In this document: piece after piece, positions 1 to 64,000 of the stretch
Layout of the letters: the number at the start of each line of letters is the position of its first letter
Position numbering within the stretch: the first letter of the stretch is position 1
From: Arthrobacter sp. NEB 688
GTDB lineage: Bacteria; Actinomycetota; Actinomycetes; Actinomycetales; Dermatophilaceae
Direction: 5' to 3'
DNA: 64,000 bases
Assembly: GCF_013201035.1 (NCBI RefSeq)
Contig: NZ_CP053707.1
Location: forward strand, 3,658,001-3,722,000
Program-made: the position numbers and the translations under genes
The notes under the pieces: model-generated
The model's database searches: none
What the model was told of the DNA's origin: nothing
What the model saw: only the letters and a program-made list of their open reading frames with translations

Positions 1-430
1 ACAGCTTGCCGCTGCGCTCGACGTAGATGCTGTCCGGGCCGTTGACCATGATCTCGGAGATGTCCGGGTCGCGCAGCAGCGGCTCGAGCGGGCCGTGCCC
101 GAGGATCTCGTCGGACACCTCCTGCGCGATGCGGGTGCGGTCCGCGTGCGAGAGCGGCGTCTGCTCGGCGTCGATGGTCTGCTGGAGGGTCGTGCGGACC
201 TGCTGGGCCAGCTCGGCCTCGGGCAGGTGCGGGTCGTACAGGCGCGGGCCGAGGCTGTCGATGAGCGCCTGGTGCACGCGCCCCTTGACCTCGCCGAACG
301 GGTCGACGACGCGGCGGCGGGCGACCGCCCCCGGGCGCGTGCCGGAGCCGGCGGCGTTCGTCGGCTGCTGCTGCTGGGTGACGGCCGCCTGGGCGCGACG
401 GACGCTGTCGAGACGGTCGGCGAGGCTCAT
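1..430 (-). CDS. cpaF: CpaF/TadA-type secretion ATPase, N-terminal part (cut by window edge)
   Basis: This is the N-terminal 143 residues of a CpaF/TadA family ATPase, the cytoplasmic motor that powers assembly of Flp/Tad pili. The visible part holds the helical N-terminal region and the family motifs DEILGHGPLEPLL and EIMVNGPDSIYVER. The Walker boxes lie beyond the window. The start is the ATG at 428-430. It overlaps the cpaE stop in an ATGA, so translation is probably coupled. It is the last visible gene of the minus-strand operon flp-flp-cpaB-cpaE-cpaF. Assignment rests on family motifs and gene order and is firm. Whether the protein is intact downstream cannot be seen. Confidence 0.9.
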   Translation of the reverse strand, partial: MSLADRLDSVRRAQAAVTQQQQPTNAAGSGTRPGAVARRRVVDPFGEVKGRVHQALIDSLGPRLYDPHLPEAELAQQVRTTLQQTIDAEQTPLSHADRTRIAQEVSDEILGHGPLEPLLRDPDISEIMVNGPDSIYVERSGKL

Positions 431-1608
431 CGACGGCTCCTGAAGAGGCCACGGCGGGCGTGGACGTCGACCGGCTCGACGTCCACGACACCGGAGGAGT
501 GGGGGCGGATGTGGGAGTCCACGAGGTCGCGGATGGCCACGCTGACGGGCAGCTTGGGCTCGTCGAGGACGATCGGCACCCCGCGGTTGACCGACGCCGG
601 GACGGTCAGCGAGCTCGGGATGTTGACCGCGATCGCGGTCTTGATGGCGGACTCGACGTCCTCGGGCCGCAGCCCGACCTTGGCGTCGGCGCGGTTGAGG
701 ACGATGACGCGGGCGTCCTTCGGGCTCCCGATCATGTCGAGGGTGTCGATGGCGACGCGGAGGTTCTTGACCGCCGGGATGTCGAGCGTCGCGATGAGGA
801 CGAGGACGTCGGAGAGGTCGACGGCCGCCAGCACGTGCTCGGTGAAGCTCGGCGGGGTGTCGACGACGACGAAGTCGTAGCTGCGCCGGGCGACCTTGAT
901 CAGCTCGGCGACCGTCGCCACCGGGATGCGGTCGGCGTCGCCCGGGTCGTTGGGCGCGCAGATGACCTCGAGGCCGCTCGCCTCGTGGGTCGTCACGAGG
1001 CTGCGGATGCCCTCGTCGTCGATCGTGCCGGCCATGGCCACCGCGTCGAAGACCGAGCGGTCGGGCACGAGCTGGAGGCTGATCGCGACGTCGCCGAAGG
1101 AGAGGTCGAGGTCGATGAGGAGGGTCTTGTGGCCCAGCCGCGCCAGCTGGCACGCGGTGTTCGTCGAGACGGTCGTCTTGCCGACGCCGCCCTTGGCCGA
1201 GAAGACCGTGACGATCTTGCCGTCGTGCGACGCGGCGCCGCCGGCCGCGCCGACGAGGCGGGTGGTCAGCTCGCGGCTGCGGCGCAGCGCGTCGGCCAGG
1301 CCGGTGTGGTCGTCGGCCCCGACGACCTCGCGGATGCCCGAGCGCAGGGCCTGCGAGAGCGTCGTGACGTCGATCCGCGAGCGCAGGAGGATGACCCCGA
1401 GCTCGGGCCGCTCGAGGCGGACGGTCTCGGAGAGGCTGCAGGCCTCGTCGAGCGCGACGTCGGCCCCGATGACGACCTGGTCGACCTGCGCGTTGTCGTG
1501 GAGGAAGCGCGCCACGAGGACGGCGGAGTCGAGCGGCGTCGTGTCCGGGCCGAGCGCGAAGCGGTAGCGCTCGACGGCGACGGGGTCCGGATCCCAGAGG
1601 ACGTTCAC
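427..1608 (-). CDS. cpaE: CpaE/TadZ pilus-localising ParA/MinD-type ATPase
   Basis: 393 aa. CpaE/TadZ proteins place the Tad pilus machine in the cell. Residues 1 to about 125 look like the degenerate receiver-like domain of the family. From about residue 130 there is a MinD/ParA ATPase with the deviant Walker A KGGVGKTT (residues 139-146), the switch-like LLIDLDLSFGDVA and the Walker B-like VVVDTPPSF. The start is GTG (1606-1608), overlapping the cpaB stop in GTGA. The end overlaps cpaF by 4 bp. The C-terminus is basic (RRGLFRSRR). Neighbouring pilin, cpaB and cpaF genes exclude a chromosome-partitioning ParA. Confidence 0.9.
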   Translation of the reverse strand: MNVLWDPDPVAVERYRFALGPDTTPLDSAVLVARFLHDNAQVDQVVIGADVALDEACSLSETVRLERPELGVILLRSRIDVTTLSQALRSGIREVVGADDHTGLADALRRSRELTTRLVGAAGGAASHDGKIVTVFSAKGGVGKTTVSTNTACQLARLGHKTLLIDLDLSFGDVAISLQLVPDRSVFDAVAMAGTIDDEGIRSLVTTHEASGLEVICAPNDPGDADRIPVATVAELIKVARRSYDFVVVDTPPSFTEHVLAAVDLSDVLVLIATLDIPAVKNLRVAIDTLDMIGSPKDARVIVLNRADAKVGLRPEDVESAIKTAIAVNIPSSLTVPASVNRGVPIVLDEPKLPVSVAIRDLVDSHIRPHSSGVVDVEPVDVHARRGLFRSRR

Positions 1609-2384
1609 CGGGTCGGGTCCTTCAGGAGGTTGAGGTCGTCGGCCTCGAGGGTCGGGCTGATCTTCAGCTCCGAGCCGCGCAGGCCGGCGTAGAGGGTCTT
1701 GCCGTTGATCGCGTGGACCAGGCGGACCGCCTGCTCCGGCGTCACCTCGAGGGTCACGAGGAAGCTGGCGCTGGAGGCCTGGGCCGCGTCCGCGCCCTCG
1801 GTGCCGTTGACCGGGGTGAGCGAGGCGTCGCCCATCGCGATGACCTTGACGTTGTCGAGGAGGACCGAGGTGGCCTGGACGTCGTTCTTGGCGAGGACCG
1901 AGTCCTCGTTGCCCGAGTAGTCCTTGGCCTGGTAGGTCATGAAGATCGTGAGGAAGGAACCCGGGGTGACGAAGTTGCCCACCCGCGCCGGGTCCTGCAG
2001 CTGCACCGAGACCGCGAGCTTGCCGGCCCCGATCTCGAGCTTCTTCTCGCCGACCGGCGTGTCTCCGAAGCCGGCTCCCAGCACGTACTGCCCGGGCTGG
2101 ACGTCGGTGAGGGCGACGAGGTCGCTGTTCTCCTCGTCCACCTTCTCGAGGGCGCCGAGCGGCTTGGCCCGGGCGGCGACGTCGGTCTGGACGATCTGAC
2201 CGAGGCGCACGGCGTCCCGGAGGCTGGTGCCCGCGGGGACCACCGTGTTCGACACGTAGACCTTCGAGGGGCTGGCGGCCGCGACGGCGCGGGCGTCCGC
2301 GCCTCTCGCGTAGACGAGGACGAGGACGGCCCCGACGAGCGCGATCACGGCGGCCGCGAGGATGGCGAGGATACGACGACCCAT
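1605..2384 (-). CDS. cpaB: CpaB/RcpC-type Flp pilus assembly protein (SAF domain)
   Basis: 259 aa. CpaB/RcpC is an envelope protein of the Tad system. One N-terminal transmembrane segment (about residues 5-25, ILAILAAAVIALVGAVLVLV) is followed by a SAF-like domain containing TVVPAGTSLRDA and LTDVQPGQYVL. A beta-rich C-terminal region typical of RcpC follows. The ATG at 2382-2384 has a weak AAGGA box upstream. The stop overlaps the cpaE GTG. The gene is preceded by about 110 bp containing a strong hairpin after the second pilin gene. Confidence 0.88.
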   Translation of the reverse strand: MGRRILAILAAAVIALVGAVLVLVYARGADARAVAAASPSKVYVSNTVVPAGTSLRDAVRLGQIVQTDVAARAKPLGALEKVDEENSDLVALTDVQPGQYVLGAGFGDTPVGEKKLEIGAGKLAVSVQLQDPARVGNFVTPGSFLTIFMTYQAKDYSGNEDSVLAKNDVQATSVLLDNVKVIAMGDASLTPVNGTEGADAAQASSASFLVTLEVTPEQAVRLVHAINGKTLYAGLRGSELKISPTLEADDLNLLKDPTR

Positions 2385-2454
2385 GGGAACGGTGTCCTTA
2401 CAGAGGTTTAGTCAGGTGCAGGCACCCGCGTGGCGGGCGGTGGTGCGGGGCCCG

Positions 2455-2488
2455 GGGACCGGCCGGGCGGTCGAGCCCGGCCGGTCCC
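2455..2488 (-). terminator. Perfect 14-bp hairpin after second pilin gene
   Basis: Arms GGGACCGGCCGGGC (2455-2468) and GCCCGGCCGGTCCC (2475-2488) are exact reverse complements around a 6-nt loop. The hairpin lies just past the flp stop codon at 2496 and before cpaB. There is no T-run, as is usual in actinobacteria. It may terminate or attenuate transcription, or protect the pilin mRNA 3' end. Confidence 0.6.
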
Positions 2489-2495
2489 GCGGGCG

Positions 2496-2696
2496 TCAGA
2501 GGCTGACGGCCGCGGCGCGGAACAGCGTGGACAGGTTGCGGCCGAGGATCGTCACGGACGCGATGATGACGATGGCCACGAGCCCCAGCATCAGTGCGTA
2601 CTCGACGGCGGTCGCGCCGCGCTCGGACCGGCCGGCGCCCGGTCGCTCGAGGAACGAGCGAACCCGGGCAGCGCCCCGGATCATGAGGTGGGTCAT
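2496..2696 (-). CDS. flp: Flp/Fap-type pilin, second copy
   Basis: 66 aa from the ATG at 2694-2696, which has AGGTGA five bases upstream. A GTG at 2703-2705 would add three residues. It is a class III type IVb prepilin: a basic leader ending in ERG, then ATAVEYALMLG with the conserved glutamate five residues after the predicted cleavage glycine, then one hydrophobic helix. A TadV-like prepilin peptidase would process it, but none is visible here. It differs from the upstream pilin in its longer leader and in a C-terminus ending RAAAVSL. It may be a minor pilin. Confidence 0.85.
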   Translation of the reverse strand: MTHLMIRGAARVRSFLERPGAGRSERGATAVEYALMLGLVAIVIIASVTILGRNLSTLFRAAAVSL

Positions 2697-2723
2697 GCGA
2701 GTCACCTGGTCCTGTCGGATGTG

Positions 2724-2775
2724 GGTCGGGGCGTCGGCCGCCGTCGGTGCCCCGACGGCGACCGACGCCCCGACC
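2724..2775 (-). terminator. Large nested hairpin between the two pilin genes
   Basis: Arms GGTCGGGGCGTCGG (2724-2737) and CCGACGCCCCGACC (2762-2775) are exact reverse complements. Within the loop, CCGTCGG (2741-2747) pairs with CCGACGG (2752-2758), giving a long, nested structure. It lies between flp1 and flp2 in the same transcript. It is a good candidate for partial termination or RNA-end protection that raises the level of the first pilin. Confidence 0.6.
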
Positions 2776-2790
2776 AGTGGAGTCCGGTGG

Positions 2791-2970
2791 TCAGACGCTG
2801 TTGGCGACCGAGTTGAACATGGTGCTCAGGCGGGTGCCGAGCAGCGCGACGGCGACGATGATGACGACCGCGATGAGGGCGACCATGAGGCCGTACTCGA
2901 CGGCGGTCGCACCCTTCTCGGAGCGCAGGTCGCTGAGCTTGTGCTGGAGCTTGATGAGGGCCTTGGTCAT
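2791..2970 (-). CDS. flp: Flp/Fap-type pilin, first copy (probable major pilin)
   Basis: 59 aa. A short basic leader (KLQHKLSDLRSEKG) precedes ATAVEYGLMVALIAVVIIV: a prepilin cleavage site after Gly20, Glu at +5 and one hydrophobic helix. This is the standard Flp pilin layout. The start ATG (2968-2970) is chosen because the longer reading frame upstream is not pilin-like. It is first in the operon and is followed by a large hairpin, which fits a major, highly expressed subunit. Confidence 0.9.
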   Translation of the reverse strand: MTKALIKLQHKLSDLRSEKGATAVEYGLMVALIAVVIIVAVALLGTRLSTMFNSVANSV

Positions 2971-3178
2971 GACGGGTCTTGCCTTTCGGTACGGAGGGGT
3001 GCTGTCGAGCAGTCCCAACGCTGTCATTCCGGGGCGTCGAGCGGCATGGACCGATGGGCCCGAACCGGCCCGCCCGTACGGTGCTGACGGGTCAACCGTT
3101 CGGCCGATCGCCACCCGGCCGGCTCCGGCCCCCGTGCCATGCTCGTCCACGACCCCCCACCGGCCCGAGGCGAGCAGG

Positions 3179-4582
3179 ATGTCGACCAGCGTTCCGAGCG
3201 ATACCGAAAACCGCAGTGGCAGAGGCGTTCTGGCCGCCGCGTGGCTCGGCTGCGCCCTCCTCGTCGCCCTGCTCCTGCGGCTGCGCACGGCCCCCGACGT
3301 CGACCTCTGGCTGCACCTGCGGATCGGGCGTGCGCTGCGCGACGGCGACCGGTTCCAGGCCCTGCCCGACCCCCTGACGAGCCTCGCCGACCGGCCCTAC
3401 GTCCCCACGCAGTGGCTCGCGCAGGTCGGGATGAGCGTCGTCGACGACCTCGCCGGCGTCACCGGGCTGCACGCCGTGCGGGCCCTGCTGCTGCTCGCGC
3501 TGGCCGGCCTCGCGCACGCGAGCGCCCGTCGGTGGGCGGGCCCGCTCGCCTCCGTCGGGGTGGCCGCCGCCGTGCTCGTCGGCACCTCGGCCGCCTGGGG
3601 CGAGCGGCCCCAGCTCCTCGGCCTCGTCCTCGCCGCGCTCGCCCTGCACCTGTGGACCGGCACGCTCGTCGACGGGCGCCCGCGGTGGGCGCTGCTCGGC
3701 GTCGCCTGGCTGTGGTCGGCGGTGCACGGGTCCTGGCCGGTCGGCGTGGCGCTCGGGGCGCTCGCCCTCGTCGCGCTGGCCGTCGCCCGGCCCCGGCCGC
3801 CGGTCCGCTGGGGGCGACTGGGCGCGCTCCTCGTCGGCACGGCGCTCGTCCCCGTCCTCGGCCCGCTCGGCCCGCTGGCCCTCGTCGAGCCGTTCGCGGT
3901 CGGTGTCGCGGCCCGCTCGACGGTCAACGAGTGGAAGCCGCCGGCGCCGTCGAACCCGCTCCTGGTCCTCGTCGTCCTCCTCGCGCTCGTCGTCGTCGTG
4001 CGCCTGGTGCGGGCCCGGCGGGCCGACCTGCCGGCCGTCCTCCTCGCCGTCGCCGGCGTCGCGCTCGCGGCGACGTCCGTGCGCACCATCGCCACCGGCG
4101 CCCTCCTCCTCGCGCCCGCCCTGGCCCGCACCCTGCGCCCCGCCCCCGATCCCGCCCACCCCTGGCGCGAGCGGGTCCCGGGCCTCGTCGCGGCCGCGGC
4201 GCTCCTCGTCGTGCCCGGTGTGGTCGTCGGCGGCCCCGAGCGGGGTCCGCTGCCGCGCACGGTCGACGCCGCCGTGGGGGCGCTCCCGGCCGGGACGCCC
4301 ACGGTCGCCGACGCCTACGCCTCCGGCTGGGTCCTCTGGGCGCACCCGGGCCCCCGGGTGCTGCGCGACCTGCGGGCCGAGGTCTACACCCCGGCGACCG
4401 CCGCGGCCTACGAGGACTTCTCGGCCACGCGCTCCGGCTGGCAGGACTACGCCCGGCGGCACGACGTGCGGGCCGTGCTCACCCGCCGCGGGGAGCCCCT
4501 CGACCGCGGCCTCGCCGGCGAGGCGGGATGGACGCGGGCCGCCGCCGAGGGCGACTGGGTCCTCTGGACCCTGACCGGATGA
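3179..4582 (+). CDS. Polytopic membrane protein, GT-C-like, paralogue A
   Basis: 467 aa, function not established. Many hydrophobic segments are followed by a soluble C-terminal part of about 110 residues. An N-terminal extracytoplasmic loop carries PDVDLWLHLRIGRAL and PDPLTSLADRPYVPTQ, close to the DxDLWWHLRTG pattern of bacterial GT-C-like membrane proteins. Acidic residues in that first loop are the usual catalytic signature of lipid-linked-sugar GT-C enzymes. The ATG at 3179 is chosen from the hydrophobic N-terminus that follows. The gene ends one base before the converging paralogue B and shares its architecture. Acting on polyprenyl-linked sugars is inference. Confidence 0.7.
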   Translation: MSTSVPSDTENRSGRGVLAAAWLGCALLVALLLRLRTAPDVDLWLHLRIGRALRDGDRFQALPDPLTSLADRPYVPTQWLAQVGMSVVDDLAGVTGLHAVRALLLLALAGLAHASARRWAGPLASVGVAAAVLVGTSAAWGERPQLLGLVLAALALHLWTGTLVDGRPRWALLGVAWLWSAVHGSWPVGVALGALALVALAVARPRPPVRWGRLGALLVGTALVPVLGPLGPLALVEPFAVGVAARSTVNEWKPPAPSNPLLVLVVLLALVVVVRLVRARRADLPAVLLAVAGVALAATSVRTIATGALLLAPALARTLRPAPDPAHPWRERVPGLVAAAALLVVPGVVVGGPERGPLPRTVDAAVGALPAGTPTVADAYASGWVLWAHPGPRVLRDLRAEVYTPATAAAYEDFSATRSGWQDYARRHDVRAVLTRRGEPLDRGLAGEAGWTRAAAEGDWVLWTLTG

Positions 4583-4583
4583 G

Positions 4584-5951
4584 TCAGCCGGCGCGCTCGA
4601 GCACGGCGTAGCCGTCGGCCTCGCGCGCGAGGCGCCAGCCGCCGGACCCGACCAGCGCCGCGGCGTCCCCGCGCTCGACGACGACCACGTCGACGTCGGC
4701 TCCCGGTGGCACTGTGCCGTCGTGGAGGAAGTCGAGGAAGCCGGCCTGCACCGAGCGGGGGAAGGCGTCGATCGGGTTGGCGGCCCAGACCCGCACGCCG
4801 TCGCGGGCGAGGGTCTCGGCGAGCGGCTGGACGGCGAGCACCGGGCGGCCGGCGGCGACCTCGCGCACGGCACCGACGGCCGCCTCCCCCGGGGCCCCGA
4901 CGGCCGGGCCGCGCGCCACGAGCACACCGCCGGCGACGAGCGCGGCGGCGGCGAGGGCCACGACCGGCACGACGGAGCGACGCGGCACGCCGCCGGTCGG
5001 GTGCGGACGGCGCGGGCGCATCGCCGCGGCCGCGAGGAAGAGCAGGAGCCACACCCCGTTGCGCGCGGCGGAGGCCGTCCCCACCGCCAGACCGACCGTG
5101 GCCGCCCACTCCCACAGCGGCATCCGGCCACGGGCGGCGAGGACGAGGAGGACCGCGGCGGCGAGGAGCATCGCGACGTCGAGGGGGTGCCCGAGGCTCG
5201 GCCGGGCCCAGAGGTCGGTGCCCCGGGCGGCGGCCTCGTTGTCGAGGGCCTGCAGGTAGTAGGCCGGGGTGGAGGTGCCCGCGGAGGTCAGCACGAGGGC
5301 GGCGAGGGCCGACCCCGCGCCCACCCCGACCCGCCGCCGCCACGGCCCGCCCCCCGGCGAGAGGACGAGGAAGACCCCGAGGACGGCGAGCCCGACGAGG
5401 ACCGCGCCGTGGAGGTTCCCCCAGAGGGCGACGAGCGGCACCATCCACCACAGGCCGCGGTCCGGGCGCACGTGCTGACGCCGCATCAGGGCCACCGCGA
5501 GCACGAAGGGCACGAGCGAGAGCGACGGGAGCCGGGTGACGGCGAAGGTCGCCGCGGCGCCGACGACGACGAGGGAGACGACGAGGGCGCCACGCCCCTC
5601 GGGCCCACCCGCCCGACGGCCGTCGGCGAGGACGACGAGGAGGGTGGCGGCGACCACCACGAGCTGGAGCGCGGCGAGCGCCGGGGTGCCGAGCCCGTCG
5701 ACGAGCGACAGGAGCAGCTGGGCGAGGACGACCGGGTCGTGCCAGCCCTCCTGCGGGGCGGTGGCGAAGGGGACGCCGTCGGGGACGGTCCCGGTCGCGC
5801 GCACGGCGTCCCCGAGGGCGACGACCCAGAGCAGGTCGGACCCGAGGAGGACGAAGAACGCGAGCGCGACCACCCACGCGGCGACGGCGAGGGAGGCGAC
5901 CGGGAGACCGCGGCGCGCATCGGCCGTCCGGACTGGATCGGCCTGCGACAT
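4584..5951 (-). CDS. Polytopic membrane protein, GT-C-like, paralogue B
   Basis: 455 aa. The layout matches its neighbour at 3179-4582: an N-terminal helix, an outward loop (GSDLLWVVALGDAV, then TVPDGVPFATAPQ), about ten hydrophobic segments and a soluble C-terminal domain containing VWAANPIDAFPRS. The DxD-type acidic pair of paralogue A is reduced to SDLLW, so if paralogue A is an enzyme this copy may have drifted. The ATG is at 5949-5951. The gene converges tail to tail with paralogue A. Exact function unknown. Confidence 0.65.
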   Translation of the reverse strand: MSQADPVRTADARRGLPVASLAVAAWVVALAFFVLLGSDLLWVVALGDAVRATGTVPDGVPFATAPQEGWHDPVVLAQLLLSLVDGLGTPALAALQLVVVAATLLVVLADGRRAGGPEGRGALVVSLVVVGAAATFAVTRLPSLSLVPFVLAVALMRRQHVRPDRGLWWMVPLVALWGNLHGAVLVGLAVLGVFLVLSPGGGPWRRRVGVGAGSALAALVLTSAGTSTPAYYLQALDNEAAARGTDLWARPSLGHPLDVAMLLAAAVLLVLAARGRMPLWEWAATVGLAVGTASAARNGVWLLLFLAAAAMRPRRPHPTGGVPRRSVVPVVALAAAALVAGGVLVARGPAVGAPGEAAVGAVREVAAGRPVLAVQPLAETLARDGVRVWAANPIDAFPRSVQAGFLDFLHDGTVPPGADVDVVVVERGDAAALVGSGGWRLAREADGYAVLERAG

Positions 5952-5994
5952 GACGGGATTCCTCGAGCTGCCGGGGTCTGGGCGGGGGCTCGAC

Positions 5995-6000
5995 CATAAT
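5995..6000 (+). promoter_or_regulatory. -10-like box for 6009 gene
   Basis: CATAAT ends 8 nt before the ATG at 6009, which has no ribosome-binding site. This suggests a leaderless transcript. No clear -35 box is visible. Confidence 0.4.
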
Positions 6001-6008
6001 CGACGCTC

Positions 6009-8216
6009 ATGGCCACCGGGAGCACGACACGATCCCGACGCGCCCGTGAGGCCCCCTGGCTGGCCGCGACGGTGCTCGTCGCCCTCGTCGTCGGCGCGTG
6101 GTCGCTGCGGCTGTGGCAGTGGGACCCCGCGAACCCCCTCGACCTCGGGTGGGACCACACGCAGATCCTCTCCTCGCTGCGCGACATCCACGACCACGGC
6201 TGGTACTGGCACAACCCCGACCTCGGGTTCCCGTTCGGGCAGGACGCCTCGTTCTTCCCCGAGCTCAACGTGCTGCACGTCCTCGCGATCACGGCGATCG
6301 ACCTCGTCGTCCCCGGCGTCTACACGGCCGGCGGCCTGTACTTCGTCCTGTCCTTCCCGCTGACCGGCGCGACCGGCTACCTCCTCGCGCGCAGCCAGGG
6401 CCTCGGGCGCCCCGCCGGGCTGGTCCTCGGCGTCCTCCTGGCCAACGCCCCCGGGCACGCCGAGCGCTTCGGACACCTCTACCTCGCGCAGTACTGGGTC
6501 GTCCCGGTCGCGCTGTGGCTGGTCCTCGAGGTGGCGCGCGGCCGGGCGCTGCTCTCCCCGCGCGGCGGCCCGGTGCCCCGGTGGCGGGGTGGCCGGACGC
6601 TCGTCACGGTCGCGGCGGTCGTCGTCGTCGGGGGCAGCGGCGTCTACTACGTGGCCTTCACGCTCGTCCTGCTCGCCGTCGCGGCCCTCGCCCGCCGGGT
6701 GGGCGGGGTCCCGGCCGACCTCCTGCGCGGTCTCGCGGTGATGGTCGGCATCGGCCTGGTCATCGCCGTGCCGCTCGCGGCGGCCCGCCTCGGGATGCGC
6801 GGCGTCCTCGTGACCGGGCGCGTCCCGGCCGGCCGCAACCCTGCGGAGTCGGAGCTGTTCGCCGGCAAGCTGATGGACCTGCTGCTGCCGTGGCCCGACC
6901 ACCGCGTCGGCGCGCTGCAGTACCTGACCTTCGCCTACCGCTCCGCGACACGGGCGACCGTCGAGACCTCCGCGCTCGGCGTCGTCGGGGTCGCGGGGAT
7001 GACGGGCCTCGCCGTCATCGGGCTGCTCGCGCTGCTCTCCGGGCGGCGGCCGGACCCGGAGCACGCCCGCTGGTCGGGGCTCATGCTCGTCTCGTTCCTC
7101 TTCTTCACGGTCGGCGGGCTCGGGTCGTTCGTCGCCGTCTTCGCGACGCCGCAGGTGCGCACCTGGTCGCGCATCTCGCTCTACCTGCTCACCCTCGCGC
7201 TGCTCGCCGTGGGCGCCTGGCTCACGCGCCTCGAGCGGCGCCGGGGGCTGCTGACCGCCGGCCTGGTCGCCGGGGCCCTCGTCGTCGTCGGCAGCCTCGA
7301 CCAGACCAACCCCGCCGTCGCGCCCGACCACCGGGGCATCGCCCGCGAGATGGCCGGGCTGCGCACCTACACGACGACGCTCCAGGAGCGGGTCGGGGCC
7401 GGCTGCGGGGTCTTCCAGGTCCCGGTCCTGCCCTACCCCGAGACGCTCGGGCCGGGCGACATGCAGGGCTACGACCAGCTCAAGCCGTACCTCGCCTCCG
7501 ACGACCTGCGCTTCAGCGCCGCCGCGATGCGCGGCACCGAGGCCGCGACGTGGCAGTCGGCCGTCGACCCCTCCGACCTCGGGGCGCTGGCGGCCGACCT
7601 GCGCTCGGCGGGGTTCTGCGCGCTCGAGGTCGACACGCAGGGCTTCTCCCCCGAGCAGGAACCCTCGGCCCGGCTGACCGCCGCGTGGGGCGCCCCCGCC
7701 GCGCGCACGGCCGACGGCACCTTCGTCGCGTGGGACCTGCGGGCCGCGGGCGCCTCCGGCGAGGGCGACGCCGCGCGCCGCGCCCAGGTGCTGGCCCCCG
7801 TCGTCGTCGCGGTCGACGCCTTCGAACCCGAGACCGTCGAGGACGTGTACGGCCAGTACCTCGGTCCGTACGCCGGTGTGTCGCTGGCCAACCCGGGCGC
7901 CCCCACGCAGGTCTCGGTGTCGATGTCGGTGCGGGGCGTCGGCGACGAGCGCCGCGAGATCGTCGTGACCGACGGGTCCCGCGAGGTCGCCCGCGTCACC
8001 GTGACCGACTCCACGACATCCCGCCTCTCGTTCACCGTCCGGGCCGCTCGCGGGGCGACCGAGCTGTCGGTGCGCGTCACGGGGCCGACGGAGAAGGACA
8101 TCCGCACCGAGCGCGTGACGACGGCATTCGCCACCGACCTCACCGTCAGCGCGCCGGACGGGCGACGCGCCGTGGCCCTGACCGACCGCACCGCGACCGG
8201 CTGGGTCCTGCCGTGA
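6009..8216 (+). CDS. Large polytopic membrane protein, GT-C/YfhO-like
   Basis: 735 aa with about a dozen hydrophobic segments, then a soluble extracytoplasmic C-terminus. The first outward loop contains DLGWDHTQILSSLRDIHD and GWYWHNPDLGFPFGQD, a pattern seen in actinobacterial GT-C-like proteins of the YfhO/sugar-translocase type. The C-terminal third has VPVLPYPETLGPGDMQGYDQ followed by a beta-rich region. Probable role: transfer or flipping of lipid-linked sugars in envelope glycan assembly; this is inference. The start lacks a Shine-Dalgarno but has a CATAAT box just upstream. Next gene starts 8 bp downstream. Confidence 0.7.
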   Translation: MATGSTTRSRRAREAPWLAATVLVALVVGAWSLRLWQWDPANPLDLGWDHTQILSSLRDIHDHGWYWHNPDLGFPFGQDASFFPELNVLHVLAITAIDLVVPGVYTAGGLYFVLSFPLTGATGYLLARSQGLGRPAGLVLGVLLANAPGHAERFGHLYLAQYWVVPVALWLVLEVARGRALLSPRGGPVPRWRGGRTLVTVAAVVVVGGSGVYYVAFTLVLLAVAALARRVGGVPADLLRGLAVMVGIGLVIAVPLAAARLGMRGVLVTGRVPAGRNPAESELFAGKLMDLLLPWPDHRVGALQYLTFAYRSATRATVETSALGVVGVAGMTGLAVIGLLALLSGRRPDPEHARWSGLMLVSFLFFTVGGLGSFVAVFATPQVRTWSRISLYLLTLALLAVGAWLTRLERRRGLLTAGLVAGALVVVGSLDQTNPAVAPDHRGIAREMAGLRTYTTTLQERVGAGCGVFQVPVLPYPETLGPGDMQGYDQLKPYLASDDLRFSAAAMRGTEAATWQSAVDPSDLGALAADLRSAGFCALEVDTQGFSPEQEPSARLTAAWGAPAARTADGTFVAWDLRAAGASGEGDAARRAQVLAPVVVAVDAFEPETVEDVYGQYLGPYAGVSLANPGAPTQVSVSMSVRGVGDERREIVVTDGSREVARVTVTDSTTSRLSFTVRAARGATELSVRVTGPTEKDIRTERVTTAFATDLTVSAPDGRRAVALTDRTATGWVLP

Positions 8217-8223
8217 GCCGGTC

Positions 8224-9732
8224 GTGAGCCGGCCGGCCGGGCGCGCGTGGCTGCTGCCCTGGCTGGCCCTCGCCGCCCTGGCCGTCGTGCGGGCCGGGGT
8301 GGTCGACGAGCGCGACCCGTACTGGCAGGCCCGGGCGGGACTCGAGAACCTCGCCGGCGCTCCCCTGCGGCGGGCCGACACGTGGAGCTGGGACCCGGTG
8401 GCGACGCTCTTCACCCAGACCTCGCCCGCGTGGAACGACGTCCTCGGCCTGGGCTGGCGCACCGCGGGGTTCGCGGGGCTGTTCGCCGTCGGGCTGGCGT
8501 CCATGCTCGTGTTCACCACGGTGGTGCTCGCGCTCGCGCGCCGCCTCGGCGCGCGTCCGCTCCCCGCCCTCGCGGGGATCCTCGTCGTCCTGCTCCTGGC
8601 CCTGCCGATGGTCTCGCCGCGCGCGACCCTCGTCGCGCAGTCGCTGTGGCTGGCGGTCGTGCTCGGGGCCGACCGGGCGGTGCGCCGGTCGACCACCCGT
8701 CCCGTCGTCGTGGCCGCGGGGTCCGGCCTCGCCGGGCTGGCGGTCGGGTGGGCCGGCTCGTGGCTGCACCTGTCGTGGCTGCTCCTGGCCCCCGCCGCCT
8801 GGCTCGCGGTCGTCGTCCTGTGCCTCGCGGCGCCGAGGGTGGACCGGGCCCGGCGGCTCGCCGTGGGCCTCGGGACCGGGGTCGGCCTCGGCGCCGGGGT
8901 GCTCGTCGGCCCCTACGGCCTCGACGCGTGGGGGCTCACGCGCGCCGTCCAGGAGGCGGCCTCCGGGTCGGTCCTCGAGTGGCTGCCGCCCACCGCCGAC
9001 GGACTCGCCGCGCGGTGGGTCCCGACGGTCGTCGCCGCGCTCGGCCTGGCGGGTGCGAGCCTCGTCCTCGTCGTCCGGCGGTGGGGCGCCCGGGCCGCGG
9101 ACGACCGCGTCGGCGTCCTCGCGGCTCTCGTCGTCCTCGGCGCGCCGGCCTCCGTCGCCGGGCTCGGCGGCGTGCGCTTCGTCGGCGTCGCGCTCCTCAC
9201 GCTCGCCCCCGCCGCCGCCCTGCTGGCGACGGTCCTCGCCACCCGCGTCGTGCGACGGGCCACGGCCCCGCGCCCGACGGGGGTCTTCCGCAGCGCCGCG
9301 GTGCGCCGGTGGTCGGTGGGCCGGCCCTGGCGGGTCGTCGGCACGTCCGTGCTCGTGCTCCTCTCGCCGCTCGTCCTCCTCGCGGGGGCCACGGCGGCCC
9401 GCCCGCCGGAGGCCGCCGTCGTCGACCTGCTCCCCCGCGGGTGCCGGCTCGTGTCCGACCCCGGGTCGGCGGGCCCGGTGCTCCTCATGCGCCCCGACGT
9501 GCGCGTGTGGATCGACACCCGCGCCGACTACTGGGGGCGCGACCGCAACCGGGAGGCCCTGGACGTCCTCACCGGCGACGACACGTCGGTCCCCGCGCTC
9601 GCCCGCGCCGACTGCGCGCTGCTGTCGTCGACGGACGTCCCGACGGGCCCCCTCGCGGCCGCGCTGGACGCCGACCCCGGGTGGCGGACGGCGGGCGGCG
9701 GCGACGGCCTGCGGGTCTGGGTGCGCCGCTGA
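8224..9732 (+). CDS. Polytopic membrane protein, GT-C-like, paralogue C
   Basis: 502 aa, third member of the family at 3179 and 4584. The N-terminal loop reads DERDPYWQARAGLENL and SPAWNDVLGLGW in place of DxDLWLHLRIG and PTQWLAQ. Multiple hydrophobic segments follow, and the C-terminal soluble domain has DVRVWIDTRADYWGRDRN. Start GTG at 8224. The preceding stop and this start lie in a short direct duplication of GTGAGCCGGTC, so the junction may have arisen by slippage. The gene converges with 9734-11467. Function unknown beyond probable envelope glycan work. Confidence 0.65.
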   Translation: MSRPAGRAWLLPWLALAALAVVRAGVVDERDPYWQARAGLENLAGAPLRRADTWSWDPVATLFTQTSPAWNDVLGLGWRTAGFAGLFAVGLASMLVFTTVVLALARRLGARPLPALAGILVVLLLALPMVSPRATLVAQSLWLAVVLGADRAVRRSTTRPVVVAAGSGLAGLAVGWAGSWLHLSWLLLAPAAWLAVVVLCLAAPRVDRARRLAVGLGTGVGLGAGVLVGPYGLDAWGLTRAVQEAASGSVLEWLPPTADGLAARWVPTVVAALGLAGASLVLVVRRWGARAADDRVGVLAALVVLGAPASVAGLGGVRFVGVALLTLAPAAALLATVLATRVVRRATAPRPTGVFRSAAVRRWSVGRPWRVVGTSVLVLLSPLVLLAGATAARPPEAAVVDLLPRGCRLVSDPGSAGPVLLMRPDVRVWIDTRADYWGRDRNREALDVLTGDDTSVPALARADCALLSSTDVPTGPLAAALDADPGWRTAGGGDGLRVWVRR

Positions 9733-9733
9733 G

Positions 9734-11467
9734 TCAGCCGGCTCCGGGTCCCAGCACCGTGAGCCCGGCGACGCAGGCGTACCGGGCGCGGACCTCGTCC
9801 TGCGGGTGGTCGCTCAGCACGGTGGGGTCGGTCGCCGCCCGGAGCAGGTCGCACTCCTGGGCGACCGTCAGGCCCCCCTGGGGCGTGTCGACCCGTCCGG
9901 CCTCCGGCCGGTAGCCGTCGAGGAGGATGCGCGTCGCGGCATCCGTCACGAGCGGCCCCGAGGACCACACGACCTGGGCGCGCTCGGCCCCGGGCACCTC
10001 GAGGAGCCGCAGGACGGTGGCGGCGTCGACCGTGGACCACTCCCGGGAGAAGGCCCCGAGGGGGGTGACGACGGCTCCGAGGGCGACCGCACCCGCGGCC
10101 GTCCCGAGGACCGCGCGACCGAGGAGGCCGGGCAGGGCGCGCGCGCCCGCTCCGGCCCACGCGCCGCCGGCCACGACGGCCGTCCACGCCAGCCCGAGGA
10201 CGGTGGTGTGCCAGAGGAGCTTCGCCGGGTAGTAGCGGGTGACCGGGATGCCCAGCCGGACGGCGAGCCCGAGTGCGGTGAGGGCGGGCAGGACCGACAC
10301 GGCGAGCACGAGGAGCATGCCCCGGTCGTGGCGGTACCGCGCCGCGAGGACCCCGAGGGCGGCCAGGCCGACGCCGAGGAGCCACAGCGGCACCGGGGCC
10401 TCGACGTCGGCGACGACCGCGTGGCCGACCCCGACCGTGCCGACGACGGCGGTCATCGCCGGGACCGAGGAGAGCGCCGTGACCGAGACGAGGGCTGCCG
10501 CCTCGGCGAGCCGCCGCCGGCGACCGCCGGGCCCTGCGGCGCGGACGCGGGCCACCGTGGCGGCCAGCGCGAGCAGCCCGGACACCGGCAGCAGCAGCTG
10601 CCAGGTGTTGGCCATGACGAGCAGCCCGGCCCACGCGGTGAGCGACGCGACGAGGGACGCGGGGCGGACGAGGACCTCGCGCAGCGCCACCGCGACGACG
10701 AGCGCCGCGGTGAGCGAGCCCTCGAAGCCGAGCGCCTGGTAGTTGGCCAGGAACGCCGGCCACAGGGTGGCGGCCCCCGCGGCCGCCGCCGCCGCGGCCG
10801 CCGTCCAGGGGCCGAGCCGGACGCGTCGGGCGGCGGCCGAGGTGAGGGAGGAGGTGGCGAGGGCGAGAGCGGCGGAGAGCATCCAGACGAGGGCGGACAT
10901 CAGTCCGAGGAGGCCCACCAGGTCCGCCCGGCCGGACGGTGGGCCGGTGAGCGACCACCCGAGCGCGACGGTGGTGTGCCAGGCGCGCGGGTAGTTGCGC
11001 TGCGAGTAGTCGAGGGCGCCGCGGGCCCGCTCGTCGGCGACGAGGACGACGTGCCGGACGTGGTCCCCGCCGATGAACCACTCCAGGCGCTGGGCCGTCG
11101 GCAGGGACAGCGACCACACGAGGACCGCCACGAGGAGCAGGGCGGGGGCGGCCACGAGGAGCGCCCGGCCGACCTCGCCCCGGCGTCCGGTCCGGCCGGC
11201 CGGGCGGTCGCCCGCTCTCGCCCGACGCAGGTGGGCGGCGACGGCGAGGACCGGCGCCAGCACGACGAGGGTCGCCCCGACCGCCGGTCCGCGGGAGACG
11301 AACGGGCGCAGGCCGAGCAGGTCCGCCGCCGTGGCGACGACGACACCGCAGGCCAGGAGGAGGACGACGAGCACGAGGGCGTCCGCGACGGGGCCTGCGG
11401 CGTCGCGCGGGAGCGGCCGCGACGACCGGGCGGTCGAGGGGGCCACGGCGGCCGTGGGCGTGCTCAT
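9734..11467 (-). CDS. Polytopic membrane protein, probable glycan-related GT-C-like
   Basis: 577 aa from the ATG at 11465-11467. An ATG at 11477-11479 is an alternative; neither has a clear ribosome-binding site. The protein has many hydrophobic segments. Its first large loop contains FIGGDHVRHVVLVADE and YSQRNYPRAWHTTVAL, with an acidic-histidine (GGDHVRH) pattern plausible for a GT-C active site. The C-terminal soluble part is short. It faces away from the glycosyltransferase operon starting at 11667 and shares the intergenic region with it. I do not recognise a named family. Confidence 0.65.
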   Translation of the reverse strand: MSTPTAAVAPSTARSSRPLPRDAAGPVADALVLVVLLLACGVVVATAADLLGLRPFVSRGPAVGATLVVLAPVLAVAAHLRRARAGDRPAGRTGRRGEVGRALLVAAPALLLVAVLVWSLSLPTAQRLEWFIGGDHVRHVVLVADERARGALDYSQRNYPRAWHTTVALGWSLTGPPSGRADLVGLLGLMSALVWMLSAALALATSSLTSAAARRVRLGPWTAAAAAAAAGAATLWPAFLANYQALGFEGSLTAALVVAVALREVLVRPASLVASLTAWAGLLVMANTWQLLLPVSGLLALAATVARVRAAGPGGRRRRLAEAAALVSVTALSSVPAMTAVVGTVGVGHAVVADVEAPVPLWLLGVGLAALGVLAARYRHDRGMLLVLAVSVLPALTALGLAVRLGIPVTRYYPAKLLWHTTVLGLAWTAVVAGGAWAGAGARALPGLLGRAVLGTAAGAVALGAVVTPLGAFSREWSTVDAATVLRLLEVPGAERAQVVWSSGPLVTDAATRILLDGYRPEAGRVDTPQGGLTVAQECDLLRAATDPTVLSDHPQDEVRARYACVAGLTVLGPGAG

Positions 11468-11666
11468 CGCGGCGAGCATCGCACGAGCAGGCCCCCTCCG
11501 CAGGCCGCGCGCGGCGGGTCCGGGACCCGGCGGTCGGGCCCGCCTCGACCGTTCGGCCAGTCCTCCCCGACATCCGGCCCGGTCCGCGGACCGCGTCCTG
11601 TACGACGTCCGCGGGCCGGGACTAGCGTCGACCGGGACCCCAGGCCCCATCGAGCGGAGCGTGCCC

Positions 11667-12710
11667 GTGCCCCCGGACGAGTCCCTTCCCCTGCGTGTCG
11701 CGGCCATCGTGCCGTGCCACGACGAGGAGCGGGCCGTGGGCAAGGTCGTCTCCGACCTGCTCGAGGCCGTCCCCGGCATCGCCGTCTACGTCTACGACAA
11801 CCGCAGCACGGACCGGACCGCCGACGTCGCGGCCGCGGCGGGCGCGGAGGTGCGCGTCGAGGGCTGCCCCGGCAAGGGCAACGTCATCCGCCGCGCGCTC
11901 GCGGACATCGACGCCGACGTGTACGTCATGGTCGACGGGGACGACACCTACGACGCCTCCGCGCTGCCCCTGATGATCCGCACCCTGCTCGAGGGGCCCT
12001 ACGACCACGTGACGGGGGTCCGGGTCGCCGACCACCACGGGGCCTACCGGGCCGGGCACGAGCTCGGCAACCGGGCCTTCAACCGGGTGGTCTCCACGAT
12101 CTTCCGCCGGCCGGTCACCGACCTCCTCAGCGGGTACCGCGTCTTCTCGCGGCGCTTCGTCAAGTCGTTCCCGGCCACGTCGCGGGCCTTCGAGATCGAG
12201 ACCGAGCTGACGGTGCACGCCATCAACACGCGGGTGCCGCAGGCGGAGGTGCCGGTCGGCTTCCGCGACCGGCCCGCCGGGTCCGAGAGCAAGCTGCGGA
12301 CCTACCACGACGGATTCCGCATCGCGCGGATGATCACCCGCCTCCTCCACCACGAGCGGCCGCTCGCCCTCTACTCGGTGCTGTCCGCCCTCACCGTCCT
12401 CACCGCCGTGGGCCTCGGCGTCCCCGTCGTGCGGGAGTACCTCGCGACCGGCATGGTCGGCCGGTTCCCGACGGCGTTCCTCGCGGCGTCGCTCGTCATC
12501 GTCGGCTTCATCGTCCTCGTCGTCGGCATCCTGCTCGACGGCCTGCGCAAGGTCCGCCAGGAGACGACGCGGATCGCCTACATGAGCGTGCCCGCTCCCC
12601 CACGGCTCGTCGTGCCTCGGACGGTGACCCACGCCCCGGGACGACCCGTCGAACCCACCCGCGTCGCGGTCGAGGACGTTCCCGTCCCCCGCGCGGGCCA
12701 GCCGGCGTGA
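11667..12710 (+). CDS. GT2 glycosyltransferase, polyprenyl-phosphate sugar transferase-like, two C-terminal TM helices
   Basis: 347 aa. An N-terminal GT-A domain has VAAIVPCHDEERAVGKV, VYVYDNRSTDRT and the nucleotide-sugar metal site VMVDGDDTYD (DxD). Two C-terminal hydrophobic segments follow, as in dolichol/polyprenyl-phosphate sugar transferases. Likely role: making a lipid-phosphate sugar donor for the GT-C proteins next door. Start: GTG at 11667 has GGAG seven bases upstream; the GTG at 11661 is too close to that box. Its stop overlaps the next gene in GTGA. A TAGCGT box about 40 bp upstream could be the -10 of the operon. Confidence 0.85.
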   Translation: MPPDESLPLRVAAIVPCHDEERAVGKVVSDLLEAVPGIAVYVYDNRSTDRTADVAAAAGAEVRVEGCPGKGNVIRRALADIDADVYVMVDGDDTYDASALPLMIRTLLEGPYDHVTGVRVADHHGAYRAGHELGNRAFNRVVSTIFRRPVTDLLSGYRVFSRRFVKSFPATSRAFEIETELTVHAINTRVPQAEVPVGFRDRPAGSESKLRTYHDGFRIARMITRLLHHERPLALYSVLSALTVLTAVGLGVPVVREYLATGMVGRFPTAFLAASLVIVGFIVLVVGILLDGLRKVRQETTRIAYMSVPAPPRLVVPRTVTHAPGRPVEPTRVAVEDVPVPRAGQPA

Positions 12711-13708
12711 CCACGAGCGTCGTCGTCGTCGGGTTCGGGGACGAGCCCGTCCTCGACGCGTGCCTGCGGTCCGTCGTCGGCCAGCTCGGCGAGGGCGACG
12801 ACGTCGTGCTCGTCGACCACGGCGTGCGGGCGCTCCCCGACGTCAGCGGCGTCCGGGTCGTCGTCCCGCCGACCAACGGTGGCTTCGGGTCGGGCTGTGC
12901 CGCAGGGGTCGACGCCACCGACGGCGACGTCCTGGTCTTCGTCAACTCGGACGCCGTCCTGCGTCCCGGGGCGCTCGCGGTGCTGGCGCGCGAGGCCGCG
13001 CGGCCTGCGGTCGGCCTCGTCGGCGGGCTCGTGCTGCTGCCCGGCGGCGAGGGTGTCGTCAACTCGGCCGGGCTCCCGGTGCACCTCAGCGGACTCAGCT
13101 GGTGCGACGGCTACGGCGACCCCGTCGCGCGACACCTGCGGCCGCGGGCCCTCACCTCCGTGGCCGGGGCGCTGTTCGCCTGCCGCCGCGAGGTGTGGCA
13201 GGAGCTGGGCGGGATGGACGCGACGTACTTCATGTACCACGAGGACACCGACCTCAGCCTGCGCGCGCACCTCGCCGGGTACGAGGTCGCCTACCGCCCC
13301 GACGCCGTCGCCGTGCACGCGTACGAGTTCGGGCGCAACCCGCTCAAGATGTTCCACCTGGAGCGCAACCGGGTCCTCACGGTCCTCGGCGACTACCCCC
13401 GCCACCTCCTGCTGCGCGTCCTGCCGGTGCTCCTCCTCCTCGAGCCGCTCTACCTCGTGATCGCACTGCGCGACGGATGGGGGCGCGAGAAGGTCCGGGC
13501 GTGGATGTGGCTGGTGCGCAACGCCGCCCACGTCGTCCGCCGGCGCCGCCGGGTGCAGGCCGCCGTCGTCGCGCCGCACGCCCTCGACGCACTCCTCACC
13601 CCCGCCATCACGCAGAGCCAGCTCGAGCGCCCGGGGGCCCTCGGGCTCCTCAACGGCGCGCTCCGCGGCTACTGGCGGCTCGCCCGCCCCCGGCCGGCCA
13701 CGTCGTGA
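12707..13708 (+). CDS. GT2 glycosyltransferase, rhamnosyltransferase (WbbL)-like
   Basis: 333 aa. The GT2 fold shows SVVVVGFGDEPVLDACLRS, NGGFGSGCAAGVD, a VFVNSDA metal site and GGMDATYFMYHEDTDLSLRA with the ED catalytic pair. These are typical of WbbL-type rhamnosyltransferases. A hydrophobic stretch near residues 225-250 suggests membrane association. It starts at a GTG inside the GTGA overlap with the preceding gene and ends in another GTGA overlap. Donor and acceptor are not determinable from sequence. No dTDP-rhamnose genes are in this window. Confidence 0.85.
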   Translation: MTTSVVVVGFGDEPVLDACLRSVVGQLGEGDDVVLVDHGVRALPDVSGVRVVVPPTNGGFGSGCAAGVDATDGDVLVFVNSDAVLRPGALAVLAREAARPAVGLVGGLVLLPGGEGVVNSAGLPVHLSGLSWCDGYGDPVARHLRPRALTSVAGALFACRREVWQELGGMDATYFMYHEDTDLSLRAHLAGYEVAYRPDAVAVHAYEFGRNPLKMFHLERNRVLTVLGDYPRHLLLRVLPVLLLLEPLYLVIALRDGWGREKVRAWMWLVRNAAHVVRRRRRVQAAVVAPHALDALLTPAITQSQLERPGALGLLNGALRGYWRLARPRPATS

Positions 13709-15618
13709 GCACCGCCCGCGTCTCGCAGCGCACCGGCGCGGTCGTGCTGGCGGCGTACCGCCCGGACCCCGACCTCTTCGCCGTCCAGCTGCGCTCGATC
13801 CGGGACCAGACGCGCTCCGACTTCCGGTGCCTCGTCGGGGCGGACGGCGGGCAGGACGAGGTCCGCCGGCTCGTGACCGACGCGGTGGGTGACGACCCGC
13901 GCTTCGAGGTCGTCGGCTGGGACGACAACGTCGGCTTCTACCTCAACTTCGAACGGCTGCTCGCGGCCGTCCCGGCCGAGGTCGGCTGGGTCGCCCTCTG
14001 CGACCAGGACGACCGCTGGTACCCCGACAAGCTCGAGCGGCTCGTCCCGCTGCTCGACGACGCCGCGCTGGCGCTCGGGCAGGCCCGCGTCGTCACGTGG
14101 CCGCGGACCGCGACCGCCCCACCGGTCACGGCTCGTCGGGTCGTCTCCCCCGTCGCGCTCCTGCTCGGCAACCAGGTGACGGGATGCTTCTCCGTGCTCC
14201 GCCGCGACCTCCTGGACGTCGCCCTGCCCTTCCCGCGCTTCGCCACGGTCACGCAGCTGCACGACCACTGGCTGGGGGTCTGCGCGTCGGTCACCGGCGG
14301 CTACGTCGTGCTCGACGCGCCCGTGCAGGACTACCTCCAGCACGGCCGCAACCTCGTCGGCGAGACGGACCACAGGCACCCGCGGACCCCGTGGGGTGTG
14401 GTCCGCACCCTGCACCACCTGAGGGAGGCGCACCCGGGGCTCCCTCGTCCGGGCGGGCTCGCCGCCGTGGCCCACGCGACGGGCATCGGGTGGCGCCGCA
14501 CGATGGTGGAGACCCTGCGCCACCGGCTGCCCGGCTCCCCGGCGGTCGCGTGCCTCGACGCCGCCCTGGGGCGACCGGGGGTGCGTGCGACCTCGGCCAC
14601 CGTCGCGCGCGGCATCGCCTCGCGCCAGGTCGCGACGGGCACCGCGCTGACCCTCGTCGCCGGTCTGCCCCGGGAGTCCGTGGCGAGCCTGCGCCGATCG
14701 CGTCCGCGGGCCCGGCAGGCTGGCACCGACCCCAGGAGACACACGATGGACACGGACGCCCCCGCCGGCACCTGCTGGCTGTGCGACGCGCCGACGAGCA
14801 CCGAGACCGCCTTCGCCCCGGCCGGCTACGTCCGGTGCACCGCGTGCGGCTTCCTCTTCCAGGCGCACCGGGCCTCCGCAGAGGATGAGGCCCGCATGTA
14901 CGACGGCGAGTACTTCGAGGGCTACGACCAGCGCACCGGTGGCCGACGCACCGAGGGGCACTACGACGTGGCGACCGCCCAGCGACAGAGCGAGGCCCGC
15001 GTGCGCGTGGAGTTTCTCCGCGGCACCGTGTCCCCGCCGGCCCGGCTCCTCGAGGTCGGTGCCGCCTCCGGCTACTTCGTCGCGGCGGCCGCAGCGGCCG
15101 GGTTCGACGCGCAGGGGGTCGAGCCCTCCACGGAGCAGGCCGAGGGCGCCACGGCACGCGGGATCCCCGTGCGGAGCGGCACCCTGGCCGACATCGCCGC
15201 GGGCGGCGACACCTTCGACGTCCTCTGCGCCTGGCACGTGCTGGAGCACCTCCCCGAGCCGCGGGCGGCGCTCGAGCAGATGCGCGGCCTGCTCCGGCCC
15301 GGCGGTGTGCTGGCCCTCGAGCTGCCCAACATCGGGAGCGTCGCCGCGCAGCGGAACACGGTGCGCTGGGCGCACCTCGACCCCGGAGCCCATGTCGGTC
15401 ACTACACGCCGCGGACGCTCGCGTCGCTGCTCGGCGGCGCCGGGCTGGAGGTCGAGCGCGTCGAGACCTTCAGCATCCGCCGGTTCAGCCGCACCCTCCC
15501 CCGCCGCCTCCTCCACGCGGGCTACGACGCGGTCGCCCTGCGCACCCCGCGCCTCGTGCACCCCTCGCGCCACGAGCTGCTGCGGGCGGTCGCCCGGCGC
15601 CCCGCCACGGACCGGTGA
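13705..15618 (+). CDS. GT2 glycosyltransferase fused to zinc-ribbon SAM methyltransferase
   Basis: 637 aa if read as one protein. Residues 1 to about 320 form a GT2 domain: VVLAAYRPDPDLFAVQL, CLVGADGGQDE, VALCDQDDRWYPDKLE with a DQDD metal site. After a basic linker (RRSRPRARQAG) the second half has a two-CxxC metal motif (CWLCDAPT, CTACGFLF) and a class I methyltransferase with LLEVGAASGYFVAAA and a DVLCAWHVLEHLP motif. No stop codon separates the halves. At 14746, however, an in-frame ATG is preceded by AGGAGA six bases upstream, so the methyltransferase may also be made alone. GTGA overlaps mark both ends. Confidence 0.8.
   Translation: MSTARVSQRTGAVVLAAYRPDPDLFAVQLRSIRDQTRSDFRCLVGADGGQDEVRRLVTDAVGDDPRFEVVGWDDNVGFYLNFERLLAAVPAEVGWVALCDQDDRWYPDKLERLVPLLDDAALALGQARVVTWPRTATAPPVTARRVVSPVALLLGNQVTGCFSVLRRDLLDVALPFPRFATVTQLHDHWLGVCASVTGGYVVLDAPVQDYLQHGRNLVGETDHRHPRTPWGVVRTLHHLREAHPGLPRPGGLAAVAHATGIGWRRTMVETLRHRLPGSPAVACLDAALGRPGVRATSATVARGIASRQVATGTALTLVAGLPRESVASLRRSRPRARQAGTDPRRHTMDTDAPAGTCWLCDAPTSTETAFAPAGYVRCTACGFLFQAHRASAEDEARMYDGEYFEGYDQRTGGRRTEGHYDVATAQRQSEARVRVEFLRGTVSPPARLLEVGAASGYFVAAAAAAGFDAQGVEPSTEQAEGATARGIPVRSGTLADIAAGGDTFDVLCAWHVLEHLPEPRAALEQMRGLLRPGGVLALELPNIGSVAAQRNTVRWAHLDPGAHVGHYTPRTLASLLGGAGLEVERVETFSIRRFSRTLPRRLLHAGYDAVALRTPRLVHPSRHELLRAVARRPATDR
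14734..14748 (+). promoter_or_regulatory. Internal ribosome-binding site and in-frame ATG
   Basis: AGGAGA (14734-14739), a 6-nt spacer and ATG (14746-14748) lie inside the open frame of the GT2-methyltransferase gene, exactly at the domain junction. They would allow separate translation of a 290-aa methyltransferase. Confidence 0.6.
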
Positions 15619-16496
15619 CGTCGTCCGGGCCGGGCGTGCTCGTCGTGCTCCACGGGACGGAGCCGACGGCGAGCCCGGCGCTGTCCTCGCTGGTGTCCGT
15701 GCTGAGGCCCGGTGAGGTCGCGGCGCTCCTCGTGCAGGACAACACCGAGGGGCGCACCTCCCGGCCGTCCATGCCCGACGGGGTGACCACGTACGTCCAG
15801 CGGCCGGACAACCCCGGGCTGGCGGTCGCCTACGCCGAGACCGCTCGCCGGCTGCGGTCCGAGGGTGTGGCGTGGATGGTCGTGCTCGACCAGGACACCG
15901 TGGTCGACCGCGCCTACGTCGAGGAGGTGCTCGCCATCGTCGACGGACGACAGCAGGTCCCCGCGGACGTCGCGGTGCTCCTCCCCCGGCTGACCGACCG
16001 GGGGCGGGTGCTCTCGCCGCACCGACGCGTCCGGCTGCGCACCCGGGCCGTCGACGACCCCCGCCCGGGACCGGCCACGGGATGGGTGTCCCACCTCAAC
16101 TCGGGCAGCGTGCTGCGGCTGGAGGCGCTGGAGGCGGCCGGTGGGATCCCCGAGGGCTACCCGCTCGACGGCCTCGACCACGCGATCGCCGCGTCCCTGC
16201 GACGAGCCGGCCTGCGGGCCTGGCTCCTGGGGTCCACGCTCGAGCACCGGCTCTCCCTCCTCGACCGCGCGACGCTCCCCCGGGAGCGGCTGGCGGCGAT
16301 CCTCACCACCGAGGAGCGCCTGGCCGACCAGCTCGGGACCCCGGGCGACCGTGCCTGGCTCGCCGCCCGCCGCTGGGTGGGGGTGGCCCTCATCGCCGTG
16401 CGGGTGCGCACCACCCCGTCGGCGGCGCTCGAGCTGCGCGCCGCTCGAAGGGCCACGGCCCTCGCCCTCGGACGTCACCGGCGGCCGCAGCCGTGA
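15615..16496 (+). CDS. GT2-family glycosyltransferase
   Basis: 293 aa. A short GT2-like protein with VLVVLHGTEPTASPAL, NPGLAVAYAETARRL, a VVLDQDTVVD metal site (DQD) and GLDHAIAASLRRAG near the usual acceptor/catalytic region. It resembles rhamnosyltransferases of the WbbL/RfbN type but is shorter. No clear membrane segment. It starts at a GTG inside the GTGA overlap with the methyltransferase fusion and overlaps the flippase gene by 4 bp. Acceptor unknown. Confidence 0.78.
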   Translation: MTSSGPGVLVVLHGTEPTASPALSSLVSVLRPGEVAALLVQDNTEGRTSRPSMPDGVTTYVQRPDNPGLAVAYAETARRLRSEGVAWMVVLDQDTVVDRAYVEEVLAIVDGRQQVPADVAVLLPRLTDRGRVLSPHRRVRLRTRAVDDPRPGPATGWVSHLNSGSVLRLEALEAAGGIPEGYPLDGLDHAIAASLRRAGLRAWLLGSTLEHRLSLLDRATLPRERLAAILTTEERLADQLGTPGDRAWLAARRWVGVALIAVRVRTTPSAALELRAARRATALALGRHRRPQP

Positions 16497-17758
16497 GGCT
16501 GCGCGCCGGCGTGGACCGCGCTCTCGGCGCGGGCACCCCCCGCGGTCGGCTGCTCGGCACCGGTCTGCCCCTCGTGCTCTCCAGCGCGACCCTCGTCGTC
16601 GTGCCGGTGGTCGCCCGGCAGTACCTCGACGACGCCGGGTACGCCGGCTGGGCCCTGCTCCTCACCGTCGTGACGGCCGCGGGCCTGTTCGACCTCGGCG
16701 CCGCCTACACCGTGCAGTCCCTCGGCTTCGGACGTCGCGCCACCCCACGGCAGTACGTCCTTGCCCTGGCGCTCGCCACGGGAGGGGCCCTGTCGGTCAC
16801 CGGCCTGGCGCTCCTCGCGGCGCCGTGGGTCTCGACGACGGCCGCCGGCGAGGGCCTGGGTCCGCACCCCACCCTCATCCTGCTCCTGACCGGGCTCGCG
16901 GCCGCCACCCGCAGCGCCGTCCTCGTCGTCATGGCGCGCCTCCAGATCAGCCTGCGCTTCCGCCTGCGGGCATGTGTGGCCGCGGTCCACGCGGTCGCGC
17001 AGGTGGTGGGGTGCTGGGTGTCCCTGGCCCAGGGCCTCGGCGTCTGGTCGCTCGCTGTCGGCATCCTCGCGGGCTCGCTGCTCGCGCTGCTCGCCGCCCA
17101 CGTCGGCCTGGCCCTGACCCCCGAGCGCGTCCCTCCCGCCGACGGGCACATCGCCCTCGGGCGCTTCGCGGGGTACCGCACGGCGTCCACCCTGCTCGCG
17201 GTGACGGGGTCCCAGGCTGACCGGTGGGTCCTGGCGCTCGTCGCCTCACCGGCGTTCCTCGCCGACTACGACCTCGCGCTGCGCTTCGCGCAGCTGCCGC
17301 TCGGCGTCGCCGCCGCCCTGTTCGCCGGGCTCACCTCCGAGGCGGCGTCCACCCGCGGGGAGGACGCGCGCCGCCGGCTCGTGCGGGTCGCCACCCGCCG
17401 CGTGGGGGTCGTCCTCGCCGTCCTGACCCTGGGCGACGTGCTGCTGGTCGTCGGGCTCGCCCTCGCCGGGGCCCTGCCGCTCGACGCGACGACGGTCGGT
17501 CTCCTCGCGCTGGCGATCGTCTGGTCGGGAGCCAACGGGCTCACCGCACCCACCACCTTCGCCTCCATCGGCACGGGGCATCCCCAGCGCGAGCTCTACT
17601 ACGCCGCGCCGGCCCTCGCGTGCACGCTGCTCGGCTGGGGAGTGGCCGTGGGGCTCCGGCAACCGTGGCTCGTCCCGCTGTCCACCGGGGTGTCGGTGAC
17701 CGCCTGGTCGCTGTGGTTCGTCGCTTACGGCACCCGGCGGGCCGGGTACGCGGGCTGA
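16493..17758 (+). CDS. Wzx-like polysaccharide flippase (MATE/MOP superfamily)
   Basis: 421 aa with about twelve hydrophobic segments and no large soluble domain. GLFDLGAAYTVQSLGFGRR near the second and third helices resembles O-antigen/teichuronic-type flippases. It likely moves the lipid-linked oligosaccharide built by the four preceding glycosyltransferase genes across the membrane. It is the last gene of the operon, starting in a GTGA overlap, and is followed by a strong hairpin. Confidence 0.75.
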   Translation: MRLRAGVDRALGAGTPRGRLLGTGLPLVLSSATLVVVPVVARQYLDDAGYAGWALLLTVVTAAGLFDLGAAYTVQSLGFGRRATPRQYVLALALATGGALSVTGLALLAAPWVSTTAAGEGLGPHPTLILLLTGLAAATRSAVLVVMARLQISLRFRLRACVAAVHAVAQVVGCWVSLAQGLGVWSLAVGILAGSLLALLAAHVGLALTPERVPPADGHIALGRFAGYRTASTLLAVTGSQADRWVLALVASPAFLADYDLALRFAQLPLGVAAALFAGLTSEAASTRGEDARRRLVRVATRRVGVVLAVLTLGDVLLVVGLALAGALPLDATTVGLLALAIVWSGANGLTAPTTFASIGTGHPQRELYYAAPALACTLLGWGVAVGLRQPWLVPLSTGVSVTAWSLWFVAYGTRRAGYAG

Positions 17759-17775
17759 GGCCCCCGGGACGCGGC

Positions 17776-17808
17776 GAGGGCCGCCCGGACGGTGTCCGGA
17801 CGGCCCTC
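17776..17808. terminator. Bidirectional terminator between flippase and ahcY
   Basis: A 15-bp inverted repeat with one mismatch (17776-17790 and 17794-17808, GAGGGCCG at the outer end) and a 3-nt loop. It lies between the convergent flippase and ahcY genes. Confidence 0.75.
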
Positions 17809-17846
17809 GAAGGGGTCGGTGACCGGGCGGACCCGGTCGGGTGACC

Positions 17847-19298
<1,452 letters not shown>

Positions 19299-19334
19299 GC
19301 GTGAGCTCCTCAGGAGGTCGTTGCGATTCGGTTG

Positions 19335-19387
19335 ACCGGCATCGCCCATCTGGGCCGCGCAGTGCGAGGGTCATCACCCGGGCCGGT
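19335..19387 (-). promoter_or_regulatory. Structured 5' leader of ahcY, possible cis-regulatory RNA
   Basis: ACCGGC (19335-19340) is complementary to GCCGGT (19382-19387). Between them lie two hairpins, GCCC-ATCT-GGGC (19344-19355) and GGGT-CATC-ACCC (19368-19379). Together they form a compact three-way junction between the promoter and the ahcY ribosome-binding site. I could not match it to the SAH or SAM riboswitch consensus from memory. Confidence 0.4.
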
Positions 19388-19399
19388 ACAGCGTCTCTC

Positions 19400-19405
19400 A
19401 GGATA
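19400..19405 (-). promoter_or_regulatory. Candidate -10 box of ahcY
   Basis: TATCCT on the minus strand lies just upstream of the structured leader. It would give a 5' untranslated region of roughly 95 nt. No good -35 box is seen. Confidence 0.4.
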
Positions 19406-19453
19406 CCGCAGCGCGCGGTGTGCCCGGTGGTGCCTGCGTGCTCCTTCGACGGA

Positions 19454-20527
19454 TCAGCCGCGCGAGGCGTTCTCGACGGCCGACTCGCGGGGGTCGGCGG
19501 AGACCGGCCCCGGGCCGTCGACGTCCGGGCTGCCGGGCGCGGTGTCGACGTCCGGCTCGAGGTAGATGACCAGGCGCACCTCGGGCACGCTGTCGCGGGC
19601 GGCCTGCTCGGCCTCGTTGATGGCCGCGATGACCTCGGCCGCGCTGTCGGTCTCGCCGACGGCGAGCTTGGCCGCGACGAGCACCTGGTCCGGGCCGAGG
19701 TGGAGGGTGCGGCTGTTGATGACCCGGTCGACGGCCTCGGGCGAGACCAGCGCGGCGAGGATGCGCTCGCGGGCGCGCGGCGAGGCGGCCTCCCCGACGA
19801 GCAGGCTGCCCATCTCGACGGCGAGCACGGCCGCGAAGACGACGAGCAGGATGCCGATCGCGCCGGAGCCGATGCCGTCCCAGACGGGGTTGGCGGTGAC
19901 GAGCGTCAGCCCGACGCCGGCCATCGCGAAGCCGAGGCCGATGAGGGCGCCGAAGTCCTCGAGGAGCACGACGGGCAGCTCGGGCGACTTCGTCGTGCGG
20001 ATGAAGCTGACCCAGCCGCGGCCGCGGCGGACCTTGTTCGACTCGCGGATCGCGGTGCGGAAGCTGAGGCCCTCCATGACCATGGCCGCGACGAGCACCG
20101 CGAGCGGCACCCACCACCACCGCGACTCGAACGGGTCGTAGTCCTCCTCGCCGAGGGACTCACGGATCTTCTCGTAGGACTCGAAGAGGGCGAAGAGCCC
20201 ACCGAGGACGAAGAGCATGATCGCGACGAGGAAGGAGTAGACGTAGCGCTGCTGCCCGAACCCGAAGGGGTGCTCCTGGTCGGGGGCGCGACCGGCGCGC
20301 TTGCTGCCGACGAGCAGGAGCACCTGGTTGCCGGTGTCGGCGACCGAGTGGATGGACTCGGCGAGCATCGAGGAGAAGCCGGTCAGGAGGAAGGCGACGA
20401 ACTTCGTCACCGCCACCCCGAGGTTGGCGAGCAGCGCCGCGAGGACCGCCGCCGAGCTCTCGCCGGACGACCCGCCCGACCCGCCCGAGGGCTCGCCGGC
20501 GGGTGCGTCGCTCGTCGTCTCGCTCAT
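19454..20527 (-). CDS. Cation diffusion facilitator (CDF) family metal transporter
   Basis: 357 aa. About five or six hydrophobic segments carry CDF signatures. SMLAESIHSVADTGNQ is the transmembrane metal site, with its His/Asp pair, and is followed by HPFGFGQQRYVYSF. LLEDFGALIGLGFAM provides the second acidic site. A cytoplasmic C-terminal domain of about 90 residues and an acidic tail follow. Such proteins export divalent metals such as zinc by proton exchange; specificity is not evident. The N-terminus is low-complexity Gly/Ser. The start ATG has TAGGAT six bases upstream rather than a ribosome-binding site. Divergent from the YbaK-like gene. Confidence 0.88.
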   Translation of the reverse strand: MSETTSDAPAGEPSGGSGGSSGESSAAVLAALLANLGVAVTKFVAFLLTGFSSMLAESIHSVADTGNQVLLLVGSKRAGRAPDQEHPFGFGQQRYVYSFLVAIMLFVLGGLFALFESYEKIRESLGEEDYDPFESRWWWVPLAVLVAAMVMEGLSFRTAIRESNKVRRGRGWVSFIRTTKSPELPVVLLEDFGALIGLGFAMAGVGLTLVTANPVWDGIGSGAIGILLVVFAAVLAVEMGSLLVGEAASPRARERILAALVSPEAVDRVINSRTLHLGPDQVLVAAKLAVGETDSAAEVIAAINEAEQAARDSVPEVRLVIYLEPDVDTAPGSPDVDGPGPVSADPRESAVENASRG

Positions 20528-20533
20528 GGGCCG

Positions 20534-20539
20534 ATCCTA
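20534..20539 (-). promoter_or_regulatory. -10-like box of the CDF gene
   Basis: TAGGAT (minus strand) lies 6 nt before the ATG, suggesting leaderless transcription. Confidence 0.5.
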
Positions 20540-20555
20540 GGGACGCCCGGCCCCG

Positions 20556-20561
20556 TACCGT
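20556..20561 (+). promoter_or_regulatory. -10-like box of the YbaK-like gene
   Basis: TACCGT lies 6 nt before the ATG at 20568. Together with the opposite TAGGAT box it forms a divergent pair of likely leaderless promoters. Confidence 0.5.
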
Positions 20562-20567
20562 CGTCGC

Positions 20568-21104
20568 ATGCCCAGCGCACGTGGAACCCTCGACTGGATG
20601 CCCGCCGCCGACCACCCGGAGCTGCTCGCCCCGCCGGTCGCGGCGGCCGTCGGCGCCGTGGAGGGCGCCCTCGTCGCCGCCATCGACGCCGAGCTCGCCG
20701 ACACCGCCGCCTTCTGCGACGCCTACGACGTCGCGCCCGCCGCGAGCGCGAACTGCGTCGTCGTCGCCGGCCGGCGCGGGGGCGAGACCCGGTACGCCGC
20801 GGTCATGGTGCTCGCGACCGACCGGGCCGACGTCAACGGCGTCGTGCGGCGCCACCTCGACGCCCGCAAGATCTCGTTCGCGCCTCACGACGAGGCGGTC
20901 GGCCTGACCGGGATGGAGTTCGGCGGCATCACCCCGGTCGGCCTGCCCGCGGGCTGGCCGGTGCTCGTCGACGACGCCGTGGTCGAGGCCGGCGAGGTCG
21001 TCGTCGGCAGCGGCATCCGCGGCGGCAAGCTGCTCGTCACCGGGGTCGACCTGCTGGCCCTGCCCGGGGCGCAGCGGCTGTCGCTGGCCCTGCCCCGGGA
21101 CTGA
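20568..21104 (+). CDS. YbaK/EbsC-type aminoacyl-tRNA deacylase domain protein
   Basis: 178 aa. The YbaK/ProX fold clears mischarged tRNAs in trans. The family pattern is seen in NCVVVAGRRGGETRYAAVMV, VRRHLDARKISFAPHDEAV with the active-site lysine region, and GGITPVGLPAGWPVLVD. VVVGSGIRGGKLLVTG near the end matches the conserved C-terminal motif. The substrate (Cys-, Ala- or Pro-tRNA) cannot be told. Single-gene unit facing the CDF gene and converging on the SIS gene. Confidence 0.85.
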   Translation: MPSARGTLDWMPAADHPELLAPPVAAAVGAVEGALVAAIDAELADTAAFCDAYDVAPAASANCVVVAGRRGGETRYAAVMVLATDRADVNGVVRRHLDARKISFAPHDEAVGLTGMEFGGITPVGLPAGWPVLVDDAVVEAGEVVVGSGIRGGKLLVTGVDLLALPGAQRLSLALPRD

Positions 21105-21119
21105 CCGGCGGCCCGCCGG
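21105..21119. terminator. Short hairpin between convergent genes
   Basis: CCGGCG and CGCCGG arms with a GCC loop lie directly after the YbaK-like stop and before the SIS-gene stop on the other strand. Short but well placed. Confidence 0.45.
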
Positions 21120-21123
21120 GCGG

Positions 21124-22287
21124 TCAGGACGTGCGGTCGCGCAGGTCCGTCACGTGCCGCGAGACGGACGGGTCGAAGCCGAGGCCGAGCGCGAGGTAGG
21201 TCGCCGCGAAGTCCACGAGGCCGACCAGCGACGCCAGCCGCTCGAGCGCGTGCCCGGCCCGGGCCTGCTGCTGGAGCACGACGGCGCCCGCGTCCTCGGC
21301 CGACGCGACGACCGCGTCGGCGAGCCCGGCCGCCTCCCGGCCGAGCGTGGGGTCGCGCAGCACGAGCAGGCCGAGCCGCGGAGCCGCCGGGCCGTCGAGG
21401 TAGGGGTCGGCGAAGATGTCGCGCCCACCGCCGGCTCCCCCGGTGCCGCGCGCCCCGAGGCCGGCGGCGAAGGGGCCGTCGAGAGCGGCGACCGCGGCGC
21501 TCGCGGCGTCCGGCAGGCGCCCGTGCGTCGCGGGGACGCGGGCCGTGCGCGAGAGCATCTGCGCGGCGCGGGCCGCGGCCACGCCGGTCAGGGCGCCGTC
21601 GCCGAGGACGACCGGCACCGTGCCGTCGAGCGTCGTGGCGACGACCTTCGCCGGGTTGACGAACGCGTCGGACGAGGGGCGGCACTCCTCGGCGACCTCG
21701 TCGAGGACCCGGGCGACCCGCTGGAGCGCGTCGTCGGGGGCGTCGGCGAGTCCGAGCCGGTCGGCCGCGACGAGGACCGGGGTGAGGAGGGACCAGAGCG
21801 CGGTGCGCGAGGACGGCGCCGGCAGGGCGACCTCGACGTGGACGCCGCGGGCGCGGGCCGTCACGTCGGCGAGCGGTGACTGCGCCGCCCCGACGGTCAG
21901 GAGGCTCGCGCCACGGCGGCCGGCCTCGGCCGCGAGCCCGAGCGGCCCCGCGGCGCGGCCGGACTGCGACACGGCGACGACGAGGTCGAGGGGCCCGACC
22001 CAGCCCGGGAGCGGGCCGTCGCCGCGCAGCATCACCGGCACCGGCGAGCCCGGGTCGGTCAGGCAGTCGAGGACGTCGCCGACGACGGCCGAGCCGCCGA
22101 GGGCCGCGACGAGCACGGAGCGTGGCCGCTCACCGCCGGCGACCCGCTCGATGCCGGCCTCCTCGGCGGCGACGAGGGAGCGGCGCACCTGGGCGCCGGC
22201 CTGCGCGAGCGCGCGCAGGGTGTCGCGGGAGTCGAGCGCCGCGAGCGCCTCGACGTCGTCGAGCCGTGCCTCGTCGACCCAGACCAT
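21124..22287 (-). CDS. SIS-domain sugar-phosphate isomerase-like protein (PGI/PMI family)
   Basis: 387 aa. It matches the actinobacterial proteins encoded beside manB that resemble the bifunctional phosphoglucose/phosphomannose isomerase family. The SIS region contains LVAALGGSAVVGDVLDCL, LVVAVSQSGRAAGP and ALWSLLTPVLVAADRLG. The C-terminal half has FVNPAKVVATTLDG, the PGI/PMI C-terminal region. Probable role: interconverting fructose-6-phosphate and mannose-6-phosphate, feeding ManB; catalysis in this group is not certain. It follows the Trm112-like gene by 13 bp. Confidence 0.75.
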   Translation of the reverse strand: MVWVDEARLDDVEALAALDSRDTLRALAQAGAQVRRSLVAAEEAGIERVAGGERPRSVLVAALGGSAVVGDVLDCLTDPGSPVPVMLRGDGPLPGWVGPLDLVVAVSQSGRAAGPLGLAAEAGRRGASLLTVGAAQSPLADVTARARGVHVEVALPAPSSRTALWSLLTPVLVAADRLGLADAPDDALQRVARVLDEVAEECRPSSDAFVNPAKVVATTLDGTVPVVLGDGALTGVAAARAAQMLSRTARVPATHGRLPDAASAAVAALDGPFAAGLGARGTGGAGGGRDIFADPYLDGPAAPRLGLLVLRDPTLGREAAGLADAVVASAEDAGAVVLQQQARAGHALERLASLVGLVDFAATYLALGLGFDPSVSRHVTDLRDRTS

Positions 22288-22300
22288 CGCGCGCCCCGGC

Positions 22301-22507
22301 TCAGGCCGGGTGCCGGGCCTCGTCGACGAGGAGCACGGGGACGCCCTCGTCGATGCGGTAGGCGAGGCCGCAGGCGCCGTTCGTGCAGACGAGCTCGGGA
22401 CCGGTGGGGCCGGTGTCGTCGCGCAGCTCGGCCCGGCAGGACGGGCAGCGCAGGATCTCGCGCAGCCAGGGCTCGAGGTGGGCGCTGGTGGCGGCCGGCT
22501 CGCTCAT
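22301..22507 (-). CDS. Trm112-like small zinc-ribbon protein
   Basis: 68 aa, Trm112/YcaR family. Cysteines in RCPSCRAE and CTNGACGLAY form a four-Cys zinc site, followed by YRIDEGVPVLLVDEA, the family signature. Trm112 proteins stabilise methyltransferases or act as small chaperones; the bacterial partner is unknown. The ATG at 22505-22507 has a GGAGAGGA box upstream. It forms a two-gene unit with the SIS gene, as in other actinobacteria. Confidence 0.88.
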   Translation of the reverse strand: MSEPAATSAHLEPWLREILRCPSCRAELRDDTGPTGPELVCTNGACGLAYRIDEGVPVLLVDEARHPA

Positions 22508-22635
22508 GGGGTCCTCTCCGGGGGTGGCTGGTGCTCGCCGCCGATCCTCCCACACCCGGCTCGCCCGGGACCGGCCGCCGCGGGCCCGCCGGCGGGGCCG
22601 GTCGCGGTCGGTGACACCCCGGGGCGTGTCCGGTG

Positions 22636-22664
22636 TTGTGACCTGCGGGGACGGTCCATAGGCT
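22636..22664 (+). promoter_or_regulatory. Sigma-70-type promoter of the SARP regulator
   Basis: TTGTGA (22636-22641), a 17-bp spacer and TAGGCT (22659-22664) form a well-spaced -35/-10 pair about 40 bp before the GTG at 22708. Confidence 0.6.
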
Positions 22665-22707
22665 CGGTGGCACGACGCCGCGGAGACGACGCGTGGAGGG
22701 AGGCGCC

Positions 22708-25700
22708 GTGTACCTGGAGATCCTCGGCCGGCTGCGCCTCACCGGCCCGTCCGGGCCGCTGCGCCTCACCGAGCTCGAGGCCGGGCTGCTCGGTCTCGCG
22801 GCCCTGCACGACCACGTCGACGTCGACTCCCTCGGGTCGTGGCTCTGGGACGGCGAGCCCCCGGCGTCGGCCCGCAACCGGGTCCAGGCCCTCGTCTCCG
22901 GCATCCGGCGCAAGGCCGAGGGCACCCAGGTGCTCGTGACCGACGGGCGCGGCTACCGCCTCGCGGACCGGGTCGACCGGGACCTCGCGGTGTGGGGCGA
23001 GCGGGTGGCCGCGGCCCGCCGGGTCCGCGACGCCGACCCCGGGACGGCCCTGCGCCACTACGACCGCGCCCTGACGACCTTCGCCCGCGAGCCCCTCCTC
23101 GGGGCGCCCGGCACCGCCGCCGTCGAGGTCGAGCGCAACCGGCTCGTCCAGGAGCGCCTCTCGGTGCTCGAGGAGCGCCACGCGACGGCGCTGCGCGCGG
23201 GGGTCCTCCAGGGCCTCGTCGCCGACCTCGACGCCCTCTCGGCCCGCCACCCCTTCCACGAGGGGTTCACCGCACTCCTCGTCCAGGCCCTCGCGGCCAC
23301 CGGGCAGCAGCGGCGGGCCCTCCAGGTGTTCCACGCCGCCCGCGAGCGGCTCGACCGCGAGCTCGGCGTCCGACCGTCCGACGCGCTGGCCGGCGCGCTC
23401 CAGGCCGTCCTCACCGGCACCGGCCGGGTGGCCCCGCGGCGGGCGGCCCTCGAGGGGCGCGAGCCCGTGCCCACCCTCCCGGTGCCGCGCACCCTCCCCC
23501 GCCGCCCGGACGTCCTCGTCGGCCGGGCGAGCGAGGTCGACGCGGTCCTGCGGGCGGCCGAGGGGCTCGAGCACGGAGCCGTCGTCGTCTCCGTCACGGG
23601 GCTGCCCGGCACGGGCAAGTCGACGCTGGCCCTCGAGGTCGGGCACGCCCTGCGCGAGCGCTTCCCGGACGGCACCCTCCACCACGACGGCGCCAACCTG
23701 CCCGGGGGGACCCCCGTCGAGACCCTCGTGACGACGTTCCTCCCCCTCCTCGGGGTGCACCCGGAGGCCGTGCCGTCCTCGACCCCGGCGCGGGTGGGGC
23801 TGCTGCGCTCCCTCCTCGACGCCCGGCGGGTGCTCCTCGTCCTCGACAACGTCGCCGGAGAGGAGGACGCGGCGCGGCTGTCGGACCTCCTGCCCGCCGG
23901 GCCCGGCTCGATGGCCCTGGTCACCTCGCGCCGGCCGCTGCCGGGGCTCGTCGCGGGCCACCGCATCCGGCTGGGCAGCCTCGACCCGACCTCGTCGCAC
24001 CGGCTGCTCGCGGAGCTCGTCGGCGCCCAGCGCACCGAGGAGGCCCCCGAGGCCACCGAGGAGGTCGTCCGGCTGACGGGCGGCCTGCCCCTCGCGCTGC
24101 GGCTGGCCGCGGGCCGGCTCGCGCAGCGCCCCGACCTCGGCCTCGACGACCTCGCCGCCCGGCTGCGCGGCACCGGGCGCGCGGGCAACGACCTCGCCGT
24201 CGTCCACGAGAGCCTCGAGGGCCTGGTCGAGGGCCTGACGCCCTCGTCGCGGGCTGCGCTCGAGGCCCTGGCCCACCTGCCCGTCGACGCCTTCAGCGGA
24301 TGGGTCGTCGGCAGCCTCCTCGGCGACGCGGGCGCCGGCGAGACCGCGCTCGACGCGCTCGTCGAGGCCAGCCTCGTCGAGCCGGTCGTCCGGGAGGACC
24401 ACGACACCCAGTACCGCCTGCACGGCCTCGTGCGCGGGCACGTCCGCAGCGGCGCCGGCCGGACCGGGCCCACGCACGCCCCGGGGCACGCGCACCCGCA
24501 CGGGCACGAACACGGGCACGGGCACGGCCCGGCCGCGGGCGCCCCCCACGTCCACCGGCCGCCGGCGGCGGGCGCGACCGGCGACCTGACGACCGCCGAG
24601 GCGGAGCGCCTCGGCACCGGCGCGCTGGCCCGGGCCGACGCCTTCCTCGTCGACCGCCCCTACCGCCTGCTGCCCGTCCCGGAGCTGCCCGCCGACGTCG
24701 TCCGCCCGGACCCGGCCCCCGTCGTGCGTCGCCGGTCACGTCGCTTCTTCCGCACCGAGACACCGCTGTTCGTCGCCGTGTCACGCTCCCTCGTCCGCAC
24801 CCGGCCCGACGTCGCGTGGCGGCTGCTCGTCGAGACGGCGCTCGGCACCGACGCCGCGACCGACCTGCACGCGTGGTTCGAGGCCGAGCACGAGGTGCGC
24901 GAGGCCCTCGTCGGCGCCGACGACGACAGCCGGCTCGGTGTCGCCCACCTCGTCCTCTGCCGAGCCTGGCTGCTGCAGGACCGGCTCTCGGACTCCGCCG
25001 GTGCGCGTGACCTCGCCGAGACGGCGCGGCGGCGGCTGCACCTCCTCGGGGCGCACGAGGCGGCGGCGGGTGCGTCCGTCGTCAGCGCCCTCGCGTCGGT
25101 CTCGCTCGGCCGGCGGCCGGACGCCGAGCGCGCCGTGCTCGCCGCGGAGGCCTCCATCGGGCGCAGCGGCGACCCGACCCTCGCCGGCTGGTCGGCGATC
25201 GTGCGGGGCACGCTGCACAACGACTACGACGAGCTCGGCGCCGCGGCCCGCGAGTTCACCCGGGCCCGCGAGATCCTCGAGGGGTCGCCCCGCACCGTCG
25301 CCTACGCGCTCGCCACCCTCGAGCTCTCCCGGGTCCGGCGGCGGACCGGCGAGCTCGCCCCCGCGGTGCTGCTCGTCGACGAGTCGCTCGACGTCCTCTC
25401 CTCCATCGAGGCCGTGCACATGTACTCGTATGCGCTCGACGCGCGCGCCGAGGTCGCGCTGGCGACCGCCCGTCCCCACGAGGCCCTCGACGACGCGCAG
25501 ACGGCCCTCGACCGCGCGACCGCCTCCCGCGACGCCTTCCTCGCGGCCCGCTCCCGCCGCACCCGGGCCCGGGCCCGCCTCGCCCTCGGCGACCTGCCCG
25601 GCGCGGAGTCGGACCTGCGCACCGTCGTCGAGGAGTTCACCGCCCTCGATCGCCCGCTGAGCGTCGCGTTCGCCTACCAGGTGCTCGCGGCGGTGCTCGA

Positions 25701-25818
25701 CGCCACCGGCGACCGGGTCGGTGCGAGCGAGGCCCTGCGCCTCGAGCAGTACGCCTACCGGCGGGCGACGGAGTCGCGCCCGGCGGCGCCGCGCCGCCGC
25801 AGCCCCGGACCGGCCTGA
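22708..25818 (+). CDS. SARP-type regulator with BTAD, NB-ARC/STAND ATPase and TPR domains, histidine-rich insert
   Basis: 1036 aa from GTG 22708, which has GGGAGG four bases upstream; a GTG 15 bp earlier lies before that box. Residues 1-90 resemble the winged-helix DNA-binding domain of AfsR/SARP regulators, and about 90-240 the bacterial activation domain (BTAD). A STAND ATPase follows with Walker A GLPGTGKST, Walker B VLLVLDNV and GLPLALRLAAG. The C-terminal third is helical and TPR-like. Residues about 590-616 hold ten histidines (as in GHAHPHGHEHGHGHG), unusual here and possibly metal-binding. The target is unknown, with no biosynthetic cluster adjacent. Confidence 0.85.
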   Translation: MYLEILGRLRLTGPSGPLRLTELEAGLLGLAALHDHVDVDSLGSWLWDGEPPASARNRVQALVSGIRRKAEGTQVLVTDGRGYRLADRVDRDLAVWGERVAAARRVRDADPGTALRHYDRALTTFAREPLLGAPGTAAVEVERNRLVQERLSVLEERHATALRAGVLQGLVADLDALSARHPFHEGFTALLVQALAATGQQRRALQVFHAARERLDRELGVRPSDALAGALQAVLTGTGRVAPRRAALEGREPVPTLPVPRTLPRRPDVLVGRASEVDAVLRAAEGLEHGAVVVSVTGLPGTGKSTLALEVGHALRERFPDGTLHHDGANLPGGTPVETLVTTFLPLLGVHPEAVPSSTPARVGLLRSLLDARRVLLVLDNVAGEEDAARLSDLLPAGPGSMALVTSRRPLPGLVAGHRIRLGSLDPTSSHRLLAELVGAQRTEEAPEATEEVVRLTGGLPLALRLAAGRLAQRPDLGLDDLAARLRGTGRAGNDLAVVHESLEGLVEGLTPSSRAALEALAHLPVDAFSGWVVGSLLGDAGAGETALDALVEASLVEPVVREDHDTQYRLHGLVRGHVRSGAGRTGPTHAPGHAHPHGHEHGHGHGPAAGAPHVHRPPAAGATGDLTTAEAERLGTGALARADAFLVDRPYRLLPVPELPADVVRPDPAPVVRRRSRRFFRTETPLFVAVSRSLVRTRPDVAWRLLVETALGTDAATDLHAWFEAEHEVREALVGADDDSRLGVAHLVLCRAWLLQDRLSDSAGARDLAETARRRLHLLGAHEAAAGASVVSALASVSLGRRPDAERAVLAAEASIGRSGDPTLAGWSAIVRGTLHNDYDELGAAAREFTRAREILEGSPRTVAYALATLELSRVRRRTGELAPAVLLVDESLDVLSSIEAVHMYSYALDARAEVALATARPHEALDDAQTALDRATASRDAFLAARSRRTRARARLALGDLPGAESDLRTVVEEFTALDRPLSVAFAYQVLAAVLDATGDRVGASEALRLEQYAYRRATESRPAAPRRRSPGPA

Positions 25819-25848
25819 CCGGCGCCGACTGCCGTCCCGGGCGGCCGC

Positions 25849-27279
25849 TCAGCCTCGGACGATGCCGAGGACCGCGTCGCGCACGCGGGCCATCGTCGGG
25901 GCGTCGGCCGCCTCGACGTTGAGCCGCAGGAGCGGCTCGGTGTTCGACGCCCGCAGGTTGAGCCACCACATCGGGTCGCCGTCTCCCCCCGCGTGCGTCA
26001 GCGTCAGCCCGTCGAGCCGGTCGACCTCGACGCCCTGCTGCTCGCCCCACGCGAGCACGCGCTCGGTGGCGGCGCCGGCGTCGGCGACGGTCGAGTTGAC
26101 CTCTCCGGAGGCGCTGTAGCGCGAGAGGTCGGCCATGAGCACGCTGAGGGGCTGCTCCTGCTCCCCCAGCGCCGCGAGGGTGTGCAGCGCCGCGAGCATC
26201 CCCGTGTCGGCGAACCAGAAGTCGCGGAAGTAGTAGTGCGCGCTGTGCTCGCCGCCGAAGACCGCGCCGTGGCGGGCCATCTCGGCCTTGATGAACGAGT
26301 GCCCGACGCGCGTGCGCACGGCCCGGGCGCCGGTCTGCGCGATGACCTCGGGGACCTGCGCCGAGGTGATGACGTTGTGGACGACGGCGACGTCACCGGC
26401 GTCGGCGCCCTCGGCGACGGCACGGGCGACCTCGCGACGGGCGATGAGGGCGGTGATCGCACTCGGGCTCACCGGCTCCCCGCGCTCGTCGACGACGAAG
26501 CAGCGGTCGGCGTCGCCGTCGAAGGCGAGACCCAGGTCGGCCCCGTGGGCGACGACGGCCGCCTGCAGGTCGCGCAGGTTCTCCGGCTCCAGCGGGTTCG
26601 CCTCGTGGTTCGGGAAGGTGCCGTCGAGCTCGAAGTAGAGCGGCTCGACCTCGACCGGCAGGGCCGGCAGGCCGGCCTCGGTCCCGAGGACGGCCGGCAC
26701 GGTGAAGCCACCCATCCCGTTGCCGGCGTCGACGACGACGCGCAGCGGCCGGGAGGCGGACAGGTCGACGAGCCCGCGCAGGAAGCCGGCGTAGTCGGCG
26801 AGCAGGTCGCGCTCGGTGAGCGAGCCCGGCTCGACGTCGGGGTCGGGGACCTCCCCGGCGAGGATCCGCTCGGCGAGGACCCGGACGTCGGCGAGGCCGG
26901 AGTCCTGACCGACCGGCCGGGCCGCGCTGCGGCAGAGCTTGATCCCGTTGTACTGCGCCGGGTTGTGGCTCGCGGTGAACATCGCGCCCGGACGGTCGAG
27001 CGCCCCGCTGGCGTAGTAGAGGCCGTCGGTGCTGCACAGGCCGATGAGCACGACGTCGTGGCCCCGGCTGCGGACGCCCTCGGCGAACGCCGCGACGAGG
27101 GCGGGGCCGCTGTCGCGCATGTCGTGCCCGACGACGCAGGCCGGCGCGTCGTCGGAGGCGAGGACGACCTCGGCGAAGGCGGCCCCGAGGGCGCGCGCGA
27201 CGTCCGGGTCGAGCTGGTCGGGGACGGTTCCGCGCACGTCGTAGGCCTTGACGACGTCGCTGAGGGATCGCGTGGTCAC
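25849..27279 (-). CDS. manB: Phosphomannomutase/phosphoglucomutase
   Basis: 476 aa, alpha-D-phosphohexomutase superfamily. It converts mannose-6-phosphate to mannose-1-phosphate, for GDP-mannose and mannosylated glycans. All four domains are visible: KAYDVRGTVPDQL at the start, the phosphoserine loop MFTASHNPAQYNG, the metal loop AFDGDADRCFVVD, the sugar-binding GGEHSAHYYFRDF and the C-terminal phosphate-binding LRASNTEPLLRLNVEA. Start GTG at 27277-27279, with TAGGCT eight bases upstream instead of a ribosome-binding site. The SIS and Trm112 genes, usually adjacent, are separated here by the SARP gene. Confidence 0.95.
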   Translation of the reverse strand: MTTRSLSDVVKAYDVRGTVPDQLDPDVARALGAAFAEVVLASDDAPACVVGHDMRDSGPALVAAFAEGVRSRGHDVVLIGLCSTDGLYYASGALDRPGAMFTASHNPAQYNGIKLCRSAARPVGQDSGLADVRVLAERILAGEVPDPDVEPGSLTERDLLADYAGFLRGLVDLSASRPLRVVVDAGNGMGGFTVPAVLGTEAGLPALPVEVEPLYFELDGTFPNHEANPLEPENLRDLQAAVVAHGADLGLAFDGDADRCFVVDERGEPVSPSAITALIARREVARAVAEGADAGDVAVVHNVITSAQVPEVIAQTGARAVRTRVGHSFIKAEMARHGAVFGGEHSAHYYFRDFWFADTGMLAALHTLAALGEQEQPLSVLMADLSRYSASGEVNSTVADAGAATERVLAWGEQQGVEVDRLDGLTLTHAGGDGDPMWWLNLRASNTEPLLRLNVEAADAPTMARVRDAVLGIVRG

Positions 27280-27287
27280 GGCGCCCG

Positions 27288-27293
27288 AGCCTA
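27288..27293 (-). promoter_or_regulatory. -10-like box of manB
   Basis: TAGGCT (minus strand) lies 8 nt before the GTG start and fits a leaderless transcript. Confidence 0.5.
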
Positions 27294-27328
27294 CGCGAGC
27301 GCCTCCCGCGCCGGTCCCGGGGGCGAGG

Positions 27329-28966
27329 TCACTCGACGAGGCGGATGGGGTCGCCGTCGAGCGTGGCGCTCCACGACGTGGTGTCGGCGGGCTGCGACCC
27401 GGCGCCGTAGTTGAACTCCAGGCGCACCCAGCAGCCGCTGGGCGAGGAGTCGTTGCACCCGTACGTCGACGGGATCGGGACGGTGATCGTCTGCCAGCGC
27501 CCGTTGTAGATGCTGCTCACGGCGATGGTGCAGTCGACCAGCGGACCGTTGGTGATGCCCTTGCCCTTGCACCCGGCGAAGCTCCCGCCGGTCTCGCTCG
27601 GCGGCACCACCTTGACCGTGCTGCCGGCCACGGCGCCGTCGCCGATGTCGAAGAGGTTGACGTTGAAGAACTGGCCGCTGGAGTTGCTCGGCACGCGGGC
27701 GAGGAAGAACTTCGAGGTGGTGCTCGGGATGTTGGCGTAGAGGACCATCTGCGAGTAGCCCGCGACGGCGATGTTGTCCTTGTCCGAGCTCCCGGTGCCG
27801 TAGGCCCGCAGCGAGAAGCGGTTGTGGCCGCTCTGGGCGTCGGCGCCCAGCCCGTTGGTGTGCACCTGGATGGAGTAGGTGCCCGGCTGGACGGTGCCCG
27901 GGATGGTGCAGACCTTGACCCAGCGGCGGAAGGTCTCCGCGATCTCCGGGCTGGCGGTGTACTGGGGCGTCCCCTTCTTGAGGGCGAGGGACAGGTCCTC
28001 GTTGTAGCCCCCGAAGGTGCGCGGTCGGCAGCTCGCCGTGTTGAGCGTCGGCCAGTTGGTCGGCTCCCAGGGGTTGCCGGCCGGGCCCTTGAAGAGGAAC
28101 TCGGTCTTGGGCTTGGCGCCGGTCGTGAACGGCTGGTCACCCGTGCAGTACGGGGAGGAGTTGCCCTGTGCGTAGCGGACGGACGGGTTGCTCACCTCGG
28201 TGTCGGCCGGCGCGAGGGCGCTGGCCTGGGTGAGCTTGGCCGTCCCGAGGTTGCACAGGTCGCCGACGGCGACGAAGGCCGGGTCGAAGGCCTCGATGGT
28301 CAGGTTGGTGACCGCCTGGCGCACGGTGACGGTGAAGACGTGCCCGTTCGGTTCGTAGTCGGCGTTGTCCCCGTTGACGCACCCGTCCGAGGTGGCGTTC
28401 GTGCAGTAGTCGTTCTGGAAGGCGTCGCCGCTCTGCTTGTTCGCGGGGATGCTCCCGACGTTGGCCCAGAACGCGCCGGTGTTGTCGCAGTTGCTGCTCG
28501 CGGTGGTGCCGACCTCCGGGTCGTCGCCGAAGTGGTTGCACGGGCTGCCGAGCGGCACGGGGCCGGCGAACTCCGCGATGGCGTGGCGGGAGACGAGGGT
28601 GCTGCTCTGGCCGAGGAAGCCGCCGAAGAAGTTGGTCACCCGCGAGCTGATGTCGACCCGCAGCCGCGTCGAGCCGCCGGCCAGGGACGGGGACACGACG
28701 GCGTTGTTCGCCCCGTTCGTGAAGCCGTTCGTCGAGGCGTAGCGCTGGGCCTCCGAGTAGGCGCCGAACCGGTCGTCGGGCAGCTTGGTGACGCCCGCGA
28801 GGGCCGCGGCGTCGGCGGCGCGCTGGGCCCGCTGGCCCTCGAGGTACCAGTGCCCCACGTCGACGGCGAACGCGGAGAACCCGAGGAGCACGATGAGCAG
28901 CAGGCCCGAGACGACGGCGACGTAGCCGCGCTCGTCGCGCTGCTCCGGCTGCCGGCGGGGCCTCAC
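27329..28966 (-). CDS. TadG-like pilus/envelope protein
   Basis: 545 aa. The N-terminus has ERGYVAVVSGLLLIVLLG with one transmembrane helix and FAVDVGHWYLEGQRAQRAAD, the TadE/TadG-type signature. The remainder is a large extracellular region with several cysteine pairs (as in NCDNTGAF and DGCVNGDNADYEPNG) and beta-rich repeats. TadG proteins are pseudopilin-like or surface-linking parts of Tad systems. GTG start at 28964-28966 in a GTGA overlap with the preceding tadE. It is the last of three co-transcribed genes between manB and DUF3499. Confidence 0.82.
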   Translation of the reverse strand: MRPRRQPEQRDERGYVAVVSGLLLIVLLGFSAFAVDVGHWYLEGQRAQRAADAAALAGVTKLPDDRFGAYSEAQRYASTNGFTNGANNAVVSPSLAGGSTRLRVDISSRVTNFFGGFLGQSSTLVSRHAIAEFAGPVPLGSPCNHFGDDPEVGTTASSNCDNTGAFWANVGSIPANKQSGDAFQNDYCTNATSDGCVNGDNADYEPNGHVFTVTVRQAVTNLTIEAFDPAFVAVGDLCNLGTAKLTQASALAPADTEVSNPSVRYAQGNSSPYCTGDQPFTTGAKPKTEFLFKGPAGNPWEPTNWPTLNTASCRPRTFGGYNEDLSLALKKGTPQYTASPEIAETFRRWVKVCTIPGTVQPGTYSIQVHTNGLGADAQSGHNRFSLRAYGTGSSDKDNIAVAGYSQMVLYANIPSTTSKFFLARVPSNSSGQFFNVNLFDIGDGAVAGSTVKVVPPSETGGSFAGCKGKGITNGPLVDCTIAVSSIYNGRWQTITVPIPSTYGCNDSSPSGCWVRLEFNYGAGSQPADTTSWSATLDGDPIRLVE

Positions 28967-29511
28967 TGGCACCCCTGCGTCTGGGGCATGGGCTCGAAGC
29001 GCAGCACGGCCGACTCCTGGATGGTGATCGAGCTGAAGACGAACTTCGTGAACGCGTTGTGCCGCGTCTTGACGTAGACGCCGATGCGGTCGGGCGGGCT
29101 GTACGAGCACGCCTTCTGGTCGATGGCCTTCCAGTTCGAGTAGGTGGGGGTGAACCGGGTGCCGTTCCACGAGAACTTCACGCACGTCGTGCAGCCGCTG
29201 AAGCTGCTCGTGCCGGTCGGGAACTGGTCGGCGAGGTTGGCCTTGTAGACCCACAGCTCCTGCACCTGGCCCCGGTTGAAGGCCGTCCCCTCGGCGGCGA
29301 CGCTGTCGGCCGCGTCCTGCGCGTAGGTGCTGATCCGGGGCTCGGCCGAGGCGGTGCGAACCCCCGCCCGCACCGCGCTGGCGACCGAGAGGTAGTCCTT
29401 GAAGAACATCCCGAACTCGATGATGCCGACGACGAGGAGGATGAACATCGGCGTGACGAGGGCGGCCTCGACCGCCACCGCCCCACGCTCGCCACGCCGG
29501 CGCCGCCCCAT
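28963..29511 (-). CDS. TadE-like pseudopilin, copy 2
   Basis: 182 aa. An arginine-rich leader precedes ERGAVAVEAALVTPMFILL, a TadE-type pseudopilin signal with one transmembrane helix. EFGMFFKDYLSVASAVRAG then leads into a soluble domain. Four cysteines (CTTC, QKACS and the C-terminal QGCQ) match those of the neighbouring copy. ATG (29509-29511) overlaps the preceding stop by one base. Likely a minor pseudopilin of the Tad apparatus. Confidence 0.82.
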   Translation of the reverse strand: MGRRRRGERGAVAVEAALVTPMFILLVVGIIEFGMFFKDYLSVASAVRAGVRTASAEPRISTYAQDAADSVAAEGTAFNRGQVQELWVYKANLADQFPTGTSSFSGCTTCVKFSWNGTRFTPTYSNWKAIDQKACSYSPPDRIGVYVKTRHNAFTKFVFSSITIQESAVLRFEPMPQTQGCQ

Positions 29512-30110
29512 CACGACCCGGTCCCGATGCAGGGCTGGGTCGAGGGGATCTGCTCCAGGCGCATGACGACGTCCTCGGTGATCAGGGCGTTGTTGGCGAA
29601 CATCACCGTCGCCTTGTGCTGGTAGACGACCCGCACCCCCACGCTGTCGACGGCGACGAGCCCGCTCGAGCACGCGTTGCGGGAGAGCCACACGCCGGAG
29701 CCGGCGCTCGGCGTGCCCGGGCCGGTGAGGGTGAACTTGACGCAGTTGACGCCACAGGCGAGGGGCGTCACCAGGACCGATGTCGTGCCGACGTTGGCCT
29801 TGTAGACCCAGATCTCCTTGACGTCCTGCCAGCGCAGGTCCGTCATCGCGGAGGCGGCCTGCGTGGCCGCGGACCGCGTGAAGGTCGCGTTGAGCGGGTC
29901 GGCGGCGGCCATCCGTGCCCCGGCGCGGGCCGCCGTCGAGACCGAGTAGGAGTCCTTGAAGTACATCGACAGGTCGATGACGCCGGCGAGCATCGAGAAG
30001 AGGAAGAGGAAGACGATCGCGGCCTCGAGGGCCACCGCCCCCCGCTCGTCGCGCACCCCGTCGGCGGGCACGGGGCAGCCCCGGACGAGGCGGAGGCGCG
30101 GGCGTGCCAC
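29511..30110 (-). CDS. TadE-like pseudopilin, copy 1
   Basis: 199 aa. DERGAVALEAAIVFLFLF gives the TadE signal and helix. DLSMYFKDSYSVSTAARAG and the KEIWVYKANVG segment closely parallel the downstream copy, as do the cysteine positions (CGVNCVKF, RNACSS, TQPCIG). First gene of the three-gene unit. GTG start at 30108-30110 with AAAGGG seven bases upstream. Tandem duplication with divergence is the simplest reading. Confidence 0.82.
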   Translation of the reverse strand: MARPRLRLVRGCPVPADGVRDERGAVALEAAIVFLFLFSMLAGVIDLSMYFKDSYSVSTAARAGARMAAADPLNATFTRSAATQAASAMTDLRWQDVKEIWVYKANVGTTSVLVTPLACGVNCVKFTLTGPGTPSAGSGVWLSRNACSSGLVAVDSVGVRVVYQHKATVMFANNALITEDVVMRLEQIPSTQPCIGTGS

Positions 30111-30256
30111 AGAGGGACCCTTTCCCTGCGAGCGGTGTGGGCGCTGCCGACGCTAGGTGCGTGCGCCCCGGACCGGGAGGGGCGCGGGGGGTGGAGGGGC
30201 CGAACGGCCGAGCAGGTCGGACCGGCCGGGTGAGGGGCCGGCGCCGACGGGGACGC

Positions 30257-30628
30257 TCAGGCCTCGGCGCTGCCGCGCAGCATGCGCAGGTGGCCGCGGC
30301 GGGCGACCTCGCCGGTGACCGGCGGCTCGGGCGTCGTGGGGGCGGCCGCCGGCCGCGGACGGCCCGCCTCGCGGACCGCGTCGGCGAGCGCGAGGAGGTC
30401 GTCGGACGAGGGTTCCGGGTCCGGGTACTCCGTCACGAGGCGCAGGACCTCCCAGCCCCGCGGGGCGGTGAGGCGGGTCGCGTGCTCGGCGCACAGGTCG
30501 TAGGTGTGCGGCTCGGCGTAGGTCGCGAGCGGGCCGAGGACGGCCGCGCGGTCGGAGTACGCGTAGGTGAGGGTCGCGACCGCGGGCTGGCGGCAGCCGG
30601 TCCTCGTGCACTTCCGCGACAGGTTCAC
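30257..30628 (-). CDS. DUF3499 family protein
   Basis: 123 aa. A small actinobacterial protein with CTRTGCRQPAVATLTYAY and LCAEHATRLTAPRGWEV, giving a CxxxxC...CxxH zinc-ribbon-like arrangement, then a low-complexity tail. Function unknown. Its place next to a zincin-like gene, manB and whiB is conserved in actinobacteria such as mycobacteria. GTG start, with TAGAGT six bases upstream and no ribosome-binding site. Confidence 0.88.
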   Translation of the reverse strand: MNLSRKCTRTGCRQPAVATLTYAYSDRAAVLGPLATYAEPHTYDLCAEHATRLTAPRGWEVLRLVTEYPDPEPSSDDLLALADAVREAGRPRPAAAPTTPEPPVTGEVARRGHLRMLRGSAEA

Positions 30629-30634
30629 ACCGAG

Positions 30635-30640
30635 ACTCTA
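30635..30640 (-). promoter_or_regulatory. -10-like box of DUF3499 gene
   Basis: TAGAGT on the minus strand lies 6 nt before the GTG start, consistent with leaderless transcription. Confidence 0.5.
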
Positions 30641-30674
30641 ACCGCGCCTGCCACCCCTCCGCGGAGGCACGCCG

Positions 30675-30680
30675 TAGCAT
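30675..30680 (+). promoter_or_regulatory. -10-like box of the zincin-like gene
   Basis: TAGCAT lies 7 nt before the GTG at 30688. It forms a divergent pair with the DUF3499 box. Confidence 0.5.
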
Positions 30681-30687
30681 CGGCCGG

Positions 30688-31104
30688 GTGAGCCCACGCC
30701 GTCGCGACCGCCACGGGCGGGGTCCCCGGGGACCGCTCGCCTGGCCCACCGTCCCGGTGATGGCCACCCGCCGCGAGCGCTTCGACGACCTCGTCCTCGA
30801 TGCCGCCGACCGCCTGCGTCCTCACCTGGGGAACCGGTACGCGGCAACGGAGTTCGCGGTCCAGGAGGTCCCCCCGACCGACCCGGCGCCGTGGGACGAG
30901 CAGGTCGCGCCCCTCGGGCGGCTGCTGCGGGCCACGGCCGCCCGCACCGACCGGGTCGTCGTCTACCGGCGCCCTGTCGAGGCCCGGGCGCACGACGACC
31001 TCGACCTCGCCGACATCGTCCGCGAGGTCGTCACCGAGCAGGTGGCGGCCCTCCTCGGCGTCCCGGCCCACGAGCTCGACCCGGACGCCGAGCCCGAGGA
31101 CTGA
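30688..31104 (+). CDS. Zincin-like metallopeptidase family protein, active-site motif absent
   Basis: 138 aa, matching the small zincin-like family encoded next to DUF3499 in actinobacteria. RRERFDDLVLDAADRL, VVYRRPVEARA and DLADIVREVVTEQVAALLG follow the family fold. The last segment aligns with the place where active members carry HExxH, but here it reads VVTEQVAALLG with no histidines. Hydrolysis by the usual zinc mechanism is therefore unlikely. The first 25 residues are basic and may not be translated: an ATG at 30760 is also possible. Confidence 0.8.
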   Translation: MSPRRRDRHGRGPRGPLAWPTVPVMATRRERFDDLVLDAADRLRPHLGNRYAATEFAVQEVPPTDPAPWDEQVAPLGRLLRATAARTDRVVVYRRPVEARAHDDLDLADIVREVVTEQVAALLGVPAHELDPDAEPED

Positions 31105-31105
31105 G

Positions 31106-31128
31106 CGCGCCGGTGCGGGGCCGGCGCG
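31106..31128. terminator. Hairpin between convergent genes
   Basis: CGCGCCGG (31106-31113) and CCGGCGCG (31121-31128) are perfect complements with a 7-nt loop, between the zincin-like gene and the DUF5719 gene. Confidence 0.65.
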
Positions 31129-31131
31129 GCC

Positions 31132-32604
31132 TCAGGGCAGCGGGAAGGCGCGGCTGACGGGCGAGGTGACGGCCGTCGGCGCGAGCGGGGCCTCCGAGAG
31201 CAGCTGCTGCGCCCCGGAGCCCGACGTCGACACGAGGCCGCCGCGCAACGCGCCCGAGCCGTCCGTGCGCTCGACCCACACCGACTGCGCGCCGCCGAGG
31301 TCGACGTCGGCGGCGCGGTCGGACAGCAGGGCCACCGTGCGGGTGCGGGCCTCGCCGTCGACGACGACGGTGACCTCGGCCGTGCTCGCGCCGCCGGTGC
31401 TCACGAGGTGCAGGGTGCGCGTGACGCCCGGGGTCGGGGGCAGCGCGGACCCGGCGACCTCGTCGACGACGGGCGCCGAGACCGCCCAGCCGATGTCACC
31501 GGCGCCGCGGGCGTCGCCGACACGGGTGAGGACCCCGGCGACGACGGGCACGTCGGAGCGCACGACGACGGAGTAGGTGCCCGCCGGGACCGACGGGAGC
31601 GCGAGCTCGCCGACGCCCTCGGCGCCGACCGTGAGGACGGTGTCGTCGGTCGTCGTGACCGGCCCGTCGCGGCCGAGCAGGGTCACGCTCGCCACGGCCT
31701 CGTCGCCGCCCGGCGCGAGCACCCGCAGGGTCGAGCGGCCGCCGAGCAGCGTGGCCGGCACGACCTGCACGGTGGCGGGGTCGGCCGCGGGGACGGTGGT
31801 CTCGGCGCCCTGGGGCGTCGTGCCCTCGATCCAAGTGTCGGACAGGAAGGCGGTCAGCCCGCCCCCGTCGGCGACGACGTGCACGGCGGGGGTCTTCTCG
31901 TCGGCGGCGACGGCGTCGAGGAGCAGGGTGGTGCGGCCGCCCGGGGGCACGGTCTCGGTGCGGGCGGGCGCGACCGGCCCGTCGGCGCCGTGGACGGTGA
32001 CGTCGGCGGTGACCGGGTTGCCGCCGGGGTTGGTGAGGACGAGGCGCTCGAGGCGGCCCGGGCCGTCGCCCCCGCCGAGGAGCCACAGGTCGGTCGCCGC
32101 GCCGCGGCACGGGGTCGTCACGAGGCCGCGCAGGTCGGGCGCCGTGCTCGACCACTCCTGCGTCGCGGTGACGGCCGGGGCCAGGGCACCCTGCGCCCGC
32201 AGGGTGACCGGGCCGGTGCGCGGGAGGTCGCCGACGCCGTCGGCCGGGCGGCCCGAGAGGGTGACGAGGGGGGTGGAGCCGGCGCTCGCGCGCGCGCTGC
32301 CCGCGCCGGCGGCGGGGACGGGCAGCAGCTCGGAGGGTCCGGTGGCCGCGGCCACCCGGCCGCCGGTGCGGACGTCGTCGACGCCCGCGATGCCGGTCAG
32401 CTCGGGGCCGGGGCACATCGCGTCGACGCTCGTCGCGAGGCTCGTCGGCGCGACCGGCGCCTGCGTGACACCGCTCGCCGCGGCGAGGTCGAGCGTCTCG
32501 AGGCGCGTGGTGGCGCCCCAGACGAGGCCGGCGGCCACCCCGCCGGCGAGGAGGACGCGAGCCGCGCCCGGGAGGGCGGGGCGCACGGCGGCGAGGCGGC
32601 TCAT
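31132..32604 (-). CDS. DUF5719-type membrane-anchored extracellular protein
   Basis: 490 aa. A single N-terminal hydrophobic segment (about residues 15-30) is followed by an extracellular, beta-rich region with two cysteines (MCPGPEL and TPCRGAATD). The LVLTNPGGNPVTADVTV repeats resemble immunoglobulin-like folds. It corresponds to the DUF5719 proteins encoded beside the giant GT2 and whiB in actinobacteria. It overlaps that GT2 by 4 bp (ATGA), so the two may act together at the membrane. Function unknown. Confidence 0.78.
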   Translation of the reverse strand: MSRLAAVRPALPGAARVLLAGGVAAGLVWGATTRLETLDLAAASGVTQAPVAPTSLATSVDAMCPGPELTGIAGVDDVRTGGRVAAATGPSELLPVPAAGAGSARASAGSTPLVTLSGRPADGVGDLPRTGPVTLRAQGALAPAVTATQEWSSTAPDLRGLVTTPCRGAATDLWLLGGGDGPGRLERLVLTNPGGNPVTADVTVHGADGPVAPARTETVPPGGRTTLLLDAVAADEKTPAVHVVADGGGLTAFLSDTWIEGTTPQGAETTVPAADPATVQVVPATLLGGRSTLRVLAPGGDEAVASVTLLGRDGPVTTTDDTVLTVGAEGVGELALPSVPAGTYSVVVRSDVPVVAGVLTRVGDARGAGDIGWAVSAPVVDEVAGSALPPTPGVTRTLHLVSTGGASTAEVTVVVDGEARTRTVALLSDRAADVDLGGAQSVWVERTDGSGALRGGLVSTSGSGAQQLLSEAPLAPTAVTSPVSRAFPLP

Positions 32605-35600
32605 CGCTCCCCCACCCGGCTCTCGCGGCGGCCGAACGGGACGGCGAGGAAGCACAGGACGGCGACGGCGAGGAGCTGGCCGAGGTGCCACCAGCGCTGG
32701 GGGTCGGTGAGGGTGATGGTCAGCTCTCCGGGGCCGCGCGGCAGCTCGTAGGTGGGGGTGGGCTCGCCGGGCACGGCCGACAGCACGCGACCGTCGACCT
32801 CGACGACCGCGTGCTCGGCCCAGGCGGCCGGCTCGGCGACGACGAGGCGGCTGTCGGCCGGCGCGTCGACGGTCGTCACCGTGGCGCCGTGCTGACCGGT
32901 CGTCACGACGAGGCGGACCTCGTCGGGCGTCTCCATCCGCAGGCGCGGCGAGGCGACGAGCGCCTCGGAGTCGGCGCCGGAGGGGCTCAGGCGCCACAGC
33001 TCCCAGCCCGCGCGGGGCGAGATGCGCTGCAGCCCGTCGGTGGCGTCGAGGCGTCGGACGACCTCGGGGACCTGCTCGCCGCGGACGGCGAGGAGGTCGG
33101 CGGCGGTGTCGCGGACGAGGGCCTCGCTGCCGGGCTCGGCGCCGAGGAGGGCGGTGACGTCCCCGGCGATGGCGGCGTCGGCGCCCGCGGGGGCCGGCAG
33201 CCCGCGCACGAGGGTCGCGTCCTCGCGGCCGAGGACGCGGTAGCCCGCGCCGCGGTCGCCGGGCACGACGAAGAGCGAGCGGGTGGCGAACGCCCCCTCG
33301 GACTGGTCGACGGCGACGGCGGGGCGGGGGTCGCTCCACGGGGCGAGGAGGCGCCCGAGGCCACCGGCGACGACGCCGCCGGCGAGGACGGCGACGGCCG
33401 CGACACCGGCGCCGAGGACGGTCCAGGACCCGACGCGGCGGGCCCCGCGCAGGCCGCGGACCGGCAGCCCGTCGAGGCCGCGCACGAGGGCGAGGACGAG
33501 GACGAGCACGAGCGGGAGGAGGAGCGTCCCCACCCAGGGGGTGACGGGCGCCCCGGCCTCGGGCAGCCCCGCCGGGACGGTGCCGAGCCGCACGCGCGGC
33601 GCGGCGAGGGCCGCGGCGAGCAGGAGCGGCACGAGGAGGGCGAGGGTGCTCGCGCCGCCCCGGCGGCGTCGACCGGCCCCGAGGGCGAGGACGGCGACCG
33701 TGACGAACGGCAGGGCGGTCCACCACAGCGGCGCGCCGGCGCCGCCGACGTCGAGGAGGGCGGTGCGCCACGCGGGCAGCGGGTCGCCGCCCCAGTCGGC
33801 CAGGCCCGAGCCCGCGACGAGCGCCGGCCACGAGACCTCCCCCGCCCGGACCACCCACGGGGCGAGCACCGCCGACGGCACGAGCGCCGTCACGAGGGCC
33901 GCGGTGCGCGAGCCCCGGCGCACGAGGAGGAGGACGAGCGCGACGAGCACGCCGAGCGCGGCGAGGACCGGGGCGAAGGACCCGAGGACGACGAGCGCCA
34001 GGGACGTCGCGAAGGCGCTCGTGGCCGTGGCGCGCCGGGCGGCCAGGAGCATCAGGCCCGCGGCGACGGCCGGCAGGAGGACGAGCGCGACGGCGGCGCC
34101 GAGGCGGCCCTGGGCGACGCCCGCGACCGCCGGGCCGGAGGTGGCCCAGGCGAGGGCGCCGAGGGTGCGCAGCCAGCGGCGCGGGGTGAGCGCGCGGAGC
34201 ATCAGGTAGGCGGACAGGGCCCCGAGCGGCATCGCGAGGAGCAGCAGGAGCCCGACGACGAGCCCCGCGGGCGAGGACGGCACCGGCACGAGGGGCAGGT
34301 GGGTCACGAGCCAGGCGGGCCCGGCGAGCAGCACGTGGGCGGGGCCCGCCTGCTCGGGGCCGCCGAGCCCGGCACCGGTCCAGCCGTCGCGCCATCCGTG
34401 CCAGAGCCCGGCGGCGGTCGTGCGGGCACCGACGAGCTCGCCGCCCTGGAGGCCGCCACCGAGCCCGGTGACGACCCCGAACCCGAGCGTGCGGCCCGCG
34501 GCGACGGTGACCGCGAGCGCGGCGAGGACGGCGACGACGGCCGGGTGGCGCACGACGCGGACCAGCCAGGAGCGCGGGTTGAGGTCGGCCGCGGCGTCAC
34601 CGATCGGCGCCTGCGGGGGCAGGAGGGCGTGGTGGACGCTGTCGCCCCACGAGGTGAGGACCGCCCGCCGCGGCTCGAACACGGCGGCGAGGTCGCGGCG
34701 GCGCACGGTCGCGCGGTGCCGGGTGCGCCAGCGCGAGCGCAGCCCGCGGACGGGGTCGAGGGAGGTGAGGGCGCCGATCTCGGCCCAGGCGCTCCGCGGG
34801 CGCTTGAGGAGCAGCAGCCCGAGCGCGGCGACGACGGAGGTCAGGGCCACCCACACGACGAGGACCGGCGACCACCACCACGGCGCCCGGGCGAGGGCGA
34901 CGCGGCGCGCGGCCCGGCGGCGGGCGGCGGTCGTGGCGGACGCGGTGGCGACACCGGGGGCGGAGCGCATCCGCGAGGAGGGGACGACGACGACGCGCCG
35001 GCCGCTCAGCTGGGCGCGCCAGCCGAGGTCGAGGTCGGCGCCGACGTCGCCGAAGGAGGTCTCCCAGCCGCGCAGGGCGAGGAGCAGGTCGCGCTCGAGC
35101 AGCGAGCCGGCGAACGGGACGGCGAGGACGTCGCTCGTCGTGTCGTACTGCCCCTGGTCCGGCTCCCCGGGCAGCGGGCGGGCCAGGAGGCGACCGCCGC
35201 GGGTGGTGCGGATCGAGAGGGCACGCAGGCGGTGCGGCGCCTCGGCGTCGACGTGCTTGGGGCCGACGATGCCGGTCGAGGGCGAGCGGCGCCAGGCGTC
35301 GACGAGGCGCACGAGCGCCGCGGGCTCGGGGGTCGTCCCGACCGGGAGGAGCCACAGGAGGCTCGTGCGGTCCTCCGGGAGGTCGAGGACGGCGCGGTGC
35401 ACGGCCCGGCGCAGGGGCCGGCGGTGGTCGGCCGCGACGACGCGCACGACGACGTCGTGGTGGGCGCGCATCCGCTCGACGAGCGAGGCGACCGTCACCT
35501 CGCCGACGCCGTCCGGGTCGGGGACGGCGGCACCGTCGGTGCGGTCGAGGACGAGCAGGTCGTCCGGGCGCTGGGTCTGCGCGAGGACGGCGTCGAGGAG

Positions 35601-35714
35601 TCGGGCGAGCCCGGCGGGGTCGCGGTGGGTCACGACGACCGCCGTGACGACGGGGCGCACCGCGGCGGTGGTGGCCGGTGCCGTGTCCACGGGACGGGGT
35701 GGGGCGAGCGTCAT
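32601..35714 (-). CDS. Giant GT2 glycosyltransferase with polytopic membrane region
   Basis: 1037 aa. Residues about 25-260 form a GT2-like domain: VTAVVVTHRDPAGLARLLDA, LLWLLPVGTTPEPAALV, and SFGDVGADLDLGWRAQLSG where a catalytic ED/DxD would lie. About fourteen hydrophobic segments follow, then an extracellular domain of about 250 residues and a final helix. This architecture is typical of a conserved actinobacterial gene upstream of DUF5719 and downstream of whiB. Possible role: adding sugars to a wall polymer; the substrate is unknown. The usual DxD is weak, so the GT domain may have changed function. Confidence 0.8.
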   Translation of the reverse strand: MTLAPPRPVDTAPATTAAVRPVVTAVVVTHRDPAGLARLLDAVLAQTQRPDDLLVLDRTDGAAVPDPDGVGEVTVASLVERMRAHHDVVVRVVAADHRRPLRRAVHRAVLDLPEDRTSLLWLLPVGTTPEPAALVRLVDAWRRSPSTGIVGPKHVDAEAPHRLRALSIRTTRGGRLLARPLPGEPDQGQYDTTSDVLAVPFAGSLLERDLLLALRGWETSFGDVGADLDLGWRAQLSGRRVVVVPSSRMRSAPGVATASATTAARRRAARRVALARAPWWWSPVLVVWVALTSVVAALGLLLLKRPRSAWAEIGALTSLDPVRGLRSRWRTRHRATVRRRDLAAVFEPRRAVLTSWGDSVHHALLPPQAPIGDAAADLNPRSWLVRVVRHPAVVAVLAALAVTVAAGRTLGFGVVTGLGGGLQGGELVGARTTAAGLWHGWRDGWTGAGLGGPEQAGPAHVLLAGPAWLVTHLPLVPVPSSPAGLVVGLLLLLAMPLGALSAYLMLRALTPRRWLRTLGALAWATSGPAVAGVAQGRLGAAVALVLLPAVAAGLMLLAARRATATSAFATSLALVVLGSFAPVLAALGVLVALVLLLVRRGSRTAALVTALVPSAVLAPWVVRAGEVSWPALVAGSGLADWGGDPLPAWRTALLDVGGAGAPLWWTALPFVTVAVLALGAGRRRRGGASTLALLVPLLLAAALAAPRVRLGTVPAGLPEAGAPVTPWVGTLLLPLVLVLVLALVRGLDGLPVRGLRGARRVGSWTVLGAGVAAVAVLAGGVVAGGLGRLLAPWSDPRPAVAVDQSEGAFATRSLFVVPGDRGAGYRVLGREDATLVRGLPAPAGADAAIAGDVTALLGAEPGSEALVRDTAADLLAVRGEQVPEVVRRLDATDGLQRISPRAGWELWRLSPSGADSEALVASPRLRMETPDEVRLVVTTGQHGATVTTVDAPADSRLVVAEPAAWAEHAVVEVDGRVLSAVPGEPTPTYELPRGPGELTITLTDPQRWWHLGQLLAVAVLCFLAVPFGRRESRVGER

Positions 35715-35748
35715 CCGGACGAGGCCTTCGACGAGGGGAGACCCCTCG

Positions 35749-36024
35749 TCAGACGGCGCGCTTCTTCAGCTTGCGCCGCTCGCGCTCGGACAGGCCGCCC
35801 CAGATGCCGAAGCGCTCGTCGTTGCCGAGGGCGTACTCGAGGCACTCGGAGCGCACCTCGCACGAGACGCAGACCTTCTTGGCCTCGCGGGTGGAGCCGC
35901 CCTTCTCGGGGAAGAACGCCTCGGGGTCGGTCTGCGCGCAGAGCGACCGCTCCTGCCAGGACAGGGCCCCCTCGTCCGGCTCCGGTGAGCCGAGCATCCC
36001 CTCGACCAGAAAGAGCTCGTGCAT
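35749..36024 (-). CDS. whiB: WhiB-family iron-sulfur transcription factor (WhiB2/WhmD-like)
   Basis: 91 aa. Four cysteines (C29, C52, C55, C61) in the C-Xn-CxxC-x5-C pattern bind a 4Fe-4S cluster. GIWGGLSERERRKLKK (from residue 73) is the turn and basic tail that contact sigma factor and DNA. The location beside fbiA/fbiB and DUF3499 matches mycobacterial whiB2 (division and septation). ATG at 36022-36024 with GGAGGA six bases upstream. A clear promoter lies 60-95 bp upstream. Confidence 0.95.
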   Translation of the reverse strand: MHELFLVEGMLGSPEPDEGALSWQERSLCAQTDPEAFFPEKGGSTREAKKVCVSCEVRSECLEYALGNDERFGIWGGLSERERRKLKKRAV

Positions 36025-36085
36025 GATGCTTCCTCCTCGACCTCGACCCGTGCACCCCGGACGGTCACCCCGGAGTACATGCAGG

Positions 36086-36117
36086 GAATTACACGCGTGT
36101 CATGCCACGCTCGTCAA
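36086..36117 (-). promoter_or_regulatory. whiB promoter with palindrome ACACGCGTGT
   Basis: On the minus strand TTGACG (36112-36117), an 18-bp spacer and TGTAAT (36088-36093) form a -35/-10 pair. The palindrome ACACGCGTGT (36091-36100) overlaps the -10 edge and may be an operator. The 15-mer ACACGCGTGTAATTC (36086-36100) recurs with one mismatch upstream of the wall-hydrolase gene at 50485. Confidence 0.6.
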
Positions 36118-36271
36118 GCCAAACGGTGTTATCGACGAGATTTCCCGTGATCCGGTGACTGTGGTACGGGTGGGGCTCCGGCGGGCCACGGGGCGCGGGT
36201 GGCGCCCGGTCCGCCGCCCCGGGGGTGCACCGCCTCCCCCGGGGCCGCTCCCGGCTGAGAGACTGGCGCCC

Positions 36272-37246
36272 ATGCGCATCACGGCTCTCGCCGGTGGCGT
36301 CGGCGGGGCCCGGTTCGTCCGGGGCCTGCGGCACCACCTCGACACCACGCCCGGCCTCGAGGACACCGAGGTCACCGTCGTGGCCAACACCGGTGACGAC
36401 ATCACCCTGTTCGGCCTGCGGGTCTCCCCCGACGTCGACACGCTGCTCTACACGCTCGGCGGCGGCATCGACGAGTCCCAGGGCTGGGGCCGCGCCGACG
36501 AGAGCCACCGCGTGCAGTCCGAGCTCGCCGCCTACGGCGCGCAGCCGCAGTGGTTCGCGCTCGGCGACCGCGACGTGGGGACGCACGTCGTGCGCTCGCA
36601 GTGGCTCGGCCAGGGCGTGGGCCTCTCGGAGGTGACCGCCCGCCTCGCGGCGCGCTGGGGGCTGCCCGAGCAGCGCATCACGCTCCTGCCGATGACCGAC
36701 ACCCCCGTCGAGACCCACGTGGTCGTCGACGACGGCGACGGCGAGCGCGCGATCCACTTCCAGGAGTGGTGGGTCCGCCACCAGGCCGCGATCCCGGCGC
36801 GGCGCTTCGTCGTCGCGGGGCTGGACCGCGCGGCGGCCGCCCCGGGGGTCCTCGACGCGATCCGGCAGGCCGATGTCGTGCTGCTGCCGCCGAGCAACCC
36901 CGTCGTGTCCATCGGCATCGTCCTCGGCGTCCCCGGCGTCCGGGACGCCCTGCGCGGCACGACGGCTCCCGTCGTGGGCGTCTCTCCGCTCATCTCCGGG
37001 CGCCCGGTCCGCGGGCACGCCGACGCGTGCCTCGAGGCCATCGGCGTGCCCGCCACCGCGGCCGCCGTCGGCGGGCTGTACGAGGACTTCCTCGACGCCT
37101 GGCTCGTCGACCCCGCCGACGCCGACACCACGCTGGCGCGGGCCCGGGTCGAGGCCTTCGACGGCCCGCTGCTCATGTCCGACGTCGAGGCGACGGCGCG
37201 CATCGCGGCGCATGCCCTGCGCCTGGCGACCGCGGTCACCGCGTGA
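36272..37246 (+). CDS. fbiA: 2-phospholactate/phosphoenolpyruvate transferase of F420 synthesis (CofD/FbiA)
   Basis: 324 aa. CofD/FbiA joins a guanylylated phospho-acid to the deazaflavin Fo, giving F420-0 or dehydro-F420-0. Motifs: [61 protein letters not shown] and the C-terminal [11 protein letters not shown]. The ATG at 36272 begins directly with the conserved N-terminus. Its GTGA overlap with fbiB indicates co-translation. The partner genes fbiC and fbiD are not in the window. Confidence 0.95.
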
Positions 37247-38334
37247 GCGAGGGCGTCGTCGAGGTCCGCCCGCTCGCCGGCCTGCCCGAGGTCGGGGCCG
37301 GGGACGACCTCGCGGCGCTGCTGCTCGCGGCCCTCGCGTCCGACGGGCAGGCGCTGCGCGACGGCGACTGCCTCGTCGTCTCGAGCAAGGTCGTCTCCAA
37401 GGCCGCCGGCCTCACGTGGCCCGGCGAGCGCGTCGACGCCGTGGCCGCCCACACCGTGCGCGTGGTCGCCGAGCGCGCCGGGAGCACCGGCGCCACCCGC
37501 GTCGTCGAGTCCGTCGCTGGGCCGGTGATGGCCGCCGCCGGGGTCGACGCCTCCAACACCGGGCCGAGCGGCGCGGTGCTGATGCTGCCGGAGCGCCCGG
37601 ACGTCGAGGCGGGCCGGCTGCGCGAGGCGCTGCTCGCGGCCGCGGCCGACGCCCTCCCCCGCCGGATGCTGGCCGTCGTCCTCTCCGACACCGCCGGGCG
37701 CCCCTGGCGCGCCGGCCAGACCGACTTCGCGCTCGGCGCCGCCGGCCTCGCCGTCCTCGACGACCTGCGGGGCGGCGTCGACCACGACGGCCGCCCGCTG
37801 GCCGTCACCGCGCGGGCCGTGGCCGACGAGGTCGCCGCCGCCGCCGACCTCGTCAAGGGCAAGGCCGACGGGGTGCCCGCGGCGCTCGTGCGCGGCCTGC
37901 CGGCGGCGTGGTTCGTCCCGGCCGCCGGGGACGCCGGCGGAGGCGGACACGTCGAGGGCACCGACGGGGCGGCCGCGCTCGTGCGGACCGGCCCGGGCGA
38001 CTGGTTCGCGCTCGGGCACGTCGAGGCCGTGCGGGCCGCGCTGGGCGTCGCCCCCGGCTCGCCGGACTCGGACGAGGTCGGGCTGCGCTCCGTCGCCCCC
38101 GAGCCGCTGCTCGACCGGGTCGGCCGCGTGGTCGCGCTCGCGCTGCACGACGTCGAGGACGGGTCGGTCGACCTCGAGGTCCGTGACGGGGCCGCCGTGC
38201 TGGTGCTCTCCGCGCCCGACCCCTACGACCTCGGCCGGCTCGTCGTGCGCGCGCAGGTGGCCGCCGCCTCCGAGGACCTCACGGCCGTGCTCGGCGAGCG
38301 CGGGCCCGCCTCGGTCACCCTGCACCTCTCCTGA
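37243..38334 (+). CDS. fbiB: F420-0:gamma-glutamyl ligase (CofE/FbiB), no nitroreductase domain
   Basis: 363 aa. Residues 1 to about 245 are the CofE domain, adding glutamates to F420-0. It shows [48 protein letters not shown] and [19 protein letters not shown]. The mycobacterial protein is about 450 aa, with an FMN-binding nitroreductase domain that reduces dehydro-F420. Here the C-terminal 110 residues (from about [16 protein letters not shown]) are too short for that fold and I do not recognise them. The GTG start overlaps fbiA. Confidence 0.9.
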
Positions 38335-38374
38335 CCCACGGGGCGCCCGAGCCCACCCGGGCCCCCTCGAGATC

Positions 38375-38418
38375 AGGCAACACGCAGAGGATCCGGGCCC
38401 GACGCCTGCGCGTTGCCT
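38375..38418. terminator. Long inverted repeat between fbiB and DNA glycosylase gene
   Basis: AGGCAACACGCAG (38375-38387) and CTGCGCGTTGCCT (38406-38418) pair at 12 of 13 positions around an 18-nt loop, and TCGA flanks both sides. The genes converge, so it is probably a bidirectional terminator. Its lower GC content is unusual here, and a small dispersed palindromic element is also possible. Confidence 0.55.
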
Positions 38419-38458
38419 CCTCTCGACGTCCGGGATGCCTCCGCGCCGAGGGGAGGGG

Positions 38459-39394
38459 TCAGCGGCCGCGGGTGGGCAGGTGCGTCGGCAACGTCATCCG
38501 CGGGCCGCGCCGCGGCCGGTGGTGGCCGCCGAGCTCGAGGAGGCGCTGCACCCGGTAGCGGTGCCCGCGCCAGGGCTCGAGGAGCTCGGCGAGGGCGTCG
38601 TCGTCCTGCGGGGTGCCGGTCAGCGCCCACGTCATGTCCTTGGCCACGTGGTAGTCGCCGAAGCTCACCTCGTCGGGGAGGCCGAGCGCGCGCTGGGCGA
38701 CCTCGGCCCACGTCCACCGCCCGATGCCCGGCAGCGCGGTGATGCGCGCCCGCGCCGCCTCGGCGCTCATCCCGACGCACTCCTCGAGCCGCCCCGCGTA
38801 CCGGACGGCGGCCGAGACGGTCCGCGAGCGCTGCGGGTCGACGCCGGCGGCCAGCCACTCCCACGACGGGACCGACGCCCAGCCGGCCGGCGTCGGCGCG
38901 ACGACGAGCCCGAGGTCCTCCCCCGGGCCGGGCGCCGGCTCGCCGAAGCGCCGCACGAGGCGCCGGTAGCCGGCGAACGCCTCCTTGCCGGTGACCTTCT
39001 GCTCGATGACCGACGGCACGAGGTTCTGGACGACGAGCCCGGAGCGAGGGACGCGCCAGCCGGGCCGCCGTCGCCACTCGTCGGCGACGAGGGGGTGCAG
39101 CGAGGCGTCGAAGCCGCTGGGGTCGTCGTCCTCGCCGAGCAGCGCCGGCACCTGCTCGAGCATCCAGGCCGCGCCGCTCCCCCACGCGCTGGCCGTGACC
39201 TCGTCAGCGGCGACACCAAGGACGGTGAGCCGCAGCGTGACCGGGCCGTCGGGGGTGCGCCAGGCGAACCACCAGCCGGCGTCGTCGCGGCGGCTCGTGG
39301 GGTCGCCGGCGCCGCGCCGGAAGATGCCGACGACCGCGCCGAGCGGCACCGGCCGCGCGGTGCGCACGACCCGGAGCACACCCTCGGCGGCCAT
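38459..39394 (-). CDS. DNA-3-methyladenine glycosylase-like (HhH-GPD) protein
   Basis: 311 aa. It resembles the AlkA-type base-excision glycosylase superfamily. The helix-hairpin-helix ITALPGIGRWTWAEVAQRAL is followed by EVSFGDYHVAKDM, whose Asp lies where the catalytic aspartate sits. FDASLHPLVADEWRRRPG and LVVQNLVPSVIEQKVTGKEA match the family. It probably removes alkylated purines from DNA. The ATG overlaps the preceding methyltransferase stop by one base, so it is the last gene of a mixed operon. Confidence 0.82.
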   Translation of the reverse strand: MAAEGVLRVVRTARPVPLGAVVGIFRRGAGDPTSRRDDAGWWFAWRTPDGPVTLRLTVLGVAADEVTASAWGSGAAWMLEQVPALLGEDDDPSGFDASLHPLVADEWRRRPGWRVPRSGLVVQNLVPSVIEQKVTGKEAFAGYRRLVRRFGEPAPGPGEDLGLVVAPTPAGWASVPSWEWLAAGVDPQRSRTVSAAVRYAGRLEECVGMSAEAARARITALPGIGRWTWAEVAQRALGLPDEVSFGDYHVAKDMTWALTGTPQDDDALAELLEPWRGHRYRVQRLLELGGHHRPRRGPRMTLPTHLPTRGR

Positions 39395-40200
39395 CAGCCC
39401 ACGTGGCGCGGGGCCACCCGCAGCGCGGGGCCCGCGGGGCGCGACGCGCCCTTGAACGCCGCCCAGACGTACGTCGGGACGACCGGCAGGGCGGCCGCGA
39501 GGACCGGCTCGGGGACGCGGGCCGCCCATCCGGGCACGTTGTCGCCGGCGGAGAACGCGGCGGGGTCGGCGAGGACCGGCAGCGTGTAGTCCCAGACGTC
39601 GTAGGCGGCGAAGAGGCGGCGCAGACCGGCCGGCGAGTAGTAGTGCTCGTAGTACGTCTCGCCCTTGCCGGTCAGCCGCATGTAGCGGTCGGCGGCGCGC
39701 TGCGGCAGCCACGAGAGGAACGGCAGCCGGTGGTGCGGCTCGATGACCTGCCAGCGGTGGCCGACGCCGAGGTAGAGCAGCCCGCCGGGGCGCAGGACCC
39801 GGTGGATGTCGGCGACGACGGCCTCGGGGTCGACGACGTGCTCGTAGATGTGGTTGAGGACGACGACGTCGACCGAGGCGTCCTCGAAGGGCAGGTCCTC
39901 GCCGCGGGCGACGCGGAAGTCGACGCGCTCGCCGAAGCGGGCGCGCGCCTTCTCGAGGCCGGGCTCGTCGATGTCGACGCCGCTCGTCGTGGCCCCCGCG
40001 AGGGCGAGCTCGTCGGCGATGAAGCCGGCCGAGCAGCCGACGTCGACGGCCCGCAGCCCGTCGAGCGTGTCGACGCCGAGGGCGTGGCGCACGACGGCGA
40101 TCAGCTTGGCCGCCTTCTGGCGGCGCGCCCGCTCGTCGAGCATCTTCGCCATCGACTCCGAGTAGGCGAGCTGCTCCTCGCGGTCCGGTCGCTCGCTCAT
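39394..40200 (-). CDS. Class I SAM-dependent methyltransferase
   Basis: 268 aa. Motif I AVDVGCSAGFIADELALAGA, acidic VDIDEPGLEKARARF, VVVLNHIYEHVVDPEAV and LRPGGLLYLGVGHRW give a methyltransferase-11/23-like fold. Its C-terminal half (GKGETYYEHYYSPAGLRRL) resembles surface-glycan or lipid-linked methyltransferases. The position among glycosyltransferase genes supports an envelope substrate; this is inference. ATG in an ATGA overlap with the upstream membrane protein gene. A TAGGAT box 7 nt before it (40208-40213) lies within that gene and could give a second, leaderless transcript. Confidence 0.82.
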   Translation of the reverse strand: MSERPDREEQLAYSESMAKMLDERARRQKAAKLIAVVRHALGVDTLDGLRAVDVGCSAGFIADELALAGATTSGVDIDEPGLEKARARFGERVDFRVARGEDLPFEDASVDVVVLNHIYEHVVDPEAVVADIHRVLRPGGLLYLGVGHRWQVIEPHHRLPFLSWLPQRAADRYMRLTGKGETYYEHYYSPAGLRRLFAAYDVWDYTLPVLADPAAFSAGDNVPGWAARVPEPVLAAALPVVPTYVWAAFKGASRPAGPALRVAPRHVG

Positions 40201-41132
40201 CCCGCAGATCCTAGGAGGTGGTGCCGACGTCCCCACGCCCAGCCGCCGCCGGCCACGAGGAGGTCGCCGACGATGGCGAGGAAGCGGGCGACGACGACGA
40301 CCGCCGTCGCGGCCGAGAGCGGCATGAAGGTGACGAGCAGCAGGGCCAGCACGCCGTCGCGCACGCCGACCCCCGCGGGGACGAGCACGGACAGCTGGCC
40401 GGCGGCCGAGGCGAGCGCGAAGCCGCAGACCCCGGCGACCGCGAGGTCGGTGAGGGTCGCGGCGGGCTGGAGCGAGCGGACGAGCACCGCGACCCCGAGC
40501 CCGGCCGAGACCCACGCGGCGGTGAACCACGCGGCGGTCGAGAGGACCGCGCGGCCGCCGAGCCGGTGCTCGAGCGGCTCGCGGCGCAGCACCCGCAGGC
40601 CGAGCGCCACCATCGCGTTGAGCAGCCGCGGCCAGAAGAGGACCGCGCCGACGAGCACCGCCGCGACGACGACCCAGGCCGTGACCGGCGAGCTCCCCCG
40701 CGCGAGCAGGCGGGGCAGCGCGACGACGCCGAGGAGGCTGCCGCAGAGGATGGCCAGGCCGATGGACAGCAGCCCCGTGATCGCCATCCGGCGGCGCGGC
40801 ACGCCGAGCTTGGCGCCCATCTCGGCCTGCGCGAGGACCGTCCACACCGAGCCCGGCAGGTACTTGCCGAGCTGGCCGACGAAGAAGACGCTGGCCGCGG
40901 GGGCGAGCGGCAGCCGGGTGCCGAGGTCGGCGAGCAGGACGCGCCACCCGACGAGCGTGAAGAGGGGCGCGCCGAGGGTGAGGACGAGCGCCAGCACGAC
41001 GGCGGGCCAGCTCATCCGGCCGAGCTCGCGCGAGACCTCGTCCCAGCTGCCGGCCAGCGCCCAGACGACGGCGGCGAGGACGAGGACCAGCAGCCCGTAG
41101 CGGACGACGAGGAGGACCTTGGCGCGGCTCAC
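40197..41132 (-). CDS. Lysylphosphatidylglycerol synthase-like transmembrane protein (UPF0104)
   Basis: 311 aa with about eight hydrophobic helices. FFVGQLGKYLPGSVWTVLAQ, LSVLVPAGVGVRDGVLALL and VVVARFLAIVGDLL match the integral membrane domain shared by LPG synthases and AglD-like proteins. The soluble tRNA-dependent domain is absent. Members next to glycosyltransferases often take part in lipid or lipid-linked-sugar traffic. GTG start at 41130-41132. Follows the GT4 gene by 4 bp. Confidence 0.8.
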   Translation of the reverse strand: MSRAKVLLVVRYGLLVLVLAAVVWALAGSWDEVSRELGRMSWPAVVLALVLTLGAPLFTLVGWRVLLADLGTRLPLAPAASVFFVGQLGKYLPGSVWTVLAQAEMGAKLGVPRRRMAITGLLSIGLAILCGSLLGVVALPRLLARGSSPVTAWVVVAAVLVGAVLFWPRLLNAMVALGLRVLRREPLEHRLGGRAVLSTAAWFTAAWVSAGLGVAVLVRSLQPAATLTDLAVAGVCGFALASAAGQLSVLVPAGVGVRDGVLALLLVTFMPLSAATAVVVVARFLAIVGDLLVAGGGWAWGRRHHLLGSAG

Positions 41133-41136
41133 CGGG

Positions 41137-43014
41137 TCACTTCCGTCGGAACGTCAGGCGCAGCACCGCGTAGGCGGGGGCTCCGTTGTCGCCGAACGCG
41201 ACCCGCGCGTCCCGCATCTGCGCGAGGACGTCGCCGTCCGCGTCCCCGACGAGGGCGAGGCCGAGGTCGTCGGCCCGCGCGAGGATGCCGCGGACGTCGG
41301 CGGCGCGCACCGCGAAGTCGGGGTCGTCGTCACCGATGGGCAGGGTGAGGAGCAGCAGGCCGCCGGAGCGCAGCGACCACGAGGCCTGGCCGACGACGTG
41401 CTGGACGTCGGCCGCGGTGCAGCCGCCGGGGTGCAGGCGGGCCACGACGTCGAGGCTCGCGGTGTCGACGTCGAGGGCCTCGACGGCGGCCCGGCGGCCG
41501 GTCAGCTCGAGCTCGACGGGGGCGAAGCCCAGGGCCCGCGCCCAGCGCGAGAACGGGCTGCTCGAGCCCGACTCGTCGACGATGACGGCGGTGCGCGAGC
41601 GGTCGTCGAGGACCCGGACGAGCGCGGCGACGGCGCCGAGCGCGGCCCAGGCCGCGACGGGGTCCTTGGCCCGCGGCAGGCCGAGGTCGCGAGCGACCTC
41701 GGCGGCCCGGACGGCGTCTGCGTCGACGGCGAGCACGTCGGTGGCGCGGACGTCCTCGGGCAGGTCGAGCGGGCCGATGGTGAGGACCGGCTGCCGGCGC
41801 GCGCGCAGCCCGGCCACGAGGGCCCGGGCCCGGGCGACCGGCCCGACGGGCACGGCCGACGGCTCCGGCTCGTCGACCGGGACGGCCGGCGGGGCGGCGA
41901 GCGCCTCGAGGGCGCCGACGTAGTGGGCCCACGGGCCGGAGAGGTCGGGCTGGCGGACCTCGGCCGCGAGCCGGTCGGCCACGCCGGGTTCAGCGAGGGT
42001 GCGCAGCGCCGCGACGAGGGCGTCGCGGTCGGCCGGCGGCACGAGGAGGCCGTCGACCCCGTCACGCACCTGCCCCGGGAAGGTGCCGACGCTCGTCGCG
42101 AGCACCGGCCGGCCGTGGGCGCGGGCGAGCAGGACGTTCTGCGAGGCCGTCGCCGACCGGTAGGGCAGGACGACGACGTCGTGGCGGGCCATCAGGCCGG
42201 CGATGCGGTCGGCCGGCACGTAGCCGCCGTGGACCTCGACGCGGCCGCGCAGCCGCGGGTCGGCGGCCAGCTCGCGCACACGGCGGCCGGCATCCCCCCA
42301 GAGCTCGCCGGCGACGGTGAGCGTCGGCCCGTCGACCTCGCGCAGGGCCTCGAGGAGCAGGTCGATGCCCTTGTAGTCGCGCACGATGCCGAGCGAGAGC
42401 AGGCGCACGGGGCCGTCGTGCTCGGGCCGGGGCTCCGGCGGGCCACCGGGCAGGTGCGGCGGGAGGTCGACCTCCCGCACGCGGGGCGCGCCGAGCTCGG
42501 CCGCGAGGGCGGCCTGCTCGTCGGAGTGGACGAGGACGGCGTCGGCCCGGCGCACGAGGGACGCGACGAGCGGCCGGTCCCCCGGGCCGGGCTCGTGCGG
42601 CAGGACGTTGTGGGCGATGACGACGACGCGCGGGCCGCGGCCGCTCCCGGCGCCGGCGGCGCGCAGCAGGGCGAGGTGGGCCGGCACGACCGCGGGGACG
42701 ACGTGGACGACGACGATGACGTCGACGTCGCGCAGCCGGCGCCCGGCGCGCAGCCATGTGTCCGGGCGGGCCCAGGACAGGACGCGCAGGGTCCGCGGGA
42801 ACGGCTCGACGTCGGGGGCGCCGCCGGGCACGGCCTGCTCCCCCGGGTAGAGGAAGGCCGGGTAGAGATGGCTCCACGAGACGAGCGTGACCTCGTGGCC
42901 GGCGTCGGCGAGCTCGTGCGCGAGGCTCGTCGTGTGCGCCGCCACGCCGCCCTTGAAGGGGTGCGTCGGCCCGACGAGGGCGACCCGCAGCGCGGCCTCC
43001 GACACCTCAGACAC
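41137..43014 (-). CDS. GT4 glycosyltransferase with C-terminal methyltransferase-like extension
   Basis: 625 aa. Residues 1 to about 375 are GT-B: VALVGPTHPFKGGVAAHTTS, LLSLGIVRDYKGIDLLLEAL, VVLPYRSATASQNVLLARA and GVDGLLVPPADRDAL. Residues about 385-625 hold a separate region with ATDVLAVDADAVRAA and WSLRSGGLLLLTLPIGDDD, resembling a degraded methyltransferase without a GxGxG loop. The GTG at 43012-43014 overlaps the upstream GT2 by 8 bp. Sugar and acceptor unknown. It and the adjacent DPM-like and flippase-like genes make a second glycan module. Confidence 0.82.
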   Translation of the reverse strand: MSEVSEAALRVALVGPTHPFKGGVAAHTTSLAHELADAGHEVTLVSWSHLYPAFLYPGEQAVPGGAPDVEPFPRTLRVLSWARPDTWLRAGRRLRDVDVIVVVHVVPAVVPAHLALLRAAGAGSGRGPRVVVIAHNVLPHEPGPGDRPLVASLVRRADAVLVHSDEQAALAAELGAPRVREVDLPPHLPGGPPEPRPEHDGPVRLLSLGIVRDYKGIDLLLEALREVDGPTLTVAGELWGDAGRRVRELAADPRLRGRVEVHGGYVPADRIAGLMARHDVVVLPYRSATASQNVLLARAHGRPVLATSVGTFPGQVRDGVDGLLVPPADRDALVAALRTLAEPGVADRLAAEVRQPDLSGPWAHYVGALEALAAPPAVPVDEPEPSAVPVGPVARARALVAGLRARRQPVLTIGPLDLPEDVRATDVLAVDADAVRAAEVARDLGLPRAKDPVAAWAALGAVAALVRVLDDRSRTAVIVDESGSSSPFSRWARALGFAPVELELTGRRAAVEALDVDTASLDVVARLHPGGCTAADVQHVVGQASWSLRSGGLLLLTLPIGDDDPDFAVRAADVRGILARADDLGLALVGDADGDVLAQMRDARVAFGDNGAPAYAVLRLTFRRK

Positions 43015-44083
43015 CGTCGCGCGAGCGCACGACGAGGTCGGACAGGAGGGCCAGGGAGGCGATCATGATGCCGCTGACGACGAGGAGCACGGTGCTCGCG
43101 GGGAAGTAGAACGGGTGGCGCACCATGTCGACGACGGCCTTGACCAGCCCGAGCGCCACCATCCACAGCGCGGGCGGCATGAGGACCTTGAGCGGGTCGA
43201 AGTACATGACCATCCGCAGCACCTGGAGGATGTAGCGGTAGGCGTCGCCGACGAAGTGGAACTTGCTGACGCCGGCGCGCTTGGCGTAGCTCGTCTCGAC
43301 GTACTTGATGTCGTGCTGGTTGGACAGGAACGCGATGGTGATCGTCGTGACGCACGAGAAGCCGGCCGGCAGCAGGCGCAGGTAGGGCAGCGAGACCTCG
43401 CGGCGGAACGCGCGCAGGCCCGAGTTGAGGTCGGGGATGCGGGTCTTGGTCAGCCACTCGGCGATCTTGCGGATGAGCCACTTCGCGGGCACGCGGGCCC
43501 ACTTGTGCGTGCCCTCCTCGGTCGTGCGCGCGCCGACGACCTGGTCGTAGGTGAGGTCGTCGCGCAGGATCCGGACGAGCTCGGGGATGCGCTCGTTCTC
43601 GTAGGTCATGTCGGCGTCGGTCCACACGACGATCTCGCCGCGGGACTGCTGGGTGCCGATGCGCCGGGCCGTGCCCGAGCCACCGTTGCGGCGGAAGGGC
43701 AGGACGCGGATGTGCGGGTAGCGCCGCTGGGCGCCGCGCAGCACCTCGAGGGTGTCGTCGGTGCTGGCGTCGTCGATGCAGAGGATCTCGTAGGTGTGCT
43801 CGGAGTCCTCGAGCACGGCGGAGATGCGGTCGATCTCCTCGAGCACGTGCGCGCCCTCGTTGTAGCAGGGCAGGACGACCGTGACGTACGGCGTCGGGCC
43901 GGGGCCGTCGGGCCCGTCCTCGATGACGTAGCCGCCGCTGGTCCGCGTGGACCGGCCGCCGGCCGCGGGGTCGTTGCTCCGGCCGGCCATCTCACCGGTC
44001 CGGACGTCGATCTGCTCGGTGGGGGCCGCGTGGAGGACGTCGTGGGTGGGGTCGCCCTGGGGCGCCGCGGGGTGCTCGTTCAT
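43007..44083 (-). CDS. GtrB/DPM-like GT2 glycosyltransferase
   Basis: 358 aa. An unusual N-terminal extension of about 65 residues, low in complexity, comes before the GT2 domain. YVTVVLPCYNEGAHVLEEID, YEILCIDDASTDDTLEVL, RNGGSGTARRIGTQQ and the metal site VVWTDADMTYENER follow. Two C-terminal hydrophobic segments lie after MVMYFDPLKVLMPPALW. Probable product: polyprenyl-phosphate-sugar for GT-C enzymes. ATG at 44081-44083 has no ribosome-binding site; TAGGCT lies eight bases upstream. Confidence 0.85.
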   Translation of the reverse strand: MNEHPAAPQGDPTHDVLHAAPTEQIDVRTGEMAGRSNDPAAGGRSTRTSGGYVIEDGPDGPGPTPYVTVVLPCYNEGAHVLEEIDRISAVLEDSEHTYEILCIDDASTDDTLEVLRGAQRRYPHIRVLPFRRNGGSGTARRIGTQQSRGEIVVWTDADMTYENERIPELVRILRDDLTYDQVVGARTTEEGTHKWARVPAKWLIRKIAEWLTKTRIPDLNSGLRAFRREVSLPYLRLLPAGFSCVTTITIAFLSNQHDIKYVETSYAKRAGVSKFHFVGDAYRYILQVLRMVMYFDPLKVLMPPALWMVALGLVKAVVDMVRHPFYFPASTVLLVVSGIMIASLALLSDLVVRSRDGV

Positions 44084-44091
44084 CGCCCGCG

Positions 44092-44097
44092 AGCCTA
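44092..44097 (-). promoter_or_regulatory. -10-like box of the GtrB-like operon
   Basis: TAGGCT (minus strand) lies 8 nt before the ATG. It is the likely promoter of the five-gene minus-strand operon down to 38459. Confidence 0.5.
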
Positions 44098-44171
44098 CCG
44101 GCGCGGCGCGGCTGCGGTCGTCACGGCGCTCCCGGGGTCCTGCGGAGGGTCTCTGGCGGGCCCCCGCCGAG

Positions 44172-44400
44172 GCGAGACCACCCCGGCTCCGCGAGGTCAC
44201 CCCGACCTCGTCCCGCCGCCCCGACCCCACCGTGCCGACCCGCCACGACGCCCCGGCGCGGCGAGGCCACCCCGGCTACGCGAGGTCACCCCGACCCCGT
44301 CCTGCCGCCCCGACCCCGTCCTGCCGACCCGCCACGACGAGACCACCCCGGCCACGCGAGGTCACCCCGACTCCGCCGTGCCGACCTGCCACGACACCCC
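44172..44400. repeat. Three imperfect tandem repeats in the 352-bp gene-free stretch 44084-44435
   Basis: The units begin at about 44172, 44261 and 44337 (spacing 89 and 76 bp). Each has the core CACCCCGGCTACGCGAGGTC with one or two changes, then TCACCCCGAC, and ends near CGACCCGCCACGAC. Short sub-repeats (CCGACCCCGTCCTGCC) recur inside. No frame looks like a protein. The stretch is the spacer between topoisomerase IB and the GtrB-like gene. Function unknown: a dispersed non-coding element, a binding-site array or slippage product are possible. Confidence 0.75.
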
Positions 44401-44435
44401 GGCGGGGCGAGGACGCCCCGGCGCGGCGGTGGGGG

Positions 44436-45440
44436 TCAGGCGCCGTCGATGAGCCGCGCGACGGCCTTCTCGACGGCCGCCTGCCGCTTGGTGTCGTCGG
44501 GGAAGGAGCGCCGTAGCGTCGCGGCGATCGTCACGCCGTCCTCGTACTGGTCGATGACGCGCGGGTCGATGTAGGACTTCCGGGCGATCGTCGGGGTGTT
44601 GCCGAGGTAGGCCGACACGTCCTCGACGGCGGCCTTGACGGCCCGCCGGCGGGAGGCGGCGGTGTCGCCCTTCTCCGGCGTCTCGGCGAGCGCGACGGCC
44701 GCGAGCACCGTGGCGTGCCACGTCCGGAAGTCCTTGGCCGTCAGGTCCTCGGCGACCATCGTCGAGATGTACTCGTTGACCGCGGCCGCCTGCAGGTCGG
44801 CCCACTTCGCCTCGCCGCGGTAGGCGAGCAGCCGCTTGGAGCCACCCCGCCGCTGGCGCATGTAGTTGAGCGACGCGATGACCTGCGGGTCGCTGACCGA
44901 GATCGAGTGCTCGATCCCCGACTTCCCGACGAAGCTGAACACGAGGTCGTCGCCGCGCCGGCGCACGTGCCGGCGCTCCAGGGTCGTCAGCCCGAACGAG
45001 CCGTTGGCGTCGGTGTAGGCGTCCGACCCGATCCGGAAGTACCCGAGGTCGAGCAGCCGCGTGGCCGTGGCCGCCGCGCGCGCCAGGGGCATCCCCTCGG
45101 CGGCGAGGTCGCCGACGATCGACTCGCGGGCCTTGGCCAGCCGGGTCCCGGCGACCTTGACCCGGTCGAACTTCAGCTCGTCCCGGGCGGTGCGCCAGTC
45201 CGGGTGGTAGAGGTACTGGCGCCGGCCCGCGGCGTCGGTGCCGACGGCCTGGATGTGGCCGTTCTCGCGCGGGCAGATCCACACGTCCTGCCACGCCGGT
45301 GGGATGGCGAGGGCCCGGATGCGCTCGACGGCCTCCTTCGGCAGGGACTCGCCGGCGGCGTCGCGGTACGAGAAGCCCTTGCCGGCGCGCTTGCGCGTCC
45401 ACCCCACCGACCGCGGGGACACCCGCCGCAACCTCGCCAT
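44436..45440 (-). CDS. DNA topoisomerase IB (poxvirus/eukaryote-like)
   Basis: 334 aa. Relaxes supercoils by a transient 3'-phosphotyrosyl bond. PPAWQDVWICPRENGHIQA begins the N-terminal domain. Then come YHPDWRTARDELKFDR, LLDLGYFRIGSDAY, NGSFGLTTLERRHV with catalytic arginines, KDFRTWHATVLAAVA, and ARKSYIDPRVIDQY bearing the active-site tyrosine. Intact by motif. ATG at 45438-45440 with TAGGGT six bases upstream. A stand-alone unit. Confidence 0.95.
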   Translation of the reverse strand: MARLRRVSPRSVGWTRKRAGKGFSYRDAAGESLPKEAVERIRALAIPPAWQDVWICPRENGHIQAVGTDAAGRRQYLYHPDWRTARDELKFDRVKVAGTRLAKARESIVGDLAAEGMPLARAAATATRLLDLGYFRIGSDAYTDANGSFGLTTLERRHVRRRGDDLVFSFVGKSGIEHSISVSDPQVIASLNYMRQRRGGSKRLLAYRGEAKWADLQAAAVNEYISTMVAEDLTAKDFRTWHATVLAAVALAETPEKGDTAASRRRAVKAAVEDVSAYLGNTPTIARKSYIDPRVIDQYEDGVTIAATLRRSFPDDTKRQAAVEKAVARLIDGA

Positions 45441-45446
45441 GCCGGG

Positions 45447-45452
45447 ACCCTA
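45447..45452 (-). promoter_or_regulatory. -10-like box of topoisomerase IB gene
   Basis: TAGGGT (minus strand) lies 6 nt before the ATG, which has no ribosome-binding site. Confidence 0.5.
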
Positions 45453-45499
45453 CCCACGCAGGACCCCGGGCATGCGGGTGACCTGCGCGGACGTGCCGC

Positions 45500-46237
45500 T
45501 CAGCCGAGGAGGCGCGTCATCAGCACGGGCACGCAGGCGACGAGCGCGCACGCCGGCAGCACGCTCACCCCGAGCAGCCGCCCGCCACCGCCCGTCGCGG
45601 AGCCGGTCGCCCGCTCGCCGGGCGCGGTGACGAGGTCGGCGGGGGCGCGTCCGAGCAGCACCGACCCGGCGAGCACCGCGACCAGGCCGGCCACCCCGAC
45701 GACGGGCGCCGGCACCCGCACGAGGACCTGCGGGAGCAGCAGCACGAGCGCGGCCCCGACGGCGACGAGCGCCGGCGTGAGCACGAACGCCACCCACCGG
45801 CGACGGACGAGCAGCGCGAGCACCGGTGCACCCGGCGCGACGAGGCCCGCCACCGCCCCGCCGAGCAGCACCGCGACGAGCAGGCCGCCGAGCGTCACGG
45901 TGACGCGGGTGCCGTCGAGCAGCGCCCCGAGGGCCGCCGGCACCAGGACGACACCGACGAGCGCGAGCACGGCGAGCACGACCGTCGAGCGGTCGACGGC
46001 AGCGGCCGGTCCGCCGCTCGGCGCGAGCGAGCGGGCGTACTCGCGGGGGTCCCCGAACGCCTCGTCGACGGACTCCCCCGACTCCCGCAGGTGCGTGTCG
46101 AGGACGACGAGGTGGTCGCCGATCTCGTCGCCGGGGACACCGAGCAGGCGCAGCTCGACGACGAAGGCGTCGACCCAGGCCGGGTCCGCCGCCGGGGCGA
46201 GCTCGCGGGGGTGGCGCGTGGACGGGTTCTCGCTCAT
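45500..46237 (-). CDS. HAAS-domain membrane protein
   Basis: 245 aa. Residues about 15-75 match the HAAS helical domain that accompanies PadR regulators: FVVELRLLGVPGDEIGDHL, TLHLRESG-like spacing, VDEAFGDPREYARSLAPS. About five hydrophobic segments follow. In other bacteria such pairs respond to envelope stress and regulate export. ATG at 46235-46237 with GAGAGGA six bases upstream. It lies 11 bp after padR, in the same unit, and is probably controlled by it. Confidence 0.75.
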   Translation of the reverse strand: MSENPSTRHPRELAPAADPAWVDAFVVELRLLGVPGDEIGDHLVVLDTHLRESGESVDEAFGDPREYARSLAPSGGPAAAVDRSTVVLAVLALVGVVLVPAALGALLDGTRVTVTLGGLLVAVLLGGAVAGLVAPGAPVLALLVRRRWVAFVLTPALVAVGAALVLLLPQVLVRVPAPVVGVAGLVAVLAGSVLLGRAPADLVTAPGERATGSATGGGGRLLGVSVLPACALVACVPVLMTRLLG

Positions 46238-46248
46238 CGGGGGTCCTC

Positions 46249-46590
46249 TCAGGGGGCGGTGGACGGGGACAGCACGGGACCGGTGGTGCGGCAGAAGGCG
46301 GCCCACCGCTCGCCCTGCTCGGCGAGGTGGAGGTGACCGGCGGGGGTCACGCGGAAGACCTTGCGGCCGGGGCCGGCGGTGCCGGGCTCCCACTCGCCCT
46401 CGACCCAGCCGGCGTCCTGCAGCCGGCCGAGCAGCGGGTAGAGCGTCCCCCCGCGCACCTCGCCCAGGCCCCGCTCGGCCAGCCGCTGCGCGACCGCGTA
46501 GCCGTGGGCGGGCGCGCCGTCGAGCACGCCGAGGACCGCGAGACCGAGCACCGCCCGCAGCCACTCGGTGGGCCACTCCTCCGTCGTCAT
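46249..46590 (-). CDS. PadR-family transcriptional regulator
   Basis: 113 aa. A winged helix with AVLGLAVLGVLDGAPAHGYAV, ERGLGEVRGGTLYPLLGRLQ and VEGEWEPGTAGPGRKVFRVT matches PadR s1-type regulators. It probably represses its own unit, padR plus the HAAS gene. The inverted repeat at 46611-46646, just upstream of the ATG, is a likely operator. The ligand is unknown. Confidence 0.88.
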   Translation of the reverse strand: MTTEEWPTEWLRAVLGLAVLGVLDGAPAHGYAVAQRLAERGLGEVRGGTLYPLLGRLQDAGWVEGEWEPGTAGPGRKVFRVTPAGHLHLAEQGERWAAFCRTTGPVLSPSTAP

Positions 46591-46610
46591 GGCTACATCG
46601 TGTCACTACT

Positions 46611-46646
46611 TAGATGGTCTGTCTACCTATGACGGCAGGCCATCTA
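46611..46646. promoter_or_regulatory. Inverted repeat upstream of padR, candidate operator
   Basis: TAGATGGTCTG (46611-46621) pairs with CAGGCCATCTA (46636-46646) at 10 of 11 positions, with a 14-nt gap. It begins 20 bp before the padR ATG in an unusually AT-rich stretch. Confidence 0.55.
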
Positions 46647-46777
46647 GATCTCCGCATCCGGGACCCCGGTTCGTCCACGGGACCCGGGCTCCGAGCCGGG
46701 GTCTCGTGGACGTCTCTGGGCCACCCCGAGACGTGCGCCGGCGCGGGGTCGTTTTGGCCGGTGTCCCTCCCGTGTGG

Positions 46778-46783
46778 AACCGT
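46778..46783 (+). promoter_or_regulatory. -10-like box of the inositol-monophosphatase-family gene
   Basis: AACCGT lies 7 nt before the ATG at 46791. It resembles the TACCGT boxes of other genes here but is weaker. Confidence 0.35.
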
Positions 46784-46790
46784 GGCCCCC

Positions 46791-47585
46791 ATGTCCGGCC
46801 TCTCGACCGACGCCGTCGCCGACCTCCTGCGCGAGGTCGCCGCGGAGGTCATCACGCCCCGGTTCCGCTCGCTCGGCGAGGGCGAGGTGATGGAGAAGAA
46901 CCCCGGTGACCTCGTGACGGTCGCCGACCGCGAGGCCGAGGTGATCATCTCCGCCCGGCTCCACGAGGCCTACCCCGACGCCGTCGTGCTCGGCGAGGAG
47001 GCCTTCGCCGGCGACCACACGCTGATGGACCGCTACCTCGCGGCCGACCACGCGTTCACCGTCGACCCGGTCGACGGCACGAAGAACTTCGTCCACGGCT
47101 CCCCCGACCACGCCGTCATGGTGGCCGAGACCGTCGGCGGCGAGACCGTCCGGGCGTGGATCCACCAGCCCGAGCACGGCCGGACCTGGGTCGCGGAGAA
47201 GGGCGCCGGCACCTTCCGCGACGGCGAGCGGATGACCTGCGCCCCCGTCCCCGACGACCGCGAGCCGCAGGGCGTCACCTCGATGTGGAGCCTGCGCGAC
47301 CACGCCTTCGCCGGCCTCGCGCCGATGCGCCTGTCGTGGGTCTGCTGCGGCGTCGACTACACGAAGCTCGTCGAGGGCGCGACCGACTACATCGTCTACT
47401 CGCGCTCCAACCCGTGGGACCACGCCCCGGGCACCCTCCTCGTCACCGAGGCCGGCGGCGCCGTCGTCCACCCGGACGGCACGCCGTACGGCCCGCGCTC
47501 GCTGCGGCCGGGCCTCGTCGTCGCCGTCGACGCGACGACCTGCGGGGCCGTGCGCCGGCGCGCCGCGGAGCACTTCACCCGCTGA
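46791..47585 (+). CDS. Inositol-monophosphatase-family phosphatase
   Basis: 264 aa. The fold is shown by GDLVTVADREAEVII, VLGEEAFAGDH, the metal-binding VDPVDGTKNFVHGSPDHAV and WDHAPGTLLVTEAGGAVV near the C-terminus. Metal ligands Glu, Asp, Asp and Asp are all present. Members dephosphorylate inositol phosphate, histidinol phosphate, PAP or fructose bisphosphate; the exact substrate is open. No ribosome-binding site precedes the ATG. Confidence 0.88.
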   Translation: MSGLSTDAVADLLREVAAEVITPRFRSLGEGEVMEKNPGDLVTVADREAEVIISARLHEAYPDAVVLGEEAFAGDHTLMDRYLAADHAFTVDPVDGTKNFVHGSPDHAVMVAETVGGETVRAWIHQPEHGRTWVAEKGAGTFRDGERMTCAPVPDDREPQGVTSMWSLRDHAFAGLAPMRLSWVCCGVDYTKLVEGATDYIVYSRSNPWDHAPGTLLVTEAGGAVVHPDGTPYGPRSLRPGLVVAVDATTCGAVRRRAAEHFTR

Positions 47586-47592
47586 TCCCCGG

Positions 47593-47613
47593 CGCCCGCC
47601 ACGACGGCGGGCG
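47593..47613. terminator. Bidirectional terminator
   Basis: CGCCCGCC (47593-47600) and GGCGGGCG (47606-47613) pair perfectly around a 5-nt loop. They lie between the phosphatase gene and the convergent GT-C gene. Confidence 0.7.
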
Positions 47614-49659
47614 TCAGCGCACGGGGACCTCGGCGACCGAGACCCGGACCCCGCCGAGGTCGGTGCGGCGCGGCGGACGGTCGAGCGCGTGCTCCTCCTC
47701 CGGGAAGCGCAGGTCCGCGACGGAGCGCGGCGTCAGGCCGAGCCCCTCGATGGCCTCGGGTCCGTCGGCGGCGAGCACGACGAGCCGGTGGCCGCTCGAG
47801 GACGCCCCGCGGGCCAGCTCCTCGACGAGGGCCGCGAGCCGCTGCGGGTCCTGGCGCACGGGGGTGGTCGCGACGAAGAACGGGCGGCCGCACATCCCGC
47901 GCACCGTCTGCGGCCACTCCGACGACGCCCGGCCGTCGATGCCGAGGACGACGTCGTCGGGCGCCAGCGCCGCGCACACGCGGTCCGCGGCCTCGAGCGA
48001 GCCGCGCTCGACCCCGACGCCGCGGAACGGCCAGCTGGCCAGCACCGCCGGGACGCCGAGCGCGAGCACGGTCACCAGCGCGACCACCGGTGTGCCCCAG
48101 GCCCGCCCGGACGACGCGAGCCGCCGTGAGGACCAGGCCGCCGCGACGACGACGAGGACGACGACGAACGGGAGCGCGACGAGCAGCCGGCGGTCGGCCC
48201 ACGGGTGGTCCGGGGTGATGCCGGGCCGCAGCAGCGTGAGGACGGTCGAGCCGGCGGCGACGACGAGCACCGGCGCCCAGGGCGCGAGCCGCCCCTCGCC
48301 GAGCGAGCGCAGGGCCCGCCGCAGCAGCAGCGCGAGGGCGACGAGCGCGACGACGAGCGCGACCCAGCCGACGTACCAGGAGAGCCAGTCGACGGTGTGC
48401 TCGGCGTAGGTGCGGCCGCCGTCGACGGGCAGGCCCTGGCGGCGCTGCATCCCGGCGACGTAGCGGGCGCCGGGGTCGTTCGGGTCCTGGCGCACCGTCA
48501 TCCACCACGGGCGGGTCCACAGGCCGACCCCGACGACGACGGTGAGCACGGCGAGCGCGTCGGGCGCCCGGCGCACGACCGCGCCGGGCAGCCGCCGGCC
48601 GCGCCGCCACAGCCACAGGCCCCCGAGCGAGGCGACGAGGACGACGACGGCGATGGCCGCCAACGGGAGCAGGCTGGCGTGGATGTCGCCGAGGTAGCGG
48701 TAGGACAGCAGCAGCGCGAGCCCCCACGCGACGACGCTCGAGGCGACGAGCCCGAGGGCGGCCGGCCGCACCCAGCGCTGCCCGAGCGCGGCGCCGACGG
48801 CGAGGAAGGGCACGAGCAGGAGGACCTCGCGCAGGGCGTCGACGCGGGCGAGGCCGGTGCCGCCGACGAGGACGCCGGCGACGAGCGCGAGCCGTGGCAC
48901 CCGCGGGTCCTCGCGCCCGACGGCCAGGGTCAGCGCGAGCAGCCCGCCGACGAGGGTGAGCAGCGCCAGCTGCTCCGAGTAGGTCCCCCGCGCGACGTTG
49001 AGCACGGGGAAGAGCACCGCGGTCAGCACGGCCGCGGCCACGCCCCACCACGGCCCGGCGAGGTGCGCGGCGAAGAGCCCGAGGACGAGCAGGACGAGCG
49101 CCATGACGAGCGCCGGCAGCACCTGCGCGACGGGCGGCCCCCCGGCCCAGACCCCGTACCCGTAGACGACGGCCGGCGCCATGAGGAACTGCGGCTGCAC
49201 GGCCGGGTCGTCCGCCGACCCCACCTGGTAGAACGCCGCGCTGGCGACCGTGACCTCGCCGGCCTCGAGTGCCCGCGGGCCCCCGATGACGGACGGGTCG
49301 ACGGGGACGACCCGCTCCCCCGTCCGCGCGAGGCTGATCGCCGCCTGCAGGTTGCTCGCGGCGTCGCGGCGCGGCAGGACGTGCTCGGAGTGGGTGACGC
49401 CGGCGTAGACCGCGAAGCCGAGGACGACGGCCACGAGCGCCGCCGCCGGCCCGACACCGGTCCGCACGCCCGGCAGGCCGCGCACGGCGACCCACGAGCC
49501 GGCGGCCGCGAGGACCGCCACCGGCCAGCCGACCCACGGCGACCAGAGCCCCACCGCGGCGGCCAGGCCGCCGAGCGACGTGACCACGACGACCCACAGG
49601 CCGGCGGCCAGGGCCCCCCGGGTCAGCAGGCGGCCGGGCTCCGGGGCGGGGTCGGTCAT
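47614..49659 (-). CDS. Large polytopic membrane protein, GT-C/GT39-like
   Basis: 681 aa with about twelve hydrophobic segments and a soluble C-terminal domain. An outward loop contains SEHVLPRRDAASNLQAAISL with the acidic residue expected in GT-C active sites. It also has VYGYGVWAGGPPVAQVLPAL and GVGVERGSLEAADRVCAAL at the start of the soluble part. Likely uses a lipid-phosphate sugar for envelope glycan, by inference. The start ATG has TAGGCT eight bases upstream. Divergent from the TIGR03089 gene. Confidence 0.72.
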   Translation of the reverse strand: MTDPAPEPGRLLTRGALAAGLWVVVVTSLGGLAAAVGLWSPWVGWPVAVLAAAGSWVAVRGLPGVRTGVGPAAALVAVVLGFAVYAGVTHSEHVLPRRDAASNLQAAISLARTGERVVPVDPSVIGGPRALEAGEVTVASAAFYQVGSADDPAVQPQFLMAPAVVYGYGVWAGGPPVAQVLPALVMALVLLVLGLFAAHLAGPWWGVAAAVLTAVLFPVLNVARGTYSEQLALLTLVGGLLALTLAVGREDPRVPRLALVAGVLVGGTGLARVDALREVLLLVPFLAVGAALGQRWVRPAALGLVASSVVAWGLALLLSYRYLGDIHASLLPLAAIAVVVLVASLGGLWLWRRGRRLPGAVVRRAPDALAVLTVVVGVGLWTRPWWMTVRQDPNDPGARYVAGMQRRQGLPVDGGRTYAEHTVDWLSWYVGWVALVVALVALALLLRRALRSLGEGRLAPWAPVLVVAAGSTVLTLLRPGITPDHPWADRRLLVALPFVVVLVVVAAAWSSRRLASSGRAWGTPVVALVTVLALGVPAVLASWPFRGVGVERGSLEAADRVCAALAPDDVVLGIDGRASSEWPQTVRGMCGRPFFVATTPVRQDPQRLAALVEELARGASSSGHRLVVLAADGPEAIEGLGLTPRSVADLRFPEEEHALDRPPRRTDLGGVRVSVAEVPVR

Positions 49660-49667
49660 GGGCCATG

Positions 49668-49673
49668 AGCCTA
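49668..49673 (-). promoter_or_regulatory. -10-like box of GT-C gene
   Basis: TAGGCT (minus strand) lies 8 nt before the ATG at 49657-49659. Confidence 0.5.
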
Positions 49674-49690
49674 GACCGCGTCCCCGTTGC

Positions 49691-49696
49691 TACCGT
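49691..49696 (+). promoter_or_regulatory. -10-like box of TIGR03089 gene
   Basis: TACCGT lies 7 nt before the ATG at 49704. It is one of several divergent leaderless-type pairs. Confidence 0.5.
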
Positions 49697-49703
49697 GCGG
49701 GCG

Positions 49704-50429
49704 ATGGCCCACGACCCGACCCCCGCCGCCCTGCTCGCCCGCCTCGTCGCGAGCGACCCGGGCCGCCCGCGCATCACGGTCTACGACGACACCGACGGCC
49801 CGACCCGCGGCGAGCGCATCGAGCTCTCGGCGCGCGTCCTCGCCAACTGGGTGGCCAAGGCGGCCAACCTCCTCCAGGACGAGCTCGACGCGGCGCCGGG
49901 AACGACGGTGCGGCTCGCGCTGCCGCCCCACTGGCGCACCCTCTACTGGGCCCTCGCGGCGTGGTCGGTCGGGGCGTGCGTGCTGCTGCCGGACGCCCCC
50001 GGTCCGGCGGACGTCGTCGTCACCGACGAGCCCGCGGGCGTGGCGGACCTCGACGACGCCGAGCACGTCGTCGTCGTCACCCTCGCCGCGCTCGCGCGGA
50101 CGGCCGCGGTCGACGTGCCCTCCGGCGCCGTCGACGAGGCGCGCGAGATCGCCACGCACGGCGACGTGTTCGAGCCCTGGGAGGAGCCGGAGCCCGGCGC
50201 CCCCGGCCTGCGGACCGCCACGGGCGAGACGCCTCTTGGCGACCTCGTGCCCGCTGACGCCGCGACCGTGCAGCGCGCGCACACGGGGACCGACGACACG
50301 GGCCGCTTCCTCGCCCTGGCCCTCGAGCTGCTCGCCGGCGACGGCTCGGTCGTCCTGACCCGGGGCACGCCGGCCGACGACGTGCTCGCGAGCCGTCTCG
50401 CCGCCGAGGGCGTGACCGGCCGCCGCTGA
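49704..50429 (+). CDS. TIGR03089 family protein
   Basis: 241 aa. A conserved actinobacterial protein resembling the N-terminal portion of AMP-forming acyl-CoA synthetases (RITVYDDTDGPTRGERIELS, LANWVAKAANLLQDEL, LALPPHWRTLYWALAAW). It lacks the catalytic ATP motif, so it is probably not an active ligase. Function unknown. ATG at 49704 rather than the ATG or GTG further upstream, because a TACCGT box precedes it. Ends at a terminator-like hairpin. Confidence 0.85.
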   Translation: MAHDPTPAALLARLVASDPGRPRITVYDDTDGPTRGERIELSARVLANWVAKAANLLQDELDAAPGTTVRLALPPHWRTLYWALAAWSVGACVLLPDAPGPADVVVTDEPAGVADLDDAEHVVVVTLAALARTAAVDVPSGAVDEAREIATHGDVFEPWEEPEPGAPGLRTATGETPLGDLVPADAATVQRAHTGTDDTGRFLALALELLAGDGSVVLTRGTPADDVLASRLAAEGVTGRR

Positions 50430-50446
50430 GCCCGGGCGCCCGTCGC

Positions 50447-50476
50447 CGCACGACGGCCCACCGGGGCCGCCGTGCG
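50447..50476. terminator. Bidirectional terminator
   Basis: CGCACGACGGCCC (50447-50459) and GGGCCGCCGTGCG (50464-50476) pair at 12 of 13 positions with a 4-nt loop, between two convergent genes. Confidence 0.75.
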
Positions 50477-50484
50477 AGGACGGC

Positions 50485-52092
50485 TCAGCGCATGCGGGCC
50501 TCGACGGCCTTCCAGGTGAGCGTCGCGACGACCCCGGTCTGCGCGAGGCGCGCCGACTTCTGGGCCGCGCGGACGGCCGCTTCCGTCTTCGGGCCGAAGG
50601 ACCCGTCGGCGGTGATCCGCAGCGCCTTCTGCAGCGCGACGACGGAGCTGCCGTGCGCACCCCGGCGGAGCACGGTGTTCCAGTAGCGCAGCAGCGGGTG
50701 CTCGGCGCGCTCGATGGCGTCCCAGGTGCGGCGGTCGACGACCCCGGTGGCCGACAGCGTCGCCGAGCGCTGGAACGAGACGACCCGCGCCTGGGTGGCC
50801 GGGCCGAAGCGGCCGTCGGTCGAGAGCCCGCCGAGGGCCTTCTGGAGGGCGCGGACGGCGCTGCCGCTCGAGCCCAGGCGCAGGGTGGACCCCTTGTAGG
50901 CGGTCAGCTCGGTGGCCGGCGTCGTCGAGGTCGGCGCGCTCGACGGCGGCCGGGTGGTCACGGGGGCGGTGCTGCCCGACCCACCGGTGGAGGAGCCCCC
51001 GGCGAGGACCTTCCAGTCCTTGGCGTCGATGACGCCGTCGACGGTCAGGCCCTTGGACTTCTGCCAGGCCGTGACGCGGGCCAGCGTCTTCGGGCCGAAG
51101 GACCCGTCGACGGTCAGCCCGCCGATCGCCTTCTGCATCGCCGAGACGGCCTCGCCGCGCGACCACAGCCGCAGGGTGACCTTGGCGTACTTGTCCAGGG
51201 GCGAGGTGGACGGCGCCGGCGTGCCGGAGCCGCTCGTCGGCGCGCCGATCAGCGCGTTCCAGACGCGGCTGTCGACGATGCCGTTCTGCGTCAGCCCCTT
51301 GCTCTTCTGGTAGGCGAGGACGCGGGCCTCCGTGGCGGGGCCGAACGAGCCGTCGACCGTCAGGCCGCCGATCGCCTTCTGCAGGACCTCGACCGCGATG
51401 CCGCGCGAGCCCTTGCGCAGGGTGACGTTGACGTAGTCCTTGGGGTCGCGCGACGTCGGCTGCGAGCCGCCGGGAGGGCCCGTCAGGTAGGTCGTCACGG
51501 CCTTGCCGGTCCACCACGACGTGGTCTTGACGGCGCCGTCCCACGTGAAGGACAGGTGGATGTGGTCGGTGTGCGGCGAGGAGCCGGTGTAGGCCTGCCA
51601 GCCGCGGTCCGGCGCCCAGGCCTTCCAGATGCGCTTGTTCCAGATGATGTAGTTGATGCCGAGGCGCCGGGCGTTCGCGCCCGAGCGGCCCTCGGAGTCG
51701 GCCATCGCGAGCCACCGGGTCACGGCGTTGCCGAGGGCGAGGTCGTTCGCGTTCTTCGCGTTGAGCATCCAGTCGAGCGCGCGGCCCTCGCCGTGCTCCT
51801 GGTCGCACTTGCGCAGGACGCCGTAGACGTGGGCGCCGTAGGTCGCGTTGAGGAGCTTGGCGAACGCGACCGGGCCCGGCTGGTCCTCGGTGAGGCAGAG
51901 CGTGCCCGGCTGGTACGGCGGCGCGACGTCGAGGGCGCTCGGCAGCGGCTTGGACGGCTTGGGGTAGGGGATGCTCGCGGCCTGGGCCGAGCCCGCGACG
52001 AGCGGGAACGCGATGACGGACGCCGAGAGGGCGCCGAGGGCACGCGTGGGAAGGCGCCGGGGCGCCGGGGAGTCAGGGCTGGGCAGGGACAC
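50485..52092 (-). CDS. Secreted wall protein: M15-like metal-site domain plus four peptidoglycan-binding repeats
   Basis: 535 aa from GTG 52090-52092, with GGAG seven bases upstream. A signal peptide ends near VAGSAQAAS (residue 39). Residues about 60-200 carry QEHGEGRALDWML (H100, D107) and SSPHTDHIHLSF (H174, H177, H179), a zinc-site pattern like VldE/M15-type D,D-peptidases. Four repeats of the PG_binding_1 type follow, each with the LQKALGGLxxDGxFGPxT pattern, separated by Ser/Thr/Pro linkers. It probably cleaves or holds peptidoglycan. Shares upstream motifs with the amidase and whiB genes. Confidence 0.85.
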   Translation of the reverse strand: MSLPSPDSPAPRRLPTRALGALSASVIAFPLVAGSAQAASIPYPKPSKPLPSALDVAPPYQPGTLCLTEDQPGPVAFAKLLNATYGAHVYGVLRKCDQEHGEGRALDWMLNAKNANDLALGNAVTRWLAMADSEGRSGANARRLGINYIIWNKRIWKAWAPDRGWQAYTGSSPHTDHIHLSFTWDGAVKTTSWWTGKAVTTYLTGPPGGSQPTSRDPKDYVNVTLRKGSRGIAVEVLQKAIGGLTVDGSFGPATEARVLAYQKSKGLTQNGIVDSRVWNALIGAPTSGSGTPAPSTSPLDKYAKVTLRLWSRGEAVSAMQKAIGGLTVDGSFGPKTLARVTAWQKSKGLTVDGVIDAKDWKVLAGGSSTGGSGSTAPVTTRPPSSAPTSTTPATELTAYKGSTLRLGSSGSAVRALQKALGGLSTDGRFGPATQARVVSFQRSATLSATGVVDRRTWDAIERAEHPLLRYWNTVLRRGAHGSSVVALQKALRITADGSFGPKTEAAVRAAQKSARLAQTGVVATLTWKAVEARMR

Positions 52093-52156
52093 GCAGGGGC
52101 TCCATCCGGAATGAGGGCGCCCGGGGCAGGGGGCCGGGCGCACTCGGCGATCCGTG

Positions 52157-52179
52157 GTCACAGGAGTCACATCCGTCAC
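52157..52179 (-). promoter_or_regulatory. Three GTCAC direct repeats upstream of wall hydrolase
   Basis: GTCAC occurs at 52157, 52166 and 52175 (9-bp steps; GTGAC in the transcribed sense). CTCCTGTGAC, 65 nt before the start, recurs 67 nt before the amidase start. Response-regulator boxes look like this. Confidence 0.45.
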
Positions 52180-52242
52180 CGCCGGATCACCGGGCACATC
52201 TGTTCTCCCATTGGGCACGGGGGTGGTGCAAGCGGTTCCGCT

Positions 52243-52257
52243 GAATTACAAGCGTGT
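52243..52257 (-). promoter_or_regulatory. whiB-like motif upstream of wall hydrolase
   Basis: Minus-strand ACACGCTTGTAATTC matches the whiB promoter element ACACGCGTGTAATTC at 14 of 15 positions in the same orientation. It contains a TGTAAT -10 candidate. The 211 bp 52093-52303 hold this motif, the GTCAC repeats and nothing else I can identify. Confidence 0.45.
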
Positions 52258-52303
52258 ACTTGCGGCCGCGGACCCGAACGGCCGACCGGCGCCGGGTGCG
52301 CGC

Positions 52304-54505
52304 TCACGCGTCGCCCGCGGCGTCGAGGACGCCCGCGGACACCGACACCGTGCCGCCGAGCCCGACGACCCGCTCGAGGCCCGGCATCGACTGCAGGGCC
52401 GCGACGGTCGCCGGCGGCAGCGCCGTGCCGCGGGTGAGGAGGATCGGCCGGCCCAGCGAACCGGCGGTCAGCGCGTCGGTCAGGGCGCGGTCCTCGCCGC
52501 TCGAGAGCGACACCGCGGTGACGGCGCCCAGGCGCGGGAGGTAGTACGCGGCGACGGCCGCGGCGACCTCGTAGCGGTCCGCGCCGTCCAGGCGGCGCAC
52601 CGACGACAGCCGCGAGCGCAGGTCGCTCTCGACGGCCGCGCCCACCGACGGGGTGCCCCCGACGATCCGGGCGGCCGGCACGCGCAGGTCGGTCAGGGCC
52701 GCGACGGCGGCGTCCGGCAGCCGGTCCCCGCGGGTCAGCAGGACGGGCTCGCCGACGGCCCCGGCCGGTCCCCCGGCCCCGAGCGCGTCGGCCAGGGCCC
52801 AGCCCGAGGCCACGACGACCGCGCCGACGGGGCGCTCGGCCGCGACCCGGCGGGCCACCGCCGCCGAGACCTCGAAGCGGTCCCGGCCGCCGAGGCGGGT
52901 CACCGCGAGGCCGCGGTCGCGCAGCTCGGTGAGGACGGCGTCGTCGACGGTGGGCGAGCCCCCGACGACGACGGCCCGGGTCAGCGAGCCGGCCCGCCGC
53001 GCGAGCTCCGCCCGCGTCTGGGTCGGCAGCTTCCCCTGCTGGGTCAGCAGCAGCGGGGCCCCGAGCGCCTGGGCCAGCGGCCCGGCGACGGCGGCGTCCG
53101 CGCGGCCGGCGTCCTCACCGCTGGCGATGACGACCGTGCTCGCGCCCTGGTCGTGCGTCGCGGCGAGGGCCTCGGCCACGGCGTAGCGGTTGCTGCCGTC
53201 GATGCGCTCGGTCGGGCGCGCGACGTAGCTGGAGTACAGGCCGAGCCGCGCCTGGAGCGAGGCCCCGCTGATGCTCGCCCGCGCCCCGGAGGACGAGGTG
53301 GCCGTCGCGGTGCGCACCGCGCCCGAGGCGTAGCGCGAGGAGAGGTCGAGGGAGGCGACGTCGGCCAGGCCGAAGACGGACCCGAGCGTCGAGGTGGCCG
53401 GGCGCGTCACCCACGCGCGCCGGGGGTTGCTCGAGCGCAGGCTCCAGTGGTCGTCGACGCTGCGCAGGTAGGGCACCGCCGAGGACCACACGTCCTCGCT
53501 GTTCTGGGTGCGGCCACCGGTCGAGGAGGCGTAGAACGCCTCGATGACCGACCCCTTGTAGGTGACGACGTAGCCCTGGGTGCCCGAGCCCGCCGCGCGG
53601 ACCGCGGCCTGCCAGCTCTTCCAGTACGGCAGGTCCCCGGAGCCCGGGTAGCCGCCGAACACCTGGCTCTGGACGGTGTCGTAGACGTGGCAGGCGCACG
53701 AGCTGCGCACGCCGCCGCGCACGGCGGTCAGGGCGTAGCCGCGGGCCGCGGCGGCCTGGGCCTGGAGCGTGGCCGCGGGCCACGACCACGGGACCTCGCG
53801 GATGTAGTCGAGGTACTGGTCGTGCAGGCGCATCCGGCCGACGACCTCGAGCGTCGAGGAGCCGGGCGTCCGGCTGACGGCGATGCTGCCGTCCTTGTAG
53901 CGCGCCCCGCCGGTCGAGACGAGCGTCCTGGTGTCGTCCCAGTAGACGGTGGCCGTCGTGCCCGTCGCGGTCGTCGTGGGGCTGCACCCGGCGCACGAGA
54001 CGGCGACCCCGCTGCCCGACGCGGTGACCGTCGCGGTCGTGCCGGCGGGCGCGGTGAGGGAGGTGCCGCCGGCGACGACGGTCATCGTGCCGCCACCGGC
54101 CGCGAGCGCGGAGGTCGAGAAGGTGCTCGACGAGGTCTGGTGCTGGAGGTTGACGAGGACCTGCGCGGTGTCGTCGACGGTCGTGTAGTCCGTGCCCGAG
54201 TAGTAGTGGCGAAGGATCTGCGCGGCGCTGTAGCCGTCGCGCGCCATCTCCATCGCGCCGTACTGGCTCATCCCGACGCCGTGCCCCCAGCCGGAGCCCG
54301 AGAGCGTCCACGTGGAGGAGGCCGCGGCCGTGCGGGCCGCCGGGGCGGCGACGGCGGGGGCCGCGCCGTCCGGCGCGGTGGGCGCCGGACGGGCCTGGTC
54401 CACGCCCCACGGCACGGTGCCGGCGAGCGCCGCCGGGGCCAGGCCGCCGGTCAGGGCCAGCGCGGCCGTGGCCGCGACGAGCGGCCGCAGGAGCCGGCGG
54501 CTCAC
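52304..54505 (-). CDS. SpoIID/LytB-domain protein with three cell-wall-binding repeats (CWB2)
   Basis: 733 aa. A signal peptide ends near LAPAALAG (residue 29). Residues about 65-430 form a SpoIID/LytB-like domain: GSGWGHGVGMSQYGAMEMA, YLDYIREVPWSWPAATLQAQ and EAFYASSTGGRTQNSEDVW. SpoIID cuts glycan strands in sporulating bacteria; homologues in non-sporulators are called amidase enhancers. The C-terminal 290 residues are three CWB2 repeats (GSNRYAVAEALA, GGRDRFEVSAAVA, DGADRYEVAAAVA). GTG start overlaps the amidase stop in GTGA, so the two are co-translated. Confidence 0.9.
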   Translation of the reverse strand: MSRRLLRPLVAATAALALTGGLAPAALAGTVPWGVDQARPAPTAPDGAAPAVAAPAARTAAASSTWTLSGSGWGHGVGMSQYGAMEMARDGYSAAQILRHYYSGTDYTTVDDTAQVLVNLQHQTSSSTFSTSALAAGGGTMTVVAGGTSLTAPAGTTATVTASGSGVAVSCAGCSPTTTATGTTATVYWDDTRTLVSTGGARYKDGSIAVSRTPGSSTLEVVGRMRLHDQYLDYIREVPWSWPAATLQAQAAAARGYALTAVRGGVRSSCACHVYDTVQSQVFGGYPGSGDLPYWKSWQAAVRAAGSGTQGYVVTYKGSVIEAFYASSTGGRTQNSEDVWSSAVPYLRSVDDHWSLRSSNPRRAWVTRPATSTLGSVFGLADVASLDLSSRYASGAVRTATATSSSGARASISGASLQARLGLYSSYVARPTERIDGSNRYAVAEALAATHDQGASTVVIASGEDAGRADAAVAGPLAQALGAPLLLTQQGKLPTQTRAELARRAGSLTRAVVVGGSPTVDDAVLTELRDRGLAVTRLGGRDRFEVSAAVARRVAAERPVGAVVVASGWALADALGAGGPAGAVGEPVLLTRGDRLPDAAVAALTDLRVPAARIVGGTPSVGAAVESDLRSRLSSVRRLDGADRYEVAAAVAAYYLPRLGAVTAVSLSSGEDRALTDALTAGSLGRPILLTRGTALPPATVAALQSMPGLERVVGLGGTVSVSAGVLDAAGDA

Positions 54506-56877
54506 GGGGTCACCGCCGCGCGCAGGTAGCCGCCGGTGCGCAACGAGACCGTGACGGGGGCGCCGAGCACGGTGAGCGAGGTCGGGGCGGCGTCGGCGCG
54601 CAGCCACGCCACGACCGAGGGGCTCGTCGCGTCCTGGCGCACGTAGAGGGTCGGCCGGCCGAGCTGGCCGCCGGAGAGGGTGTCGGCGAGCCCGGTGGTC
54701 TCCCCCGACGCCACGAGGACGTCGGTCGTGGGCACGCCGGCCCCACGGGCCCACGTCGCGATGTTCGCCGACAGGTCGTACCGGTTCGCCCCGGCGACGC
54801 GCGTGGCCGAGGGCAGCGCGGTGAGCACCGTGTCGGGCACGGTGACGGCGCCACCGGCCACGACGGTCCGTCGCACCTTGAGGGTGGTGAGGACGGCGCG
54901 GGTGGCGGCCGGGACGGTCGCGTCCACGAGGAGGATCGGGCGCCCGAGGGCGGTGGCCGGGCCGGAGAGCGCGAGACCGTCGGCGAGGGCGGTCTGCCGG
55001 CCGCTCGCGACGAGGACGTCCGGCGTGGCGGCTCCCCCGGTCATCGTCCGGGCGACGTTGGCCGCCACCTCGTACCGGTTGGCCCCGCCGATGCGGGTCA
55101 CCGTGGCGCCGAGCGAGGTCAGCTCGCGCACGACGGCCGACGACACCGAGGGCTCGCCGCCGACGACGGTCACCTGGGTGACCTTGCGCCGGACGATCTC
55201 GGCCCGGGTGGCCGACGGCAGCTTGGCGGCGTTGGTCAGCAGGAGCACCGCGCCCTGCTTCCTGGCCAGCGGCGCCGCGACGAGGGCGTCGGCCATCGCG
55301 TTGGCCTGACCGTTGGTGAGGACCACCTTGCGCGTCGCGGCGTCCCGGACCTTCGAGGCGGCCACGGCGACGCCGAAGCGGTCGGAGCCCTCCAGCCGCG
55401 GGGGGCAGGCGCCCTGCGGCGCACCGCTCGTCGCGGCGATGGTCACGGGCCACGCGGCCGACGAGGTCGAGGTCGCCCCCGAGCCGGTCGTGCCGGTCAT
55501 CGTCACGAGGTAGTCGCCGGGCAGCGCGAGGTCACCCGTGGAGTCGCGCCCGTCCCAGCGGACGGAGAACCCACCGCCGGCGCTGCGCCGGCCCGTGAGG
55601 GTGGCGACGGTGCCGGCGCAGGGGCTCGTCACCGTGATCGTCCACGACATGGCCTCGCTCGCCTTCGCGGAGACGTCCGCCCCCGAGCCGCCGTAGGACC
55701 ACGTGTCCCGGCTGATCGAGGGGGCGAAGAGCATCGTCCCCTCGTACTGGCGGGCGAGCGTGCGGATCTGCGGGAGCTTGGCGTAGAGCTGCGCGCCCGG
55801 GCAGGACGTCGCGTAGACGTCCCGGTGGCCGATGACCGTGGGGTGCGTCCCGAAGCCGTCGAGGGTCGTCGTCCCCGTGGGGTCGACGTGGGCCAGCCCG
55901 AGCTTCCAGGCGATGAGCTTGGCCTGCGCGGTGACGACGGCCGAGGGCACGGACGCGGAGGTGAAGTCGCCCATGACCGAGGTGCCGAAGCTCTGGCTGT
56001 TGACGCCGATCGCGTGGGCGCCGATGACCGGCCGGTCCATCCCGCCGTAGCGGCCCTCCCACGTGCGGCCGAACCGGTCGACGAGGAAGTTGTAGCCGAT
56101 GTCGCCCCAGTCGCGGCCGTTGGTGTGGAAGACGTAGATGCCGCGGATGATGCTCGGGACCTCCGCGGAGGAGTAGGTGTTCGAGCCGACCGTGTGGTGG
56201 ACGACGGCCGCCTTGACCTCCCCGTAGCCGAGGGTCGCGTGACGGATGCTCTCGTCGGCGCCCCAGTCCTGGCGGGTGCGGATGGTCGGCACGACCCCGG
56301 CCGCCGAGGCGCTGCCGGCGGGGGCGGAGGTGACGGCCTCGTCGGCGGCGGTCGTCGTCGCGTCGACGACGTCGAGGCGGGCGCGGGCGCCGCCCTTCGC
56401 GTCGCCGAGGACCCGGGCCTGGACGGCGTCCGCGGTCGAGATCCAGGGCGCGGTGCCGCCGCGCTGGCCGCGCTGCTCGGTGCTGCCGGCGTCGGGGCCG
56501 TCGTCGGACTCGGCCTCGAGGGACTGCCAGGCGCCCCAGGCGCCGGCCCGCTCCTCGCGGATCTCGACGCGGGCGTTCGCCGCGACCGCGCCGTCCGGCC
56601 AGGTCACGCCGACGACGTGGGCGCGGCCCCCGATGTCGACCTGCCGCGACTGGGCCGCGGGAGCCGTCGAGGCGGCGGTGGAGCGCTCCTGCGCCGACGA
56701 CGTCGTCGCCGCGGCCACGGGCGCCGTCGGGGCGAGGTCGTAGGAGCGCAGGGCGGCGGGGACGGGCTTCGGGGCGGCCGCCGCCCCGGTCCCACCCGAG
56801 GTGAGGACGGGGACGACGGTCGCCACGGCCACGGCCACGACGAGGGACAGGGGACGCCGAAGGGCAGCAGAGGTCAT
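54502..56877 (-). CDS. N-acetylmuramoyl-L-alanine amidase with three cell-wall-binding repeats (CWB2)
   Basis: 791 aa from ATG 56875-56877. Signal peptide to about residue 35. Residues about 200-370 are an amidase-2/PGRP domain with the zinc ligand region VVHHTVG (H227/228), VIGHRD (H351) and SCPGAQLY (C359). An Ig-like segment follows near 420-500. The last 290 residues are three CWB2 repeats (EGSDRFGVAVAA, GGANRYEVAANVA, AGANRYDLSANIA). It cleaves the stem peptide from muramic acid while held to a wall polymer. First gene of the unit with the SpoIID protein. Confidence 0.92.
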   Translation of the reverse strand: MTSAALRRPLSLVVAVAVATVVPVLTSGGTGAAAAPKPVPAALRSYDLAPTAPVAAATTSSAQERSTAASTAPAAQSRQVDIGGRAHVVGVTWPDGAVAANARVEIREERAGAWGAWQSLEAESDDGPDAGSTEQRGQRGGTAPWISTADAVQARVLGDAKGGARARLDVVDATTTAADEAVTSAPAGSASAAGVVPTIRTRQDWGADESIRHATLGYGEVKAAVVHHTVGSNTYSSAEVPSIIRGIYVFHTNGRDWGDIGYNFLVDRFGRTWEGRYGGMDRPVIGAHAIGVNSQSFGTSVMGDFTSASVPSAVVTAQAKLIAWKLGLAHVDPTGTTTLDGFGTHPTVIGHRDVYATSCPGAQLYAKLPQIRTLARQYEGTMLFAPSISRDTWSYGGSGADVSAKASEAMSWTITVTSPCAGTVATLTGRRSAGGGFSVRWDGRDSTGDLALPGDYLVTMTGTTGSGATSTSSAAWPVTIAATSGAPQGACPPRLEGSDRFGVAVAASKVRDAATRKVVLTNGQANAMADALVAAPLARKQGAVLLLTNAAKLPSATRAEIVRRKVTQVTVVGGEPSVSSAVVRELTSLGATVTRIGGANRYEVAANVARTMTGGAATPDVLVASGRQTALADGLALSGPATALGRPILLVDATVPAATRAVLTTLKVRRTVVAGGAVTVPDTVLTALPSATRVAGANRYDLSANIATWARGAGVPTTDVLVASGETTGLADTLSGGQLGRPTLYVRQDATSPSVVAWLRADAAPTSLTVLGAPVTVSLRTGGYLRAAVTP

Positions 56878-56935
56878 GAGGGGGTCCAGAGGCAGGGGGT
56901 CGGACGCAGTCAGGGTGCCACAGTGGACCCCACCG

Positions 56936-56954
56936 TTCACTGGCGTCACAGGAG
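56936..56954 (-). promoter_or_regulatory. GTCAC-type repeat upstream of amidase gene
   Basis: TTCAC (56936) and GTCAC (56945) lie 9 bp apart. The 10-mer GTCACAGGAG (56945-56954) is identical to 52157-52166 upstream of the other wall hydrolase, at a similar distance from the start codon. Confidence 0.45.
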
Positions 56955-57062
56955 ATCGTGACCGAACGGACGGCCCGGGTCGCGCGGAGGTGGTGCGCGG
57001 CACCGTCGAACCCGTCGGTCGGTGTGGCCGGGACCGCTCGTGGGCCCCCCGTCACCCCGCAC

Positions 57063-57068
57063 TAGAGT
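57063..57068 (+). promoter_or_regulatory. -10-like box of the CoA-transferase operon
   Basis: TAGAGT lies 7 nt before the ATG at 57076, which lacks a ribosome-binding site. Confidence 0.5.
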
Positions 57069-57075
57069 GCCCGCC

Positions 57076-57855
57076 ATGGACAAAGTCGTCGCCACTCCTG
57101 CCGAGGCCGTGGCCGGGATCTCCGACGGGGCCACCCTCGCCGTCGGCGGGTTCGGGCTCTGCGGCATCCCGTCGGTCCTCATCGCCGAGCTCCACCGCGC
57201 CGGCACGAGCGACCTCGAGGTCGTCTCCAACAACTGCGGGGTCGACGACTGGGGGCTCGGCATCCTCCTGCAGAGCAAGCAGATCCGCCGGATGGTCTCC
57301 TCCTACGTCGGGGAGAACAAGGAGTTCGCGCGGCAGTACCTCGAGGGCGAGCTGGAGGTCGAGCTGACCCCGCAGGGCACGCTCGCCGAGCGGCTGCGCG
57401 CCGGCGGCGCCGGCATCCCCGCCTTCTTCACGCCCACCGGCGTCGGCAGCCAGGTCGCCGACGGCGGCCTGCCGTGGAAGTACGACGGCTCCGGCGGGGT
57501 CGAGAAGGCCTCCCCCGCCAAGGAGGTCCGCGTCTTCGAGCGCGACGGCGAGGAGCGCGAGTACGTCCTCGAGCACGCGATCGTCGCCGACTTCGGCCTC
57601 GTGCGCGCCTGGAAGGGCGACCGCCACGGCAACCTCGTCTTCAACAAGTCCTCGCGCAACTTCAACCCGCTGGCCGCCATGGCCGGCCGGATCACCGTCG
57701 CCGAGGTCGAGGAGCTCGTCGAGCCCGGCGAGCTCGACCCCGACGAGGTGCACCTGCCCGGCATCTACGTCCAGCGCGTCCTGCCGCTCACCCCGGAGCA
57801 GGCCGCCGACAAGCACATCGAGAAGCGCACCGTCCGCGCCACCCAGGAGGCCTGA
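57076..57855 (+). CDS. scoA: 3-oxoacid CoA-transferase subunit A
   Basis: 259 aa. The alpha subunit of succinyl-CoA:3-ketoacid (or related) CoA-transferase, moving CoA between carboxylic acids in ketone-body or short-chain acid metabolism. VGGFGLCGIPSVLIAEL is the conserved glycine loop. VVSNNCGVDDWGLGILL, PAFFTPTGVGSQVADGG and KSSRNFNPLAAMAGRITVAE follow. Start ATG 57076. scoB follows three bases after the stop. Acetoacetate is the most common substrate, but this is not proven here. Confidence 0.93.
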   Translation: MDKVVATPAEAVAGISDGATLAVGGFGLCGIPSVLIAELHRAGTSDLEVVSNNCGVDDWGLGILLQSKQIRRMVSSYVGENKEFARQYLEGELEVELTPQGTLAERLRAGGAGIPAFFTPTGVGSQVADGGLPWKYDGSGGVEKASPAKEVRVFERDGEEREYVLEHAIVADFGLVRAWKGDRHGNLVFNKSSRNFNPLAAMAGRITVAEVEELVEPGELDPDEVHLPGIYVQRVLPLTPEQAADKHIEKRTVRATQEA

Positions 57856-57858
57856 GCC

Positions 57859-58518
57859 ATGCCGCTGACCCGTGAGCAGATGGCCGCCCGCGCCGCCGCC
57901 GAGCTCGAGGACGGCGCCTACGTCAACCTCGGCATCGGCCTGCCGACCCTCGTGCCCAACTACGTGCCCGACGACGTCGAGATCGTCCTGCAGTCCGAGA
58001 ACGGCATCCTCGGCGTCGGCGCCTACCCCGCCGAGGACGCGGTCGACCCCGACCTCATCAACGCCGGCAAGGAGACCGTCACGGTCCGCCGCGGCGCCTC
58101 GTACTTCGACTCCGCCCTCTCCTTCGGGATGATCCGCGGCGGCAAGGTCGACGCGGCCATCCTCGGCGCGATGCAGGTCTCGGCCACCGGCGACATCGCC
58201 AACTGGATGATCCCCGGCAAGATGGTCAAGGGGATGGGCGGCGCGATGGACCTCGTCCACGGCGCGAAGAAGGTCGTCGTCCTCATGGAGCACGTCGCCA
58301 AGGACGGCTCGCACAAGATCGTCGGCGAGTGCTCGCTGCCGCTGACCGGCAAGGCCGTCGTCCAGCGGATCATCACCGACCTCGCCGTCATCGACGTCAC
58401 CGCCGACGGGCTCGTCCTGCGCGAGCTCGCCCCGGACGTCACCGAGGAGCAGGTCCGCGAGGCCACCGGCGCGCCGCTGGCCGTCGACCTGCAGCCCGCC
58501 CCCGGGAGCACGCGCTGA
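57859..58518 (+). CDS. scoB: 3-oxoacid CoA-transferase subunit B
   Basis: 219 aa. Beta subunit. The catalytic glutamate lies in [31 protein letters not shown] and [20 protein letters not shown] match the family. [20 protein letters not shown] is also typical. ATG at 57859. Its stop overlaps a probable CTG start of the following glycosyltransferase gene. Confidence 0.93.
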
Positions 58519-59456
58519 CGCAGCCGCCGCCGCTGCGGGTCGTCGTCGGGGTCGCCACCCGGCTGCGGCCCGACGGCCTGCGCCTGCTCGGCGAGAGCCT
58601 CGCCGCGCAGACCGGGCTCGACGGGGTCGAGCCGCGGCTCGTCGTCGTCGACAACGACCCCGCCGGCAGCGCCCGGGAGGTCGCCGACGCGCTCGCCGGC
58701 TCCCTCGGCTGGCCGGTGACCTACGAGGTCGAGCCCGACCCCGGCATCCCGGCGGTGCGCCGCCGGATCGTCGCGCTCGCCCTGGCTGCTGACGCCGACG
58801 CGCTCGTCTTCGTCGACGACGACGAGCAGGCGCCACCGCACTGGCTCGCCACCCTCGTCGGGCACTGGCGGCGCTCCGGCGCCGACGCCGTGACCGGGCC
58901 GGTCCGCCGGCGACTGCCGGCGGACGCCCCGGCCTGGGCGCGCTCGAGCGACCTCTTCGACCCCACCGGCCGGCACGTCACCGGCACGCGGATGCCGAAG
59001 GGGTACACCGGCAACGCGCTCGTCTCGCGGGCCGTCCTCGACCGGCTCGACGTGCCCTTCGACGACGCGTTCCGGCACACCGGGTCCAGCGACCTGCACT
59101 TCTTCCTGCGCGCGGTCCGCGAGGGCTTCGTCGTCGAGTGGTGCGAGGAGGCCGTCGTCGAGGAGACCATCGGCGGCGCCCGCCTCACGTGGGGCTGGTA
59201 CGTGCGCCGGGCCTACCGCTCGGGCGCCGGCGACACCGTCGCGCGCCGCCTGCTGGCGCCCGGGCCGCGGACCACCCTCGAGGTGCTCGCGCGCGCCGTC
59301 CTGCGCACCGGCCACGGGGTCGTCCTGCTCCCCGTCGCCCTCGCCCGCCCGGCCCTGCGCTCGCTCGCGGTACGCCGGGTCGCCTCCGGGGTCGGCACGC
59401 TCGCCGGGCTGCTCGGGCACAACTACGAGGAGTACCGCCGGGCCGACTCGGTCTGA
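58515..59456 (+). CDS. GT2 glycosyltransferase, probable CTG start
   Basis: 313 aa if read from CTG 58515-58517. [37 protein letters not shown] and the metal site [18 protein letters not shown] show a GT2 fold. [20 protein letters not shown] matches the catalytic loop. No ATG, GTG or TTG in frame fits before the first beta strand. The CTG overlaps the scoB stop as CTGA, and GGGAG stands six bases upstream. The acceptor is unknown. Its place between CoA-transferase genes and the Wzm/Wzt genes is unusual. Confidence 0.75.
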
Positions 59457-59465
59457 GCGCCGCCC

Positions 59466-59486
59466 GGTCGCGCCCGGCGCGCGACC
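59466..59486. terminator. Hairpin between convergent genes
   Basis: GGTCGCGC (59466-59473) and GCGCGACC (59479-59486) pair perfectly with a 5-nt loop. A second CCGCGCC/GGCGCGG pair follows. They lie between the GT2 gene and the Wzt gene. Confidence 0.6.
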
Positions 59487-59545
59487 ACCCGCGCCGTCAC
59501 GGTGGTGGCGCGGAAGCTCCGACGAGGCGGGGCGCGAGGCTGCCG

Positions 59546-61276
59546 TCAGAAGGAGTCCTCGAGGCGCGAGGCCTCGTCGCCGTCCTCGTCGACGACGTAG
59601 TCGACGAGCTGCTGGCGCACGGCGGTCGAGACCGACGGCACCCCGCCGAGCACGACGACGTGCGCGGGCCGCAGCCGCTTGAGGGCGTCGTGGACCGGCT
59701 CGGGCACGGCGTCGCGGTCGACGAGCAGCAGCGGCATCCCGCTCTGCGCGGCGACGAGCGTTCCGGTGACGGCGTCGGCCGGGGCCGACGCGACGTAGAC
59801 GACGTCGACGTTCTCGCGGTGGTGCTCGGACGCCGCGACGGCGACCTCGGCCGGCGACGGGCTGAGGTGGCGCTGCACGCGCACCCCCGCCGCCTCGGCG
59901 AGGACGTCGGTGACCGACGCCGCGAGGTCGGCCCGCTCGACGAGCAGGTGGACCTCCGAGGGGCGCAGGGCCCGCAGCGTGTCGAGGACCTCGGGGTCGA
60001 CCCCGTCGGTGCCGACGACGAGGACGGTGCCCCCGACCTCGACGGCCCGCAGGGCGGCCGAGAGGGCCGCGGCCTCGTCACGGGCCGGCACGACGAACAC
60101 CGGTCGGCCGGTGGGGGCCTCGTCGCGCGCCAGGGTCGCGACGACGGTCTGCGCGTCGACCCCCGGGACGCGCCGGGTGTCCAGGCCCGCCTTCTCGAGC
60201 GCCTCGACGACGGAGTCGCCGACGCCCTGCGGGTCGCCGACGACGACGACCTCGTCGGGCGCGAGGCGGCGCAGCTCGGCGAGGACGACGGGCGGCACGG
60301 ACCGGCTGCGGACGAGCAGCAGCGGGGAGTTGGAGCGCACGGCGGTGGGGACGGCGGCCAGCGCGACGGCGAGGTCGGTGCCCCCGGCGACGAGGACGCG
60401 CTCGGGGCGCGGCTCGACGGCGCGCGCCGACGTCGTGGCCGAGACGGCGTAGCGGTCGCGGCCGGCCCAGCGCTCGACGCCGGCGACCTCCTGCTCGATC
60501 TCGATCGGCCCGATCGTCCCGCGGCGCCCGGCCTCCTCGTAGGCGTCGACGACGTCGTCGACGGGACCGTCGGCGATCAGCTCACCGCGGTCGAGCCAGA
60601 TCGCGCGGTCGCACATCTCGCGGATCGTGTTCGCCGAGTGCGAGACGAGGAAGACCGTGCCGGCCTCGCCGCGCAGCTCCTCGATGCGCTGGGCGCTGCG
60701 CTCGCGGAAGGCGGCGTCACCGGTCGAGAGCGCCTCGTCGATGATGAGCACCCCGGGGCGCGCCGCGGTCGAGATGGCGAAGCGCAGCCGCGCCGCCATC
60801 CCCGACGAGTAGGTCGACATCGGGAGGTGGATGGCGTCGCCGATGTCGGCGAAGTCGGCGATCTCGTCGAACTTCGCGTCGACCTCGGCCTTGCTCAGGC
60901 CGAGCGCCTGCGCGCCGATGTAGACGTTGCGCGCGCCCGAGAGCGACTTCTCGAGGACGGCGTTGACGCCGAGCAGGGCCGGCGAGCCGTCGGCCCACAC
61001 GTGCCCGCTCGTCGGCGGGATGAGCCCGGCGATGGCGCGCAGGATGGTCGACTTGCCCGACCCGTTGCGCCCGATGATGCCGATCGACTGGCCGTGGTAG
61101 CCGACGAACGACACGTCCTTGACGGCGTGCACCTGCCGCGGGGCGCGGTCGCCGCGCGAGAGCATCCCGCGCAGGCCCGGTGGCCGCTCGCCGGTGCGGG
61201 CCCGGCTGCCGAAGACGCGGTAGACGATGTCGACGTGCGAGACGACGACGGAGGGGGTGCGCTCAGCCGCGCCCAT
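59546..61276 (-). CDS. Wzt-type polysaccharide ABC-transporter ATPase fused to three CWB2 cell-wall-binding repeats
   Basis: 576 aa from ATG 61274-61276, with GGGAGG six bases upstream. Residues 1-250 form the Wzt/TagH-type ATPase: GRNGSGKST (69-77, Walker A), STYSSGMAARLRFA signature (154-167), VLIIDEA (176-182, Walker B) and VSH (211-213). Residues about 268-560 hold three repeats of the CWB2 fold (ERWAGRDRYAVSATTSAR, VVVVGDPQGVGDSVVEA, VVVLGGVPSVSTAVRQQ). No signal peptide or transmembrane helix is seen, so this module should lie in the cytosol, where Wzt proteins usually carry a glycan-recognition domain. It overlaps the Wzm gene by 14 bp. Confidence 0.9.
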   Translation of the reverse strand: MGAAERTPSVVVSHVDIVYRVFGSRARTGERPPGLRGMLSRGDRAPRQVHAVKDVSFVGYHGQSIGIIGRNGSGKSTILRAIAGLIPPTSGHVWADGSPALLGVNAVLEKSLSGARNVYIGAQALGLSKAEVDAKFDEIADFADIGDAIHLPMSTYSSGMAARLRFAISTAARPGVLIIDEALSTGDAAFRERSAQRIEELRGEAGTVFLVSHSANTIREMCDRAIWLDRGELIADGPVDDVVDAYEEAGRRGTIGPIEIEQEVAGVERWAGRDRYAVSATTSARAVEPRPERVLVAGGTDLAVALAAVPTAVRSNSPLLLVRSRSVPPVVLAELRRLAPDEVVVVGDPQGVGDSVVEALEKAGLDTRRVPGVDAQTVVATLARDEAPTGRPVFVVPARDEAAALSAALRAVEVGGTVLVVGTDGVDPEVLDTLRALRPSEVHLLVERADLAASVTDVLAEAAGVRVQRHLSPSPAEVAVAASEHHRENVDVVYVASAPADAVTGTLVAAQSGMPLLLVDRDAVPEPVHDALKRLRPAHVVVLGGVPSVSTAVRQQLVDYVVDEDGDEASRLEDSF

Positions 61277-62171
61277 AGGTGGCCTCCCCACGCCAGAAGA
61301 AGACGAGCCCGCCCCCGAGCAGCACGACCGCCCAGATCGCCGAGGCGATCCACGGCATGAGCTCGAGCGGGGTCTCGGCGAGCAGCGACTGGCGCACGGT
61401 CTCGAGCTGCAGCGCGAAGGGCTGGTACTCGAGGACGTGCCCGACCGAGGGGGCGCGCGCCGTGTAGTGCGAGATCGAGAAGAAGACGCCGCTCGTGTAG
61501 CGCAGGAGGCGCAGGAGCAGCGGGATGAGGTTGGCGAGGTCGCGCGAGCCGTGGGTGATGCGGGCGGCGATGAGCGCGAGCCCGATGACCTGGACCAGCT
61601 GCAGCGCGACCGCCAGCGGTAGCAGCAGCCAGGTCCACGTCGGCCGCTCCCCGCTCACGAGCATGAGGACGACGAGCACCCCGAACGCCGGGAGCGCCGC
61701 GAGCACCTCGGTGACGCCGACCGAGACCGGCAGGACCGCCCGCGGGAAGCGCAGCGCGCGCACGAGCCCGGTGTTGCCGGTGATCGCCCGGGCCCCGCTC
61801 GAGATGACCGAGCCGCTGACGCCGAAGACGATGACGCCGATCGAGAGGAAGCCGATGAAGTTGTCGACCCCGCGCCGGGTCCCCAGCAGCACCCCGAAGA
61901 TGAGGAAGTAGCTGAGGATGAGCAGCATCGGGTTGAACACCGACCAGAGCCGGCCGAGCCGGTTGTTCTGGTAGCGCGCCTCCGTGCGGCCCTGCGAGAG
62001 GGTCAGCACGAAGGCGCGCCGCTGCCAGAGGTCGCGGACGTACTCGCCGAACGGGGGCCGTGCGGTGAGCAGCGACAGCCCGTGGCTGCGGGCGAGGGCC
62101 TCGGCGTCCGCGTCGCTCAGGGCACCCGCCACGGGTGCCGGGCGGCGGGCCTCGTCAGAGGCGGTGGGCAC
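61263..62171 (-). CDS. Wzm/TagG-type polysaccharide ABC-transporter permease
   Basis: 302 aa with six hydrophobic segments of the ABC-2 type. EARYQNNRLGRLWSVFNPML and RALRFPRAVLPVSVGVTEVL are close to the Wzm/TagG consensus, with YTSGVFFSISHYTARAP in the later helices. With the Wzt protein it should export a lipid-linked polysaccharide. GTG start at 62169-62171; overlaps the dehydrogenase by 17 bp. Confidence 0.9.
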   Translation of the reverse strand: MPTASDEARRPAPVAGALSDADAEALARSHGLSLLTARPPFGEYVRDLWQRRAFVLTLSQGRTEARYQNNRLGRLWSVFNPMLLILSYFLIFGVLLGTRRGVDNFIGFLSIGVIVFGVSGSVISSGARAITGNTGLVRALRFPRAVLPVSVGVTEVLAALPAFGVLVVLMLVSGERPTWTWLLLPLAVALQLVQVIGLALIAARITHGSRDLANLIPLLLRLLRYTSGVFFSISHYTARAPSVGHVLEYQPFALQLETVRQSLLAETPLELMPWIASAIWAVVLLGGGLVFFWRGEATYGRG

Positions 62172-63417
62172 GGTCCCTCGGCGTCACGACGCCGCGGGTG
62201 TCGAAGAAGCGCTTCGAGGCGCCGGCGAGGACGTCGACGTCGTAGCCGCGGTGGTTCTGCAGCAGGACGACGAGGTCGGCCTCGGCGACGGCGGCGTCGA
62301 GGTCGGCGGCGGCCGGGACGGCGTCACCGAAGTGCTTCCACATGTCGACGTGCGGGTCGTGGAAGCTGACCTTCGCGCCCTTGTCGAGCATGTGGCGGGC
62401 GACCGGCACGGCCGGCGACTCGCGCTGGTCGGCGATGTTCGGCTTGTAGGTGACACCGAGCAGGAGCACGGAGGCACCGCGGATGGCCTTGCCGTCCTCG
62501 TTGAGGAGGTCCTGGGCGCGCTGGACGACGTACGCCGGCATCGTCGCGTTGATCTCCTGGGCCAGCTCGACGAAGCGGAAGGGGTAGCCGAGCTTCGCGC
62601 GCACGTTGTAGGAGAGGTAGTTCGGGTCGATCGGGATGCAGTGGCCGCCGACGCCCGGGCCCGGGTAGAAGGCCTGGAAGCCGAAGGGCTTGGTCTTGGC
62701 GGCGTCGATGACGTCCCAGAGGTCGATGCCGAGGTCGTGGCAGAAGCGCGCCATCTCGTTGACGAGCGCGATGTTGATGTGGCGGTAGGTGTTCTCGAGC
62801 AGCTTGGCCGTCTCGGCCTCGCGGGTGCCCTTGGCGCGCACGACGGTGTCGACGAACTGCCCGTAGAACGCGGCCGCCTTGTCACCGCACTCGGGGGTGA
62901 ACCCGCCGACGACCTTGGGGGTGTTCTTCGCGCCGAACTTCTCGTTGCCCGGGTCGATGCGCTCGGGCGAGAACGCGAGGTGGAAGTCCTGGCCCGCGGT
63001 CATCCCGCCGGCCTCGAGGATGGGGCGGACGACCTCGTCGGTCGTGCCCGGGTAGGTCGTGGACTCGAGGATGACGAGCTTGCCGGCGGTGAGGTTGCGG
63101 GCGATCGCGTGGACCGCGCCCTCGACGGCGCCGAGGTCCGGGCCGCCGTCCTCGCCGAGCGGCGTCGGGACGCAGATGACGACCGTCTGCGCCTCGGCGA
63201 TGACGTCCTCGGTCGTCGCGGCGCGGAAGCCGCCGGCGAGGATCTCGCCGAGCTCGGCGTCGCTGATGTCGTCGATGTGGGAGGTGCCCCCGTTGAGCGC
63301 GTCGACGACCCCCTGGTTGATGTCGTAGCCGCGCACGGTGAGCCCGGCGCGCACCGCCTCCTGGACGAGGGGCAGGCCCACGTAGCCAAGGCCGATGACG
63401 GTGACGTCCACGGACAT
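62155..63417 (-). CDS. Nucleotide-sugar dehydrogenase (UDP-HexNAc dehydrogenase-like, WbpA/WecC group)
   Basis: 420 aa. It makes a UDP-hexuronic acid by two NAD-dependent oxidations. The NAD site is VTVIGLGYVGLPLVQEAV. LESTTYPGTTDEVV and AFSPERIDPGN are substrate-binding. FYPGPGVGGHCIPIDP contains the catalytic cysteine and is more like UDP-N-acetylhexosamine than UDP-glucose enzymes. First gene of the operon, so the exported glycan probably contains an acidic sugar. ATG 63415-63417 with AGGAGA about five bases upstream. The -10 candidate TAGAGT lies at 63466-63471. Confidence 0.9.
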   Translation of the reverse strand: MSVDVTVIGLGYVGLPLVQEAVRAGLTVRGYDINQGVVDALNGGTSHIDDISDAELGEILAGGFRAATTEDVIAEAQTVVICVPTPLGEDGGPDLGAVEGAVHAIARNLTAGKLVILESTTYPGTTDEVVRPILEAGGMTAGQDFHLAFSPERIDPGNEKFGAKNTPKVVGGFTPECGDKAAAFYGQFVDTVVRAKGTREAETAKLLENTYRHINIALVNEMARFCHDLGIDLWDVIDAAKTKPFGFQAFYPGPGVGGHCIPIDPNYLSYNVRAKLGYPFRFVELAQEINATMPAYVVQRAQDLLNEDGKAIRGASVLLLGVTYKPNIADQRESPAVPVARHMLDKGAKVSFHDPHVDMWKHFGDAVPAAADLDAAVAEADLVVLLQNHRGYDVDVLAGASKRFFDTRGVVTPRDRAHRL

Positions 63418-63465
63418 GCAGATCTCCTGAGAGGTCGGGGGAGCTCCGGGTCCAGAGCGTCCGAC

Positions 63466-63471
63466 ACTCTA
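63466..63471 (-). promoter_or_regulatory. -10-like box of the dehydrogenase-wzm-wzt operon
   Basis: TAGAGT (minus strand) lies about 50 bp before the ATG. No clear -35. Tentative. Confidence 0.35.
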
Positions 63472-63501
63472 TCCCAGCGCAGGGGGCCCCCCGCCGCGTG
63501 G

Positions 63502-63507
63502 CATGAT
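63502..63507 (+). promoter_or_regulatory. -10-like box of the last gene
   Basis: CATGAT lies 8 nt before the ATG at 63516. Resembles the CATAAT box at 5995. Tentative. Confidence 0.35.
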
Positions 63508-63515
63508 CGGGCACC

Positions 63516-64000
63516 ATGTCGCGCTCGCCGGGGACGGACCACGTCGTGCTGCTCGTCTCCAGCAACGGCGCGGGGATGGGCCACCTGACGCGGCTGCTCG
63601 CGTACGGCCGCCGCCTCCCCGAGGGCCTGCGCCCCCACGTCCTCTCGCTGAGCCAGGCCGTCCCCGTCGTCGGCGGCTACGGCGTCCCCTGGGAGTACCT
63701 GCCGAGCAAGGACGCGACGGGGATGGACTCGGGCGAGTGGCGCTGGCTCTTCGCGGAGCGGATGCGCGAGGCGGTGCAGCGGCTGCGGCCGGCCGTCCTC
63801 GTCTTCGACGGGACCCACCCCTACGCCGGCCTCGACGCCGCGCTCGCCTCCTCCCCCGGGACGCGCGCCGTGTGGTCGCGCCGGGCGATGTGGAAGCCGG
63901 GGCGCAACACCCACCAGCTCGCCAAGGCCTCGTGGTTCGACGCGGTCCTCGAGCCCGGCGACCTCGCCGCCGACGCCGACCGGGGGGCGACCGTCGGCAC
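63516..64000 (+). CDS. Glycosyltransferase, GT1/MurG-like N-terminal part (cut by window edge)
   Basis: 161 residues visible from ATG 63516. VVLLVSSNGAGMGHLTRLLA is the N-terminal glycine-rich loop of GT-B transferases of the MurG type. PVVGGYGVPWEYLPSKDA and LRPAVLVFDGTHPYAGLDAA follow. The C-terminal nucleotide-sugar domain lies beyond the window. Divergent from the dehydrogenase operon, so possibly part of the same glycan pathway. Confidence 0.8.
   Translation, partial: MSRSPGTDHVVLLVSSNGAGMGHLTRLLAYGRRLPEGLRPHVLSLSQAVPVVGGYGVPWEYLPSKDATGMDSGEWRWLFAERMREAVQRLRPAVLVFDGTHPYAGLDAALASSPGTRAVWSRRAMWKPGRNTHQLAKASWFDAVLEPGDLAADADRGATVG

What the first reader, a model, noticed from the sequence alone, without database searches (positions are those of the whole stretch)
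52157..56954. Same GTCAC-type repeat at equal distance before both wall-hydrolase genes
GTCACAGGAG occurs at 52157 and 56945, 64 and 67 bases before the respective start codons. Half-sites repeat at 9-bp steps (three at the first locus, two at the second). 9-11-bp direct repeats are typical of OmpR-family response regulators such as MtrA, which controls wall hydrolases in actinobacteria.
Basis: partly seen in the sequence, partly recalled or inferred. Interest (0 to 1): 0.5.

Follow-up and report, generated by a model that had tools for sequence, protein, structure and literature searches.

The report
Nine-base-step operator arrays before cell-wall genes
The repeats look like real control sites, part of a family of 9-base-step arrays in front of cell-division and wall-remodelling genes in this bacterial genus; their spacing fits a small BldC-like protein better than the proposed regulator MtrA, but which protein binds them is unproven.

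Summary
In detail: GTCACAGGAG lies at 52157 and 56945, 64 and 67 bases before the starts (52092, 56877) of two minus-strand wall genes, on the opposite strand to both. In same-genus genomes a 9-bp-step GTCACA pair lies upstream of the first gene in 11 of 12 loci and of the second in 10 of 11; other spacings give 0-4. In related genomes GTCACA...GTCAC pairs pile up at steps 9 (41 of 97) and 18 (22 of 97), not 11 (6 of 97), and units not used for selection keep G1 (98 of 122) and C5 (108 of 122). These are arrays of about 2-4 nine-bp units, found before sepF, wag31, ftsK, mreB, rpf, mcdR-like and hydrolase genes (mostly named by eye). Published MtrA boxes have an 11-bp step where stated, so the MtrA reading is only partly supported. 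My best guess is a 66-residue BldC relative (Rv0500A type) binding head-to-tail. MtrA stays a serious rival: half-site and gene set match, and a mycobacteria-like oriC holds a 9-bp pair. The first gene also has a conserved ResR/McdR-type palindrome at 52244-52261.

The parts
52157..52165 (+). array unit 1, GTCACAGGA
   Evidence: conserved register
52166..52174 (+). array unit 2, GTCACATCC
   Evidence: conserved
52175..52183 (+). array unit 3, GTCACCGCC
   Evidence: conserved
52184..52192 (+). degenerate unit 4, GGATCACCG (G1 and C5 kept)
   Evidence: unit profile
56936..56944 (+). amidase array unit, TTCACTGGC (one mismatch in GTCAC)
56945..56953 (+). amidase array unit, GTCACAGGA
52244..52261 (+). 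ResR/McdR-type palindrome AATTACAAGCGTGTACTT
   Evidence: 1 mismatch to AATnACAnnnnTGTnATT; AATTACANNNNTGTANTT in 10 of 11 aligned genomes
50485..52092 (-). PG_binding_1/PG_binding_3 protein, putative wall hydrolase, GTG start 52092
54502..56877 (-). Amidase_2 protein with CWB2 repeats, ATG start 56877
52304..54505 (-). SpoIID/LytB-domain protein with CWB2 repeats, start overlapping the amidase stop

Best explanation
The two sites are operators of one cell-division and wall-remodelling regulon. Each is a head-to-tail array of 9-bp units (GTCACAnnn; G1 and C5 most constant), about 2-4 copies. Shown here: the arrays, their 9-bp register, their conservation and their gene set. Inferred: they are bound by the small winged-HTH protein of the Rv0500A type (66 aa, G000:C1:1449018-1449215), a BldC relative that polymerises head-to-tail, one protomer per 9 bp, and most likely represses by covering promoter or leader DNA; it would also control its own gene and the mcdR/ResR-like gene. 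At the first window gene a ResR/McdR-type palindrome adds a second input.
For: Geometry: in seven same-genus genomes (150 of 287 hits listed) the GTCACA subset gives 41 of 97 at step 9, 22 of 97 at step 18 and 0-6 at each other step from 6 to 17. Own genome: 8 of 18 at step 9 over 15 possible steps. Units not used for selection: G1 98 of 122, C5 108 of 122, against 30 and 43 of 102 out-of-register 9-mers (no locus dropped). BldC binds 9-bp direct repeats head-to-tail in variable number (PMC5859096 passages; PMC6428758 passages). The best two of three PDB hits of the Rv0500A-type protein are BldC (6amk, 6ama; E about 2e-4); BldC residues E16, R22, V23, R30, I40, G44 have identical counterparts in this genome's protein in that alignment (residue roles). 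Its own promoter keeps GTCACnnnnGCCnCTAnnST in 21 of 30 order-level loci; at step 9, 11 of 35 promoters score 10 or more of 12, other steps 0-3. Co-occurrence in 119 genomes of the order: gene present (75) 216 hits against 64 control; absent (36) 49 against 44; weak or paralogue only (8) 12 against 7; Mann-Whitney p 9e-6. The M. tuberculosis orthologue binds the rv2390c promoter by EMSA (PMC6375644 passages); that rv2390c neighbours rpfD is recalled.
Against: No binding data for this protein on GTCACA. BldC's consensus AATT(N3-4)(C/G) is not the array sequence; BldC's DNA-contacting K26 and H46 are not conserved (alignment); NCBIfam BldC scores 27 bits against a cut-off of 77. G085 (13 hits) and G294 (4) have arrays but no gene found; families f3, f6, f14 have the gene without excess, f15 only 6 against 1. 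MtrA presence was not measured there and ancestry was not corrected for. The own-promoter element is absent in 9 of 30 order loci by the strict pattern and in 3 of 3 mycobacteria-like genomes. In three mycobacteria-like genomes step 11 is raised too (13 of 91, against 21 at step 9), a perfect 9-bp pair lies in an oriC where MtrA is known to bind in M. tuberculosis, and beyond sepF the mycobacterial hits gave no coherent gene set. One Streptomyces-like genome shows no step-9 peak (4 of 34 listed). This genome's own sepF array is degenerate (9 of 12 matches). Several sites lie inside genes or lack a clear target.
Confidence: 0.47

Rival explanations
1. MtrA boxes: in this lineage the response regulator MtrA binds GTCACA half-sites at a 9-bp rather than 11-bp step, possibly as more than a dimer, and controls wall hydrolases and division genes.
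For: MtrA encoded. Half-site equals the GTCACAgcg of M. tuberculosis oriC/fbpB boxes, described as two direct repeats (PMC4285127 passages). Target classes overlap the M. tuberculosis MtrA regulon (sepF, wag31, rpf, ripA). A mycobacteria-like oriC has a perfect 9-bp pair.
Against: Stated MtrA spacing is 11 bp or close; no 11-bp peak in the genus; more than two units; T2, invariant in S. venezuelae MtrA sites (passages), is kept in only 38 of 122 unselected units; no pair in the mtrA promoter; abundance tracks another gene.
Confidence: 0.34
2. Another DNA-binding protein, such as a different response regulator, MerR-type or WhiB-type factor, binds the arrays.
For: The MtrA-model search listed 48 matches in the genome, about 17 of them near full length, and PF12728 finds 7 HTH_17 matches; the arrays sit in front of the ResR/McdR-like gene itself.
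Against: Published ResR/McdR and FtsR motifs do not resemble a 9-bp GTCACA array; no candidate with 9-bp geometry other than BldC was met in the papers seen.
Confidence: 0.17
3. Chance repetition of a short word without function.
For: The 10-mer with up to two mismatches is not enriched in the window; GTCAC pairs at any spacing are common in coding DNA.
Against: Spacing-specific, strand-specific conservation in relatives, genus-wide 9/18 peaks and unselected units.
Confidence: 0.02

Closest known systems
MtrA boxes (MtrAB two-component system of actinobacteria)
   Same: half-site GTCACA; direct repeats; wall-hydrolase and division target genes
   Different: step 9 instead of 11; up to about four units; unselected units keep G1 and C5 rather than T2 and C5
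BldC operators of Streptomyces (whiI, smeA-ssfA)
   Same: 9-bp direct repeats in variable number; candidate protein is a BldC relative by sequence
   Different: unit GTCACAnnn, not AATT(N3-4)(C/G); candidate is the Rv0500A-type relative, below the NCBIfam BldC cut-off
ResR/McdR (Rv1830) operator AATnACAnnnnTGTnATT
   Same: palindrome at 52244-52261 upstream of the first gene, one mismatch, conserved
   Different: a separate site, not the GTCACA array; the window search found none upstream of the amidase

Membership tests
MtrA box | GTnAC / GTCACA half-site | tested here: met
   motif from PMC4285127 passages
MtrA box | two half-sites at an 11-bp step | tested here: not met
   peaks at steps 9 and 18, none at 11 in the genus; published spacing
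MtrA box | MtrA encoded in the genome | tested here: met
   NF040689, 379.8 bits, cut-off 300
MtrA box | binding by phosphorylated MtrA | not testable with these tools
   needs EMSA, SPR or ChIP
BldC-type operator | 9-bp direct repeats in variable number | tested here: met
   geometry from PMC5859096 passages
BldC-type operator | AATT(N3-4)(C/G) unit | tested here: not met
   unit frequencies; consensus
BldC family protein (candidate binder) | score above the curated BldC cut-off NF033787 | tested here: not met
   27 bits against 77; BldC structures are nevertheless its best PDB hits
BldC family protein (candidate binder) | head-to-tail oligomer on DNA | not testable with these tools
   several interface residues identical, others not (alignment, residue roles)
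ResR/McdR operator | AATnACAnnnnTGTnATT palindrome | tested here: met
   one mismatch at 52244; conserved

The most novel reading that the evidence does not exclude
A near-invariant small BldC relative (Rv0500A type; 66 residues here), seen from mycobacteria-like and Streptomyces-like genomes to Phycicoccus, is a master regulator of actinobacterial cell division and wall remodelling. It binds head-to-tail on 9-bp GTCACA arrays at sepF, wag31, ftsK, mreB, rpf, mcdR-like and hydrolase genes and at its own promoter, and some sites credited to MtrA may be its sites.
Probability: 0.4. Interest if true: 0.82.

Novelty: new variant of a known kind. Interest (0 to 1): 0.6.

Why it matters
It defines an operator class by geometry (9-bp arrays) that marks a coherent division and wall regulon, and it gives a direct test separating MtrA from a scarcely studied BldC relative. 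If the latter is right, part of the wall-hydrolase control credited to MtrA in actinobacteria would need another look.

Tried and rejected
Rfam scan of the window: no family at gathering threshold, so no known riboswitch explanation. FtsR as binder: its published motif AACCCTAAAGTAAAGGTTGAGGGTA does not resemble the array. ResR/McdR as binder of the arrays: its motif is a palindrome, though it fits a separate site. The 44 GTCACNNNNGTCAC matches were not used as a regulon, because GTCAC pairs are common at many spacings (335 matches over steps 5-19); the GTCACA subset separates better. The built-in reversed-pattern control is weak, so other spacings served as the main control. No TAnnnT -10 was found within 190 bases upstream of either window gene, so where the arrays sit relative to those promoters is unknown.

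Rows dropped before counts: one search used the 150 listed of 287 hits (six genomes whole, G007 in part). One search used 34 of 51 hits of one Streptomyces-like genome and none of the other's 52. One search skipped eight loci (L144, L149, L152, L156, L250, L265, L276, L280); six of them hold a site, and repeats the count with all of them. One search shows 8 weak or paralogue-only genomes apart but pools them with 'absent' in the Mann-Whitney test; 'present' means E at or below about 3e-13. In one search G001 counts twice for the first gene (two contigs); G002 (first gene), and G001b and G008 (second gene), were missing or too short; G008 has no amidase match either. The misses are G004 (first gene, 9 of 12) and G007 (second gene, 9 of 12).

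Full report
What is there. The window lies in a 4.08-Mb genome of genus g1. GTCACAGGAG is exact at 52157 and 56945. Both neighbouring genes lie on the minus strand: a protein with four PG_binding_1 stretches (start 52092), and an Amidase_2 protein with CWB2 repeats (start 56877) whose stop overlaps the start of a SpoIID/CWB2 gene. The first array sits between the end of the SpoIID gene (52304) and 52092. It reads GTCACAGGA GTCACATCC GTCACCGCC GGATCACCG; the second reads TTCACTGGC GTCACAGGA.

Conservation. I fetched the regions around these genes in relatives and scored every step from 6 to 15 within 200 bases upstream. For the first gene, 11 of 12 loci (11 genomes, G001 twice) have a pair with at least 10 of 12 matches at step 9 on the strand opposite the gene; other steps give 0-4. 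For the amidase it is 10 of 11, other steps 0-3. The distance to the start varies, so equal distance is not the rule.

Spacing and array length. In the own genome GTCACA-N(0-14)-GTCAC has 18 matches, 8 at step 9, none at 11. In seven related genomes (150 of 287 hits listed) the GTCACA subset gives 41 of 97 at step 9, 22 at 18 and 6 at 11, while the GTCACT subset (53) is flat. Units not used for selection still show G1 in 98 of 122 and C5 in 108 of 122, against 30 and 43 of 102 out-of-register 9-mers (the first version, dropped eight loci and gave 91 and 98 of 110). The sites are therefore arrays of about 2-4 nine-bp units.

Gene set. Arrays lie in front of genes that I name by eye unless a family call is cited: sepF, wag31/divIVA, ftsK, mreB, ftsZ (once, G042), an Rpf-domain protein (NCBIfam RpfC 73 bits, below its cut-off), phoH-like, an Rv0996-like membrane protein (site inside the 3' end of the preceding rimJ-like gene), LysM proteins, small membrane proteins, and the second MerR gene of the operon that also holds ftsR (FtsR itself confirmed, NF050798, 246.9 bits, cut-off 150), which I take by gene order to be ResR/McdR. 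Some sites lie inside genes or have no clear target (for example L149, L276, L280). The own genome's sepF array is degenerate (9 of 12). In three mycobacteria-like genomes the sepF promoter carries a GTCAC pair at step 9 (3 of 3); genome-wide their steps peak at 9 (21 of 91), 11 (13) and 18 (11). Their other hits looked at gave no coherent set, but one lies between dnaA and dnaN. One Streptomyces-like genome shows no peak (34 of 51 hits).

Which protein. The MtrA step is 11 bp or close wherever I found it stated (passages of PMC3353115, PMC6265350, PMC11215152, PMC13189361). The original oriC/fbpB footprint paper is not held, so the step in those boxes is unknown to me. BldC uses 9-bp direct repeats head-to-tail (passages of PMC5859096 and PMC6428758). 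The genome encodes a 66-residue relative whose best two of three PDB hits are BldC. Its recognition region is nearly identical from mycobacteria-like and Streptomyces-like genomes to this one. Its own promoter keeps GTCACnnnnGCCnCTAnnST in 21 of 30 order-level loci, but in 0 of 3 mycobacteria-like ones. By eye the TAnnnT there could be a -10 with the array in the spacer, and the ResR/McdR-like promoter looks alike. In 119 genomes of the order, array hits exceed the control where the gene is present (216 against 64, 75 genomes) and not where it is absent (49 against 44, 36 genomes); p 9e-6 without phylogenetic correction. G085 (13 hits) and G294 (4) are exceptions, and families f3, f6 and f14 have the gene without excess.

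Second input. Upstream of the first gene's array, as the gene is read, lies AATTACAAGCGTGTACTT (52244-52261), one mismatch from the McdR motif (PMC9040748 passages; with up to two mismatches 0.01 matches expected in the window, 3 found). AATTACANNNNTGTANTT is kept in 10 of 11 aligned genomes (G001 differs). A second one-mismatch site (36087) lies upstream of a WhiB-like gene beside an fbiA-like gene (named by eye). McdR acts on whiB2 in mycobacteria; the fbiA neighbour there is recalled.

Verdict. The MtrA attribution is partly supported: right kind of genes and half-site, different spacing. I favour the Rv0500A-type protein at 0.47 (0.48 before the recount, lowered because the own-promoter element proved absent in the mycobacteria-like genomes), MtrA at 0.34. 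In the listings and passages I saw from ten searches of an open-licence library I met no description of these 9-bp arrays as operators of that protein.

Noticed in passing
window 36087-36104, gene 35749-36024 (-): ResR/McdR-type palindrome AATTACACGCGTGTCATG upstream of a WhiB-like gene divergent from an fbiA-like gene (gene names by eye).
   Followed up: partly
window 59546-61291 (-): ABC-transporter ATPase carrying C-terminal CWB2 (cell-wall-binding) repeats, two stretches: an odd place for a repeat that the two wall genes here carry on what look like exported proteins.
   Followed up: no
G000:C1 1342293, 1792133, 2235342, 2620462: A near-identical 21-mer GTCACACGCGTATCGGGTCAC at four places, also in G003 and G005: apparently a different repeated element.
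   Followed up: no
G000:C1 3316094-3316136 (L141): Tandem 19-bp repeats GTCACAGCGAGTACACCCC / GTCACAGTAAGTACACCCC outside the called genes.
   Followed up: no
L235 (mycobacteria-like G209, between dnaA-like and dnaN-like genes): Perfect 9-bp pair GTCACAGCCGTCACACCG soon after the end of the dnaA-like gene, relevant to MtrA binding at oriC.
   Followed up: partly
L322, L323 (G001): G001 has two contigs with the first gene at the same identity and with the same best array upstream: duplication or assembly artefact.
   Followed up: no
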